A model generated the notes under the pieces. It was given only the letters and a program-made list of their open reading frames with translations, had not been told where the DNA came from and did not search any database. A DNA stretch of 51,344 nt from Gammaproteobacteria bacterium (GTDB taxonomy: Bacteria; Pseudomonadota; Gammaproteobacteria; UWMA-0217): assembly GCA_026981985.1 (NCBI GenBank), contig JALSHZ010000108.1, positions 1 to 51,344 of the forward strand. The letters are read 5' to 3'. Both the position numbers and the translations under genes were made by a program. This document shows positions 1 to 51,344 of this stretch, one piece after another. Numbering within the stretch: position 1 is the first letter of the stretch; every line of letters begins with the position of its first letter.

Positions 1-109
1 CGGATAGAGCCAAGAGCCGTGAAAAAACGACCGAAATCCTACCCCAAACTCATGAAACCTAGACCACAAGCCCGCGAAGAAGTAAGAAAGAATGGCCACC
101 CTAAGAAAC
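1..109. other. window edge without a recognisable gene
   Basis: I see no credible coding sequence, RNA gene or repeat here. The stretch lies downstream of the minus-strand hepT-like gene. Confidence 0.4.
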
Positions 110-496
110 TTAAGTAAGTGCCATTCCACCCAGATGCCCTTTGATAATACTGACGACGATGGGCAGCTGTAGCGTTTGATAGTCGTGGACAGCGATATTC
201 TGGAATCCCACCATCCGCTTGAGTTTTTCTGCCAGTGCTTTGTCGATCCAGCCTGCCCGCGCCAGCAGGTTGAACACATCGCGCGCACTCTGTGGCACGC
301 CAAGACGCTCCCGGCGAGTCAGGTGCTGCCCCATGTCCAGCGCTGCTTCACAGGCGCGCTGAATATTGAGGATGGCAGCATCCTGACGCGTGAAGTTGTC
401 CGCAAAACCCTCCGGGTCGGCGGCGTATTCCTCTTTGGCACGCGCCACACAGCGCTCGATCGTCGCCGCCTTGTTAACCAGAATGTCATCCACCAT
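110..496 (-). CDS. hepT: HepT-like (DUF86) toxin of an MNT/HepT module
   Basis: All-helical HEPN-type protein of about 128 residues, the usual size for DUF86/HepT. It begins MVDDILVNKAATIERCVARA and ends with the family motif region GFQNIAVHDY. HepT proteins are the HEPN partner of a minimal nucleotidyltransferase (MNT); family members act as RNases and are neutralised by AMP transfer from MNT. I chose the ATG at 496 because the upstream in-frame ATG at 523 lies deeper inside the MNT gene; this choice leaves an 11-bp overlap with it. Odd point: the arginine of the RX4HXY motif is read as glutamine (CAG), while the histidine and tyrosine are kept. The family call is firm; activity is uncertain because of that substitution. 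Confidence 0.85.
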   Translation of the reverse strand: MVDDILVNKAATIERCVARAKEEYAADPEGFADNFTRQDAAILNIQRACEAALDMGQHLTRRERLGVPQSARDVFNLLARAGWIDKALAEKLKRMVGFQNIAVHDYQTLQLPIVVSIIKGHLGGMALT

Positions 497-896
497 AAAC
501 GCTACCTCTGGCCTCGATATCATCCATCAAACCCCTGCGGGCGCTATCGAGCGCCGTTTTCTCGCTCAGGATGGCAACTTCAAAGCGTGCCGCCTGATCA
601 TCCAATGCCCACCAGCGCTCTCCTTGCGTAATGACCTGATACTGCATGACCGTTGACCCGGCGCGCAAATCCAGCAGATCGACCGGCACTCCCACCTTCT
701 CCGCCAGCTCGCCCGCCAACTCCCACAAAAGCAGTGGATCAGCATAACCCGCAACCAGTACCGCGAGATCGAGATCACTCCGCGGACCGGCTGTACCCTG
801 TATCTGACTACCAAAACCGTAAACAGCCAACAACCCGGGCAAGCGCTGCCGCAAATGCTGCACAATGGCCTCTTTGTCGATTTTCAAGTCAGACAT
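486..896 (-). CDS. mntA: MNT-domain nucleotidyltransferase antitoxin
   Basis: Small 136-residue protein of the polymerase-beta-like minimal nucleotidyltransferase family. The signature GS-X10-D-X-D is intact in GFGSQIQGTAGPRSDLDLAV (about residues 28-47), so the metal-binding aspartates are present. In characterised MntA/HepT pairs this enzyme AMPylates the tyrosine of the HepT motif and thereby inactivates it. It is the first gene of the pair and overlaps the HepT start by 11 bp. The ATG at 896 is preceded by a near-ideal Shine-Dalgarno (AGGAGGAATTC directly before the ATG). The last ~40 residues extend past the NTase core into a helical tail. Confidence 0.88.
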   Translation of the reverse strand: MSDLKIDKEAIVQHLRQRLPGLLAVYGFGSQIQGTAGPRSDLDLAVLVAGYADPLLLWELAGELAEKVGVPVDLLDLRAGSTVMQYQVITQGERWWALDDQAARFEVAILSEKTALDSARRGLMDDIEARGSVYGG

Positions 897-927
897 GAAT
901 TCCTCCTAAACCCTGACTGCGATCTAA

Positions 928-1050
928 GCGGTGGTTGCAGCGCCTCGGCCAATTGGCGGGAATCTTCATCGATCTTTTGCGCTACGCCCTGGCGGTGATC
1001 GAACTGGTGGATCGTATTCAGCAACTGCCGGTCGAGCGCTCCACCAGATA
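928..1050 (+). other. short coding-like remnant, unidentified
   Basis: An open frame of about 40 residues reads KRWLQRLGQLAGIFIDLLRY and continues through ELVDRIQQLP to a stop near 1050. It looks protein-like but has no start codon or ribosome site at its 5' end, and I do not recognise it. The opposite strand over the same bases is also open, so direction is not settled. It is most easily read as gene debris between the two toxin-antitoxin pairs. Confidence 0.2.
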
Positions 1051-1146
1051 GTTACGACCAACGCCTTCCCCGGACATCTGAGCCAGCAGGACATGCTCGA
1101 TGACGGCTTCAAAGGCGGCTTCGGATGTCTGCTTTCCCATGCCCAT
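1018..1146 (-). pseudogene. possible remnant of a type I restriction R-subunit N-terminus
   Basis: An open frame of 42 codons starts 4 bp beyond the stop of the PIN toxin gene and reads MGMGKQTSEAAFEAVIEHVL, then LAQMSGEG and RNYLVERSTG. By memory the pattern 'QTSE-AFE--IE--LL' resembles the extreme N-terminus of HsdR subunits of type I restriction systems, but nothing of the rest of such a gene is here. It could instead be a genuine tiny ORF. Only a protein search would decide. Confidence 0.25.
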
Positions 1147-1149
1147 TCC

Positions 1150-1539
1150 CTAGCGAATCAAGTGGATATCGATGCCCAGATCCAGCGACGACCAGGCCCT
1201 GTCCGCCGTGAACACCGTGGCATCCAACTCACTGGCGAGGGCCAGACAGGCCCGATCCGCCAGAGAAAGCCCCAGTCCGCGCACCTCTGCCCATAGCCGC
1301 GCAGCCCTTTCCGCCTGTTCAGCGGTAAACGGCTCGAACACGACGCCGACATCGACAAACTCCCCCTGCATGCCATCGACCACCACCTGCCGGCGCAATG
1401 ATTTTTGCAGCACCTCTGACCAATTGACGGTCGAAACCCGCGCCCCATCGAGCACTGCGGAGACCTTGTCCGCGCCTGGCTCGTTATGCAGAAACGCCAG
1501 CAGCGCAGAAGCATCAAGAACCGGGCTCAAGACTCGCAC
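1150..1539 (-). CDS. vapC: PIN-domain toxin (VapC-type RNase)
   Basis: 129-residue PIN-domain protein, the normal VapC length. Acidic catalytic positions are visible: Asp9 in VLDASALLAF, Glu in NWSEVL (about 42), Asp in SLADRACLAL (about 95) and Asp in TADRAW (about 113). These would coordinate Mg2+ in an RNase active site. It is preceded by and overlaps (13 bp) an AbrB-fold antitoxin, the standard antitoxin-first order. The start is the first ATG of the frame; no other ATG or GTG near it gives a better ribosome site. Confidence 0.88.
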   Translation of the reverse strand: MRVLSPVLDASALLAFLHNEPGADKVSAVLDGARVSTVNWSEVLQKSLRRQVVVDGMQGEFVDVGVVFEPFTAEQAERAARLWAEVRGLGLSLADRACLALASELDATVFTADRAWSSLDLGIDIHLIR

Positions 1540-1790
1540 TCCTCCCTCGCGGCTTCAGCCCGTCGCTCGCCGATCAATTCGTCCACCAGGCTGACCTCGC
1601 GGGGAATATGGCCAAAACGCGCCTGCAAACGCTTCTCGATGGCTTCGCGCCGCTCCAACACCAAGCTTTCCCCCACCTGACGCGCCACCAGACGATCACC
1701 CGGCTTGAAGCCGAGAGCCTTGCGCAGATGCGCAGGGATCACCACCCGCCCCTGGGCGCCGATCTGGATTTCACTGTCAGAATGTGCCAT
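1527..1790 (-). CDS. vapB: AbrB/MazE-fold (SpoVT-AbrB) antitoxin
   Basis: 87-residue protein with the swapped-hairpin AbrB DNA-binding motif: IGAQGRVVIPAHLRKALGFK then PGDRLVARQVGESLVLERRE (residues 9-50). The C-terminal ~35 residues form the likely toxin-binding tail (IPREVSLVDELIGERRAE). It binds DNA as a dimer and blocks the PIN toxin encoded downstream, whose start it overlaps by 13 bp. Autoregulation is likely, because the ATG lies inside a cluster of GTGCCAT repeats and beside a palindrome at 1804-1829. Confidence 0.85.
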   Translation of the reverse strand: MAHSDSEIQIGAQGRVVIPAHLRKALGFKPGDRLVARQVGESLVLERREAIEKRLQARFGHIPREVSLVDELIGERRAEAAREECES

Positions 1791-1829
1791 ACAATACCTC
1801 TACGTGCCATATAATTTATATTGTGGCAC
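1784..1829 (-). promoter_or_regulatory. probable autoregulatory operator/promoter of the AbrB-PIN pair
   Basis: An inverted repeat with perfect 6-bp arms (GTGCCA at 1804-1809, TGGCAC at 1824-1829) encloses an AT-rich core with TATAAT-like hexamers on both strands. A direct repeat of GTGCCATA(C/T)AAT occurs at 1784-1795 and 1804-1815, exactly 20 bp apart, about two helical turns. The promoter-proximal copy overlaps the antitoxin start codon. This is the arrangement expected for cooperative binding of an AbrB-type dimer. Confidence 0.6.
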
Positions 1830-1842
1830 AGCACTGGAATAG

Positions 1843-1923
1843 CTACCACAGAAGATCACTCTCAGCCCGGCACAGCAGCGCCCAGTGCAGCAGTTCTGGA
1901 TTGACCGCCACGCGGGTCCTCAT
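1843..1923 (-). pseudogene. 5' remnant of an HTH/ImmA-IrrE-type gene
   Basis: A 26-codon frame starts with ATG at 1923, with a GGGGAG element 9 bp upstream, and reads MRTRVAVNPELLHWALLCRA then ESDLLW and stop. The opening 'VNPELL-WA' is the usual N-terminus of XRE/ImmA-IrrE family proteins found with toxin or phage-derived modules. The match breaks off after about 16 residues, so only the first codons of such a gene appear to survive. Family identification is from memory of the motif. Confidence 0.35.
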
Positions 1924-2232
1924 AAGGCAATCTCCCCGATGTCTGGACCCTGTTTCATCATTTCTGCTCTAACCCCCCCCCTTTAATTAAGCTTAAGCGT
2001 TTTCCCTTAACTAACAAACGGTCCAAGGTAACGATGGAAACCAAGCGCACCAATCCCATCACCGCTTGAGCCAGCACAAGATCTACGACTCCCTCCTCTT
2101 CCAGGGCGTCGATACCCGCACACTGATACGACAACAATGAACTGATTGCAGCGCCAATGGTCACCTCGCATGCTGCATAGCAGCGAAGACGTGTACACTA
2201 CGGTCCATTCTGAATCACCACTGTTATCGATT
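1924..2232. other. intergenic region between the toxin-antitoxin island and the next operon
   Basis: About 300 bp with no supportable gene. It contains a run of nine C at 1973-1981 followed by an AT-rich patch. Short open frames on both strands read like debris rather than proteins. Confidence 0.4.
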
Positions 2233-2919
2233 ATGAGCATCCAGTTCAGCGCCAAGCCCGGTGCCCGCGAGCGCCAGCAGCAACGCAAGCACAACAATCC
2301 CCTGTTCGACGACTTCGATAGCGTCACCGCCGAGAGTGTAGAGGCGGCGAGGCAGGCGGATGAGCAGGCCTACCACGATTTCATCGCCTCGTTCGAGAAG
2401 CTGGTGGAGGATATTCTTGCCCTCAAACCCCAGGCCGAGACGCAAGATGTGCTCGACCTGAAATCACGCCTCGATGAAGCGTTCGAGGCCAGTGCGATGC
2501 TGCCGGGGGATCTCGACCCCATTCACAATGCCATTCAGCGTTTGATGGCGCCGATGATGCAGGCGATCTACAAAAATGCGGAGAATGACCCGGCCGCCCT
2601 TGGAACGTTGGAAGAGGAAGACAATGCGCGCGCCATGCACTATGCGCTGCTGGAAAATCCGCTGGTGGCTGATCTGTTGAGCGAGACTTCCCCCATTGCT
2701 CCGGAGGAACTGGCCGCCACCCTGCTCAGCGCGCATGTCGCCCTGCTGGAACAGGCCATGGAACTGTTTTCGCCGGAGCAAGCCGCAGTGATTCTCGACG
2801 ACGCCAGCAATTTGCTGAACCGACTGGAACAGGCTGGACGCTCAACCGCATTTGCCTTGCCGCAGCTGAAAATCATCGAAAAGGCGGCCAAAAAAAACGA
2901 TTCGGCTGTAAAAAACTGA
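2233..2919 (+). CDS. conserved hypothetical protein, helical and acidic
   Basis: 228-residue soluble protein starting MSIQFSAKPGARERQQQRKH. I do not recognise a domain. It is predicted to be almost wholly helical and rich in Ala, Glu and Leu, with no signal peptide or membrane segment. The ATG at 2233 is chosen over an upstream in-frame ATG at 2146 because the extra residues are low-complexity and unlike the rest. Only 10 bp separate its stop from the TTG start of the uracil-DNA-glycosylase-like gene, so the two are probably co-transcribed. That linkage is the only functional hint. Confidence 0.7.
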   Translation: MSIQFSAKPGARERQQQRKHNNPLFDDFDSVTAESVEAARQADEQAYHDFIASFEKLVEDILALKPQAETQDVLDLKSRLDEAFEASAMLPGDLDPIHNAIQRLMAPMMQAIYKNAENDPAALGTLEEEDNARAMHYALLENPLVADLLSETSPIAPEELAATLLSAHVALLEQAMELFSPEQAAVILDDASNLLNRLEQAGRSTAFALPQLKIIEKAAKKNDSAVKN

Positions 2920-2929
2920 GGTTTTCAGT

Positions 2930-3553
2930 TTGCCTCGCCAGGACAAGATATCGCGAGAGTTGCGCGCATTGCAGCAGCAGCTCATTGATTGCCGCGCCTG
3001 CCCCACGATGCACGGCCCGCCAGTGCACGGTGAGCCCGTCGCAGCGTCGATACTGCTGGTCGGGCAGGCACCGGGGGAGCGTGAAATCGTGGAGCACCGC
3101 CCTTTTGCCTGGACAGCGGGGAAAACCCTGTTTCGCTGGTTTTCCAGCATCGGGGCCGATGAACAGGCATTTCGCCAAAAGGTCTACATGAGCGCCGTCT
3201 GCCGCTGTTTTCCGGGCAAAAAACCACGTGGCGGCGATCGCGTGCCCAATGCAGATGAAATCAGGCGCTGCGCCCGCTGGCTCAATGCCGAATTGACCAT
3301 TTTACAACCGGCGCTCGTCATTCCGGTCGGCAAACTCGCCATCAGTCAATTTCTCGAATGCCGGACATTGCGTGACGTCATCGGCCAGCAGCATACGATT
3401 TCCATCGACGATCGCCGCGCCGATGTCATTCCGCTGCCCCACCCATCCGGCGCATCTACCTGGCATGTCACCGAACCGGGAAAAACACTGCTACAGGATG
3501 CACTGCAACACATCCGGGCGCATCCTGCATTCATTGGCACTTTTTCGAGCTGA
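2930..3553 (+). CDS. uracil-DNA glycosylase family protein (Fe-S type)
   Basis: 207-residue protein of the UDG superfamily, closest in pattern to the iron-sulfur families 4/5. Motif A is ILLVGQAPGEREI (about residues 41-53) and motif B is PLPHPSGAST (about 169-178). Candidate cluster cysteines are in DCRACPTMHG near the N-terminus and in the CRCFPG and RRCARWL segments. Such proteins excise uracil or other deaminated bases, though some subgroups have no proven activity. The start is TTG at 2930 with GAGG about 9 bp upstream. It ends 4 bp before the convergent sulP stop. Confidence 0.8.
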   Translation: MPRQDKISRELRALQQQLIDCRACPTMHGPPVHGEPVAASILLVGQAPGEREIVEHRPFAWTAGKTLFRWFSSIGADEQAFRQKVYMSAVCRCFPGKKPRGGDRVPNADEIRRCARWLNAELTILQPALVIPVGKLAISQFLECRTLRDVIGQQHTISIDDRRADVIPLPHPSGASTWHVTEPGKTLLQDALQHIRAHPAFIGTFSS

Positions 3554-3557
3554 CCGG

Positions 3558-5375
3558 CTAGCCCGCAGGTTTTTCCAGCTCGATTTCACCACGCTCTGCC
3601 GCCTGACGCCGCGCAACCGATACGCGGAGTGGACATTCCCTGCCGTTGTTACACTTATCACATTCAATATCTTTCCACGCCTTGGCCAGCGCAAAAGTAA
3701 TACGGGCAAAAAAGCGCTCATTGTCACCACCCATTTTTTCCAGCGCACCGGAATTTCGGATTGCATCCATGAACTGCTTTTTCATTCGCGCCACGATGAA
3801 GGTTACGCCGACCTTCTCCAGCCTCTCGGCAAGATGCACAAGAACCTCCTCGCCACTGGCATCAAGCATATTGATGCCCTCGGCATCGAGAATGAGGAAT
3901 TCGATGTCGGGATTGTCAGCAACCATTTCCAACACTTGAGTCTCGAAATAACCGGCATTGGCAAAATAGAGTGACATATCGAAGCGGAAGAGCAGGATTT
4001 TCTTGCAGCGATCCAACTCCGGATGAACCGAGATATCACGCATCGTGCCGTCATGGTAGCGGGAGACGATGGCCACCCGGGGGCGCATGGTGCGGTAGAT
4101 GAAGAACACCATTGACAGCACCACGCCGACAATAATGCCGTCTTCCAGATGTGGCGCCATGACCAGGGTCAACACGAAAGACACAATCGCCACGATGCCA
4201 TCCTGCTTTTCCACCTTCCAGGCATGTCTGATCGGCTCGATCTTGACTAGGTTGATCACCGCCATAATGATGACGGCAGCCAACGTCGCGTGCGGTAAGT
4301 GAAACAGCAACGGCGTCAAAAACAGCAGTGTCACGCCAACCATCAGGCCAGTGACGATAGATGAGAGACCAGTCACTGCCCCCGCCTCGAAATTCACCGC
4401 CGAACGGGAAAAGGAACCGGAAACGGCGTAGCCACCGAAAAGCCCGGACACAACATTCGACAGCCCCTGCCCGACCAACTCCTGATTCGCGTCGAGCCGC
4501 TGCCGCGTCTGCGCCGCGATAACCTTGGCAATGGAAATTGCTTCCATAAACCCGATCAGAGAGATGACGATAGCGGCGGTCAGCAGTTCACGAATCACCT
4601 CCCATTCAAAACCAGGCAGGACCACCTCGGGCAAGCCAGCCGGAATGATACCAACCACCGCACCACCCTTTTGTTCAAACCCGACCATCCACGATGCCAC
4701 CGTCGCGAATACGACCGCAATCAGCACGGCTGGTGCTTTCGGCGACCATTTCTTGATACCGGCCATGATGATGATCGACACGACCGAGAAGACGAACGTC
4801 AGCCAGTGCGTGTTATGGAAAGCTTCTTCAAGCACAAGATAGACGGTCTGAAAATGATAGTGCTGTTTCTCGACGCTGACGCCAAACAACTTGCTGAGCT
4901 GCGACGTTGCAATCACGATAGCCGCCGCATTGGTAAACCCCAGGACCACTGGATGGGAAAGAAAATCCACCAGCACACCGAGGCGAAAAAAACCAAGGAA
5001 TAGTTGAAACAAACCAACCATGATGGCCAACAAAATGGCATAGGCCAGAAAACCCTCGGAGCCGAGCGTCGCAATGGGCTCAAGCGAAGCGGCGGTCAGC
5101 AGCGAAACAACCGCGACCGGCCCTGTCGCCAACTGCCGGGACGAGCCGAATATCGCCGCGACGATAGGGGGCAAAAAAGCCGCATACAGACCAAAATAGG
5201 CGGGCAACCCGGCCAATTGCGCATAAGCCATCGACTGCGGCACCAGCACCAGTGCAACCGTAATACCGGCCAGCACATCAGCCCTGATAACACCAGGCCT
5301 CTTCAAATCCCGAATCTGATCGAAGGTCGGCCAAAGCATTTGACGAAGCCGGCCAGCAAACTCTGAGAGTGTCAT
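3558..5375 (-). CDS. SulP-family anion transporter with STAS domain
   Basis: 605-residue inner-membrane transporter of the SulP/SLC26 family, which moves sulfate, bicarbonate or other anions. The family signature near the first helices is visible (GITVALVLVPQSMAYAQLAG, about residues 35-55), followed by 10 or more hydrophobic helices. A C-terminal STAS domain (about 435-560) contains ILDAEGINMLDASGEEVLVH. After STAS there is an unusual cysteine-rich tail, ECDKCNNGRECPLRV, that could bind metal or form disulfides. Substrate cannot be told from sequence. The ATG at 5375 gives a standard N-terminus. Confidence 0.92.
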   Translation of the reverse strand: MTLSEFAGRLRQMLWPTFDQIRDLKRPGVIRADVLAGITVALVLVPQSMAYAQLAGLPAYFGLYAAFLPPIVAAIFGSSRQLATGPVAVVSLLTAASLEPIATLGSEGFLAYAILLAIMVGLFQLFLGFFRLGVLVDFLSHPVVLGFTNAAAIVIATSQLSKLFGVSVEKQHYHFQTVYLVLEEAFHNTHWLTFVFSVVSIIIMAGIKKWSPKAPAVLIAVVFATVASWMVGFEQKGGAVVGIIPAGLPEVVLPGFEWEVIRELLTAAIVISLIGFMEAISIAKVIAAQTRQRLDANQELVGQGLSNVVSGLFGGYAVSGSFSRSAVNFEAGAVTGLSSIVTGLMVGVTLLFLTPLLFHLPHATLAAVIIMAVINLVKIEPIRHAWKVEKQDGIVAIVSFVLTLVMAPHLEDGIIVGVVLSMVFFIYRTMRPRVAIVSRYHDGTMRDISVHPELDRCKKILLFRFDMSLYFANAGYFETQVLEMVADNPDIEFLILDAEGINMLDASGEEVLVHLAERLEKVGVTFIVARMKKQFMDAIRNSGALEKMGGDNERFFARITFALAKAWKDIECDKCNNGRECPLRVSVARRQAAERGEIELEKPAG

Positions 5376-5534
5376 CGTTGGATGCCATTGATATTGTGAC
5401 GGCCCATTCCCTCACAAATCAGGCAGTAATTCAAATCACGCCACTGCGGGAACTTTTCCCCGAAGTTTTTCCCAACACACATCGCCAAGCCAAACGCTTA
5501 TGATTCTTCTGTTATTCAACAACGTTCAACAAGT

Positions 5535-6083
5535 ATGATGATCCAGCCCAACGACATTCTCGAATTCTGGTATGCCGATGAGAATCGCACCTTCTGGTTC
5601 AAATCGACGCCCGAGATGGATGCCGCCATCAAGACCCGCTTTGAATCCACTTGGCAACAAGCTCGGGAAGGCGCGCTCGATCACTGGATGCGCGATGGCG
5701 AAGGCTGTCTCGCACTGGCGATCGTACTCGACCAGTTCCCGCTCAACATGTTTCGCGGCAAAGCCAAAAGTTTTTCGACCGAACAACAGGCCGTGGCCAT
5801 TGCTCACCATACCATTGCCAAGGGTTTGGACCAGCAACTGCCAGCAGAACGACGAGCTTTCCTCTACATGCCGCTGATGCACAGCGAAAACCTCGCCGAC
5901 CAGGACGAAGCCGTGCGCCGCTTTGGCTTGGCTGGCCTCGACAGTAACCTGCGGTTTGCCGAGCACCACCGTGAGCTGATCCGCCGCTTCGGGCGCTTCC
6001 CGCATCGCAACGCTATTCTCGGTCGAGCCAGTACCAACGAAGAGCTGGCATACCTTGCCTCAGACGAAGCATTCACGGGATGA
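5535..6083 (+). CDS. DUF924 family protein
   Basis: 182-residue soluble helical protein of the DUF924 family. Landmarks are ILEFWYADENRTFWF near the N-terminus, ALAIVLDQFPLNMFRG (about 71-86) and LPAERRAFLYMPLMHSENL (about 111-129). The family is widespread in proteobacteria and related to TPR-like folds; its biochemical role is not established. The gene is monocistronic and diverges from sulP across about 160 bp. Confidence 0.9.
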   Translation: MMIQPNDILEFWYADENRTFWFKSTPEMDAAIKTRFESTWQQAREGALDHWMRDGEGCLALAIVLDQFPLNMFRGKAKSFSTEQQAVAIAHHTIAKGLDQQLPAERRAFLYMPLMHSENLADQDEAVRRFGLAGLDSNLRFAEHHRELIRRFGRFPHRNAILGRASTNEELAYLASDEAFTG

Positions 6084-6094
6084 TGGCTCAGCGC

Positions 6095-6136
6095 GGGTTT
6101 CTCACCAGTTCACTACTGCGATCCGGTGAGAAACCC
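6095..6136. other. 12-bp inverted repeat downstream of the DUF924 gene
   Basis: Perfect arms GGGTTTCTCACC (6095-6106) and GGTGAGAAACCC (6125-6136) are separated by 18 bases. No run of T follows on either strand, so it may be a factor-dependent terminator, an mRNA-stabilising structure or a protein-binding palindrome. Confidence 0.5.
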
Positions 6137-6265
6137 AGGCTTGGAAACCAACATCGTAAAATTCTGTCCAACGCACCAGCAGCGCGGTAGCAAGCTGCTA
6201 TTCTATAGGGCACACGATACCCAATAATCAGAGTACCTCCTCAGGACACAAGCAAGGATCTCCCG

Positions 6266-7438
6266 ATGAACGACACCATCACTGCCACGCCACTCAAGTA
6301 TCTCGATACCGCGCTGAACCAGCTCAACGAGTTGGGCCTCGTGCCGGAGAAAACCGACGAAGCCCCCATCGTGGCGCTGATCGAAAAGATCTCGGATCTC
6401 GATCAGGCCAAGGCCGTCGCCATTGCGCGTACCCTCAACCAGGCATCACTGTTCAATGAAGTGGTGCGCGAGCAGATCCAGGCAATGAAAATTGGGCAGC
6501 GTTATGAGGATATTGCACAAGCTTTCAGCAGCATCCGCAACGATGCGAAAAGCATGGTCGAGCAGCTGGAAGACGGCAAGATCGATTTTGGCGAGCGGGT
6601 GCAGAACGTGTGGATGAAGATTACCCGCGGCGATATCCCGCAACGCTTTCAGGACATCAAGGAGACTTATCTGGAAGTCGCCACCGACACCAACGACCAG
6701 ATCGAACGCGAGCAGCTGATTCTCAACGCCTATCGTGATTTCCGCGGCGCGCTGAAAGAATCCGAAGTGCTGGCTGCTGATATTCTCAACAAGGCCGAAG
6801 CCGAGCTCGATGCGGCAAAAAAGGCGTTGACCGAAGCAGCGCAGGCCATCGAGAACGAAAAGAGTGAAGACCGCGCCGTGCTATCGCGGCTGGAACTGAC
6901 ACGCGACGAACGTCTGCGCGATCTGCAAAACGCGGACGAACGCTATCAGATCGCCAAGGATCTTTCCGACAATCTCGTCCTCAGCTACAACACCACCGAA
7001 ACCGTCATGTCACGGCTGGTACAGACCACCGATGCCAAAAAACGCATCTATGCCCAGTCGGTTACCTTCTTTGGCACCAATGAAACCGTCCTCACCGCCT
7101 TGAGCGCCTCCTTCACCGGCCTGTCCGGGCTGTATGAAAGCACACAGGCTTTGAAGACCATGAAAGAAGGCATCAGCGACAGCCTGGAAGTGCTGGCCGA
7201 AGTCGGCGACAAGGTGCAGGAAGACGCCATTCGCGAAGGCTACGGCCCGACCATCCGCGCCGATGCCGTCAAAAAGCTGGTGGATTCCGTGGTCAACTAC
7301 CAGGAGCGCACCGTCAAGCTGATCGAAGAAATGCGCGAAGCATCAACCCGCAACGCCGAGGAGGTCCGCAAGGCCGTCGAGGATGGCAAGCGCCGGCTGG
7401 CCGAACTGGCCCAGGAAGGCAACGCGCTGGAAGGCTGA
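6266..7438 (+). CDS. TelA-like coiled-coil protein
   Basis: 390-residue soluble protein, almost entirely helical with long coiled coils (about residues 160-245 and 340-390). The middle part (KDLSDNLVLSYNTTETVMSR, then VTFFGTNETVLTALSASFTG) resembles TelA/toxic-anion-resistance-type proteins often labelled 'cell surface protein', although there is no signal peptide or membrane helix. It is the first gene of a four-gene operon whose next member starts 13 bp downstream. TelA relatives are linked to envelope stress and tellurite or bacteriocin tolerance, but the function here is inferred from the family only. Confidence 0.65.
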   Translation: MNDTITATPLKYLDTALNQLNELGLVPEKTDEAPIVALIEKISDLDQAKAVAIARTLNQASLFNEVVREQIQAMKIGQRYEDIAQAFSSIRNDAKSMVEQLEDGKIDFGERVQNVWMKITRGDIPQRFQDIKETYLEVATDTNDQIEREQLILNAYRDFRGALKESEVLAADILNKAEAELDAAKKALTEAAQAIENEKSEDRAVLSRLELTRDERLRDLQNADERYQIAKDLSDNLVLSYNTTETVMSRLVQTTDAKKRIYAQSVTFFGTNETVLTALSASFTGLSGLYESTQALKTMKEGISDSLEVLAEVGDKVQEDAIREGYGPTIRADAVKKLVDSVVNYQERTVKLIEEMREASTRNAEEVRKAVEDGKRRLAELAQEGNALEG

Positions 7439-7451
7439 GGACGCCTGCATC

Positions 7452-8717
7452 ATGGGCGACAATCAGCAAGTCGAAATGGATGACATCATGCTCGCCATGG
7501 ATGTCGTCGATACGCTGCGTCGGCGTCAAGCGCTGGTCGATCACGAACTCGACAGTGCCAGCCGCGAGCAGGAACTGGTGTCAAAGGTCAAATCGATCTA
7601 TGCCGCCCAGGGTATCGAGGTCAGCGACGAAACCATTGCCGCTGGTGTGCAGGCATTGCGGGACGAACGTTTTGCCTACCATCCACCGCCGCCTGGTCTG
7701 CTGACGCGGTTGGGTCATCTTTACGTCAATCGCAGTAAATGGGGCAAGCGCGCCGGGATGGGGCTGGCAGCACTACTGGCGGCCTGGGGCATTCATTATG
7801 GCACCGTCACCCTGCCGCAGAAAAACGCGGCCAGAGCCGAGGCCGAACAGCTGAATCAGACTGTCGCCAGCTCGGCATTGACGATCGATGTCAGCGCCGA
7901 CCGCTTGCAGCGGCTGCGCACACAGTTACAGCAACAACCCGAGCCCAAATCGAAAACGCTGCGCGCCACGGCTAAGGCAACACGCCGCGACGCCAGCGCC
8001 GAGCTGAACAAGGCCGAGCAACTCCTCGCTTCGGCGAAAAAACTGGGGCAGATCGACAGCCTTCCCGATTCGGCCAGCAACGCCGATAAGCAGCGCGTAC
8101 AGCAGCAATTGTCTGCACAACAGAAATTATTGCAGCAGACGAACACATTACTCGACCGCAGCGAGCAAAAAATCTCCCTGCTCGCAACACTCGACCGGCT
8201 GCCCGCCGATCTCGACCGCTACCAGCAAGCAATCGACGATATCGCCAAGGAAACAAAAGCGAAAAAGCTAGCAACACAACTGCATCAGGCTGGCGTGACC
8301 GCACTGCAAAAAGGCGATATCGATACCGCACGCATCCGGCTGTCCGACCTCAAGGATCTCCTCGATCAATTGCAGCAGGACTATGTGCTGAAAATCGTCT
8401 CCCGCCCCGGCGAGCGCAGCGGTATCTGGCGTTATCCCGAAGCCAATTCCAAGGCACGCAATTATTACCTCATCGTCGAGGCCATCGACAGAAAAGGCCG
8501 CAAGCTGAAACTGCCGGTCACCTCCGAAGAGGATGGCAAAATCCGCGAGGTCAGCAAATGGGCGGTGCGCGTCGGTGCATCCGCCTACAACAGGGTTGCC
8601 GCCGACAAGCAGGACGACGGCATCATTCAGAACAACATCGTCGGCATCAAACGTGCTGGATACCTGAAGCCGGAGTACCAGATCAACACCACCGGCCGAG
8701 CAATAACGCAGTGGTAG
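7452..8717 (+). CDS. DUF6384-like single-span membrane coiled-coil protein
   Basis: 421-residue protein from the ATG at 7452 (GAGGA lies 11-15 bp upstream; an in-frame upstream ATG falls inside the previous gene and is rejected). The N-terminal ~70 residues (MDDIMLAMDVVDTLRRRQAL) resemble DUF6384 proteins. One membrane helix near residues 100-120 (GMGLAALLAAWGIHYGTVTL) is followed by a long Gln/Ala-rich coiled coil. A C-terminal globular part begins near VSRPGERSGIWRYPEANSKA. It lies between the TelA-like gene and the coiled-coil gene and is likely to form a membrane-anchored complex with them. Family assignment is by recall and moderately secure. Confidence 0.6.
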   Translation: MGDNQQVEMDDIMLAMDVVDTLRRRQALVDHELDSASREQELVSKVKSIYAAQGIEVSDETIAAGVQALRDERFAYHPPPPGLLTRLGHLYVNRSKWGKRAGMGLAALLAAWGIHYGTVTLPQKNAARAEAEQLNQTVASSALTIDVSADRLQRLRTQLQQQPEPKSKTLRATAKATRRDASAELNKAEQLLASAKKLGQIDSLPDSASNADKQRVQQQLSAQQKLLQQTNTLLDRSEQKISLLATLDRLPADLDRYQQAIDDIAKETKAKKLATQLHQAGVTALQKGDIDTARIRLSDLKDLLDQLQQDYVLKIVSRPGERSGIWRYPEANSKARNYYLIVEAIDRKGRKLKLPVTSEEDGKIREVSKWAVRVGASAYNRVAADKQDDGIIQNNIVGIKRAGYLKPEYQINTTGRAITQW

Positions 8718-8721
8718 CGCC

Positions 8722-10206
8722 ATGACAACCGGCAGAGAGATTCTCGGCATACTCGACAGCAACCTCCAGCATGCGCGGGCGCAAATACAGGACTTTGAAG
8801 CGCGCACCAAGCAGAGCAGCGAACAACTCGCGGCCGTTCGCCAACGCGAATCCGCGCTCTACCGCGCACTGGCAAAACTGCGCATTGACGACCTGCGGCT
8901 GCAACAGTTCCACGACACGCTGGACCGCGCAGAACAACAGGCTCAATCGTTACTGGAAGAACGCAACAATACCATTGCCGAACTGGCAGTCCGGCTGGCT
9001 GAGTCACAACAACGTCAGACACAGCTTGAACAGCAGCGGCAAACGCAGGCTGAACAACTGGAGCAGGCCACGCTGGCATTGAGCGAAAAGCTCGATCACG
9101 TCCATGCCGCACTGGAAGACGATGCCGACTACCGCGCCCAGCAGGAAAAAACCCAGCAAGCCATCGACACGCTGAGCGCTGCGGATGAAAAAACATTGCA
9201 AGCCGAGCGCGACCGTCAGGAAAAGGGTAAACCCTTTCGTGACGATGCGCTGTTCATGTACCTGTGGCAACGCCACTACGGCACCTCGGAATACCGTGCC
9301 AACGTGGTCGCCCGCTTTTTCGATCGTCTGCTGGCTGGGCACATTCGCTACGAAGCGTCGCGCCAGAACTACCACCGACTGCTGGAAATACCCAAACGTC
9401 TGCGTGAACACACGGACAAGCTCAAAGCTGCCGTGGAGGCGGAAATGGATATTCTGACGGGTATGGAGCAACAAGCGGAACAAGCAGCCGGCATCGCCGA
9501 TGATGAGGAAAAGGTCGCCACTGAGAAATCTGCTCTCGAAGCACTCGACGAGTCCATTGACGACGAGGTACGCCAATACCAGTCCCTGCTATCCGAGCGG
9601 GAACAGTTTACTGCTGGGCAAGACCCCCTGTTTCAGCAAGCGATCAAAACCCTGGTGACCAATTTCCGTGCCGAGCCGATTCCCGAGTTGCGACGTGATG
9701 CAGCAATGACTGAAGGCTACGAGGACGATTCCCTGGTCAGCGAACTGGCGGAACTGCGCCACCGAAAAAATGCGCTGCAGGAAATGATCGAGGAACACCG
9801 CAACGCGCATCAGCAGCAGACCCTGCGCTTGCAGGAGCTAGCCGATATCCGCCGCCGCTTCAAGCAATACGACTACGACGCGGCCAATTCCCGCTTTACC
9901 GATGCCGACTCGATCGAGCTGCTGCTGCGCGAATTCCGCCACGGACAGATCACGGCAACCCGACTATGGCGCGCACTGGAACGCGCCCAGCGCTTTATTC
10001 GCTATGCCCGTCAACCTTCCATCGGCAGTATTGGCTTCCCGCGCGGGCTGCGCCTGCCGGGCGGACTCAACCTGCCTTCAGGCGGTGCTCGCCTGCCACG
10101 GGGCATTCGTTTCCCCGGCGGCTTCGGTGGCAGCAGGCGTAGCGGTGGTATCCGCTTCCCGACCGGAGGTGGAGGCGGCGGCTTTCGCACGGGCGGTGGA
10201 TTTTGA
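8722..10206 (+). CDS. coiled-coil protein with Gly/Arg/Pro-rich C-terminal repeats
   Basis: 494-residue protein. Residues 1-150 and 240-400 are coiled coil; a central segment of about 170-240 (DDALFMYLWQRHYGTSEYRA) is more globular. The last ~65 residues are a low-complexity tail of repeated LPxG/RxPGG units (GLRLPGGLNLPSGG, RGIRFPGGFGGS) ending in poly-Gly with FRTGGGF. Such a tail could bind nucleic acid or membrane or mediate assembly. The start is 4 bp after the previous stop. The stop TGA overlaps the TTG start of the DUF1415 gene, so these genes are translationally coupled. No known function. Confidence 0.65.
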   Translation: MTTGREILGILDSNLQHARAQIQDFEARTKQSSEQLAAVRQRESALYRALAKLRIDDLRLQQFHDTLDRAEQQAQSLLEERNNTIAELAVRLAESQQRQTQLEQQRQTQAEQLEQATLALSEKLDHVHAALEDDADYRAQQEKTQQAIDTLSAADEKTLQAERDRQEKGKPFRDDALFMYLWQRHYGTSEYRANVVARFFDRLLAGHIRYEASRQNYHRLLEIPKRLREHTDKLKAAVEAEMDILTGMEQQAEQAAGIADDEEKVATEKSALEALDESIDDEVRQYQSLLSEREQFTAGQDPLFQQAIKTLVTNFRAEPIPELRRDAAMTEGYEDDSLVSELAELRHRKNALQEMIEEHRNAHQQQTLRLQELADIRRRFKQYDYDAANSRFTDADSIELLLREFRHGQITATRLWRALERAQRFIRYARQPSIGSIGFPRGLRLPGGLNLPSGGARLPRGIRFPGGFGGSRRSGGIRFPTGGGGGGFRTGGGF

Positions 10207-10751
10207 ACAGCGATCAACACATTGCCGACAGCACCAAGTGCTGGGTGGAAAGCATCGTCATCGGACATAACTTTTGCCCTTTCGCCAAAGCCGCGCTCGA
10301 AGCGGGGCGCGTCCGTTTCGCCGTCAGCCATGCCAGCGACCTCGAAGCGGCACTGCAGGATCTGATCAGTGAATGTGTTCGCCTCGACGACAGCGCAGAC
10401 ATCGAAACCACACTGGTCGTCTATGCCGATGCCTTCTCAGCGTTCGATGATTTTCTCGATCTGATCGATCTGGCCAACAGACTGCTGGAGATGCAGGGGT
10501 ACGAAGGCACTTACCAGCTCGCCCATTTTCATCCCGACTACTGCTTCGAAGGCAGCAACGAGGACGACCCGGCCAACTACACCAACCGCTCGCCCTGCCC
10601 TACCCTCCACATCATCCGCGAGGCCAGCCTGGAAAAAGCCATCGCCAGCTACCCGCAAGCCGAAAAAATCCCGCAAAACAACATCGAACTGGCACATAAG
10701 CTGGGCAGCGAGCGGCTCGCAACCGAACTTGAACGTTGCATCAAACGCTAG
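10203..10751 (+). CDS. DUF1415 family protein
   Basis: 182-residue soluble protein typical of DUF1415. The conserved start region CWVESIVIGHNFCPFAKAAL (residues 13-32) and the middle YQLAHFHPDYCFEGSNEDDP followed by NYTNRSPCPTLHIIRE are clear. The cysteines and histidines in these motifs suggest metal or redox chemistry, but no activity is established. The start codon is TTG within the sequence TTGA, overlapping the stop of the preceding gene, which implies coupled translation. It ends directly at the 8-bp target duplication of the mobile element at 10759. Confidence 0.9.
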   Translation: MNSDQHIADSTKCWVESIVIGHNFCPFAKAALEAGRVRFAVSHASDLEAALQDLISECVRLDDSADIETTLVVYADAFSAFDDFLDLIDLANRLLEMQGYEGTYQLAHFHPDYCFEGSNEDDPANYTNRSPCPTLHIIREASLEKAIASYPQAEKIPQNNIELAHKLGSERLATELERCIKR

Positions 10752-10769
10752 CCTCAACGTAACTACTCA

Positions 10770-10800
10770 GCGCCCCAGCCCGCACAGCGGGCTGGGGCGC
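10770..10800 (+). terminator. strong GC-rich hairpin after the DUF1415 operon
   Basis: A perfect 13-bp stem (10770-10782 with 10788-10800) encloses a 5-base loop CACAG. Part of it is the inner half of the left terminal repeat of the mobile element. No long T-run follows, so termination would be imperfect, but the structure lies 18 bp beyond the operon's last stop codon. Confidence 0.45.
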
Positions 10801-11005
10801 TTCCAAGTAACTCTGCACTAAACCGGTAACCTGGAAACCACTGATACCCCTTTGCCCGCCCGAGCATCGCAGGCCCAGTCGGGATTAGCCCACAGGGGCA
10901 GGCCATGGATGGCCTGCGTCGGCCGTCACGAAGGGACGTGTCGGCCGACCCCCGGCTGGGCCGAGAAGCGCAGGAAACAGCGGGGAATTGGGGCGGCATT
11001 TTTTG

Positions 11006-11037
11006 GTACCTTTTTGTTGCTGTTGACAAAAAGGTAC
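11006..11037. repeat. 12-bp inverted repeat inside the mobile element
   Basis: GTACCTTTTTGT (11006-11017) and ACAAAAAGGTAC (11026-11037) are perfect complements around 8 bases. I have seen similar hairpins as dispersed intergenic repeats in proteobacteria; here it is internal to the 781-bp element. Confidence 0.55.
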
Positions 11038-11571
11038 TCGGGGCCGTGGCAGAGGGCTGGAATGGAAGCACCACAACTTGATAGGCCACGAAGTAATACC
11101 ACCACGCTTTCCAAGTGCTGAAGCCAACAAACCCGATCTCCCGCCTGTTGTCCTCACCATTCATATCAAGCGGAGGTGGTATAGGTTTCGCGCTCATCAA
11201 CACTACGGTGCTTCCGATCCATTCTCGCACAGCGCGAGTTCCATTTTTTGCTCGTCCAAAAAACGGAACTCAAAGCACCGCTCCATTGCATCCTGCAATC
11301 GCGGTATTCGTACATCCCTGTACATCAAGGACGCCCCAACACACGCTCGATTCCGCTGCCGGGCACGCCTTCCGAGGTCAGCTTGAGCGGCGTCCTGCCG
11401 CGCAAGCTTCAACCGGCAGCGGCGCGTGTGAAGGGGAAAAAAGCGGGTAGCCAAGTGCTTACCGAAGGGTTAGCTCAGTATCATTTTCATTAGTTTCCGT
11501 TGTGTGCCCGCGCAACGGGCTGGGGCGCTGAATAGTTACGCCTCAACGAGCGGGCTGAGGCACAGAAGCAC

Positions 11572-12633
11572 TCACTGATCGCATTCCGGATCGAACACGG
11601 CCAGTTCATGATTTTCCATTTTCCCCTTGAAGGCCAGCTTGCGCGCTATAGCGCGCAGCAACTCGGAAGAAAATGATTCGCCTTCGAAATTTTCGGCAGA
11701 TTGCAAACCACCAGGCGACTGGATATTGATTTCCATGATCTTGTCCCCGACGATATCCAGCCCGGCGAAAAATATCCCGTCTTGGCGCAACCGCTCACTC
11801 GTTTCCCGCGCGACCGACAGGATGCGTTCGTCGATGTGGGCGCGGACGGCCTCGGCGCCCGCGGTCATATTGCTGCGCATGTCGGCGTCGCCAGTACGGC
11901 GGCGGCGATGGATTGCGGCATATTTTCCATTGACCTCGAACGGTCTGCCGTTGAGCATAAAGAGGCGGATATCACCATGGATCGCGTCTCTCAAGTATTG
12001 CTGCACAATAAAATAGTTATCGCGCGCCACGGCGTCGAGCATCTGGTTGATATTCGGCGTGTCATGCGGCCGGATCAGAAAAACATTGCGTCCGCCCGAT
12101 CCCGCCAATGGTTTCAGCACCGCATAGCCACCTTCAGCGGCGATAAAATCCTTCGCTTCGCTCTTGTCCCGCGTGACCAGCGTGCGCGGCCGGATCGATG
12201 CCGGAAAATATTCCATATACAGTTTCGTCAGCCCGAGTCCCAGGCCATTCGGATCATTCAGCACCAATACGCCGTCTCGGCAGGCAAGCCGAGTGAAATT
12301 GATCGCAGCGGTACGCGCCCAGGGACGAGAAATCTCGTCGACACTGGGATCGTTGCGCGGCAATATGACATCGAAGCTGCGCAAATCCATTTCGCAGCGA
12401 TTGTCTGGCGCCACTGCCCACAGTGCTTCAAGAAAACGTTTCGGTTTGCGGTGATGCTCGTCGGGCACCCGCCAGGCATGTGCCCAGACATGGTCGTCGG
12501 GCCGTAATGCAAAGCCCGCAACATCGATATACCAGACTTCATGCCCCATGTTCACTGCGGTCATCGCTAGCTGTGTCGTGGTATAGCCAGCTTTTTCAGT
12601 GAACAGGTCATTGACGATAATGCCGATACGCAT
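11572..12633 (-). CDS. glutathione-synthetase-like ATP-grasp ligase
   Basis: 353-residue protein with the GshB layout. The N-terminal domain begins MRIGIIVNDLFTEKAGYTTT. The ATP-grasp core includes LKPLAGSGGRNVFLI (about 192-206), FIVQQYL and DIRLFMLNG. The metal-binding end reads FFAGLDIVGDKIMEINIQSP then GGLQ (about 290-313). Such enzymes join a carboxylate to an amine using ATP. It overlaps the stop of the QEGLA gene by one base (TGATG), so the pair is coupled. The nearby amidohydrolase and metallopeptidase make a peptide- or amide-modification role more likely than plain glutathione synthesis, since no gshA is nearby. Substrate unknown. Confidence 0.82.
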   Translation of the reverse strand: MRIGIIVNDLFTEKAGYTTTQLAMTAVNMGHEVWYIDVAGFALRPDDHVWAHAWRVPDEHHRKPKRFLEALWAVAPDNRCEMDLRSFDVILPRNDPSVDEISRPWARTAAINFTRLACRDGVLVLNDPNGLGLGLTKLYMEYFPASIRPRTLVTRDKSEAKDFIAAEGGYAVLKPLAGSGGRNVFLIRPHDTPNINQMLDAVARDNYFIVQQYLRDAIHGDIRLFMLNGRPFEVNGKYAAIHRRRRTGDADMRSNMTAGAEAVRAHIDERILSVARETSERLRQDGIFFAGLDIVGDKIMEINIQSPGGLQSAENFEGESFSSELLRAIARKLAFKGKMENHELAVFDPECDQ

Positions 12634-14471
12634 CAGTGTTTACCCTCCAGCAGATCCATAACCTGCATACCCTGCTCCAGGCGCTCTAGACGGGGTGTCA
12701 CCTCTGGCCTGGCAAATAAATGTGGCAGCAACGCGGGTGGCTTGAGAATCTTGCGCCAGCGCAGCTCTTTGATCAGCGGTAGGTGTGACATCGACAGCTT
12801 ACCCAGCCACAAGGCATGAAGATCATTACCCTGTCCCAGATAATCAAGCAAATCCATCAGTCCGCGCAGATAGATCGCATCCTTGGTATAACCGCCCCCG
12901 CGAAAGACGCGCAGCGTCATCATGAATGCGGCCTTGGCGGAAAACCCCTCGCTGTCATGCAGCAGGCGAAAGGTTTCGACAAAATCGGCACCGTCGGTGA
13001 TCAGTTTCACGGCGATCACGCGGCCCGCCAGTTGCCGCAGCCGACCTGGGTCCAGGCCACCGACGAGATATTCGGCCAGCACCGCCAATCCTTCTTGTAG
13101 CGGTTCATAGTCCGCCATGCCGCAACGCAGTTCTGCAAGCGGCTGCTGACGGCCATTGTGCCAAGTCAGGGCATGGGTGCCGATTTCATGTGCCAGCGCC
13201 GCATCGACGCGATCCTCACTGACGGTTGCCGCGCTACCGATCAGAAAATTCCCGTGCGAGACCATGATGCCGGCAATATCATCCCGCACCTCGACCCGCG
13301 CCATCAGCGTGGCGTCTTGTTCCCGGTAACGGGCGAGTTCACTTTCGGCACGGCGCGCAAACTGCCAGGCATCGAGCATCACCTTCGCGTTGGCCGAGTC
13401 GGGCGGCGGAATTTTACGTAGAATTTTCCGGGCCACGGCAAGCAGGCTGTCATCCGGATCACCGAACAGCTGCCGACTGCCCAGCAAGAAACGCGGCGTA
13501 TTGCGATCAGCCACCAAGGTGATCTGCCGGTCCAGCTCGTTACGTTTGGCACTGAAAATGTCGGCCATGGTCGGATCATCGATCGCTTCGATCTCGATGC
13601 CAAACAATTCCCGCTTCATCAAATCCGGATCGATCGTGCGCGGGCGATAACGCAATTCAGCAGGACGTTCGAAATCACTGCTGGAAAACGCCTGCCATGC
13701 CGCTTCGGCATTGATCGGGGTAACATGCAGCAACAGATCGAAACTGTCGCTGATCCGCGCCAGTGCTGCATCCACGCGCCTGACATCGTCCTCGACCGAT
13801 TGCGGCCCGAGCGCATGAAAGTGCGCTGGGCGATGGTGAGTCTGATGATGCGAAAAATGATAGAAAGTCCGTTTCAACGCCCGATTCAGGCGCTGACGAA
13901 AAGCACGATGGGCAAAGACGAAAGTATCACCACTTTGCGGATCGCGATACACCGGATTGATTTCCAGACCGACCACATGACAATGCCCTTGCGGCAGCAG
14001 GGGTGGCAAGCCCGCTGGTGCTACCGGCTTGCGGTATTGCAGAGAAATCTGCGGCGCCTTGCGATGAATCGTCACCTGCAACAGTGCATTTTCGAGCTGC
14101 TCCAGCAACTCGGGCAGGTCGTGATCAGGATCGGCCACGATATTGAAAGCATGTGGCGGTAGTGCGTCGGCCGTCGCCTGACCGGTCCATAGCTCCAATA
14201 GCAGACAGGCACCAAAGCGTTGTTGCAGATATTGCGTCAACTCGCCGAGCCAATCACTGATGTCCACCTGCGGGGCCACGATCAGCCACGCAGACTGGGT
14301 CATGAGCAGCGATTCGGTATCTGCCTCGCTGCCGGGGGTCTGCGGCCGATAGACACAAAGAAAGGGCAATGGCCGGTCGATATGCAGCCGCCCACCTCTT
14401 GGCAATTCGAAATCGACCGTCTCGCCGGCTTCGAGCTTCGCAATCACTTTTTTGGCGAGCGACTCAGTCAT
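12633..14471 (-). CDS. QEGLA-motif (DUF1704/MATCAP-like) metallopeptidase
   Basis: 612-residue protein of the family annotated 'flavohemoglobin expression-modulating QEGLA motif protein'. The zinc site is visible as HEIGTH at residues 428-433 and the family signature YEPLQEGLA at 455-463. Eukaryotic relatives (MATCAP) are tubulin carboxypeptidases, so a C-terminal amino-acid-trimming activity is plausible. The ATG at 14471 is chosen; an upstream in-frame start would add 36 basic residues that overlap the previous gene. It overlaps the stop of the amidohydrolase frame by 8 bp and the ATP-grasp start by 1 bp, so the three form a tight unit. Confidence 0.85.
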   Translation of the reverse strand: MTESLAKKVIAKLEAGETVDFELPRGGRLHIDRPLPFLCVYRPQTPGSEADTESLLMTQSAWLIVAPQVDISDWLGELTQYLQQRFGACLLLELWTGQATADALPPHAFNIVADPDHDLPELLEQLENALLQVTIHRKAPQISLQYRKPVAPAGLPPLLPQGHCHVVGLEINPVYRDPQSGDTFVFAHRAFRQRLNRALKRTFYHFSHHQTHHRPAHFHALGPQSVEDDVRRVDAALARISDSFDLLLHVTPINAEAAWQAFSSSDFERPAELRYRPRTIDPDLMKRELFGIEIEAIDDPTMADIFSAKRNELDRQITLVADRNTPRFLLGSRQLFGDPDDSLLAVARKILRKIPPPDSANAKVMLDAWQFARRAESELARYREQDATLMARVEVRDDIAGIMVSHGNFLIGSAATVSEDRVDAALAHEIGTHALTWHNGRQQPLAELRCGMADYEPLQEGLAVLAEYLVGGLDPGRLRQLAGRVIAVKLITDGADFVETFRLLHDSEGFSAKAAFMMTLRVFRGGGYTKDAIYLRGLMDLLDYLGQGNDLHALWLGKLSMSHLPLIKELRWRKILKPPALLPHLFARPEVTPRLERLEQGMQVMDLLEGKH

Positions 14472-15344
14472 TGCCCGAGGGCTCCCGGCTGTCGGCCTCT
14501 GTCGCTTCGGCCTGGCTAGCGCGTTGCTGGCACTGCGGAATATGCTGCAACGTTTCGACGATTCCAGGCAATGTCGCATGCAACGCCTTGCGAATCTCTT
14601 CTACCTGGTCGATATCCGCAACCCCGGTCCATTCATCCATAAAGAATTTCTTGAACTCGATGGCGAGCACGCAGGCAGAATCGGGGAACTTCTCGTGAAT
14701 CCACTGCGCAAGCTGGCGCCCCTTGAATTTCACGTTTTCCCGCACATCGAGATGATGTCCAAGAAATCGGAATTGCGTAGATCTTCCATAAACCGTTCCA
14801 CCACCGCACCGCAGCGTTCGCGGTTCAGTGAACCGGTGCCGACATTCACATCGGGATTCTGCTGCGGATCCTCCGGCGGCTCATGGGGGCCGCGACGACG
14901 ATAATTGTAACTGTGCAGGTCAAAAACCACGAAACAGCCATGGCGACGCTCTATTTTTTTCAGCAGCTGGTAAAGCTCCTCATAGAAGCGGTCATACTCT
15001 TCGAGTGATTTACGAACCGCCATTTCGTTCAGCGGCTTCTTCCACACATGCAGCCCCCAGGCCATCTCAGGCGCAAGATAAACAGCCTCTTGGCGTGGCC
15101 GGTTCAGATCGACCTCGAAGCGGGAACGGCGAAAAGTAATCCACGACGGCACCACTTTGACCAATGCATCGGTGTAGGGATCCTCTTCGCGGGCCCGGGT
15201 CGGTTCGTCGATGGCAAGCAGCGGCAACAGATCGCGGCGCACTTCATGACCGGCGTGAATCGCCGTGGCGACAACCGGCCCGTCCCCCACTTGTTCAACC
15301 CACAACGGGTCGCTCTCAACAGCATGGTCTTTTGTTTTGCTCAT
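14464..15344 (-). pseudogene. N-formylglutamate amidohydrolase family gene split by a frameshift
   Basis: Two frames together give one protein of about 290 residues. The first, from ATG 15344, begins MSKTKDHAVESDPLWVEQVG and carries the family features IHAGHEVRRD and FDLHSYNYRRRG. It loses homology-like sequence after DLRNSDFL and stops near 14730. The second frame continues naturally with FLGHHLDVRENVKFKGRQLA and ends at 14464. One missing base near 14763 explains the break. This may be a real inactivating deletion, a sequencing or assembly error, or, less likely, programmed frameshifting. The family hydrolyses N-formyl-glutamate or related amides. It sits between the lipase maturation factor and the QEGLA gene, all co-directional. 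Confidence 0.75.
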
Positions 15345-15398
15345 GCCCTGACTCTGCGGCCTACGGTCGTTACTTTCAAGCGGCAGACAGAACAAATA

Positions 15399-16856
15399 TC
15401 AAGGACGACGCGGTGGCGTGTGAGGAAAAAACCCAAGAAATTCCCGTTTCCACCAGTTTCCCGTTGTCGCTCGTTCTTCCGGCGTCGTGAAATGGTAGCG
15501 CCACACGCGGACACGCAGATATCTCGGTGGCCGGTCAGGGAACGGGTTGTAGGCCAGCAAACCCGTGACCTTTTCTTCGCCTTGCGCCAGTTTCCGCATA
15601 AAGTGATCAAACCAGTAGAGCTGGTCCGGAAACTGCGGCGGCAAGAACCACATCAACCAGTCCAGCCGAGGCTGGTGCGGCACATTGAACGGGGGCGCAC
15701 GATCAAGCGGACCGGGCTTGTAGCGAAAGACATAGCTCTGCCAGTTAATGCCATCCATCGAGCCAATGATTTCCAGCTCCTGACGCTCCGTCTGCATGGT
15801 TGGAAAAACGTGGTAGACATGCCCAAGGCCATAGTGTCGAACGGTGTTTGCAACCTCCATGACTGGCGGCGGCAGATCACGCCCGCTCAGATGTACATAC
15901 ATCGTGATCAGACTGGTACTGAACACAACAGCACCGGCAAGCAGTAAACCCAGTCCCCAAGTACGGCTCGGGCGTGGGGTATTTTTCAGAATCGACTGCA
16001 CCAGTGCCTTCGGCATGACACGGCTGACGATCTTGTCATCCAGCAGGAATAGGCAAAGGACGATCGTCAGAATATTGATCCAGTTGTGGTTGCTGGTGGC
16101 AATGATAACCAGCTGAAGAAAGATGGTGATGACAGCTGCCGCAATACGAAACGGTCGCGGCAGGAAAATGAAGAATGGGACGATGATTTCTGCAAGCAGC
16201 GTAAACACGGTGCCGGCACGCAGCAGCATTTCTGGCAGATGATGCGCATACCAGGCACCCACATGGGGTAATGGCTGGGTTTCAAAATAGTAATTGAGCG
16301 TTGTCAGATTCGCCCAGACGGGATCACCACTGAACAGCTTGGATACACCCGAGAGAAAGCGCAGGCGGAACAGTAGCCAGTGGAAAAAGAAAATCACCAG
16401 ACGGCTTGGGTTGGCAGCGAGAAAAATAGCGAAAAAACCGGATTCCAGCAGCAGAATGTCCCACTGAAAAGTCAGGAAGGTCTGCCCTGCCATCAGCAAT
16501 GACAGGTAGAGCAGAAACATCAACGTCAGGCAAAATCGCTGGTAGAAGCCGAACAGCAGCGAGAGCGACAGCAGCATGCCGAGAAAAGTCGCGCCGTGGA
16601 GCGCCAGATCACCGGCATCGAGCCAGAACAGGGTTGGGAACATCCACCAGGCATCACGCCCGAAGCGTTCGAAGACGTTATGCAGAAACTCTTCGAACGG
16701 CAGAATGCCATCCGGCCCGACCAAGCCTACGATCTGCACCGACAGCGATGCAAAGGCAGCGAAATAGACGATGGCCAGCAAGCGCAGAAACAACCAGGCC
16801 GTCAGCCGCTGTGTGGGATCGGTAGCCAGCAGATGTTTGATCCAGCGTGACATCAT
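15399..16856 (-). CDS. lipase maturation factor (LMF1-like) membrane protein
   Basis: 485-residue polytopic membrane protein with about 8 hydrophobic helices in the first 320 residues and a soluble C-terminal domain. Family landmarks include FQWDILLLESGFFAIFLA, FRLRFLSGVSKLFSGDPVWA and the C-terminal GINWQSYVFRYKPGP with PHQPRLDWLMWFLP. Animal LMF1 assists folding of secreted lipases; the bacterial role is untested. The ATG at 16856 is followed by a second ATG at 16853 that overlaps the YgfX-like stop. The gene lies 54 bp upstream of the amidohydrolase and is part of the same minus-strand operon. Confidence 0.88.
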   Translation of the reverse strand: MMSRWIKHLLATDPTQRLTAWLFLRLLAIVYFAAFASLSVQIVGLVGPDGILPFEEFLHNVFERFGRDAWWMFPTLFWLDAGDLALHGATFLGMLLSLSLLFGFYQRFCLTLMFLLYLSLLMAGQTFLTFQWDILLLESGFFAIFLAANPSRLVIFFFHWLLFRLRFLSGVSKLFSGDPVWANLTTLNYYFETQPLPHVGAWYAHHLPEMLLRAGTVFTLLAEIIVPFFIFLPRPFRIAAAVITIFLQLVIIATSNHNWINILTIVLCLFLLDDKIVSRVMPKALVQSILKNTPRPSRTWGLGLLLAGAVVFSTSLITMYVHLSGRDLPPPVMEVANTVRHYGLGHVYHVFPTMQTERQELEIIGSMDGINWQSYVFRYKPGPLDRAPPFNVPHQPRLDWLMWFLPPQFPDQLYWFDHFMRKLAQGEEKVTGLLAYNPFPDRPPRYLRVRVWRYHFTTPEERATTGNWWKREFLGFFPHTPPRRP

Positions 16857-17269
16857 CGTTGCACCCTCCCCGCTGTCAAAGCGGCTCGCAGGCGGCGGTG
16901 AGTATCGGCATCAACTGCATCGCTCGCCACTACGATTGTTCGCGGCCACCATCGCCCGTCAATGCGGAAACGCAGCATCACCACATGCCTGAATACCCGT
17001 GCATCGAGCAGTTCCGCCTCCACCTCCTGTTGATTGATAGCCCCGATCCGCCAACGCGTCAATGTCTGCGGTATGAGCATTTCGCCACGACGCTGCAATT
17101 CATGCCGCGCCGAGACCATCGCGCTGACACCCACCAGCAGTAACAACGCCAGCCGCGAACCGGTAGGGAGTGCTGCCAGCCAAACCGCCACCGCCGCCAG
17201 TCCGTGGATGACGACAAGCCACCTCAGCAACCAACGCGACGGTTTCAGCTCAAGAACCGGGACTTGCAT
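16853..17269 (-). CDS. YgfX-like membrane protein
   Basis: 138-residue protein. Two hydrophobic helices at about residues 13-50 (LLRWLVVIHGLAAVAVWLAA, then LALLLLVGVSAMV) are followed by a small soluble domain with FRIDGRWWPRTIVVASDAVD and HRRLRAAL. This matches the YgfX (CptA) family, which in enterobacteria is paired with SdhE/CptB. No sdhE-like gene lies next to it; instead it diverges from ygfZ and overlaps the lipase maturation factor gene by 4 bp. The assignment rests on architecture and the GRWWPRT-type motif. Confidence 0.6.
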   Translation of the reverse strand: MQVPVLELKPSRWLLRWLVVIHGLAAVAVWLAALPTGSRLALLLLVGVSAMVSARHELQRRGEMLIPQTLTRWRIGAINQQEVEAELLDARVFRHVVMLRFRIDGRWWPRTIVVASDAVDADTHRRLRAALTAGRVQR

Positions 17270-17495
17270 GCACTACCTTCGGCTTGAACCAACTTTTTCC
17301 ACGGGCCGAGCTGTCGAGTTTCGACGTTCGGGGCAGCAAAAAACGCCCTCCTGGCATCAATGGATACCTGCGTAAAGACTTGAGTTCGGGTAAAGTATCT
17401 CCACTTATCAACCCATCCATAGTAACAATGATTGGGTGCACTATTACCGTTCTCAATACCTTAAACCTCCACCAAAGAGCAACAGAAGAAACACT

Positions 17496-18560
17496 ATGAA
17501 ACCGGAATGGAAAGAGATACTGATCGACTGTGGCGCCGAGTTCAACGCTGACAACGACTGCGAGGTTGCAAGTTACGGCAATGTCGCCCGGGAACGTCGC
17601 GCCACACTCGGCGGCACCATTATCTGCGACCTCTCACACGTCGGCCTGATACAGGCTTACGGGGACGATACCGTGTCTTTCCTTCAGGGTCAGCTCAGCA
17701 ACGATGTCGAGCAGGTCGACGCCAGCCACTCGCAGCTGGCCGCATTCTGCAACCCCAAGGGGCGCGCTCTGGCCAGCTTCCGCCTGTTCCAGCGCGAACA
17801 GACCATTTACATGACCGTTGCCTGCGACCTGCTGGAAGACACGCTCAAGCGTCTGCGCATGTATGTGCTGCGCAGCAAGGTGACACTGGAAGACGGCAAT
17901 GACGCGCTGGTACGCTTTGGCCTTTCTGGCAGCACTGCCGAGGATGAGCTGACCCAGGCACTGGGAGGCTATCCAGACGAGATCGACAGCGTGATGGAAC
18001 GCAAGGGAGTCAGCGTAATCCGCGTGCCCGGCCCATTCCCCCGCTTCGAGATGTATGGCGAACTCGACGCCATGAACCGGCTGTGGACCGCACTGAACGT
18101 CCGCTGCGGGCCCGTTGGTGCCGAAAACTGGCGTCTGCTCGATATTCTCGCCGGCATCCCTACCGTGTCACTGGGCACGAAGGAAGCATTCGTGCCACAA
18201 ATGATCAACTTCGACATCATCGGCGGCATCAGCTTCCAGAAAGGCTGCTATACCGGTCAGGAAGTGGTGGCGAGAATGCACTACCTCGGCGCACCCAGCC
18301 GACGCATGTACCGGGTGCATTTCGACATCGACAGCGTCCCCGAGCCCGGCACCAAACTGTTCAGCGATGACGGCGAGCAGTCGATCGGCAGCATCGGCAT
18401 GGGCGCACCCTTCCCGGATGGCGGCATCGAAACCCTGGCGGTATTGAAGATCAAATACGCCGACGGTGAACATCCCGTCCTGCTCGGCAGCAGCGATGGT
18501 GCCGCCGGCACCGTATCCCCGCCGCCTTACGATTTCCCGCCAGCAAAAGAAAAGTCCTGA
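17496..18560 (+). CDS. ygfZ: YgfZ folate-binding iron-sulfur cluster maturation protein
   Basis: 354-residue protein related to the GcvT aminomethyltransferase fold. It contains the diagnostic KGCYTGQEVVARMHYLG motif (about residues 249-265), whose cysteine is essential in characterised YgfZ. YgfZ binds tetrahydrofolate and supports Fe-S enzymes such as MiaB. The ATG at 17496 is chosen over an upstream one at 17436 because an AGAAGA ribosome site lies just before it and the preceding 20 residues are not conserved-looking. The last bases, TGATG, overlap the start of a small membrane-protein gene. Confidence 0.92.
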   Translation: MKPEWKEILIDCGAEFNADNDCEVASYGNVARERRATLGGTIICDLSHVGLIQAYGDDTVSFLQGQLSNDVEQVDASHSQLAAFCNPKGRALASFRLFQREQTIYMTVACDLLEDTLKRLRMYVLRSKVTLEDGNDALVRFGLSGSTAEDELTQALGGYPDEIDSVMERKGVSVIRVPGPFPRFEMYGELDAMNRLWTALNVRCGPVGAENWRLLDILAGIPTVSLGTKEAFVPQMINFDIIGGISFQKGCYTGQEVVARMHYLGAPSRRMYRVHFDIDSVPEPGTKLFSDDGEQSIGSIGMGAPFPDGGIETLAVLKIKYADGEHPVLLGSSDGAAGTVSPPPYDFPPAKEKS

Positions 18561-18715
18561 TGCGGCTGATCTTCTTCCTGTTTGCAGCCGTGGCGGTGAT
18601 GACCTGGTATGCCTGGGCCATCCGCCCGTCGAAGCGGGAGCAGTCGAACCTGCTGTTTGGCGTCGCAGCAATCATAGGCACTTTGCTGGCGTTGGGGTTG
18701 CTGCGACTGGTGTGA
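18560..18715 (+). CDS. 51-residue membrane protein coupled to ygfZ
   Basis: An ATG overlaps the ygfZ stop in TGATG and opens a 51-codon frame beginning MRLIFFLFAAVAVMTWYAWA and ending LLALGLLRLV. Two hydrophobic helices flank a short basic loop (RPSKREQSN). Codon use and the coupling favour a real gene. I do not recognise a family; a small inner-membrane protein is the safest call. Confidence 0.6.
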   Translation: MRLIFFLFAAVAVMTWYAWAIRPSKREQSNLLFGVAAIIGTLLALGLLRLV

Positions 18716-18739
18716 TGACGAAAGGCTGCCAGGAACGGC

Positions 18740-18826
18740 TCAGAGTAACGCCATCAGCCCAAGCGATAGCACGGTAAGCGCCGAGAGCACAGACAGCCAG
18801 ATATAGAAAACGCGATCGATATTCAT
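18740..18826 (-). CDS. 28-residue hydrophobic micro-protein (candidate)
   Basis: The frame reads MNIDRVFYIWLSVLSALTVL then SLGLMALL and stop: a single membrane helix with a charged N-terminus. It is convergent with the 51-residue gene. No clear Shine-Dalgarno precedes the ATG (the upstream sequence is AACAATAATAACA), so expression is uncertain. Confidence 0.35.
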   Translation of the reverse strand: MNIDRVFYIWLSVLSALTVLSLGLMALL

Positions 18827-19052
18827 TGTTATTATTGTTAGTTGGAATCGAGGGAAGCGGAATATTGCAGCAAGCAGGCTTATGCGCCGAGCATCGATTT
18901 AACAGATTGGCTGTCCCTGCTTTTCCGACTGGCGCAAAGCGCTCGATTTCAAGGATAGGAGGTCAACTCAAGTTTCGCGGTTCGCGGTGCTCAACGACTG
19001 CACCAATGGTGGGCACGCGTGCCGCGCGCACCACCCTACGCGGCTACCGGAC

Positions 19053-19817
19053 CTATAAAGTTGCCTGCCGCTGGCGGAAAATTTCATACAAACAAACCCC
19101 GGCCGCGACCGAAATATTGAGACTTTCGACCTGCCCAAGCATCGGGATCGTGATCAGAAAATCGCAGTGCGCCTGCGTCAGCCGTCGCAGGCCCTTGCCT
19201 TCCGCGCCCATCACCAGCGCCAGCGGCCCGCGCAGATCCTGCTGATAGAGCGAGTTCTCGGTATCACCGGTGGTGCCGGCAATCCAGATGCCGGCTTCTT
19301 TCAGCTTATCGAGCGTGCGGCTCAGGTTGGTGACTTGTATCAGCGGCACCGTATCCGCTGCGCCACTGGCGACCTTGCGGGCGGCCGGCGTCAGACCAAC
19401 GGCGTTGTCCTTGGGAATGACGACGGCGTGAACGCCTACGGCATCGGCGGTGCGCAGGCAGGCACCAAGATTGTGAGGGTCGGTAATGCCATCGAGCACC
19501 AGCAGGAGCGGCGGTTGTTCCAGGCGATCCAGCAGATCGAACAGTGCATTTTCACCAGGAAGTTTTGCGCTGCGATAGCCAGCAACAATGCCTTGGTGCC
19601 GCCCCGGCCCGGCCAGGCGCGCCAATTCACGCTCGTCAGCTTCGATCAGCCTGACCCCGGCCTTGCGCGCCAGCGCCAACACTGCATCGAGACGGCGATC
19701 CTTGCGCGTTGCGCGGTAATGGATAGCAGTAACGCGTTGTGGATCGTTTTTCAGCGCCGATTCAACAGCATGTAGGCCGATAATGACATCCGTCGGTACA
19801 GCAGGTCGACGCGCCAT
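19053..19817 (-). CDS. rlmB: 23S rRNA (guanosine-2'-O-)-methyltransferase RlmB
   Basis: 254-residue SpoU/TrmH-family SPOUT methyltransferase. The N-terminal substrate-binding domain begins VIIGLHAVESALKNDPQRVT. The catalytic domain contains the three SpoU motifs: LDGITDPHNLGACLRTADAV (about 114-133), LALVMGAEGKGLRRL and IPMLGQVESLNISVAAGVCL. It methylates G2251 of 23S rRNA in E. coli. Its start overlaps the rnr stop by one base (TGATG), the usual rnr-rlmB arrangement. Confidence 0.95.
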   Translation of the reverse strand: MARRPAVPTDVIIGLHAVESALKNDPQRVTAIHYRATRKDRRLDAVLALARKAGVRLIEADERELARLAGPGRHQGIVAGYRSAKLPGENALFDLLDRLEQPPLLLVLDGITDPHNLGACLRTADAVGVHAVVIPKDNAVGLTPAARKVASGAADTVPLIQVTNLSRTLDKLKEAGIWIAGTTGDTENSLYQQDLRGPLALVMGAEGKGLRRLTQAHCDFLITIPMLGQVESLNISVAAGVCLYEIFRQRQATL

Positions 19818-22171
19818 CAGCTGTCTTTCTTCCCGCCCCGGGATTTTCCACCGCGTTTGCCACGCGGCCGCGATTTCTTGCCGCTGCGTTTCTTTTTGCC
19901 GTCAGACTTTGTCTCTTTTTGCTGCTGCTCATCCTGACTGGCAGCCGCTGACTTTTTCTTGGCCGGGCGCTTTTTCTTGCGCGGCTTTTCCACCGGCTGC
20001 TCCAGCGCTTGCGGCAGCTCGAAATCGATCTTTTTCTCGTCGAGATTGACCCGCGCCACGATCACCTCCAGCCGATCGCCCAGGCGAAATACTTTGCCGG
20101 AGTTCTTGCCGATCAGACGATGACCGACGGCATCGAACTCGTAGTAGTCGCGTGTCAGTGAGGTGATATGCAGCAGGCCTTCGATGAAGATATCGTCAAG
20201 CGCAATGAACAGGCCAAAGCCGGTGACGGCACTGACGGTGCCACTGAAGGTTTCGCCCACCTTGTCGAGCATGTATTCGCATTTCAGCCAGTCACTGGCG
20301 TCGCGGGTGGCTTCATCGGCACGGCGCTCACACATGGAACAGTGTTCGCCCTTGATCACCATCTCATCGTGGTTATAGGCAAACTTCGTTGCCTTGCCAC
20401 CACGCACCAGGTGGCGGATGGCACGATGCAACAGCAGATCCGGGTAACGCCGGATCGGCGAAGTGAAGTGCGCATAGTCGGCACGCGCCAGACCGAAATG
20501 CCCGGTCTCGCCATCCGGTGAATAGACTGCCTGCGACATCGAACGCAGCATGACGGTCTGAATCAACTCCCGGTCGGGTCGCCCTTCGATCTGCTTCAGC
20601 ACCACGCTGAAATCTTTTGGTGTTGGCTTGTCGCCGCCGCCCAGCGTCAGGCCAAACTCTGACAGAAACTCACGCAACGCCTCGATCTTCTCTTGCTTCG
20701 GCCCATCGTGGACACGATATAGTGTCGGGATCTTGTGCTTCTTGGTGAAGCGCGCCGCCGAGACGTTAGCAGCAATCATGCACTCCTCGATCATCTTGTG
20801 GGCATCGTTGCGTTGCAGCGGCACGATGTCCTTGATCTTGCGCGCCTCGTCGAACTCGAAGTAGGTTTCGGAGGTTTCAAAGTTGATCGCGCCGCGCCGG
20901 TTGCGATCCCCCAGCAACGCCTTGTAGAGGCGGTACAATTCTTCCAGATGTGGCACCACAGGCTTGCGTTCTTGGCGCAGGCTTTCATCCTTGTCGACGA
21001 CAATCGCGGCAACCTCATCGTAGGTAAGGCGCGCATGGGAGCGCATCAGGCCTTCGAAAAAGCGATAGCTCTTGATCGCGCCGCGTGGGCCAATCTGCAT
21101 TTCACAGACCATGCAGAGACGGTCGACATCCGGATTGATCGAGCAAAGACCATTCGACAGCACCTCGGGCAGCATCGGAATGACTTGCTGTGGGAAGTAG
21201 ACCGACGTGCCGCGCTCGTAGGCAGAATCGTCCAGCGCCGAGCCCGGCATGACATAGGCAGAGACATCGGCAATGGCCACCAACAGGCGCCAGCCTTTGT
21301 CGACCTTTTCGCAGTAGACGGCATCATCGAAGTCGCGCGCATCGGCACCGTCGATGGTCACCAGTGGCACGTCACGCAGGTCTTCCCTGCCCTGCTTGGC
21401 CTCTTCAGGCACTTCTTCGGTAAATTCCTTGATCTCGGTAAGCACCTCATCCGGCCATTGATTCGGCAGTTCGTGGGTGCGAATGGCGATATCGATCTCC
21501 ATTCCCGGTGCCATGTGGTTGCCTACCACCTCGACGATCTTGCCAATCGGCTGACTGTGTCGATTGGGCTGCTCGGTGATCGCAGCAACGACGATCTCCC
21601 CCACATCCGCCTCACCAAGCTTGTCCGGCGGAATAAAGACATCCTGATGAATGCGCTTGTTGTCTGGCACGACGTAGTGATTGCCCGCTTCCTCGATCAG
21701 CCGACCGACGATTTCAGAGTGGGCGCGCTCCAGCACCTCCACCAGCTCACCCTCACGGCGGCCACGGCGATCGACACCAACGATGCGGCAGACCGCACGA
21801 TCGCCATGCAGCAAGCTGTGCATCACTTTCGGCGACAGGAACAGATCCTCACCGCCCTCATCGGGGACGAGGAAGCCGAAACCATCGGGATGAGCAATAA
21901 CCCGCCCCCGCACCAGCGTACTTTCGTCGACCGGGATGTATTCACCACGGCGGTTACAGACGAGCTGCCCATCGCGTACCATCGCCCGCAGGCGGCGACG
22001 CAGTGCCTCCAGGCCATCCTCGTCGCTGATGCGTAGCTTTTTCGCCAGCTGATCCCGCGTCTGCGGTCCTTTCGACTTCTCCAGTGTTTCCAGAATCAGC
22101 TCGCGACTGGCGATGGGGTTCTGATATTTTTTCTTTTCACGGTCCCTATGGGGGTCAACCGGTTTAGACAT
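19817..22171 (-). CDS. rnr: ribonuclease R
   Basis: 784-residue 3'-5' exoribonuclease. In order: an N-terminal winged-helix domain (about 20-90), two cold-shock domains, the RNB catalytic domain with DGADARDFDDAVYCEKVDKG (about 273-292; Asp cluster for Mg2+), an S1 domain (about 645-725) and a strongly basic Lys/Arg tail (KKKRPAKKKSA, KKKRSGKKSRPRGKRGGKSR). RNase R degrades structured RNA and takes part in rRNA quality control. It heads the rnr-rlmB operon; the start is the ATG at 22171. Confidence 0.96.
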   Translation of the reverse strand: MSKPVDPHRDREKKKYQNPIASRELILETLEKSKGPQTRDQLAKKLRISDEDGLEALRRRLRAMVRDGQLVCNRRGEYIPVDESTLVRGRVIAHPDGFGFLVPDEGGEDLFLSPKVMHSLLHGDRAVCRIVGVDRRGRREGELVEVLERAHSEIVGRLIEEAGNHYVVPDNKRIHQDVFIPPDKLGEADVGEIVVAAITEQPNRHSQPIGKIVEVVGNHMAPGMEIDIAIRTHELPNQWPDEVLTEIKEFTEEVPEEAKQGREDLRDVPLVTIDGADARDFDDAVYCEKVDKGWRLLVAIADVSAYVMPGSALDDSAYERGTSVYFPQQVIPMLPEVLSNGLCSINPDVDRLCMVCEMQIGPRGAIKSYRFFEGLMRSHARLTYDEVAAIVVDKDESLRQERKPVVPHLEELYRLYKALLGDRNRRGAINFETSETYFEFDEARKIKDIVPLQRNDAHKMIEECMIAANVSAARFTKKHKIPTLYRVHDGPKQEKIEALREFLSEFGLTLGGGDKPTPKDFSVVLKQIEGRPDRELIQTVMLRSMSQAVYSPDGETGHFGLARADYAHFTSPIRRYPDLLLHRAIRHLVRGGKATKFAYNHDEMVIKGEHCSMCERRADEATRDASDWLKCEYMLDKVGETFSGTVSAVTGFGLFIALDDIFIEGLLHITSLTRDYYEFDAVGHRLIGKNSGKVFRLGDRLEVIVARVNLDEKKIDFELPQALEQPVEKPRKKKRPAKKKSAAASQDEQQQKETKSDGKKKRSGKKSRPRGKRGGKSRGGKKDS

Positions 22172-22408
22172 TCGTTAGTTATCCTGTGTTCAATGGGTTC
22201 GCCTGGCGCCCGGCCCGGCGGTTATTTCGCGGCAAATTCGGCTTGTTAGCCAATATTGCCCATACAAAGCATTTCACCAATATTGACCCGAACTGCGAAC
22301 CCACTCCGAAGAACGAGAGGAATATCAAGAAAAGTCAGACACTTACAGATATCAATACATTCTCGGCGGGTGGCATTGAGACTAGCATCCCGGGCACCGG
22401 CGAAACAA

Positions 22409-22437
22409 TTGACAGGATTGTACAGGAAAGGTATCTT
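22409..22437 (+). promoter_or_regulatory. sigma70-type promoter of the tRNA-Leu gene
   Basis: TTGACA at 22409-22414 and TATCTT at 22432-22437 are separated by 17 bp. A GC-rich discriminator (TGCGCCC) follows, as is common for stable-RNA promoters. The tRNA starts about 31 bp beyond the -10 element. Confidence 0.65.
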
Positions 22438-22468
22438 TGCGCCCTGCTTTTTGCAGCATTCACCTATT

Positions 22469-22555
22469 GCCCAGGTGGCGGAATTGGTAGACGCGCTAGC
22501 TTCAGGTGCTAGTGGCCTTACGGTCGTGGAGGTTCAAGTCCTCTCCTGGGCACCA
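22469..22555 (+). tRNA. leuU/leuV-type: tRNA-Leu (anticodon CAG)
   Basis: 87-nt class II tRNA. The acceptor arms GCCCAGG and CCTGGGC pair and CCA is encoded. The anticodon stem CTAGC/GCTAG encloses the loop TTCAGGT, giving anticodon CAG. A long variable arm (TGGCCTTACGGTCG region) and the T-loop GGTTCAAGTCC are present, as expected for leucine tRNA. Confidence 0.96.
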
Positions 22556-22565
22556 TAATCCAAGA

Positions 22566-22597
22566 AAAAAGCCCCGATGTTCGGGGCTTTTTCTTTT
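22566..22597 (+). terminator. Rho-independent terminator of tRNA-Leu
   Basis: AAAGCCCCGA, loop TGT, TCGGGGCTTT, then TTTCTTTTT. The A-run on the other side lets it act also on glgP transcripts arriving on the minus strand. Confidence 0.88.
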
Positions 22598-22659
22598 TCA
22601 GTAGTCGGCTAAATGGAATGGCCGATAACCCGACCATTCGCATTGCACCCTCCGCATCG

Positions 22660-25167
22660 CTACTCCGGCGGATGCACCGGCACCGTTTCCATTCTCCAGA
22701 TGTCCTCGTTGTATTCGCGCATGGTGCGATCGGTTGAGAACTTGCCGCTGTTGGCGGCATTCATGATACTCATGCGTACCCAGTGATCACGATCCTGATA
22801 GGCTGTCGCCGCACGCTGCTGCGCATCGATGAAGCTACGGAAGTCGGCGGCAACCAGCCACGGATCATGCGGGCTGCGGATGGAGTGGATGATCGGGTCG
22901 AACTGCCCCGGATTGAACTGATTGAAGTATCCACTTTCCAGTAAGCGCATGACTTCAGCAAAATCGTCATCAGCAGCGATAATTTCGTCCGGACGATAGT
23001 CCTGGCGCACCAACTCGACCTCCTCCGCCGTGAGACCAAAGAGGAAAAAATTGTCTTCCCCCGCTTCCTCACGAATTTCGATATTGGCACCATCAAGGGT
23101 GCCGATCGTGACGGCACCGTTCATCATGAACTTCATGTTGCCAGTACCGGAAGCTTCCTTGCCTGCCGTGGAGATCTGCTCTGACAGATCGGTACCCGGG
23201 CAAATCGTTTCCATTGCCGTCACACGATAGTCTGGAAAGAAAACCAGACGCAGCTTGCCCTGCGTATCGGGATCGGCATTGATGACCTGCGCCACATTGT
23301 TGATCAATTTGATGATCAGCTTTGCCTGGTAATATCCTGGTGCGGCCTTGCCACCGATCAATACACAGCGCGGTGTCCAGTCATTCGTATCACCCCGTTT
23401 GATGCGGTTGTACAAGTGAATGACGTGCAGGACGTTCAGCAACTGGCGCTTGTATTCGTGCATGCGTTTGACCTGCACATCGAACATCGCATCGACATCG
23501 AACTCGACGCCACACTCTTTCAGCACCAGATCCGCCAGACGCTGCTTGTTTTGTCGTTTCACTTCATGCCAGCGCTGACGAAATGCAGCATTGTCCGCAT
23601 GGGGCAGCAATTTCTGCAACGCCTCCAGCTGCGTGATCCACTCATCGCCAATGGTGTCATTGATCAACGCGCGCAGCCCCGGGTTGCAGGCTGCCAGCCA
23701 ACGACGCTGCGTTACCCCATTGGTCTTGTTGTTGAATTTCTCGGGCCATAGCTCGTGGAAATCCTTGAACAGCCCTTCGACTAGCAGTTTCGAATGCAGC
23801 GCAGCCACGCCGTTCACCGAAAAGCTGCCGACGATAGCGAGATAGGCCATACGCACCATCGGGTCATGCCCCTCCTCGATGATCGACATGCGCCGCATGC
23901 GGTCGGTATCACCGGGCCAATGTGAGGAGACCAGCGTCATAAAACGCGCATTGATCTCGTAGATGATCTCCAGCAAACGCGGCAATAGCTGTTTGAACAA
24001 CCCGACCGACCAGCGCTCCAGCGCCTCTGGCAGCAAAGTATGGTTGGTGTAGGCCATGGTGTGGGTGGTAATCGCCCAGGCCTCATCCCAACCAAGCCCT
24101 TGCTCATCCATCAGCAGTCGCATCAGCTCGGCAACGGCGATGCTGGGGTGGGTATCATTGAGCTGAAAACGGTTCTTGGCGGCGAAGCTGTCCCAGGCTT
24201 CGGTACCGTGGTGCTTGACCCAGTGCCGAATCACATCCTGCATCGACGCAGAGGCGAGAAAATACTGCTGCCGCAGTCGCAGCTCCTTGCCGTTCTCGCT
24301 GCTGTCATTGGGGTAGAGCACCATGGTGATATTTTCAGCCTGGTTCTTCTGCGCTACCGATTCGGGGTAGAAGCCTGCATTGAATTCATCGAGATCGAAC
24401 TCGTCAGTCGCCTCGGCCTTCCACAGCCGCAGGGTGTTGACGGTGCCATTGTTGTAACCGGGAATAGGAATATCGTAGGGAACGGCCAGCACATCGTGCG
24501 TATCAACCCAATGCGCTCCTAGCCCACCACCGTCCTGCACATAGTATTCTGTGCGACCGCCGAATTTGACGGTGCAGGTAAACTCTGGCCGTTCCAGCTC
24601 CCACGGGTTGCCGTTACGCAACCAGTGATCAGGCTCTTCCAGCTGATAGCCGTCCTTGATCACCTGCCGGAACATGCCATATTCGTAACGCAGACCATAA
24701 CCCGTAACCGGCAGCTGCAAAGTGGCGCAGCTGTCGAGAAAACAGGCCGCAAGCCGCCCCAGCCCCCCATTACCCAAGCCTGCATCATGTTCCCCTTCTT
24801 CGAGTTCTTCCAGCTCGACACCCAACTCGGTCAGCGCCGCCTTGACCTCCTCATGGATTTCGAGGTTGAGCATGGCATTATTCAGCGCCCGCCCCATCAG
24901 GAACTCCATCGACAGATAGCAGGTCCGGGTGGCGTCCATTTGATTCGCGGCGCGTGCTGTTGCTTTCCATCGCTCCATCAGACGATCCCGCACAGCCATC
25001 GCCAGTGCCGCAAAACCGTAGTGGACCGAGCCATCGCCATTGTCGCGCCCGAGCGTGTAGTGGTAATAGTGACGATAGGAATCGCTGAGTGATTGCACAT
25101 CCATGCCCAGGCAAGGCAATTTGCGAGGTGATGGTGTTGGTGGATTTTTCATCGGTTGGTGAGTCAT
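22660..25167 (-). CDS. glgP: glycogen/starch/alpha-glucan phosphorylase
   Basis: 835-residue GT35 phosphorylase, full family length. Landmarks are LGNGGLGRLAACFLDSCATL (about 127-146), VKRMHEYKRQLLNVLH (about 565-580) and the PLP-lysine segment EASGTGNMKFMMNGAVTIGT (about 675-694). It releases glucose-1-phosphate from alpha-1,4-glucan ends. No other glycogen genes are adjacent. A second ATG five codons in is an equally good start. Confidence 0.97.
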   Translation of the reverse strand: MTHQPMKNPPTPSPRKLPCLGMDVQSLSDSYRHYYHYTLGRDNGDGSVHYGFAALAMAVRDRLMERWKATARAANQMDATRTCYLSMEFLMGRALNNAMLNLEIHEEVKAALTELGVELEELEEGEHDAGLGNGGLGRLAACFLDSCATLQLPVTGYGLRYEYGMFRQVIKDGYQLEEPDHWLRNGNPWELERPEFTCTVKFGGRTEYYVQDGGGLGAHWVDTHDVLAVPYDIPIPGYNNGTVNTLRLWKAEATDEFDLDEFNAGFYPESVAQKNQAENITMVLYPNDSSENGKELRLRQQYFLASASMQDVIRHWVKHHGTEAWDSFAAKNRFQLNDTHPSIAVAELMRLLMDEQGLGWDEAWAITTHTMAYTNHTLLPEALERWSVGLFKQLLPRLLEIIYEINARFMTLVSSHWPGDTDRMRRMSIIEEGHDPMVRMAYLAIVGSFSVNGVAALHSKLLVEGLFKDFHELWPEKFNNKTNGVTQRRWLAACNPGLRALINDTIGDEWITQLEALQKLLPHADNAAFRQRWHEVKRQNKQRLADLVLKECGVEFDVDAMFDVQVKRMHEYKRQLLNVLHVIHLYNRIKRGDTNDWTPRCVLIGGKAAPGYYQAKLIIKLINNVAQVINADPDTQGKLRLVFFPDYRVTAMETICPGTDLSEQISTAGKEASGTGNMKFMMNGAVTIGTLDGANIEIREEAGEDNFFLFGLTAEEVELVRQDYRPDEIIAADDDFAEVMRLLESGYFNQFNPGQFDPIIHSIRSPHDPWLVAADFRSFIDAQQRAATAYQDRDHWVRMSIMNAANSGKFSTDRTMREYNEDIWRMETVPVHPPE

Positions 25168-25424
25168 TTTTCTGATGAATCCCTATGACAGAAATGAGAA
25201 GACCGGCCATTCTATCCCGGATTCCTTATCGGGTCTCGTGACGAACATGCAGTAACAGAGCAAGCGCACATTCGTGAGCGCTACAGTCGATAGACTGCCT
25301 GATTTCGCAGCATCATTGGCACCCTTGCGGGGACTCAAACGGAAGCGGTTGGTTCAGGTGGTTGGGATCGCGGTCAACAACCGAAGGAAGGCTGCTGGCA
25401 GCTATTGAAGCGTCGAGACGCCCA

Positions 25425-26111
25425 CTACCATGGCATGAAATCATTGATGCGCGACATTGGCTTGGAGATGTCGCGCATGTTGTGGCGCATCAATTCGAGA
25501 TTACCCGACATACGCTGAATCGAATACTCCATCTGTACCATTTGATCAGCGATCGGTTTCATCGACGACAAATACACCATCTGACCGGATATCGCCTTGA
25601 TTTCCTTCGACATGCTATGCACCTCGTCGGTCATCATCGCGATATTCTCTGTCATCGCAGTCATATTTCTGGACAACGACTCCATATTCTGCGCCATCCG
25701 CGGATCGAAGCCCAATGCGATGGTGTTCATGTTGTTGGTCAGGCTATAGATCAGAAAGAAGCCATAACCGGCAAGAATGATGAAGGCAAACATGGCGGGA
25801 TAGACCACCATTTCCCAACGCCGCGCACTACGTTCGAAGGTATCGAGGAAACGGGTGATGTCCTCATGGACGGTTCGCGTGGTGGCGCCAACGATCTCGT
25901 TGTAGTCTTCGGCATGCTCTGCTGCCGCAGCTTCTTCCGTCACCTCCTCTTCCGATGACGCATCCGCTGCAGCCAGATCCGTGTTGTTGTCCTGGGCTTC
26001 TTCGGCTGCTGCACTAGAGGTATCGGCAGTGGCTTCTGCTCCGCCCTCGATTACACCAACATCCAGATCCTTATCGTTTTCAACGGGAGGCTTGTCTGTT
26101 TCAGATACCAT
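25425..26111 (-). CDS. single-span membrane protein with acidic head and Met-rich tail
   Basis: 228 residues. Residues 1-70 are very acidic and Ala/Ser-rich, probably disordered. One strong membrane helix lies near 101-124 (VVYPAMFAFIILAGYGFFLI). The C-terminal ~100 residues are a helical, methionine-rich segment (MAQNMESLSRNMTAMTENIA, MMTDEVHSMSKEI) ending at RINDFMPW. Regular spacing suggests a coiled-coil assembly. No family is recognised. It stands alone between glgP and the dehydrogenase gene. Confidence 0.65.
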   Translation of the reverse strand: MVSETDKPPVENDKDLDVGVIEGGAEATADTSSAAAEEAQDNNTDLAAADASSEEEVTEEAAAAEHAEDYNEIVGATTRTVHEDITRFLDTFERSARRWEMVVYPAMFAFIILAGYGFFLIYSLTNNMNTIALGFDPRMAQNMESLSRNMTAMTENIAMMTDEVHSMSKEIKAISGQMVYLSSMKPIADQMVQMEYSIQRMSGNLELMRHNMRDISKPMSRINDFMPW

Positions 26112-26249
26112 GCAGCAAATAACCTTGATGCGACGATCGGGGTGACGCCGGATCGGCCATTATAGCCCCTTTATCCATTCTGTCTCCATTGCCTGTGTGA
26201 CCGAGGCCACGCCTCGAAAACCCGCAGACCAGCTTCATATCAGATGCGG

Positions 26250-27137
26250 TTACTCACGCACCATCCCATTCAGCCGACGCAACACATCGGCAATGGCCGC
26301 TGAATCCAGTTCCCCACCGCCACTACCAACCAGCGCATTGACCCACTGGGCCGCTTGCGCCGCACCGGGCAACGCCACGCCAACTTCTGCGGCCGCGTTC
26401 AACGCGATGCCGAGATCCTTCTGATGCAACAACGCCTTGAAGCCTGGCTGGTAGTCGTGATCCAGCATGCGCTGACCATGCACGTCAAGTATTCGTGATG
26501 AAGCAAAGCCACCCAGTAGTGCTTCACGAACCTTCGTAGCATCAACACCGCTGGCCTCGCACAATACGAACGCTTCAGCCACCGCAGCGATTGTCTGGGC
26601 AACGACGATCTGGTTACAGGCCTTGCACAGCTGCCCCGCTCCCGGCCCACCGACATGCACGATATTGTCACCAACGACTCGCAACAGACGAACAACCCGT
26701 TCAAATACCGGCGTTTCACCACCGACCATGATCGACAACGTACCGGCGATCGCTCCTGTCTCGCCACCAGAGACCGGAGCATCGAGCATGCCGACTTCCC
26801 TTTCCGCGAGCCGGGCGTTGATATGCCGGGCTGCCGCTGGATCAATGGTGCTATGATCGACAACAACACTGCCGGGATGCAGGTGTTGACCCAGGCTATC
26901 ATCCCCCAGCACCAGCGTCTCAACATCGCGGGTGTCCGAAACATTGAGGAACACGATATTGCATTCACGAGCAAGTTCAGCAATGGAGTCACAAGCCTTG
27001 GCCCCTGCTCGCAACAGCGGATCGAGCGACGCCTTACGCCGCGCCCAGACACGCAGCGAGTAACCCGCCTGCAACAGATTCAAGGCCATTGGCCGTCCCA
27101 TGATGCCAAGGCCGATATAGCCGATAGTGATTGTCAT
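26250..27137 (-). CDS. NAD(P)-dependent 3-hydroxyacid dehydrogenase (GarR/HIBADH family)
   Basis: 295-residue member of the beta-hydroxyacid dehydrogenase family. The Rossmann motif is IGYIGLGIMGRPMALNLLQA (about 4-23). The substrate motif is DAPVSGGETGAIAGTLSIMV (about 118-137). The catalytic Lys segment is GAGQLCKACNQIV (about 162-174). Closest everyday names are 2-hydroxy-3-oxopropionate reductase or glyoxylate/succinic semialdehyde reductase; which substrate applies cannot be told here. Confidence 0.9.
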   Translation of the reverse strand: MTITIGYIGLGIMGRPMALNLLQAGYSLRVWARRKASLDPLLRAGAKACDSIAELARECNIVFLNVSDTRDVETLVLGDDSLGQHLHPGSVVVDHSTIDPAAARHINARLAEREVGMLDAPVSGGETGAIAGTLSIMVGGETPVFERVVRLLRVVGDNIVHVGGPGAGQLCKACNQIVVAQTIAAVAEAFVLCEASGVDATKVREALLGGFASSRILDVHGQRMLDHDYQPGFKALLHQKDLGIALNAAAEVGVALPGAAQAAQWVNALVGSGGGELDSAAIADVLRRLNGMVRE

Positions 27138-27152
27138 AAACTTGCAGATTCC

Positions 27153-28130
27153 TTAGTGAAAATCCCCGCCAGGATGGTAGCGAAGCGCAAAATGCACGGT
27201 AACGTCTGGAGATCGCCCACGAAAAAAGTCATCGACGACGGCAAAATCCGCATAGTAGTTCTTATGCAATCGCAACGACATACCACCGGAAAGCATCAGC
27301 ACCTTGTCAAAAAACTGGATACTGGTTTTCTTGAACATGCTGCCGTGATGGTCCATCTGTAACTTGAAACGCACTTTGGGTCGCCATACCCATTCGGCCC
27401 CAAGCCCACCGAACAAAATAAAATTCCGTTGCTGATCCGGCAGAATCTCCCCATTGCCGAGCATTGAAAACCCGAAATCCCCATTGATCAGCCAGCGATC
27501 GGTCAGGCGCGTCGAAGCGGTGAACCAGTTAGCGTAGTCCACCGAGCCGCTGCCCAGCAGCTTGTCAGAATCTCCGGTCGGCAGCTTGAATTGCAAATAC
27601 AGCGCCAGGCGGTCGGCCCCTTCACGCTGCCATTGATAGCCCAGCAGAAAGGAAATGTCCCCAACGCCAGAGACCCCGTCCGAGAAGCTCAGCAAATCTT
27701 CAGCGTCACGGCGATAGAGAAACGCCAGATCACTGCCAACAGGATTGCCATCGGCACCCTCGAAATTGCTGCTGCTGCCACCGAGAATACCACCGAGCCC
27801 CTGGTCTTCATGGGTGATCAGGGGTACATGGAGACCAAGCGCCCAGTTCTTCTCCAGCCCACGGAACAGCATGAGATCCGTGCGCGCCGTTTCACCTTTG
27901 ATCACCAGATATTCAGCGCCCTGCGGATCACCCTGTTGCAGTGTGGTGCGGCTGCGAGAATAAGAGATGAAGCCTCGCCATTGGCCGTTGTCCGGCAACT
28001 CAGCGTAGGCTTTCATCGGTAGCCCATAGGGAAGCACCAGCGGGTTCTGGTCACGAATCTGAAACATGCCGGCGAAAACCGGCGACGCGAGCAGGAAAAG
28101 CAGAATCGACAACGGCAGTTTGCGAGACAT
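27153..28130 (-). CDS. DUF3187 outer-membrane-like protein
   Basis: 325 residues with a clear signal peptide (MSRKLPLSILLFLLASPVFA, cleavage before GMFQIRDQNP). The mature part is beta-rich with alternating aromatic residues, typical of DUF3187, a family with predicted barrel-like fold and no known function. The ATG at 28130 is preferred over a TTG three codons upstream. It starts about 85 bp below the SCP2-like gene on the same strand, behind a terminator-like hairpin. Confidence 0.82.
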   Translation of the reverse strand: MSRKLPLSILLFLLASPVFAGMFQIRDQNPLVLPYGLPMKAYAELPDNGQWRGFISYSRSRTTLQQGDPQGAEYLVIKGETARTDLMLFRGLEKNWALGLHVPLITHEDQGLGGILGGSSSNFEGADGNPVGSDLAFLYRRDAEDLLSFSDGVSGVGDISFLLGYQWQREGADRLALYLQFKLPTGDSDKLLGSGSVDYANWFTASTRLTDRWLINGDFGFSMLGNGEILPDQQRNFILFGGLGAEWVWRPKVRFKLQMDHHGSMFKKTSIQFFDKVLMLSGGMSLRLHKNYYADFAVVDDFFRGRSPDVTVHFALRYHPGGDFH

Positions 28131-28152
28131 GATGGGCAACGCTCAAACGAAA

Positions 28153-28175
28153 AGTGGGCCGGAAAACGGCCCACT
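28153..28175 (-). terminator. terminator of the fadL/SCP2-like unit
   Basis: AGTGGGCCG and CGGCCCACT form a 9-bp stem with a 5-base loop. On the minus strand it is followed by TTTCGTTT, giving a weak T-tract. Confidence 0.6.
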
Positions 28176-28216
28176 ATACGCTATTCAAACCAGCTAAAAA
28201 AAGTGATCGATAGCTG

Positions 28217-28723
28217 CTACTTGCACTCGCCCTTTTCGCCACCGATTTCGCCGGTCAGACGCAAGAAGGCACCAAACGGCCCCATGACGCTCATGGCTTC
28301 CATTTTTGGTCCGGTAAACTTCAGCTTGCCAGTGGCCATGGCTCCCATGGCGCCGCAGCCAAACTTGCCGGCACCGATGCAGGTCCAGTGCTTGTCCTTG
28401 GCATGCATCAGGTAGTCCATCTTGGGATCGAACGCCTTGCCATCCGGCTTGCCACCGTAGGTACAAATGGCCTTGCCATCCTTCGGCTCGATCGTGAGCT
28501 GAATTTTCGTATCCGGGCTGCACTCGCTACGATACATCTGCACCAGCTTGTAGCCACGGCCACCATTGTTGGCCATCCAGTCGCCACCAAGCTCGGTAGT
28601 CAGCGTTTCGCTGGCGTTCCAGCCATCACAGGCTTTCTTGGCCCACTCCTCGTCCATGAACGCCGCCGAAGCAAAAGCGGGCGCGCCAAGCAACAGTACG
28701 GTCAATACTGTTTTTCTGTACAT
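28217..28723 (-). CDS. secreted SCP2-like lipid-binding protein
   Basis: 168 residues from the ATG at 28723, which has GGAGGA 8 bp upstream; an ATG five codons earlier lacks a site. A signal peptide is evident (MYRKTVLTVLLLGAPAFASA). The mature domain contains KIQLTIEPKDGKAICTYGGK and TGKLKFTGPKMEAMSVMGPF, which resemble the SCP2 sterol-transfer fold. Several cysteines could form disulfides in the periplasm. Directly upstream is a FadL-type transporter, so a periplasmic carrier for fatty acid or other hydrophobic ligand is a reasonable inference. Confidence 0.65.
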   Translation of the reverse strand: MYRKTVLTVLLLGAPAFASAAFMDEEWAKKACDGWNASETLTTELGGDWMANNGGRGYKLVQMYRSECSPDTKIQLTIEPKDGKAICTYGGKPDGKAFDPKMDYLMHAKDKHWTCIGAGKFGCGAMGAMATGKLKFTGPKMEAMSVMGPFGAFLRLTGEIGGEKGECK

Positions 28724-28755
28724 GAAGGATTCCTCCATCCTCTCTTTTCAGGTAG

Positions 28756-28781
28756 TGGTCGCCCATTCAACAGGGCGACCA
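28756..28781 (-). other. hairpin between fadL and the SCP2-like gene
   Basis: TGGTCGCCC (28756-28764) and GGGCGACCA (28773-28781) form a perfect 9-bp stem with an 8-base loop. No T-run follows on the minus strand, so it may attenuate or stabilise the transcript between the two genes. Confidence 0.5.
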
Positions 28782-28792
28782 GTGGCGTGGAC

Positions 28793-30226
28793 TTAATAAC
28801 GGAACGAATACATGACCTGGATGTTGGTCTGAGCATGCGTCGATTTCACCTGAGTCTGGCTGTTGGTCTGCTTGACTTCAGGAGCGATTGCGAGGGATCC
28901 AGCAATCGAATGCGCTTCGTTGAACTTGTAGGTTGCGCCCATCGTGACATGATTTTCGATAATGGCCGGGAACAAAGGATTGAGATACTCATCCGGAACC
29001 GGGTTGTTGGCGAGATTGAGGCCGCCACGAACGGTAAGCTGATCATTAACGGCATACGCTGCCCCTAGCTTCAGCACGGTCTGGTCATCCCAGTTCTGTT
29101 TCATCACCACATCCGTTTCTGCGCCACCAAAACCAAGGACTGTCGAATCGACCTTGAAGTTGAGCTGGAAATCCTTCATCACACTGGACCAGTCGATCTG
29201 CGTGACATCAGCAGCGAACAACCACTGGTTCATCCTGTACGCCATGCCCAACGTCAATGTCGACGGGAACTGGAAGTCCTTGACGGTGAAAGTACCTGGC
29301 AGGTTGAGCGTACCTAGTCCCGGAGCAGTCACTGGCTGCCCAGCTCCGTCAACGAAAGCCATTGTGCCCTTGCCATCCCAATCGCTCATAGCCGTCTTGG
29401 CTTGATAGGCACCACCAATAGACAAGTCCGGTGAAACCTGGAAGACAAAGCCCAGGCGAGCGCTGAAACCCGCGCCTTTAGCTTTACCAGAGAAGTCATC
29501 GTCATTAGAAAAATTAAAAACCGCATTCTCAGCCCCAGCACTGAGCACCGATGGAAAAGCCGGTTGTAATCCCTGTACTAGCGAACCACTAGCACTGCCC
29601 AGGGCATTTGGTGAACCCGGCAGAAAATCAGCAAACGTGCCCGGCTGAGGCGAAGGCGGGTTACCCGCCAACAGTGGCATACCCATGATCAAATCCATCC
29701 CACCCCAGACATACTGCAAGGTGCCACCGATCGACAATTGGTTGTTCACCTCAAACGAAGCTGGCACTAAGAACGCGCCGACACCCACCTCCGAACGCGC
29801 GCCCGGCAGCACTGTTGAGTCCTTCGCATACTCCGTACCCATGCCACCTTGCGAAAACACGCCCACGCCGTAACTCACCTGGCCCCTGCGAGTCACCCAA
29901 CCAGCCGCCGGCATCAAGTAAAGATCACCACTGGAATCAGCCGATACATTACCGCCTGGCGTCGGCACCGTGGCACTCACGTCGGGTTGCAGGAAACCCA
30001 TGCTGACATCAACCCGGGAAGCACCGTCCTTGAGCATACTGAGCGTGGCCGGATTGCCAACCATCGCAGCCGCACCGTTGTCATAAGCCATTGCTGTACC
30101 GCCCATTGCGGTAGATTCAGGGCCATAGCCCTCCATCAACATGCCATTGGTCGCATAGGCTGACGAGATGGCACAAGCGTAGATCACACCTACGGCGATC
30201 GAGGTTAAACGTAATTTGCCGTGCAT
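28793..30226 (-). CDS. fadL: FadL/OmpP1-family outer-membrane transporter
   Basis: 477-residue outer-membrane barrel. A signal peptide (LTSIAVGVIYACAISSAYAT) precedes the N-terminal hatch, NGMLMEGYGPESTAMGGTAM and AYDNGAAAMVGNPATLS, the classic FadL N-terminus. It ends in aromatic residue alternation with a terminal YSFRY. The family imports long-chain fatty acids or hydrocarbons across the outer membrane. The ATG is preceded by GGAGGAACTTCTACA, a good ribosome site. The next gene down encodes a probable periplasmic lipid binder. Confidence 0.93.
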   Translation of the reverse strand: MHGKLRLTSIAVGVIYACAISSAYATNGMLMEGYGPESTAMGGTAMAYDNGAAAMVGNPATLSMLKDGASRVDVSMGFLQPDVSATVPTPGGNVSADSSGDLYLMPAAGWVTRRGQVSYGVGVFSQGGMGTEYAKDSTVLPGARSEVGVGAFLVPASFEVNNQLSIGGTLQYVWGGMDLIMGMPLLAGNPPSPQPGTFADFLPGSPNALGSASGSLVQGLQPAFPSVLSAGAENAVFNFSNDDDFSGKAKGAGFSARLGFVFQVSPDLSIGGAYQAKTAMSDWDGKGTMAFVDGAGQPVTAPGLGTLNLPGTFTVKDFQFPSTLTLGMAYRMNQWLFAADVTQIDWSSVMKDFQLNFKVDSTVLGFGGAETDVVMKQNWDDQTVLKLGAAYAVNDQLTVRGGLNLANNPVPDEYLNPLFPAIIENHVTMGATYKFNEAHSIAGSLAIAPEVKQTNSQTQVKSTHAQTNIQVMYSFRY

Positions 30227-30447
30227 TGTAGAAGTTCCTCCTTCAGGGACTGTGCTTATAGATAAGAAACTGCTAATATTCTGATTTGATTAGAATTTTT
30301 CGCAGATTCCCGACTTTTTATACTCCAATGAAACGCAAGTCAAACTTCATCACAGGGGAAAATTCCCCGTCGTTTCCCAGGGCTTCGCAGCACCTTGGAA
30401 TTTAAGGCTTTTTTACAATTGACGTGGTGACACGCAGAATCCCGACC

Positions 30448-31320
30448 ATGACGACAATGCGCTTTGCATCAACCAGCCAATACCAACAATGGCAGCAAGA
30501 CAAACTCGCCGCAGCCGCCACAGCAGGCGACGTTCATCCAATCGATAACCCCGACAATCCATCAGCAGAACAAATCGCCGCCATTGCGCAGCAAGTGACG
30601 CAATGCGGCTTTGCGCTGTACCGGCTGCCCGAGGGGTTTACCGCCTCGCGGCAGTGGCTGATCGACTTTGGTGAGCATTTCGGCCTGCGTCGGCTCGACA
30701 GCAATCTGTGCAGTGACCCGGACAGCATTTCGACACTGCGCGACAGCGGCGACAACCAGCGCAAGCGGGGCTATATCCCCTACACCAACCGCCCGTTGAA
30801 CTGGCACACCGATGGTTACTACAATCCCCCTGACCAGCAGATCGGCGCCTTCCTCCTGCACTGCGAACAAGACGCGGCCAGCGGGGGCGAGAATGGTCTG
30901 ATGGATCCCGAGCTTGCCTGGCTGCGTCTGCATGACGAAAATCCCCGCTGGGTCGAAGCACTGAGCCATCCCGAGGCCATGTCGATTCCTCCCAACATCG
31001 AAGATGGCAAAGAGATCCACGGCTGGATGACCGGCCCCGTCTTCTCGGCACGCGCTGACGGCAAGGGCATTCACATGCGCTACACTGCGCGCAAGCGCAA
31101 CATCCGCTGGCGCGACGATGCCACAACCCTCGCAGCGCTGACGTTTCTTCAAAACCTGCTGGAATCGGAGGAAAATGGCGTCATCTGGCACCGGCTCGCA
31201 CCGGGCGAGGGCGTCATCAGTAACAACGCACTGCACTGCCGCAAAGGCTTTGAAAACGGCTCCGGCAAGCAACGCCTCTACTACCGCGCCAGATACTTCG
31301 ATTACATCAAGAGAACCTGA
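30448..31320 (+). CDS. TauD/TfdA-family Fe(II)/2-oxoglutarate dioxygenase
   Basis: 290 residues from the ATG at 30448 (a GTG at 30424 would add 8). The iron ligands are visible: WHTD at about 119-122 (His120, Asp122) and the distal His263 in SNNALHCRKGF. The 2OG-binding arginine lies in YYRARYF (about 278-284). Substrate is unknown. The stop is followed after 2 bp by the 62-residue gene, and then by the Cas6-like gene with a TGATG overlap, so all three are in one operon. A dioxygenase with a Cas6 homologue is not a combination I know. Confidence 0.88.
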   Translation: MTTMRFASTSQYQQWQQDKLAAAATAGDVHPIDNPDNPSAEQIAAIAQQVTQCGFALYRLPEGFTASRQWLIDFGEHFGLRRLDSNLCSDPDSISTLRDSGDNQRKRGYIPYTNRPLNWHTDGYYNPPDQQIGAFLLHCEQDAASGGENGLMDPELAWLRLHDENPRWVEALSHPEAMSIPPNIEDGKEIHGWMTGPVFSARADGKGIHMRYTARKRNIRWRDDATTLAALTFLQNLLESEENGVIWHRLAPGEGVISNNALHCRKGFENGSGKQRLYYRARYFDYIKRT

Positions 31321-31322
31321 AT

Positions 31323-31511
31323 ATGCTCTGGATCAGCGAAATTTTGCTGCAAAGACACGACATCGATAGCTTCGAGACGCTGAAAGAAGCGATCGAGGAG
31401 CGCGCCCGTCAAGGTGAGATTCACTTTGGCCTGGACGTAAAACCGCCCTTTTCCGATACACCGGACGATTGGGAAGTCGTTCTTGAAACCGCCTTTTCGA
31501 GTGCCCGCTGA
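31323..31511 (+). CDS. 62-residue protein between the dioxygenase and Cas6-like genes
   Basis: The frame starts 2 bp after the dioxygenase stop and its TGA overlaps the next ATG (TGATG), so it is almost certainly translated. It begins MLWISEILLQRHDIDSFETL and has a mixed helix/strand pattern with many charged residues and no membrane segment. I recognise no family. Its place between the two genes suggests an accessory subunit or adaptor. Confidence 0.7.
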   Translation: MLWISEILLQRHDIDSFETLKEAIEERARQGEIHFGLDVKPPFSDTPDDWEVVLETAFSSAR

Positions 31512-32200
31512 TGCTGTACTGGCAAGAGGACGATGACAACGAACCGGTCGAAGCCGATGACGATGTTGTCGATATTGTCTACCGCTTGAACTGCAAGGCG
31601 TTGCCGATCGACCATGCCCAGCCACTGTGCGACGCACTGCATGAGGCATTACCGTGGATCGCCGACGAAGACCGTGTCGCCATTCACACCATCCACATCG
31701 CCGAAGCAGGCAACGGCTGGATGCGTGATGAGCAAAGTGGGCTGCTGCAACTCTCGCGCCGGACCCGCTTCACCCTGCGCGTACCAGCCAGCCGGGTCGA
31801 TGATGCCAATGCGCTGGAGGGGACGACGCTGGATATCGCTGGCCATCCCATGACCATCGGCCCGGGCAACATCAAGAAACTCAGCAAACTGACCACCATC
31901 TTTTCGCGTTACATGGCAGGCGACAACGTCGATGACGAGAACCAATACCTCGAACATGTCTACGAACAACTGATGGCAAAGGGCATCAAGCCGAAGAAGA
32001 TGATGGCGGGTCGTAAACACGTCATCGAAACGGCAGCAGGCCCCTTGGCAAGCCGCATGCTGATGCTGGCGGAACTGGATCAGGACGCTTCCCTGAAGCT
32101 GCAAAAAGAAGGCTTGGGCCCCGGTCGCAAGCTTGGCTGCGGCATTTTCATCCCGCACAAGGGAATCGAAGCGGTCAATAAGGAACAGAAGAACCGCTGA
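31511..32200 (+). CDS. cas6: orphan Cas6/Cmx6-type (MYXAN) CRISPR RNA endonuclease homologue
   Basis: 229-residue protein that matches the Cas6/Cmx6 pattern over its whole length. Visible blocks are VVDIVYRLNCKALPIDHAQP (about 19-38), VAIHTIHIAEAGNGW (56-70), LSRRTRFTLRVPASRV, TLDIAGHPMTIG and the C-terminal glycine-rich RNA-binding loop LGPGRKLGCGIFIPHKGI. Candidate catalytic histidines are His35, His44, His59 and His62. Cas6 cuts repeat RNA in CRISPR precursors, but no other cas gene or array is in this window. It is the last gene of the TauD operon. An acidic N-terminal extension (residues 5-18) is unusual. Family call is strong; function in the absence of CRISPR is open. Confidence 0.82.
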   Translation: MLYWQEDDDNEPVEADDDVVDIVYRLNCKALPIDHAQPLCDALHEALPWIADEDRVAIHTIHIAEAGNGWMRDEQSGLLQLSRRTRFTLRVPASRVDDANALEGTTLDIAGHPMTIGPGNIKKLSKLTTIFSRYMAGDNVDDENQYLEHVYEQLMAKGIKPKKMMAGRKHVIETAAGPLASRMLMLAELDQDASLKLQKEGLGPGRKLGCGIFIPHKGIEAVNKEQKNR

Positions 32201-32223
32201 CATCAGTGCTATACCGATGGAGA

Positions 32224-32371
32224 GGGTGTCGCAAAACGGCACCCTCGCGCGGCGCAGGGAGGTGCCGCCAGATTCAACAACGACTAAGTTGTTGAATCTG
32301 TGAGGAAAGGAAAAATCACACTTTTTCCTTTCCGTGTGTCGCAAAGCCCCGGATGGGCTTTTGCGACACCC
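32224..32371. repeat. hairpin-rich MITE-like element behind the Cas6-like gene
   Basis: Terminal inverted repeats of 13 bp, GGGTGTCGCAAAA (32224-32236) and TTTTGCGACACCC (32359-32371), enclose about 120 bp made of successive stems. These are 32237-32267 (7-bp arms CGGCACC), 32269-32300 (13-bp arms, loop GACTAA), 32304-32333 (12-bp arms, loop TCACAC) and 32336-32369 (14-bp arms with one bulge). The last stem competes with the outer pairing. No obvious target duplication flanks it. It lies 23 bp past the Cas6-like stop, so it would be transcribed with that operon unless terminated. Confidence 0.7.
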
Positions 32372-32531
32372 ACATAGAGGGGGCAACGCGCCCTTCTCAT
32401 ATCACCAATAGGGGGGTGTATTTTCCGCCCTCATAGGGTACAAATAGCCGATTGATTTTGGCTGAGCCGGGAGCCTCATGCAGTCCCGGCTCAGCAGTAT
32501 CTACTAACTGCACTTACTTGAGGTAGCAATC
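32372..32531. other. leader region of the 68-residue gene
   Basis: About 160 bp without a gene. It includes a G-run (TAGGGGGGTG near 32409) and the hairpin at 32461-32495 described separately. Confidence 0.4.
32461..32495 (+). promoter_or_regulatory. 12-bp stem in the 5' leader of the 68-residue gene
   Basis: GCTGAGCCGGGA and TCCCGGCTCAGC pair perfectly around an 11-base loop, ending 36 bp before the ATG. No T-run follows. It could be a leader structure or a protein-binding palindrome; nothing shows which. Confidence 0.45.
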
Positions 32532-32738
32532 ATGAGCAGCAAGAAAGAAATGATCCAGAAGATGATCGAAATGCAAAAGAAGTTCATGGAGTATGAGCAC
32601 GCCAATGGCGTCGATCCCAAGGACTACTTCAAGCCAGAGTCAGGCCACGAGCTCGACGGCTACCGCGAGGAATACATGAAACTGGCCATGACCGTAGTCG
32701 ACATGGCGCACAAAGAGGTTGGTTCAGAGCCTGCCTAA
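32532..32738 (+). CDS. small conserved-looking protein of unknown function
   Basis: 68 residues beginning MSSKKEMIQKMIEMQKKFME, helical and highly charged, with no membrane segment. GAGGTAG lies 7-13 bp before the ATG, a good ribosome site. A strong terminator follows, so it is a single-gene unit. I do not recognise the family. Confidence 0.7.
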   Translation: MSSKKEMIQKMIEMQKKFMEYEHANGVDPKDYFKPESGHELDGYREEYMKLAMTVVDMAHKEVGSEPA

Positions 32739-32768
32739 AGCCGAGCAAGTATTCGTTCGTCTGGACTG

Positions 32769-32796
32769 AAAAGGCCGTCTCTCGACGGCCTTTTTT
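32769..32796. terminator. bidirectional Rho-independent terminator
   Basis: AAAAGGCCGTC, loop TCTC, GACGGCCTTTTTT. T-runs exist on both strands, so it serves the 68-residue gene and the convergent aminopeptidase gene. Confidence 0.88.
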
Positions 32797-32815
32797 GTGT
32801 TTGCATTCGATGCAA

Positions 32816-34198
32816 TTAGCCATACCGCTCTAGCAACAGCGCAAACATCGCCCTCACACCCATCGCCTCGCCGCCTTCCGGACGCCCAGGTGAACGGCTG
32901 GTGTTCCAGGCCATCATGTCAAAGTGCAGCCAGTCGATCTCCTCTTCGACGAAACGCTGTAAAAACAGCGCCGCGACAATGGCGCCCGCATACGGGCTGG
33001 AAGCACAATTCACCAAATCCGCGAAGCGGCTTTTCAGCATGCGGTTGTAGGGCTGGTGCAGCGGCAAGCGCCAGACCGGGTCTCCTTTCTGCACCGAGTG
33101 CGTCGAGAGGGTCGCCGCCAGCTCGTCACTGGTGCTGAAGAATGCAGCAATACCGGTACCAACCGCCGAGCGCGCAGAACCCGTCAATGTCGCAAAGTCG
33201 ATCAGCAAATCAGGCTTGTCGTCACAGGCATCAGCCAGTGCATCACAGAGCACCAGGCGACCTTCCGCATCGGTATTGTCCACCTCGACCGTCAGCCCTT
33301 TGCGCGTCGTCACCACATCACCCGGACGAAAAGCGTCACCCGACACCGCATTGTCTACTGCCGGCACCAGCACACGAAGGCGCACTGGCAGCTTGTAGGC
33401 CATCACCATCGCCGCCAGGCCAAGCACATGCGCTGCACCGCCCATGTCCTTCTGCATCAGACGCATCGCATTGGATGGTTTCAGGTCGAGACCACCAGTG
33501 TCAAAACAGACGCCCTTGCCCACCAGTACCAGCAACGGATCGTCTGCCTGGCCCCAGCTAAGCTCGATCAGGCGCGGCGCATGTACGCTGGCGCGACCGA
33601 CCATGTGAATGGTCGGATAATTGTGCTCCAGCAGCGCATCGCCAACGATCTCGCTAAAATCAGCATCGAAGCGCCCGGCAAGGGTCGCCGCGGCAGCCGC
33701 AAGATCTGCCGGCATCATGTCGTTGGGCGCGGTGTTGATCAGATCACGTACCAGATAGAGCGCCTCTACCTCGCTCGCCAGCAACTCTGCGTCCCCGCCG
33801 ACCACCAACTTAGGTGGCGCTGCCAAATCATCCGCCTGACGATAGCGATTGAAGCGGTAACTGGCCAGCGCCCAGCCCACCGCCATTTCATGGCGCAACG
33901 CCGGTGACCAGTCGCCGTCGAGCCTGTAATCTGCTGGTGGCAATGATTCCACGGCGTTGCATAGCGTCCAGGTGTCAACCGCATCCTCGCCGCAGCCGAT
34001 CAACACCCGCTCGGTTCCACCATCGCCAGCGGGCAGCTCGCATACCTCGCCGGCATCAGCCTTGAAACCACGTGTCTCAACCCAGCGTTTCGCCGGCGGG
34101 CTCAATCCATCGATCACGGCCGGTAAATCATCAGGCGAGACAATAGATAACGGAACGGCAGAGTCACTGGTGGTTACGAAACAGTCGGGTAGTGGCAA
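32816..34198 (-). CDS. M17 leucyl aminopeptidase family protein
   Basis: 460 residues from TTG at 34198, which has AAAGGAG 6 bp upstream; an upstream extension of 85 residues runs through GC-rich repeats and is rejected. The catalytic C-terminal domain shows GKGVCFDTGGLDLKPSNAMR (about 230-250), LVPAVDNAVSGDAFRPGDV, the signature NTDAEGRLVLCDAL (about 325-338) and LIDFATLTGSARSAVGT. These supply the two-metal site. The enzyme removes N-terminal amino acids from peptides. It resembles the shorter PepA-like branch often seen as a second copy. Confidence 0.92.
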   Translation of the reverse strand: MPLPDCFVTTSDSAVPLSIVSPDDLPAVIDGLSPPAKRWVETRGFKADAGEVCELPAGDGGTERVLIGCGEDAVDTWTLCNAVESLPPADYRLDGDWSPALRHEMAVGWALASYRFNRYRQADDLAAPPKLVVGGDAELLASEVEALYLVRDLINTAPNDMMPADLAAAAATLAGRFDADFSEIVGDALLEHNYPTIHMVGRASVHAPRLIELSWGQADDPLLVLVGKGVCFDTGGLDLKPSNAMRLMQKDMGGAAHVLGLAAMVMAYKLPVRLRVLVPAVDNAVSGDAFRPGDVVTTRKGLTVEVDNTDAEGRLVLCDALADACDDKPDLLIDFATLTGSARSAVGTGIAAFFSTSDELAATLSTHSVQKGDPVWRLPLHQPYNRMLKSRFADLVNCASSPYAGAIVAALFLQRFVEEEIDWLHFDMMAWNTSRSPGRPEGGEAMGVRAMFALLLERYG

Positions 34199-34250
34199 GG
34201 TGTTCTCCTTTGGTTGTTGGATAGGGGTGGTTTGCCGGCGAGACGCCGGC

Positions 34251-34342
34251 GGTCCCAGGTAAAGCCGGCGGGACGCCAGCGCTCCCGAGACACCACGGTC
34301 CCAGGTAAAGCCGGCGGGACGCCAGCGCTCCCGAGACGCCGG
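34251..34342. repeat. two tandem copies of a 46-bp GC-rich repeat
   Basis: Copies at 34251-34296 and 34297-34342 start GGTCCCAGGTAAAGCCGGCG and are identical over their first 41 bases. Partial pieces (GACGCCGGCG...) lie on both sides. They occupy the divergent spacer between the aminopeptidase and the ABC exporter. Confidence 0.8.
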
Positions 34343-34392
34343 CGCTCCCACAGGAGCTGCTATGATATACCGCCTTTTCGACGGATCACCAT

Positions 34393-35316
34393 ATGGCACT
34401 GGCGCTGCAAATTTCTCAACTCTGCAAGACCTATCGTGGCGGCTTCGAAGCACTGAAAGGCATCGATCTCGATGTGCACGAGGGTGATTTCTTCGCTCTG
34501 CTCGGCCCGAATGGCGCTGGCAAATCCACGACGATCGGTATTATGACCTCCCTGGTGAAAAAGACATCGGGAACGGTGAAGATTTTTGGCTACGATATCG
34601 ACCGCGACCCTTCACGGGCGAAACAGCAAATCGGGCTGGTGCCACAGGAATTCAATTTCAATCAGTTCGAGCCGGTGGAGGAGATTCTGCTCAATCAGGC
34701 TGGCTACTACGGTATTGGTCGCAAGGCGGCCAAATCCACTGTCGAATATTTCCTGCGTAAGCTGGGCCTGTGGGATAAACGCCGTAACGAAGCACGCTCC
34801 CTGTCCGGCGGCATGAAACGGCGCCTGATGATCGCCCGCGCCATGGTGCATGAGCCGCGCATGCTGATTCTCGACGAGCCCACTGCGGGCGTGGATATCG
34901 AGGTGCGCCGCTCGATGTGGGACTTCATGCAGGAGATCAATGCCAACGGCACAACCATCATCCTGACGACTCACTATCTTGAAGAAGCCGAAAACCTCTG
35001 CCGCAATATCGCCATCATCGACCACGGCAAGATCATCGAAAACACCAGCATGAAAACTTTGCTGAGCCAGCTCGACCGTGAAGTCTTCATACTCGATCTG
35101 CGCAAACCGATTCAGTCACCGCCACATATCGAGGGCATGGGCGTCGTCATGCGTGACCACCACACACTGGAAATCACCGTCAGCCGCGAAGCCTCGCTGA
35201 ACGAGGTATTCCGCCGGCTGGATCAGGAAGGCATCGAAGTCAGCAGCCTGCGCAACAAGCACAACCGCCTGGAAGAGCTGTTCCTCGATCTGGTCGGCGA
35301 AGGGGCAGCCGCATGA
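34393..35316 (+). CDS. yadG: ABC-2 exporter ATP-binding protein (YadG-like)
   Basis: 307-residue ATPase. Walker A is GPNGAGKST (about 37-45), the Q-loop is GLVPQEFNFN, the signature is LSGGMKRRLMIARA (about 137-150), Walker B is MLILDEPTAGVD and the H-loop is LTTHYLEE. A C-terminal extension of about 80 residues ends the protein. Its stop overlaps the permease start (ATGA). The pair matches YadG/YadH; the exported substrate is unknown. Confidence 0.93.
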   Translation: MALALQISQLCKTYRGGFEALKGIDLDVHEGDFFALLGPNGAGKSTTIGIMTSLVKKTSGTVKIFGYDIDRDPSRAKQQIGLVPQEFNFNQFEPVEEILLNQAGYYGIGRKAAKSTVEYFLRKLGLWDKRRNEARSLSGGMKRRLMIARAMVHEPRMLILDEPTAGVDIEVRRSMWDFMQEINANGTTIILTTHYLEEAENLCRNIAIIDHGKIIENTSMKTLLSQLDREVFILDLRKPIQSPPHIEGMGVVMRDHHTLEITVSREASLNEVFRRLDQEGIEVSSLRNKHNRLEELFLDLVGEGAAA

Positions 35317-36086
35317 CCAGCCGCGAAAAGTTCGTCGCCTACTTCACCATCGTCTCGAAAGAGTTTCTGCGCTTCGTACGCATCTGGCCGCAGACGATCC
35401 TGCCGCCGGCCATCACCACCGGGCTGTACATCATCATCTTTGGCGGCCTGATCGGGCCACGAATCGGTGAGATGGAAGGCTACAGTTACATGGATTTCAT
35501 CATTCCCGGCCTGATCATGATGACGATCATCACCAACGCCTATGCCAACGTAGTATCGTCGTTCTACCTCGCCAAGTTCTCCCACAGCATCGAGGAGATG
35601 CTGGTGTCGCCGCTGCCGAACTATATTATTCTGCTCGGCTACGTCAGCGGCGGGGTGGCACGCGGCCTGATGGTCGGCAGCATCGTGTTGCTCGTCTCTG
35701 CGCTGTTTTCCGAACTGCATGTGCATAGCATTGCCGTCGCCATCGGCATTACCGTACTGACAGCCGTACTGTTTGCATTGGCGGGATTGATCAATGCCGT
35801 GTTCGCCAACAGCTTCGATGATATTTCCATCATTCCCACCTTCGTGCTGACACCGCTGACCTATCTGGGCGGCATCTTCTACTCGATCTCGATGCTGCCC
35901 GAATTCTGGCAGGGCGTGTCGAAGCTGAACCCCGTGCTGTACATGATCAACGCCTTTCGCTATGCCATGCTCGGCGTCTCCGACATTCCACTGCAAGTGT
36001 CGTTCGCCATCATTGCGGGGTTTATCGTGGTGCTGTTCGCGGTGGCACTGTGGCTGCTGAACAATGGCAAGGGCATCCGCGCCTGA
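35313..36086 (+). CDS. yadH: ABC-2 type permease (YadH-like)
   Basis: 257 residues with six membrane helices and the ABC-2 layout. Landmarks are PPAITTGLYIIIFGGLIG near the N-terminus, EEMLVSPLPNYIILLGYVSG in the middle and FVLTPLTYLGGIFYSISMLP near the C-terminus. It starts within the stop of the ATPase gene, so the two are coupled and form a half-transporter pair in the inner membrane. Confidence 0.93.
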   Translation: MTSREKFVAYFTIVSKEFLRFVRIWPQTILPPAITTGLYIIIFGGLIGPRIGEMEGYSYMDFIIPGLIMMTIITNAYANVVSSFYLAKFSHSIEEMLVSPLPNYIILLGYVSGGVARGLMVGSIVLLVSALFSELHVHSIAVAIGITVLTAVLFALAGLINAVFANSFDDISIIPTFVLTPLTYLGGIFYSISMLPEFWQGVSKLNPVLYMINAFRYAMLGVSDIPLQVSFAIIAGFIVVLFAVALWLLNNGKGIRA

Positions 36087-36094
36087 CGCGTTCG

Positions 36095-36514
36095 TCACGC
36101 CACCACAAACGGGTTGACGATCATCAGGTCACCCAGTTTCTGACCATGCTGCATGTCTTCCGAATAAAGTATGCGGCAGGCGGTTTTCTGTGCCATTCGA
36201 ATAATCAGCGAATCCCAGAACGAGAAACCATGCGTGGTATGCAGATTGATTGCGTGGAGGACATCCTCGTGTTCAATGCTGGCAACAGACAATCCTGCAA
36301 ACAGCTCGATTTTCCGCCTCACAACTTCAACCGGCACACCAAGTTTGCGTGTTGCCGCGACAAAATACTCTTGCAGCACCTGAGTTGAGATAACCGCATT
36401 GCCTTCTCTCCAGCACGACTCCATCAAATCGATGCTGATCTGCTGTTTTTCCAGCGCTGCCGAGTCATCTCGATAGACCAGAATATTCGTATCGAAAAAG
36501 CTACGTCCTTTCAT
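36095..36514 (-). CDS. vapC: PIN-domain toxin of a second VapBC-type pair
   Basis: 139 residues from ATG 36514, beginning MKGRSFFDTNILVYRDDSAA. PIN acidic residues are visible: Asp8 in FFDTNILVY, Glu in STQVLQEYFVAA, Asp in FSFWDSLIIRMA and Asp in YSEDMQHG. It overlaps the antitoxin gene by 14 bp. The next gene, yadH, ends 9 bp away on the other strand. A longer upstream frame overlaps the antitoxin fully and is rejected. Confidence 0.88.
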   Translation of the reverse strand: MKGRSFFDTNILVYRDDSAALEKQQISIDLMESCWREGNAVISTQVLQEYFVAATRKLGVPVEVVRRKIELFAGLSVASIEHEDVLHAINLHTTHGFSFWDSLIIRMAQKTACRILYSEDMQHGQKLGDLMIVNPFVVA

Positions 36515-36722
36515 GCAACTCATCGCGATCGAACTTCCAACCATCGGAGCGGCCTTTACCATCCAGCGCACGCAGTTCGTCCAGGTCAGCTTCGAGACAT
36601 TGTTTCCGGGTGAGTCTTTCCAGATCCTCACGAATCAACTGATTCAGACTTTTCCCCATGGCTTGTGCGATTCGGCGTGCTTCCTTGACGACTTCATCAT
36701 CAATAGACAGGGTTATATTCAT
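36501..36722 (-). CDS. vapB: ribbon-helix-helix-type antitoxin
   Basis: 73 residues. The N-terminal MNITLSIDDEVVKEARRIAQ AMGKS is a ribbon-helix-helix arm and first helix, followed by LNQLIREDLERL. The C-terminal half (LRALDGKGRSDGWKFDRDEL) is the toxin-binding region. It is the first gene of the pair and is probably autoregulated. Confidence 0.85.
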   Translation of the reverse strand: MNITLSIDDEVVKEARRIAQAMGKSLNQLIREDLERLTRKQCLEADLDELRALDGKGRSDGWKFDRDELHERT

Positions 36723-36887
36723 ACCAAAGAGCTGCGTTACACATAATATATGTCAATAGTACCCCGCTCCCAGAAAGCGTCAAGCTGATAAGGCTGGCAC
36801 TGAAAACACTCCCAACGCCGCGAGATCTATCCTGGCGCTTCTAAGCACTGCAACACCTGTCATCTATACCCCGTCCCAGAAGACTAC

Positions 36888-38516
36888 TTGTGCTTGAGTT
36901 TCCGCGGTTCCGCCCTCACTAATCTGGCATTCAACAGCAATCATCAAAGATCCGTGATCAACCACGACCCGATCGAACAACCCATTTTTGCCAATGCCAA
37001 AAAACTGGGCCTGGAAGAAAAACTACAGCAATACCAACTGTTGCGGTTCCAACCCTTCGACCCGGTCAGTAAACGCACCGAGGCGCTGGTGGAAACGCCT
37101 TCGGGCGAGCGCCTGGTCGTCACCAAGGGCGCACCACAGGTCATTATCGGTCTGTGTCATCACGACGATTTCGATCCGCGTGAAGCTCAGCGCCAGGTCG
37201 AGGCATTTGCCGAACACGGCTTCCGCACCCTCGGTGTCGCCTATCGTGCCGAGAATGAGAAGGCATTTCATTTCGTGGGATTGATTCCGTTGTTCGATCC
37301 ACCGCGTGAAGATTCCCGCATGACCATCGCGGCGCTGAAAAAGCAGGGCGTCGAAGTGAAGATGATCACTGGCGACAACCAGGCGGTGGCGCGTTATATC
37401 GCCGGTCTGCTCGATATCGGCGACAACATCGAAAACGTCCGCGAGCTGATGGGCGAGAGCACAGAAGAATACGTGATGCTGGCGCGTGTCATTTCCAAGG
37501 CACTGCTCAAAACCTTACAGAGCGATATTCCGGACCAGGTCGTGAAACAAAAAGTCGACCAGATCGTTGCACTGGTGAAAAAGGAGCTGGAGACCACCGA
37601 GCTGCCACCAGGTACCGTAAAAAAACACGAATCGGAAATCATTGCCCAGATCGAAAAAGCGCATGGCTTCGCGCAGGTATACCCCGAAGACAAGTATTTC
37701 GTTGTGGATGAACTGCAAAAGGCGGGACATATCGTCGGTATGACCGGGGATGGCGTCAACGATGCACCGGCACTGAAAAAAGCCGATGCCGGGATCGCCG
37801 TCAGCGGTGCCACCGACGCGGCCCGTGCCGCCGCCGACATCGTACTCACCGCACCTGGTCTGCATGTCATTCTCGATGCCGTGCGCCAGGCGCGGATCAC
37901 CTTCGAGCGGATGCAGAGCTATACCATCTTTCGTATTGCCGAAACCATCCGCATTGTCTTGTTCATGGGGCTCGCCATCGGCGTGTTTCAGTTCTATCCC
38001 GTCACGGCCACGATGATCATTGTGCTCGCGCTGCTCAACGACATCCCCATTCTCACCATTGCCTACGACAATACCCGTGTGCGCCAGAACCCGGTACGCT
38101 GGGCCATGGACGAGGTGCTGGTCATGGCCGGCTGGCTGGGCATCGCTGGTGTGCTGTCGTCGTTTCTGCTGTTCTGGCTTACGATGGTCTATCTAGCGCT
38201 GCCGCTGGATGTCGTCCAGTCGCTCTTTTTCGCCAAACTGGTCGTCGCCGGCCATGGCACGATCTACAACACCCGCATCGACGACTGGTTCTTCCGCCGC
38301 CCCTACCCATCACTGATTCTTTTCCTGGCGACCTTCTCCAGCCGTGTCGCCGGCACCATCATCGCTGTCTACGGCTTTCGCCTGATGACGCCCATTGGCT
38401 GGGAGTGGGCTGCCTTCATATGGGCCTATGCGCTGACTTGGTTCGTGTTCAACGACGCGGTGAAGATTGCCGTGCTGCGCTATTACCGCAAGAAAAAAGG
38501 TGCGGTGATGAGATGA
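36888..38516 (+). pseudogene. 5'-truncated P-type (PMA1-like, P3A) proton-efflux ATPase
   Basis: The open frame of about 542 codons has only a TTG start, and family-like sequence begins near codon 26 (NHDPIEQPIF). Present are part of the N-domain (VVTKGAPQVI), the P-domain (MITGDNQAVARYIA; MTGDGVNDAPALKKADAGIA) and the C-terminal membrane helices. Missing are the first four membrane helices, the actuator domain and the DKTGT phosphorylation site, so it cannot pump. The break lies next to the VapBC pair. An insert of ~70 residues between the TGD and GDGVND motifs is also found in some bacterial homologues. Confidence 0.82.
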
Positions 38517-38626
38517 ATGCGATGAACAATTGCTCAGCGCCCCTCCCGCTTTCCAGATCGGCCGCCAAATCTTAGCTTCTCTTCATGAATGCCGGTCGAA
38601 TCAATCTCGCGTGCTTTAGTTCAAGC

Positions 38627-39502
38627 TCAACAACGGCCGATAGCGCCCATTCCACTGTCGACGATCTCCCCTTTCCAGAATAGCCACCATCCATCCGGAA
38701 GATGCCAGCCAACCTCTCCCTTGAATGGAATTCTCACGCCATCATGCTCCCGGTAGTCGCTGAAATGCCCTTCCCAGGGATAGCGGATATATTTTCCATC
38801 AAAACGACCAAAGCGGTCTTCGGTATAGATGCCGACAACTTCACCAATGTCGTTGAATCGAAATTCAAGCGAAACTGACAGACCTGAAACAGTCAGTGTA
38901 GCCACCGCGCGGTCGTCATCAACCGACTGCCAGCTCACGCCGGCCTCCGGCAACAACGCAGTGGGATGCCAGACCGCCTCCGCGAGATAGCGAAAAAGCG
39001 CCCCTGTATTCAGTTCCGGCACATCCCGATCACGGCCAAGCGGAATCATTGACAGCAAGCTCACCTCACCAGCACCCACCCCATCGATCAGCGAATCCCG
39101 CACACGCACATGCAGCAACGGCGCCATCTCAATACGGGCATCCCAGATAAAACCCGGTGGATTTTCCGTCACCGTGTAAAGCGCTGTAAAACGCGACCAG
39201 CGTTTGGTTTTGGGATCGACCCTCAACTCCCCCCGCTGGAAATACCGCCGCGTTGCGGCAGCCTGAGGCGGAGCGACGAATACATGCCGGAAGTACCGGG
39301 CCACCGGATCAGGCAAATCAGCAAACGACACTTGATGCATCGACGACAAATCTATTGCAGCACCGGCAGACAGCCGCTCCAGCTCGGCACGTGTCGCGTG
39401 CAGCATTCGGCGCTTGCCAATAACCAGCAACGCGACGACCAAGATCGCCACAAGGAAAACCAATACCGCTAACTCAGTCCATGGCACTGCTTTTCTCCAC
39501 AC
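38627..39502 (-). CDS. DUF6544/DUF6920-like membrane-anchored protein
   Basis: 291 residues. One N-terminal membrane helix (LAVLVFLVAILVVALLVIGK, about 11-30) is followed by a beta-rich domain with PDPVARYFRHVF, ENPPGFIWDARIEMAPLLHV and DGKYIRYPWEGHFSDYREHD. The pattern matches a family of unknown function that I recall as DUF6544 or DUF6920. It is downstream of, and overlaps by 29 bp, the serine-hydrolase fragment. Confidence 0.7.
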   Translation of the reverse strand: MWRKAVPWTELAVLVFLVAILVVALLVIGKRRMLHATRAELERLSAGAAIDLSSMHQVSFADLPDPVARYFRHVFVAPPQAAATRRYFQRGELRVDPKTKRWSRFTALYTVTENPPGFIWDARIEMAPLLHVRVRDSLIDGVGAGEVSLLSMIPLGRDRDVPELNTGALFRYLAEAVWHPTALLPEAGVSWQSVDDDRAVATLTVSGLSVSLEFRFNDIGEVVGIYTEDRFGRFDGKYIRYPWEGHFSDYREHDGVRIPFKGEVGWHLPDGWWLFWKGEIVDSGMGAIGRC

Positions 39503-39965
39503 ATCGACGAGGAAAGAAGGCGGACAGCAACATGACGATTGCGAATAGCAACAGTGTCACGGCCGCCGGGTCGGCAAGACAGGGAAATATCGCGGCCAGC
39601 AGCGAATAAGGTTGCGATGCATTCCACGCCAGCGCCAAAATGATCACAAAAGCTCCAACGACCTGAGCCATTCCCACAGGGTTACGAAAAACAGACAGTG
39701 GGGTCCAACGACGCGTCGCATCGCGCAACCCCCTCAGCAGCCGAAAACCCAGCCACAGCGACAATAACAGCATGGCAAAGATAGCCGCGCGTAGTATCAA
39801 AGCCCCCTGAGAAATCCTCTCCATCTTCACCTTTTCAATACCCGACCATCTCGCCCAGGCACTAAGTACCTCTGCAAACAGTGGCCAGCTTCGCTGGCTA
39901 TTGGTCAATATTACGATGCCTTCACCCTTTTGGTCTCGGTGCAAGGTCCTGGCGTGACCTGATCG
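39474..39965 (-). pseudogene. C-terminal fragment of a beta-lactamase-family serine hydrolase with membrane tail
   Basis: The readable part starts near SGHARTLHRDQKGEGIVILT NS, the last strand of the class C beta-lactamase/esterase fold, and continues into four hydrophobic helices typical of a subgroup of these hydrolases. The catalytic SxxK and YxN motifs are absent. The frame can be extended to 40070, but those codons run through the degQ terminator at 40029-40060, so the N-terminal 30 residues are not genuine. A deletion has removed the enzyme domain. Confidence 0.65.
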
Positions 39966-40028
39966 CTGAATCGCTTGCAACAGATGATCGGTTTGAATAC
40001 AGGAAAGCCCCAGCCAAAACGCACGCGC

Positions 40029-40060
40029 AAAAAAAACCCCGATACCTTGCGATATCAGGG
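40029..40060 (-). terminator. Rho-independent terminator of degQ
   Basis: On the minus strand a stem CCCTGATA/TATCGGGG (one mismatch, loop TCGCAAGG) is followed by TTTTTTTT. It lies about 50 bp past the degQ stop. Confidence 0.7.
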
Positions 40061-40112
40061 CGAGAGCCATCCATGGCCGGGAGGGACTGCTATGAAACCT
40101 GTGAATAATCGG

Positions 40113-41549
40113 TTATGACACCTTGTCGTCTATTTGCAGGGAGAGATACAGCGGTTGTTCTTCACGGATGATCAGAATGGCCAGCGGTTCAGCATCGGGG
40201 GCCTGACGGGCGGCTTCCTTCAGGTCTTCGGGATTGCTTATCTCGATGTTGTTGAAGGCAAGCAGCACATCTCCTTCCTGGAGGCCGGCGCGTGATGCGG
40301 GGCTGCCGGGGACAACGCCTTCGATGCGGATACCTTTATCGTCGAGGCCGAGTTTCTTGCGTTCTTCGGGAGCCAGTTTGCTGACGGCGACGCCGAGTTT
40401 TCCGGAAGGAGGCAGTGCCGAGACAGCTACTTCCTCAGGGCGTTGCGGCTCCAGCTCGGCAATGCTGACAGTGAGTGTTTTTTCCTTGCCGTCGCGGATG
40501 ACTTTGAGTTCAACGCTGCTGCCTGCCGGGGTCATGCCAACCAGCACGGGCAGGTCGGTGGCACGATTGATATTGCGGCCATCGAAGCTGACGATGACAT
40601 CACCGGGCTGGATGCCCGCCTTGGATGCCGGGCCATCGGGGTTGACTTCGGACACCAGCGCACCACGCGCACGGTCGAGCTTGAACGAGCGGGCGAGGTT
40701 TGCATCCATACCCTGGATGCCAACACCGAGCCAGCCGCGGCTGACATAGCCTTTGGTTTGGAGTTGCGCGGTGATGTTTTTCACCAGATTGATCGGAATG
40801 GCGAATGACAGGCCCATATAACCACCGCTGCGGCTGTAGATTTGTGAGTTGACGCCGACAACATTGCCATCGAGATCGAACAGCGGGCCACCGGAGTTGC
40901 CGGGGTTGACTGCGACATCGGTTTGAATGAATGGCACATAGGTACCATCCGGCAAGCTGCGCGACAGGGCGCTGACGATACCTTGGGTCGCGGTCTGGTC
41001 GAAGCCGAATGGGGCGCCAATGGCGAATACCCACTGCCCTACCTTGAGTTCGTCCGAGTTGCCGGTGCGCACCACCGGCAGATCTTTGGCATCGACTTTC
41101 AGCAAGGCGACATCGCTGCGTTCATCCCTGCCCACCACGGTGCCGCTGAATTCACGGCGATCCTTCATGATTACTCGTACCTCGTCGGCATCCTCAACGA
41201 CATGCGCATTGGTGACGATGTAGCCGTCACTCGAAATAATGAAGCCAGAGCCAATACCAATCTCGTGCCCGCCAGAACCACCACCGTCGGGCATCTCGCG
41301 GAAAAAGCGACGAAACTGCTCAGGCACACCGTCAGGCAGCTGCCGCCCCAGCGATGTCTTGCTCATGGCATCGTGCTCAACACGAATATTGACGACAGCC
41401 TTGCCGTTTTCCTCGATCAGCTTCGGCAGATCGGGCAATGATGCGGCATTGGCACTGAATGCCGCCGCCATCAGCACCACCAGAAAGAAAGTGAACGCGC
41501 TTCTCTTTTCCCGGCGCTTTTCAATCCTGTGGTCGATCGTTAACTTCAC
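40113..41549 (-). CDS. degQ: DegQ/HtrA-type periplasmic serine protease
   Basis: 478 residues from GTG 41549, chosen because GGAG sits 9 bases upstream; a TTG at 41576 without a ribosome site would add nine residues. A signal peptide ends at FSANA/ASLP. The catalytic triad is His116 (TNAHVV), Asp146 (RSDVALLK) and Ser219 (GNSGGP). Two PDZ domains follow (about 255-345 and 380-470). Such proteases degrade or hold misfolded envelope proteins. It diverges from a response-regulator/kinase pair, which could control it. Confidence 0.93.
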   Translation of the reverse strand: MKLTIDHRIEKRREKRSAFTFFLVVLMAAAFSANAASLPDLPKLIEENGKAVVNIRVEHDAMSKTSLGRQLPDGVPEQFRRFFREMPDGGGSGGHEIGIGSGFIISSDGYIVTNAHVVEDADEVRVIMKDRREFSGTVVGRDERSDVALLKVDAKDLPVVRTGNSDELKVGQWVFAIGAPFGFDQTATQGIVSALSRSLPDGTYVPFIQTDVAVNPGNSGGPLFDLDGNVVGVNSQIYSRSGGYMGLSFAIPINLVKNITAQLQTKGYVSRGWLGVGIQGMDANLARSFKLDRARGALVSEVNPDGPASKAGIQPGDVIVSFDGRNINRATDLPVLVGMTPAGSSVELKVIRDGKEKTLTVSIAELEPQRPEEVAVSALPPSGKLGVAVSKLAPEERKKLGLDDKGIRIEGVVPGSPASRAGLQEGDVLLAFNNIEISNPEDLKEAARQAPDAEPLAILIIREEQPLYLSLQIDDKVS

Positions 41550-41680
41550 TTGCACATACTCCGCTGTGGTATTCAATGACGACCATCATGCCTGCACCAA
41601 CCTTAACGGAGGGTTACCGCAACATTAAATTAAGTTCATCGAGGTTTATTCGCGCCGCCATGCGCCCTATCATCCCCGCC

Positions 41681-42355
41681 ATGCATACACTTCTTGTAGA
41701 AGACGATACCGATACCGCCACCTTCATCCGCAAGGGTCTGGGCGAGAGCGGCTATAACGTGGACCATGCCGACAATGGTGTGGACGGCCTGCACATGGCG
41801 CTGAATGGGCAATATGACGTGATGATCGTCGACCGCATGCTGCCAGGCATGGACGGGCTGACACTCATCGAGGAACTGCGCAAACGTAACGTCCACACGC
41901 CGGTACTCATACTGAGCGCCCTGGGTGAAGTGGACGACCGCGTCGATGGCCTGCGCGCTGGCGGCGACGACTATCTCGTCAAACCCTACGCCTTCAGCGA
42001 ATTGCTGGCCCGGCTGCAAGCGCTGGCGCGACGCAGTCAACCCGAAATGCAGGGCACGCTGTTGCAAGTCGGCGATTTGCGGCTGGATCAGATCAAACGC
42101 AAGGTCACGCGCGGAGACACCGAAATCCAACTGCAACCACGTGAATTCATGCTGCTCGAATATCTCATGCGCCACACCGGCCAGGTGGTCACCCGCACCA
42201 TGTTGCTGGAAAACGTCTGGGACTATCACTTCGACCCGCAGACCAACGTCATCGACGTCCACATCAGCCGTCTGCGGCGCAAGATCGACAAGGATTTCGA
42301 CAAACCACTGCTGCACACGATTCGCGGCGCAGGCTATTCCCTGCATGAACCCTAA
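41681..42355 (+). CDS. OmpR/PhoB-type response regulator
   Basis: 224 residues. The receiver domain has acidic pocket EDD (7-9), phospho-acceptor Asp51 (IVDRMLPGMDG) and Lys101 (LVKPYAF). The C-terminal winged helix contains LQPREFMLLEYLMRHTGQVV and VIDVHISRLRRKID. The ATG at 41681 begins MHTLLVEDDTDT; an upstream frame to 41576 would overlap the degQ start region and is rejected. The kinase gene follows after 18 bp. Divergent degQ is a plausible target. Confidence 0.93.
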   Translation: MHTLLVEDDTDTATFIRKGLGESGYNVDHADNGVDGLHMALNGQYDVMIVDRMLPGMDGLTLIEELRKRNVHTPVLILSALGEVDDRVDGLRAGGDDYLVKPYAFSELLARLQALARRSQPEMQGTLLQVGDLRLDQIKRKVTRGDTEIQLQPREFMLLEYLMRHTGQVVTRTMLLENVWDYHFDPQTNVIDVHISRLRRKIDKDFDKPLLHTIRGAGYSLHEP

Positions 42356-42373
42356 GCGCGCCGAGCCGCGGCG

Positions 42374-43765
42374 ATGAGCCTCAGCCTGAAACTCTTTCGC
42401 ACCACAGCCTTCCGGCTGTCGCTGATCTATGCCCTCACCTTCAGCCTGCTCGCTGCCACCGCGATGGGGTTCATCTACCTCACGACCAAAAAAGAGCTGA
42501 TGAACCAGACCGACGCACGCCTGCAGCTCGAAGCCAATATCCTCATCAACCAGTATCGCGCCAAGGATATCGATGCGCTATTCGAGTCGTTGCAACAAAA
42601 GCAGCACGACAGCCGCACCAGCTTTTTCATCTACGTGCTGGTGCATCGCGAGCAAAAAGACATCACCACAGGCTTCGCGCCCGAATACACCACCGAAGAC
42701 GGCAAACAGGCTTTCGCCACCCTGCCCATGGGCGTACTGCTGAAAACAGATGAAGAACACGACGAAGACCCCGTCAGAGTATTGCTGACACAGTTGCCAG
42801 GTGACTACCAACTGCTGGTGGCACGCGATCTGAACGATCAACAAAAAGTGCTACGAAAAATCTACAACACCGTCATCCTGACGATTCTCGTCACCCTGGC
42901 GCTGGCGCTGGCTGTCGGCATGATCTTTGGCCAGCAAGTCCTGCGGCGGATAGAAAAAGTGCGCAACACCGCCGGCGAGATCATCGACGGCGACCTGTCA
43001 CAACGCATGCCCGTCAACCGCCGCAATAACGAATTCGACCAGCTCAGCCGTACCATCAACTCCATGCTGCAACGCCTAGAACAGCTAATGCATGGCATGC
43101 GCAACGTCACCGACAACCTCGCCCACGACCTGCGCAAACCGCTGAACCGGATTCGCAACCGGCTCGAAGTCATCCTGCTGGAAAATCGCGACGAAGAGAC
43201 CTACCGCGAAACCATCGCCCAAACCGTCGAAGACACCGAAGAACTGATCAAGACATTCAACGCGCTGCTGAGCATCGCCCGTGCCGAATCCGGCGAGCGC
43301 CGCCAGGACTGGACCGAAGTCGACCTTACCGGCCTGCTCGAACAAATGGCCGAGCTCTACGACGCCGCCGCCGAAGAAGCCGAACTGAAATTCTCCGCCG
43401 ACATCGAACGGGGACTCACCCTGCACGGAAACCGACAATTACTGGCACAAGCCGTCACCAACCTGCTCGACAACGCCATGAAATTCACCCCGAAAGATGG
43501 CCATGTCTCACTCTGCGCAAGACGTATCAATGGCACAATAGAAGTCACCGTTGAAGACACTGGCCCCGGCATCCCGCCAGCCGAAAGAGACCGCATCTTC
43601 GAACGCTTCGTCCGCCTCGACAGCGCCCGTAGCACCCCCGGCAGCGGCCTCGGCCTAAGCCTCGTCAAAGCTGTCGCCAGCCTGCACCAGGCAGAGGTCG
43701 ACGTCAGCGCCCGCAACCCCGGCGCAAGAATCGCGATAATTTTCGACACCAACACCGAGGAGTGA
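42374..43765 (+). CDS. HAMP-domain sensor histidine kinase
   Basis: 463 residues. Membrane helices near 14-36 and 165-186 flank a periplasmic sensor of about 128 residues with an acidic patch (KTDEEHDEDP). HAMP spans about 187-240. The H-box NLAHDLRKPLNRIRNR puts the phosphorylated histidine at 251. ATP-binding boxes are NLLDNAMKF (N-box, 363-371), EDTGPGIP and GSGLGLSLVKAV. It phosphorylates the adjacent regulator. Confidence 0.94.
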   Translation: MSLSLKLFRTTAFRLSLIYALTFSLLAATAMGFIYLTTKKELMNQTDARLQLEANILINQYRAKDIDALFESLQQKQHDSRTSFFIYVLVHREQKDITTGFAPEYTTEDGKQAFATLPMGVLLKTDEEHDEDPVRVLLTQLPGDYQLLVARDLNDQQKVLRKIYNTVILTILVTLALALAVGMIFGQQVLRRIEKVRNTAGEIIDGDLSQRMPVNRRNNEFDQLSRTINSMLQRLEQLMHGMRNVTDNLAHDLRKPLNRIRNRLEVILLENRDEETYRETIAQTVEDTEELIKTFNALLSIARAESGERRQDWTEVDLTGLLEQMAELYDAAAEEAELKFSADIERGLTLHGNRQLLAQAVTNLLDNAMKFTPKDGHVSLCARRINGTIEVTVEDTGPGIPPAERDRIFERFVRLDSARSTPGSGLGLSLVKAVASLHQAEVDVSARNPGARIAIIFDTNTEE

Positions 43766-43776
43766 CGGGATTGCTT

Positions 43777-46089
43777 TTAGGCTAAATGGGTGCATGCCAG
43801 TTTCAAACGTTCACGATACTCTCGATCCTGCTCGAATAGCTGCTTCGTCTTTGTCAGATGGAGCTTGTAAGGCCGCCCCTGTCGCTCCGTCTCGTGGGTC
43901 ACAGGAACGCCCATGTCTTCAATCATCTGGTGGATATGCCAGCGTCGGTCTTTTGCCAGCGGCCAAACCATATGCGCCTGATCGCTGGATTGGAGGAATG
44001 TTTTAAATACCTTACAGTCCCTACAGTCACAAGGTACCGGCTCTGTGATTGACCAGTCTCCCGGCTCGCGTGGGGGGCGTTCGAGTGCTGCGGCTACTTT
44101 TCCTCTGATAAAATCGAGTAATCGACTTAATTGCATTTTCATCGCGTCGCTATGATCGTCTCGCCGCTTCAGAAAGCAGCCAATTTCGACCAAATCGAAT
44201 ATGAGATAATCATTTTCGTCATTGATCAGGTGATCGATTACGTCACTAAAAATCGCATCATCAGCGCTCAATAAAGCGGCAGCAAAAAGTTCAGTAATGG
44301 CTGATATTCTGGCAGGCGCCTCCTTCTTGCGATCTACCGGACTGCAATTGACCTCCTGATCATGGTGTTTCTGTTTCAACACCTTGAGCTGCCACGCCAT
44401 CAGCCAGTGTGGCAATTCATCGTCCCCTGCGGGCGCAAGGCTTATCCACCGCGCAACAATGTTTGTCAGCTTGTCGATGGCTTCACCCCATCCCCGATAC
44501 CCAGTAGCGTCAAACCACTTTTGCATCACATCGATTAGCCACCGGCTACCATAGGCTTTCTGCAAACTTACCATTGCCGGCACAGTCTTTGGGGCCAACA
44601 TGGCTGAACCCATTGGATAGAGGATTTCTTGAGCAAGACCCTGGTCATTCAGCTTCAACGCAAGCCTTAAAACAGGAGAAAATGAGGATGGAATTTTCCT
44701 CGGCAACTCCGAACCAATCCAGTGGGGCAGCAGCGAGTGTGTAACCTCGCGTGCTTGCGCCAGTGTTCTCTTTTTCTCGGCTAACTGAAGCAGTTCTCGA
44801 ATTATTTTCTCCGGTGCAATCTCCAGTAGCGCAGCATAGTGATCTTGCCGCCGCCACAGCACAATGGCCGCACGGTGATACCAGCGCTCCATGGTATTCC
44901 CCCAATTCCCCATATACCCTTCATACTGGGATTCAAAAGGGCTCAGCTCATTGTTTGCCTTGGTCCAGCAGATATCCGCTTCAGATACCGACCATTCTGG
45001 TAGTCCAGCAGGTTTTCCTGTGGCGTCATACCAATGGTCGATGATGGTGGAGTTATCGATCAGTTCAACCAATTCAATGTTTTCCTCTCCCCGATCTTCT
45101 TCGTAGTCTTCCTCATCATAATCATCCCAGTATCGCCGTCTGGAACCATAGGCCCATCCAAGGTCGTCACTCTCGCAGTACCACATCTCCTGAACATCGG
45201 CCAGCGTCAGATGGATCTCCAAATCGAGTGTCGAAGCTGCGCTCAACAGGGCCGCTGCGCGTACTTGGTCTAACCCTTTTAACGCTTGCCAGGAAATTCC
45301 TTTAGGGGTGTACTGGTGATCTAACAGGTAAATGAGTTTTTTGCTACGCGGGCAGGCTGCATTGCTGGCATCAGAATGTGAAAAATAACTGTCCAATGCC
45401 GCAGTCAACTGTCGCTGAATGGCTGGATCCGGCGCCACGATCGTCCGCGCATCATTTTGTTCCAGTATCAGATTGTAGATCAGCACTACACGGTAGCCGT
45501 CAGTTACTGGACGCACCTCATGCTGACAATCGGCATAAAAAGCGAAGAAACTGAGTTTATCGGCTGCCGCCCGGCTACTTTGATAGCGCCTCTTCTCTCC
45601 TTGATGATCGACAATCAAGGTTCCACCTCGATGGGGCGAGGGCAGTACCACCACCAGCGTTGCCACCATACCATCACACTTTTCTGAATCCTGATGGGGC
45701 TGGAAAAACTGCCCTGGCGCATAGACCAACATTTCGTGCAACTCGGCCCGTAAGCTACCCTGCTCTGGTAATCCCAGTCTCGTCTTGATCGAGACGATGG
45801 TGGGGTTGAGCGTCTTATTCCACCGGCGTTTATCGATCTTGACCCGGCTTTTCGGTATCTTCCAGACATCGCGCACTTCGCTATCGAGAATTGTTTTATC
45901 CCGCCAACCAAAAGTCGCTGGTTTGGCGATCTTGAGCAGCCGCTTGACCACGCCAGGCTTGAGGGGAAACCTCAACAGGCCGATTGGATCGATCTCGATG
46001 TGAAGATCGTCGGCGTCGGTGGTTTTCCTCGCGGAAAAATCGCCATGTGGTTCAAACTGTTTCAGAATTGTGGTGATGCTCTCTGTCAT
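43777..46089 (-). CDS. large 2OG-Fe(II) oxygenase with long C-terminal domain
   Basis: 770 residues. The N-terminal ~210 form a prolyl-4-hydroxylase-like oxygenase: MLVYAPGQFFQPHQDSEK gives His132/Asp134, HEVRPVTDGYRVVLIYNL gives the distal His190 and the 2OG-binding Arg200. The remaining ~560 residues are helical and Trp-rich, with a very acidic stretch (YDEEDYEEDRGEENIELVE) and a Cys group near the end (CDCRDCKVF). I do not recognise that part. The ATG at 46089 has GGGAAAGG upstream. It is the last gene of the SNF2/SWIM cassette. It may hydroxylate a protein or modify nucleic acid; neither is shown. Confidence 0.82.
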   Translation of the reverse strand: MTESITTILKQFEPHGDFSARKTTDADDLHIEIDPIGLLRFPLKPGVVKRLLKIAKPATFGWRDKTILDSEVRDVWKIPKSRVKIDKRRWNKTLNPTIVSIKTRLGLPEQGSLRAELHEMLVYAPGQFFQPHQDSEKCDGMVATLVVVLPSPHRGGTLIVDHQGEKRRYQSSRAAADKLSFFAFYADCQHEVRPVTDGYRVVLIYNLILEQNDARTIVAPDPAIQRQLTAALDSYFSHSDASNAACPRSKKLIYLLDHQYTPKGISWQALKGLDQVRAAALLSAASTLDLEIHLTLADVQEMWYCESDDLGWAYGSRRRYWDDYDEEDYEEDRGEENIELVELIDNSTIIDHWYDATGKPAGLPEWSVSEADICWTKANNELSPFESQYEGYMGNWGNTMERWYHRAAIVLWRRQDHYAALLEIAPEKIIRELLQLAEKKRTLAQAREVTHSLLPHWIGSELPRKIPSSFSPVLRLALKLNDQGLAQEILYPMGSAMLAPKTVPAMVSLQKAYGSRWLIDVMQKWFDATGYRGWGEAIDKLTNIVARWISLAPAGDDELPHWLMAWQLKVLKQKHHDQEVNCSPVDRKKEAPARISAITELFAAALLSADDAIFSDVIDHLINDENDYLIFDLVEIGCFLKRRDDHSDAMKMQLSRLLDFIRGKVAAALERPPREPGDWSITEPVPCDCRDCKVFKTFLQSSDQAHMVWPLAKDRRWHIHQMIEDMGVPVTHETERQGRPYKLHLTKTKQLFEQDREYRERLKLACTHLA

Positions 46090-46146
46090 TGCCTTTCCCA
46101 TGATAGGTTACAGTCTTCATCGGCTATTTGTTTTGAGAAGATGGTG

Positions 46147-47235
46147 CTATACCTGTCGTTCCTTCAACCGTTTTCTTGCCTGCCCAGCCGTTAGCCGCGC
46201 CGCTACTTCAAGCGCCTGCCGGCTTCTGTGTTGCAGATTCAGCTTGCCGGATCGGCGCTCCCAGTTGATGACACTGGCCTGACTGACACCAAGCAGCTGC
46301 GCGAATTCGGCCGTTGTCATTGCAAAGTGCTTGCGCAATTTTCTAATCGACGCAGCCGTGCCGGTAAACGTGGGTGTTTGCGAGCCTGCCTTCTTGGCTG
46401 CACGCTTTTTTATCACTTGCGGTTTCCTGGCTTTTACAACGGTGCGTTTTTTTACGGGTGCCCGTTTCTTACTGGCTGAAGTTTTTGTGGCGGCGCGTTG
46501 CTTTTTGGCAGGCTTGGATGCAGCATCGATATCGACATCGAAGATGGCGCCGAGATCTTGTGCAGCAATACGGCGTCGGCCGCTTTTCTTCTTTGTCGCG
46601 GCCTTGACGTCCAGCTCCGTATCCACCAGCTCCTGATGATCGACGCCACGCAACAGAAACAGCAATTCCGGTTTTTCGTCCAATCGCGCTCCCACGCCGT
46701 AAAGCACCGCGGCGAGGTGTTTGCATAGACCGGCCCAGTCAGGGCAGTCACAGGCCAGTTGAATTTCACTGGGTTTGGGAAACAACCCGCGCTTCGGGTC
46801 AGTGACGATCTGCATGACGTGGCTAGAGAAACGCCCCTGCAACAATTCGAGCATCGAGCCGATCTGCCCTGCGCAGGCTTTTTTCACCTGGTTCCAGCGG
46901 GTTTTCGGCAGTGGTTTTATCTTGATGTGAATATGGTAAAGGTCTGAACCACTGACGATGGCTTTCACCTCGCCTTGGTTGATCTCCAGGTGGCACACCG
47001 AACCATTGCGGACATAGGTGCGGCCACGCGGCAGGCGGTTTTCATAATCACTGAATTTTTCCAGATGCTCGCACCACGACGCGCCCCAAAACGTTTTCGC
47101 CATCTTGCGTCCTTTGAAGGCGGGAACCGGTTCGATCCGCTGGCCTTTCTTGCGCAGCTTGTCCATCTCCTTTTCAGCTTTTGCGCGCCGTTTTGCCACC
47201 GGAACATAGGGCCGCCAACCGCCATAGTACGCCAT
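46147..47235 (-). CDS. SWIM zinc-finger protein fused to an XRE-type HTH
   Basis: 362 residues. The N-terminal domain (AKTFWGASWCEHLEKFSDYE) is typical of SNF2-associated SWIM proteins. The SWIM motif is ACDCPDWAGLCKHLAAVLYG with Cys162, Cys164, Cys171 and His173. A basic Lys/Ala linker (about 225-290) leads to a C-terminal helix-turn-helix, AMTTAEFAQLLGVSQASVIN WERR, of the XRE/Cro type. The usual relatives end before the HTH, so the fusion suggests direct DNA targeting or autoregulation. It starts 11 bp after the SNF2 stop. Confidence 0.85.
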   Translation of the reverse strand: MAYYGGWRPYVPVAKRRAKAEKEMDKLRKKGQRIEPVPAFKGRKMAKTFWGASWCEHLEKFSDYENRLPRGRTYVRNGSVCHLEINQGEVKAIVSGSDLYHIHIKIKPLPKTRWNQVKKACAGQIGSMLELLQGRFSSHVMQIVTDPKRGLFPKPSEIQLACDCPDWAGLCKHLAAVLYGVGARLDEKPELLFLLRGVDHQELVDTELDVKAATKKKSGRRRIAAQDLGAIFDVDIDAASKPAKKQRAATKTSASKKRAPVKKRTVVKARKPQVIKKRAAKKAGSQTPTFTGTAASIRKLRKHFAMTTAEFAQLLGVSQASVINWERRSGKLNLQHRSRQALEVAARLTAGQARKRLKERQV

Positions 47236-47246
47236 CTCATCGCCTC

Positions 47247-49949
47247 CTATTCACTTCGGGCTTTGTCGATATCGAGCGAGACCAGTTGCATGATTTCATC
47301 ATTGCTCATCTCGGTCAGATTAATCTCTTCGCCACCCTCGAGAATATCATTGGCAAGCGCCTTTTTCTCTTCGATCAGAGCATCGATCTTTTCCTCCACC
47401 GTGCCGCGACAAACGAATTTATGCACCAGCACATTCTTTTTTTGTCCGATGCGGAAGGCTCGGTCAGTGGCCTGATTTTCGACGGCTGGATTCCACCAGC
47501 GATCAAAATGAATGACATGCGACGCCTGTGTCAGATTCAGCCCGGTGCCGCCAGCCTTGATCGAGAGTACGAAAAAAGGTGGCCCCGCTTCATCCTGGAA
47601 CTGATCGACGAGTTTTTGCCTGCGCTTGACGGGCGTGCCGCCATGCAACACGAGTCCGGGCTGACCAAACAGGGCTTCCAGGCGCGATGCCAGCGGGCCA
47701 GTCATTTCGCGGAATTGGGTGAACACCAGCACCTTTTCCTGCCGCGATGCTATCTCTTCACAAAGCTCCGCCAGACGTTGAAACTTGCCGCTATGATCCG
47801 GTCTGTATTCGCCGTCGCCCACCAACTGCGCCGGGTGATTGCAAATCTGCTTGAAACGCATCAGAGAGGCCAGCACCAAGCCGCGGCGTTTCATACCATC
47901 CAATGTTTGCAGTGACCGCTCCAGCTCCTTGACAGACTTTTGATACAGCGCTGCCTGGCGTTTGCTCAGGCCACACCAGGCAACCATTTCGGTTTTGTCC
48001 GGCAAATCATCGATAATTGAGCGATCAGTTTTCAACCGCCGCAGAATATAAGGCTGCACCAGATTACGCAGTGGTGCGTATTGATGCCCCTCTTCCGTCG
48101 CCAGCGATTTTGCAAAGGCCCTGAAACGCGTCGCCGAACCGAGCAACCCGGGGTTGAGAAAATCGAACAGCGACCACAGATCCGCGAGCCGGTTTTCAAT
48201 CGGCGTACCCGTCAAGGCAATACGCGCGTGGGACCGCAGTTTTTTGACTGTTTTGGTTTGACGAGTGGATGGGTTTTTGATCGCTTGCGCCTCATCCAGC
48301 ACAACGAGCCGCCACGTCCGCTCGTGTAGCCATGTCTGCCGGGCCAGCGTGGTGTAGGTGGTGAGCACGATATCGATTTCCGCAAACGCCTGATCAGCGT
48401 TGGATTCCAACTCCGCGATGGCCTGCCGGCTCATTTCCGATCCGTGAATAAACAGGCAGCGTAGTGACGGCGCGAAACGCGCAAGTTCTGCTTTCCAGTT
48501 CGACAGCAGTGAAGCTGGAAGCACCAGCAGGGCGGGCTGGGCCGTTGCCGTATTGCCACGCTGTTTCTTGATCAGCAGCAGTAGCGCGATCACCTGGATG
48601 GTCTTGCCCAGCCCCATGTCATCGGCCAGGCAAGCCCCCAACCCCAGCCGCGTCAGCAACCACAGCCAGTTGAGCCCTTCCTGCTGGTAGGGTCGCAAGG
48701 TTGCCTTGAGCATATTGCCGGGGGTGGCGCGTTTGATCTCATCCGGGGAACGCAGTTGATCGAGCAGTGAAGCCAACCAGCGGCCCGGTTCGACAAAGGC
48801 CCAGTTGCGCTCGGACTCGGCGCTGTCCGTTGTGGACAGATCGCGCGGCGCTCCCGCCAGCAGGCGCATGCCTTCGATAAACGACAAGCCATTTTCGGCC
48901 TCAGCAGCGACTTGCTCCCAATGGTTCAGCGCCTGCTGCAATTTTTCCTGATCGACTTCGACCCACTGGCCTTTGAAAAACACCAGACCCTCGTCCATTC
49001 TCAGCAACTGCTGCAATTCACGCTTGGTCAGCCGCTCCTCACCAAGAACCACCTGGAGCTTGAAATCCAGCAGCGCATCCATTCCCACCGTCTGCTGTTT
49101 TTTGTCCCCCAGCGTGACAGCCACCTGCGGCTTTGTGCGCTTTTTCCACCAGTCCGGCAGGCGCAATACAATACCGCTCGACTCGTATTGCGGGATTTCC
49201 TTGAGAAACTGATAGGCCTCATCAGCTGTCCACGCCAACGGGTAATAGAGATCACCGCTGTCGAGCAGATCCTTGATCAACGGACTACTCTCTGCCACTC
49301 GGCTCACCGGTGACAGCAGGCGGATCAATGCCTGCCGGTTTTTCGCACCGGCATATTCCTGCAACGCCTCACTGAGCGGGCGGTATCGCAGCCGCCCCTG
49401 ATCGGACACGCCCTGCGAATAGGTCGCCATAAAAGCAAACGGATACTCGGGGTCATTTTTGTTTTCGGCCAGATGGAAACAGACCCGCCCCAGCTGATGC
49501 CATTTCGGCGCCTTCTTCGCCAGAAAAGCACCGAAATTATCAAAATCCGCCACCTTCTGGCGTACCCAGTCATCCAGTGATCGCCAAATAGCCTGCAATA
49601 TTGCGACGCTCAAATACTCCGCCCCCTGCATCGGTGGGACGGTGAGCAGCAACGACTCGACCTCGGCATCGTCCAGCGGATCGAGTGACGCCAGTTCCAC
49701 CACCTCGCCCATCGTCTCCAGACAGCGCGCCTTCATAAAGCGCGTCGCAAAATGCTGCCAATAGGCCCACACCGGTGACAACGGCTGATCCTTCCACTGC
49801 ACCGCCAGCGCAAACAGTCCCTCCCCCACATCCCGCGAAAACGCCTTTGCCATGCGGCGGGCAAATGCCGGATCGGTGATGGTTTCACCCTCTGCCACTG
49901 TGTAGCAACGGAGATGGCCGGAAGGCAGCAAAGCGAGTTCTTCAGTCAT
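47247..49949 (-). CDS. SNF2/RapA-family DNA translocase (helicase-like ATPase)
   Basis: 900 residues from ATG 49949. A ~420-residue N-terminal region specific to bacterial SNF2 proteins precedes the motor. Walker A is ADDMGLGKT (about 442-450), motif II is DEAQ in VVLDEAQAIKNPSTRQ, motif III is ALTGTPIENRLADLWSLFDF, and the second lobe carries SIKAGGTGLNLTQASHVIHF DRWWNPAVE and ATDRAFRIGQ. Such enzymes move along duplex DNA and remodel protein-DNA complexes. It leads a three-gene unit with the SWIM-HTH and 2OG oxygenase genes. Confidence 0.93.
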   Translation of the reverse strand: MTEELALLPSGHLRCYTVAEGETITDPAFARRMAKAFSRDVGEGLFALAVQWKDQPLSPVWAYWQHFATRFMKARCLETMGEVVELASLDPLDDAEVESLLLTVPPMQGAEYLSVAILQAIWRSLDDWVRQKVADFDNFGAFLAKKAPKWHQLGRVCFHLAENKNDPEYPFAFMATYSQGVSDQGRLRYRPLSEALQEYAGAKNRQALIRLLSPVSRVAESSPLIKDLLDSGDLYYPLAWTADEAYQFLKEIPQYESSGIVLRLPDWWKKRTKPQVAVTLGDKKQQTVGMDALLDFKLQVVLGEERLTKRELQQLLRMDEGLVFFKGQWVEVDQEKLQQALNHWEQVAAEAENGLSFIEGMRLLAGAPRDLSTTDSAESERNWAFVEPGRWLASLLDQLRSPDEIKRATPGNMLKATLRPYQQEGLNWLWLLTRLGLGACLADDMGLGKTIQVIALLLLIKKQRGNTATAQPALLVLPASLLSNWKAELARFAPSLRCLFIHGSEMSRQAIAELESNADQAFAEIDIVLTTYTTLARQTWLHERTWRLVVLDEAQAIKNPSTRQTKTVKKLRSHARIALTGTPIENRLADLWSLFDFLNPGLLGSATRFRAFAKSLATEEGHQYAPLRNLVQPYILRRLKTDRSIIDDLPDKTEMVAWCGLSKRQAALYQKSVKELERSLQTLDGMKRRGLVLASLMRFKQICNHPAQLVGDGEYRPDHSGKFQRLAELCEEIASRQEKVLVFTQFREMTGPLASRLEALFGQPGLVLHGGTPVKRRQKLVDQFQDEAGPPFFVLSIKAGGTGLNLTQASHVIHFDRWWNPAVENQATDRAFRIGQKKNVLVHKFVCRGTVEEKIDALIEEKKALANDILEGGEEINLTEMSNDEIMQLVSLDIDKARSE

Positions 49950-50123
49950 ATCGAGGCGTCGTTCTGCATTTTTATTGGGGGAATTGTCGCCGGGATTGGT
50001 AAGGAAAGCCAATAGGGGAAAAAAGGGAGTTGTATCGAAAAGAAGTCACAATACTTGCCCCCGTCTCCCCTGAACGTTAGCCTCCCTCGAACGATACCAA
50101 CCAACACCTACAGCAGGCATTCC

Positions 50124-50834
50124 ATGAAATATCTCTATCGATTCATCTGTTGGCTCAATCGCCTACTCGATGGGTTCCGCGTTTTCGACTTCCTAGCGCC
50201 GCTGGCCATTCGCTTGTATCTGGCGCCGATCTTCTTTGTCGCCGGCATGAACAAATATGCCAACCTGGAAGCTACCACCAACTGGTTTGAGTCGGGTCTT
50301 GGCCTGCCCTATCCAGACATTCTCGCCAAACTGGCCACCGGCACCGAGATTATCGGCGCGGTGTTGCTGGTATTGGGCCTGGCAGTGCGTTGGGTCAGTA
50401 TTCCGTTGATGATCACCATGGCGGTTGCGGCACTGAAGGTGCATGCCGTCAACGGTTGGCAGTTTGTGGCGGATAGCAGCTCGGCATTTGCCTCAGAGCA
50501 TCTCGGTCCACTGGCCTTCGAAGACATGAGCGGCGCGGCTGAGCGCTTGCAGAAGGCCCGCGAGATCCTGCAGGAGTATGGCCACTATGACTGGCTCACG
50601 GAAACCGGGAATTTCGTCATCAGCAATAACGGCATGGAAATGGCGGTCACCTACTTCATCATGCTGCTAGTGCTGTTCTTCATGGGCGGCGGCAAGGTGT
50701 TCAGCATCGACTTCTGGCTGCGCCGCCGTTGTCCAAAAAAGAAACAGAAACAGGAGCTTGTCGTGGAGCGTGAGCGAGAGCCGGCACTCAAGCCACTGTC
50801 AGCCAAGCCTGAAGCGTCGGCAACGCCGCGATAG
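50124..50834 (+). CDS. DoxX-family membrane protein
   Basis: 236 residues with four membrane helices. The DoxX N-terminus is clear: LAPLAIRLYLAPIFFVAGMN KYANLEATTNWF, then GTEIIGAVLLVLGLAVRWVS. A loop of about 60 residues separates helices 3 and 4, and the basic C-terminal tail is probably cytoplasmic. The family is linked to redox functions but has no single role. ATG 50124 is preferred over an upstream frame start at 50055 without a ribosome site. Confidence 0.88.
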   Translation: MKYLYRFICWLNRLLDGFRVFDFLAPLAIRLYLAPIFFVAGMNKYANLEATTNWFESGLGLPYPDILAKLATGTEIIGAVLLVLGLAVRWVSIPLMITMAVAALKVHAVNGWQFVADSSSAFASEHLGPLAFEDMSGAAERLQKAREILQEYGHYDWLTETGNFVISNNGMEMAVTYFIMLLVLFFMGGGKVFSIDFWLRRRCPKKKQKQELVVEREREPALKPLSAKPEASATPR

Positions 50835-51144
50835 ATTCAGCCTGGTATACAAGACTGCTCTACTCAGGTTTTCGGTGCATATCCACGTTCAGATCTGGAC
50901 GATTTGCCGGAACATTGCTGCAACCTCAGCACATGTTGCCCCCTCTCCCCAACCCTCTCCCCGCCGGGGAGAGGGAGTTCGTGAGTACCGGAACTTGGGT
51001 ATTCGACTGAAGATGTCGCACTGGACAAGCGTCTGCAAACGGGGGAAATGGAGGATACCCGGGAACATTTCGATAGAAAATCGTTCTCAGGAACATGAGT
51101 GACGGCGCAAACGTCACTGAAACATAATAATTACAATAACCTGA
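50835..51144. other. intergenic region with a dispersed-type hairpin
   Basis: No gene is supportable. At 50953-50975 CCCTCTCCCC and GGGGAGAGGG pair around a 3-base loop, within the CTCTCCCCAACCCTCTCC-type sequence common between genes in many proteobacteria. Confidence 0.5.
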
Positions 51145-51344
51145 GTAACTATTCAGCAGGTAGAGAAATAGAGCCGTAACTGCTCAGATTGCCGCTGAAA
51201 CGCGTCAGATCAAGGCGGGAAATGTGAGTTTACGACCCACATGGAAGTGGGAAGTGTAGAAAATGCATGGAGCAATTTTCTACCATGGGTAAATGACCAT
51301 TTCCCAACGCAGAGATGGCGTGTTTCAGTGGTGAGCTGAGTAGT
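51145..51344. repeat. ends of the same repeat family as the 10.76-kb element, running off the window
   Basis: GTAACTATTCAGC lies at 51145-51157, GTAACTGCTCAG at 51176-51187 and the inverted form GCTGAGTAGT at 51335-51344, cut by the window edge. The segment 51176-51344 has longer imperfect inverted ends (CCGCTGAAAC near 51192 against GTTTCAGTGG near 51322). This suggests a nested or degenerate mobile element whose right end lies outside. Confidence 0.55.

Follow-up and report, generated by a model that had tools for sequence, protein, structure and literature searches.

A lone Cas6-family protein linked to the reverse Dsr sulfur oxidation genes of Gammaproteobacteria

Cas6 ordinarily cuts CRISPR guide RNAs, and to our knowledge few Cas proteins have been reused outside immunity. 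A sequence-only reading of a 51,344-nucleotide stretch of a gammaproteobacterial genome (GenBank assembly GCA_026981985.1, contig JALSHZ010000108.1; hereafter the window) described a Cas6/Cmx6-like gene coupled to genes for a TauD-type dioxygenase and a 62-residue protein, with no CRISPR array beside it. What does a Cas6 protein do in such company? That reading proposed that the Cas6 fold had been recruited to process another structured RNA, perhaps together with oxidative modification of that RNA by the Fe(II)/2-oxoglutarate enzyme. From the analyses below, we consider it reasonably probable that the protein belongs to a Cas6 lineage that was exapted from CRISPR, is now a fixed accessory of gammaproteobacterial sulfur oxidation by reverse dissimilatory sulfite reductase (reverse Dsr, or rDsr), and acts on RNA.

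The window operon encodes a Cas6-family protein

The three genes lie as they had been described, with 2 bp between tauD and p62 and a TGATG overlap between p62 and cas6 (Table 1). We identified a fourth conserved gene, p68, whose homologues occupy the matching position 3' of cas6 in 33 of 60 testable loci and which had no family match above the cutoff in profile searches. Comparison with the closest relative gave NG86 dN/dS values of 0.10 for cas6, 0.04 for p62, and 0.19 for tauD; all three genes are under purifying selection in this comparison.

Table 1. Location of the operon genes and of other features referred to in the text
Feature	Location	Strand	Basis or remark
TauD/TfdA-family Fe(II)/2-oxoglutarate dioxygenase, 290 aa	window, 30448..31320	+	PF02668, E = 7e-19
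p62, 62 aa, conserved, fold class unknown	window, 31323..31511	+	No family match
rDsr-linked Cas6, 229 aa	window, 31511..32200	+	PF09559, TIGR02807, predicted fold
p68, 68 aa, conserved, downstream cluster member	window, 32532..32738	+	Homologues at equivalent place
Strongly folding element, ~150 bp	window, 32221-32371		Immediately 3' of cas6
TauD–p62 divergent from dsrA, genomes without Cas6	L194, 1758-2846; L195, 14135-15267
Oxygenase clusters c10/c16, examples	L050, 10686-11363; L058, 16796-17440		Downstream of dsr loci
Cas6/Cmx6 of a Gloeobacter morelensis plasmid	L172, 2965-3756

The 229-residue protein matched the Pfam Cas6 family PF09559 with 203 bits (cutoff, 26.7; E = 5.6e-60) and NCBIfam TIGR02807 (Cas6/Cmx6) with 131.1 bits (cutoff, 98.85), and the homologues at loci L073 and L130 likewise exceeded the curated cutoff. 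Its AlphaFold model (pLDDT, 85; pTM, 0.81) had as its top PDB fold match the Cas6 of a type I-B CRISPR-associated transposon (CAST) (8fcu/8fcj; TM, 0.74 to 0.79), followed by other Cas6 and Cse3 structures. In profile comparison of sequences, too, this CAST Cas6 is the closest solved relative (E = 7.5e-23). A Gly-rich loop, GLGxGRxxGCG, is present near the C terminus. By profile, predicted fold, and candidate histidine (see below), the protein is a genuine member of the Cas6 family, and the original assignment of the third gene as Cas6/Cmx6-like with a Gly-rich loop stands.

The window also carries, directly after cas6, an element with the ends TGTCGCAAAA.../...TTTTGCGACA. About 15 near-full copies with 84 to 97% identity are scattered across the window genome, the equivalent site in the sister genome (L069) lacks it, and it looks like a MITE-type repeat. 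An Rfam scan of the window returned only weak matches below threshold.

The Cas6 operon is linked to the rDsr genes

The context that gives the finding its meaning, the rDsr cluster, had been missed by the sequence-only reading. Gene maps of 32 relatives and 80 further loci (overlapping sets) revealed the operon order TauD–p62–(c14)–Cas6–DsrC-like–p68, transcribed away from dsrA-dsrB-dsrE-dsrF-dsrH-dsrC-dsrM-dsrK. The gaps between operon genes are short (median, about 12 bp), and c14, which encodes a protein of about 237 aa, lies between p62 and cas6 in about half of the loci. Where at least 4.5 kb of upstream sequence was available, dsrA was divergent from the operon in 48 of 52 loci; three of the four exceptions belong to the window's own family, in which the dsr cluster is on another contig. 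The window genome itself has dsrAB on a separate contig (C75), away from the TauD–p62–Cas6 operon. Counting only testable cases among the 80 loci (this applies also to p68), TauD was present in 58 of 63 and p62 lay upstream of cas6 in 64 of 68, so the linkage of the three genes is conserved in relatives well in excess of chance; a DsrC-like gene followed cas6 in 60 of 64. At least 582 pattern-selected stretches of GTDB genomes hold relatives of this Cas6, and the cluster is carried by the cultured species Thiothrix fructosivorans and Leucothrix pacifica. In the latter (L130), about 3 kb of extra sequence separates TauD from p62, and the remaining cluster is intact. Clusters c10/c16 recur downstream in dsr loci and comprise a 2OG-Fe(II) hydroxylase of the PKHD type (PF13640/PF18331) and a second, probable oxygenase; small unnamed proteins and an Sfum_1244/DUF6866 protein accompany them.

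In order to assess co-occurrence, we tallied Cas6 and dsrA in 95 genomes, about one per family of the class, a sampling in which phylogenetic dependence is reduced but still present. Both genes were found in 32 genomes, Cas6 only in 1 (G070), dsrA only in 3 (G004, G073, and G082), and neither in 59 (Fisher P = 1e-20); the dsrA total (35/95, against 33/95 for Cas6) includes partial matches of >300 bits. Many of the genomes surveyed are draft metagenome assemblies, and in each of the three dsrA-only genomes dsrA begins no more than about 370 bp from a contig end, with the Cas6-side sequence missing from that contig. The absence of Cas6 there is therefore missing data, although its presence is unproven. 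In four genomes (G000, G035, G045, and G060) cas6 and dsrA are on different contigs, and both are retained. Between pairs of genomes, the distance of the Cas6 proteins correlates with that of the DsrA proteins (r = 0.67; 0/2000 permutations), which is consistent with long co-inheritance.

A phylum-wide sample of 219 genomes contained 45 other dsrA-bearing genomes without dsr-type Cas6. In most of those examined, dsrEFH could not be detected next to dsrAB, so these genomes are not clean rDsr controls. Two genomes outside the class (G280 and G193) are clean rDsr cases, and in these TauD and p62 are divergent from dsrA without Cas6 (Table 1). It follows that Cas6 is not essential to rDsr chemistry, and TauD–p62 is probably the older rDsr companion and Cas6 a later addition. 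The dioxygenase thus does not need Cas6, and the suggestion that it oxidatively modifies the RNA handled by Cas6 found no support.

Properties of the partner proteins

The Fe ligands of TauD (H120-x-D122 and H263) are invariant in 64 of 64 homologues, and its nearest solved relative is TmpA (6npb; E = 9e-8). Profile searches gave no family match for p62; its predicted model is confident (pLDDT, 88) and had no fold match in the PDB. The DsrC-like protein fixed beside Cas6 (loci L069 to L148) belongs to the TusE/DsrC family. Canonical DsrC at those loci has both redox cysteines (ACK..GLPKPTGCV; 44/44), whereas the DsrC-like protein ends in RKGGY without either of them in all 71 cases, so that, judging from its C terminus, this paralogue cannot use the two redox cysteines for sulfur relay.

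A palindrome is shared by the dsr genes and the Cas6 operon in relatives

The palindrome TATCCC-N3–5-GGGATA, scored with up to 2 mismatches, was found in 86% of 57 regions between dsrA and tauD, compared with 6% in shuffles. It also was found in 27% of the gaps from dsrC-like to p68 and in 17% of those from cas6 to dsrC-like (1 to 1.5% expected), and it was at background level in dsr-internal gaps. Loci with the palindrome include L081, L094, L109, L131, and L149. In the window genome, dsrA is preceded by a perfect copy, but the relocated operon (TauD–p62–Cas6) lacks one on its upstream side. The palindrome looks like a candidate DNA operator of a sulfur oxidation regulon, and its sharing would imply that dsr and the Cas6 operon are coregulated in relatives. 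We also considered the recurring CCC-N-GGG motif as an RNA hairpin and Cas6 substrate. This was rejected, a DNA operator being more likely because the motif lies upstream of -10-like sequences in the gap from dsrC-like to p68 and is palindromic in both orientations in the gap between dsrA and tauD.

Conserved residues and the predicted action of Cas6 on RNA

Cas6 enzymes often carry a catalytic histidine near the start of the first helix. At this position, dsr-type and bona fide CRISPR Cmx6 proteins have D34-H35 in common, and H35 is kept in 110 of 111 dsr-type sequences; we regard it as the candidate catalytic histidine, an assignment made solely from residue conservation. R84, R90, R133, G209, and G211 are invariant in all 111 sequences. 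Two further histidines, H59 (108/111) and H62 (105/111), are almost always kept in dsr-type proteins but have no counterparts in CRISPR Cmx6. Also missing from CRISPR Cmx6 is an insert at residues ~62 to 73 (GNGW.RP), in which N68-G69-W70 is near-invariant; residues 66 to 69 fall in a low-confidence part of the AlphaFold model. In the tree, the dsr-type sequences form one branch (support, 100/100) apart from CRISPR Cmx6, and the bona fide Cmx6 relatives, which lie within complete cyanobacterial cas operons, form a separate branch.

RNA binding by dsr-type Cas6 is likely, cleavage at H35 appears somewhat more probable than its absence, and action on RNA of the sulfur oxidation regulon is plausible. 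It is possible, if rather unlikely, that cleavage has been lost and that the protein is an RNA- or protein-binding subunit with a Cas6 fold, regulating dsr transcripts or serving as a scaffold for TauD, p62, and the DsrC-like protein. The strongest family-specific conservation is that of the GNGW.RP insert, and a new binding surface may therefore matter more than the nuclease; in addition, many CRISPR Cas6 proteins remain bound to their product. However, a pure binder need not retain H35, which is kept almost throughout.

The favored reading remains that of an exapted Cas6 that acts on RNA. Such a protein would bind RNA belonging to the sulfur oxidation regulon and would probably cut it at a stem-loop in the metal-independent manner of Cas6, and this binding or cutting would adjust the expression of dsr or partner genes once sulfur oxidation has been turned on. 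Candidate substrates would be those dsr mRNA intergenic regions that carry hairpins, and TauD–p62 would be an older rDsr-associated pair that is independent of Cas6. The more specific proposal, of a dedicated endoribonuclease of the sulfur oxidation regulon that is controlled together with dsrA through the palindrome and partnered with a DsrC paralogue lacking the redox cysteines, is tentative and falls somewhat short of probable.

Search for an RNA substrate

No RNA substrate of Cas6 was identified in the dsr intergenic regions analyzed. Their alignments gave no consensus RNA fold, the regions being too divergent for good alignment, and an Rfam search of 8 dsr loci returned nothing at the gathering score. 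With no substrate found, the earlier idea that the protein processes another specific structured RNA gained no support.

In 77% of loci, a strong stem-loop (median z, -3.25) lies in the gap between dsrC and dsrM, and its sequence changes freely. Cas6 might be a processing nuclease of the polycistronic dsr mRNA that cuts at the base of this stem-loop (and of one between dsrA and dsrB), although we find this doubtful. Such a cut would leave upstream segments with a protective 3' hairpin and hence at higher levels, and the hairpin persists despite complete sequence change. Cas6 enzymes, however, usually recognize a stem by its particular sequence, and no such sequence is conserved here; the hairpin also is present in 3 of 5 rDsr operons without detected Cas6 (L156, L175, and L187), so it was rejected as a Cas6 substrate. 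In Allochromatium vinosum, the dsrEFH and dsrC transcripts exceed that of dsrA (PMC3397948), as mRNA processing would predict, but dsrC also has a promoter of its own (PMC3368242), and this can account for the difference. The stem-loop itself (L072 to L147, L156, L175, and L187), with or without Cas6, is possibly an mRNA stabilizer or attenuator.

Independence from CRISPR

Repeat scans revealed no CRISPR array in the window, as had been claimed for the surroundings of cas6, and none up to about 10 kb away at the 112 loci scanned; a candidate array at L041 was rejected as an in-frame coding repeat. Neighborhood gene maps, in which Cas3, Cas5, Cas7, Cmx8, and Cas1 were sought, contained no conserved cas cluster, whereas genes of these types are present at the cyanobacterial Cmx6 relatives. 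No phage-borne copies of this Cas6 were found in viral contigs. Cas6 and dsrA occur together in the absence of cas1 in five single-contig genomes (G022, G037, G047, G083, and G085) and in G042, a genome of 1.1 Mb. On a Gloeobacter morelensis plasmid, another Cas6/Cmx6 gene lies close to a cupin gene and to a gene of the PAPS reductase family, and no cas gene is annotated up to 3 kb away (Table 1); this is possibly a second CRISPR-free setting for Cas6.

The protein could in principle process crRNA in trans for CRISPR systems elsewhere in the genome. Most type III loci apparently have Cas6 provided in trans (PMC12669027), and the window genome has both cas1 and cas10 loci. Against this, the physical linkage is to dsr and not to cas genes. 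Furthermore, cas1 was found in 15 of 33 Cas6 genomes (18 lacked it) and in 19 of 62 others (P = 0.18), and a clear Cas10 in only 5 of 33 and in 5 of 62, respectively (P = 0.31); neither is associated with Cas6. In the window genome, the Cas10 (type III) locus on C103 includes a PF10040 Cas6 of its own. The locus on C74 has a type I-C-like gene order, as read from its open reading frames; subtype I-C uses Cas5. On C103 and C74, therefore, no CRISPR system was identified that would depend on a Cas6 from elsewhere; a second, short Cas10 contig (C138) is also present. A trans-acting CRISPR Cas6 is thus largely refuted already, and we consider it very improbable. Together, the profile and fold matches, the rDsr linkage, and the lack of association with cas1 or cas10 bear out the view that a Cas6 fold has been recruited outside CRISPR. 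That it is a mere passenger kept by chance beside dsr is scarcely credible: operon neighbors can persist without a common function and the window's own copy sits away from dsr, but Cas6 accompanies dsrA in about 30 families, is retained in the four genomes where the two are on different contigs, has a low cas6 dN/dS (0.10), and persists in the 1.1-Mb genome.

Discussion

The Cas6 of the window belongs to a widespread case of Cas reuse, in hundreds of sulfur-oxidizing bacteria, that is tied to a biogeochemically central pathway. A CRISPR-independent Cas6 beside sulfur oxidation genes suggests that a major energy pathway includes an RNA step not recognized so far, and it predicts an RNA of that kind in sulfur oxidation. 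If the endoribonuclease reading is true, an RNA-processing step derived from CRISPR has been built into central energy metabolism. The linkage also explains why such genes receive automatic "CRISPR-associated" labels in genomes without CRISPR.

The annotation "Cas6/Cmx6" and the protein family were already known; what appears to be new is the lineage, together with its partners and setting. Our literature search, which covered few subscription papers, found no paper in which a lone Cas6 is connected with TauD or with dsr, and the claim that no system of this composition has been described agrees with the literature searched. In term searches of PMC3368242, PMC3397948, and PMC11406059, no mention of Cas6 or TauD as part of the Dsr system was found. 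The rDsr genes flanked by the Cas6 operon in relatives are those of the dsrABEFHCMKLJOPNRS cluster of A. vinosum.

One of the closest known systems is the type I-MYXAN Cas6/Cmx6 (TIGR02807; cyanobacterial cas6-cas3-cmx8-cas7-cas5), which is of the same profile family and fold and, like the dsr type, keeps D34-H35 and the Gly-rich C-terminal loop. The two share only ~23 to 32% identity and fall on separate branches (100/100), and the dsr type has the extra GNGW insert. Unlike type I-MYXAN, dsr-type Cas6 has no Cas3, Cas5, Cas7, Cas8, Cas1, or array and is set in an rDsr locus. The type I-B CAST Cas6 (8fcj/8fcu) belongs to the Cascade complex of a transposon system as one of its subunits, whereas dsr-type Cas6 is without those partners. 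Solo-Cas4 and the Myxococcus dev operon are cases in which Cas-family genes are found or reused outside immunity (PMC5704561 and PMC8730458). The dev operon keeps an apparently intact CRISPR system, unlike the lone dsr-type Cas6, and of these two cases neither is a lone Cas6 fixed to an energy metabolism operon.
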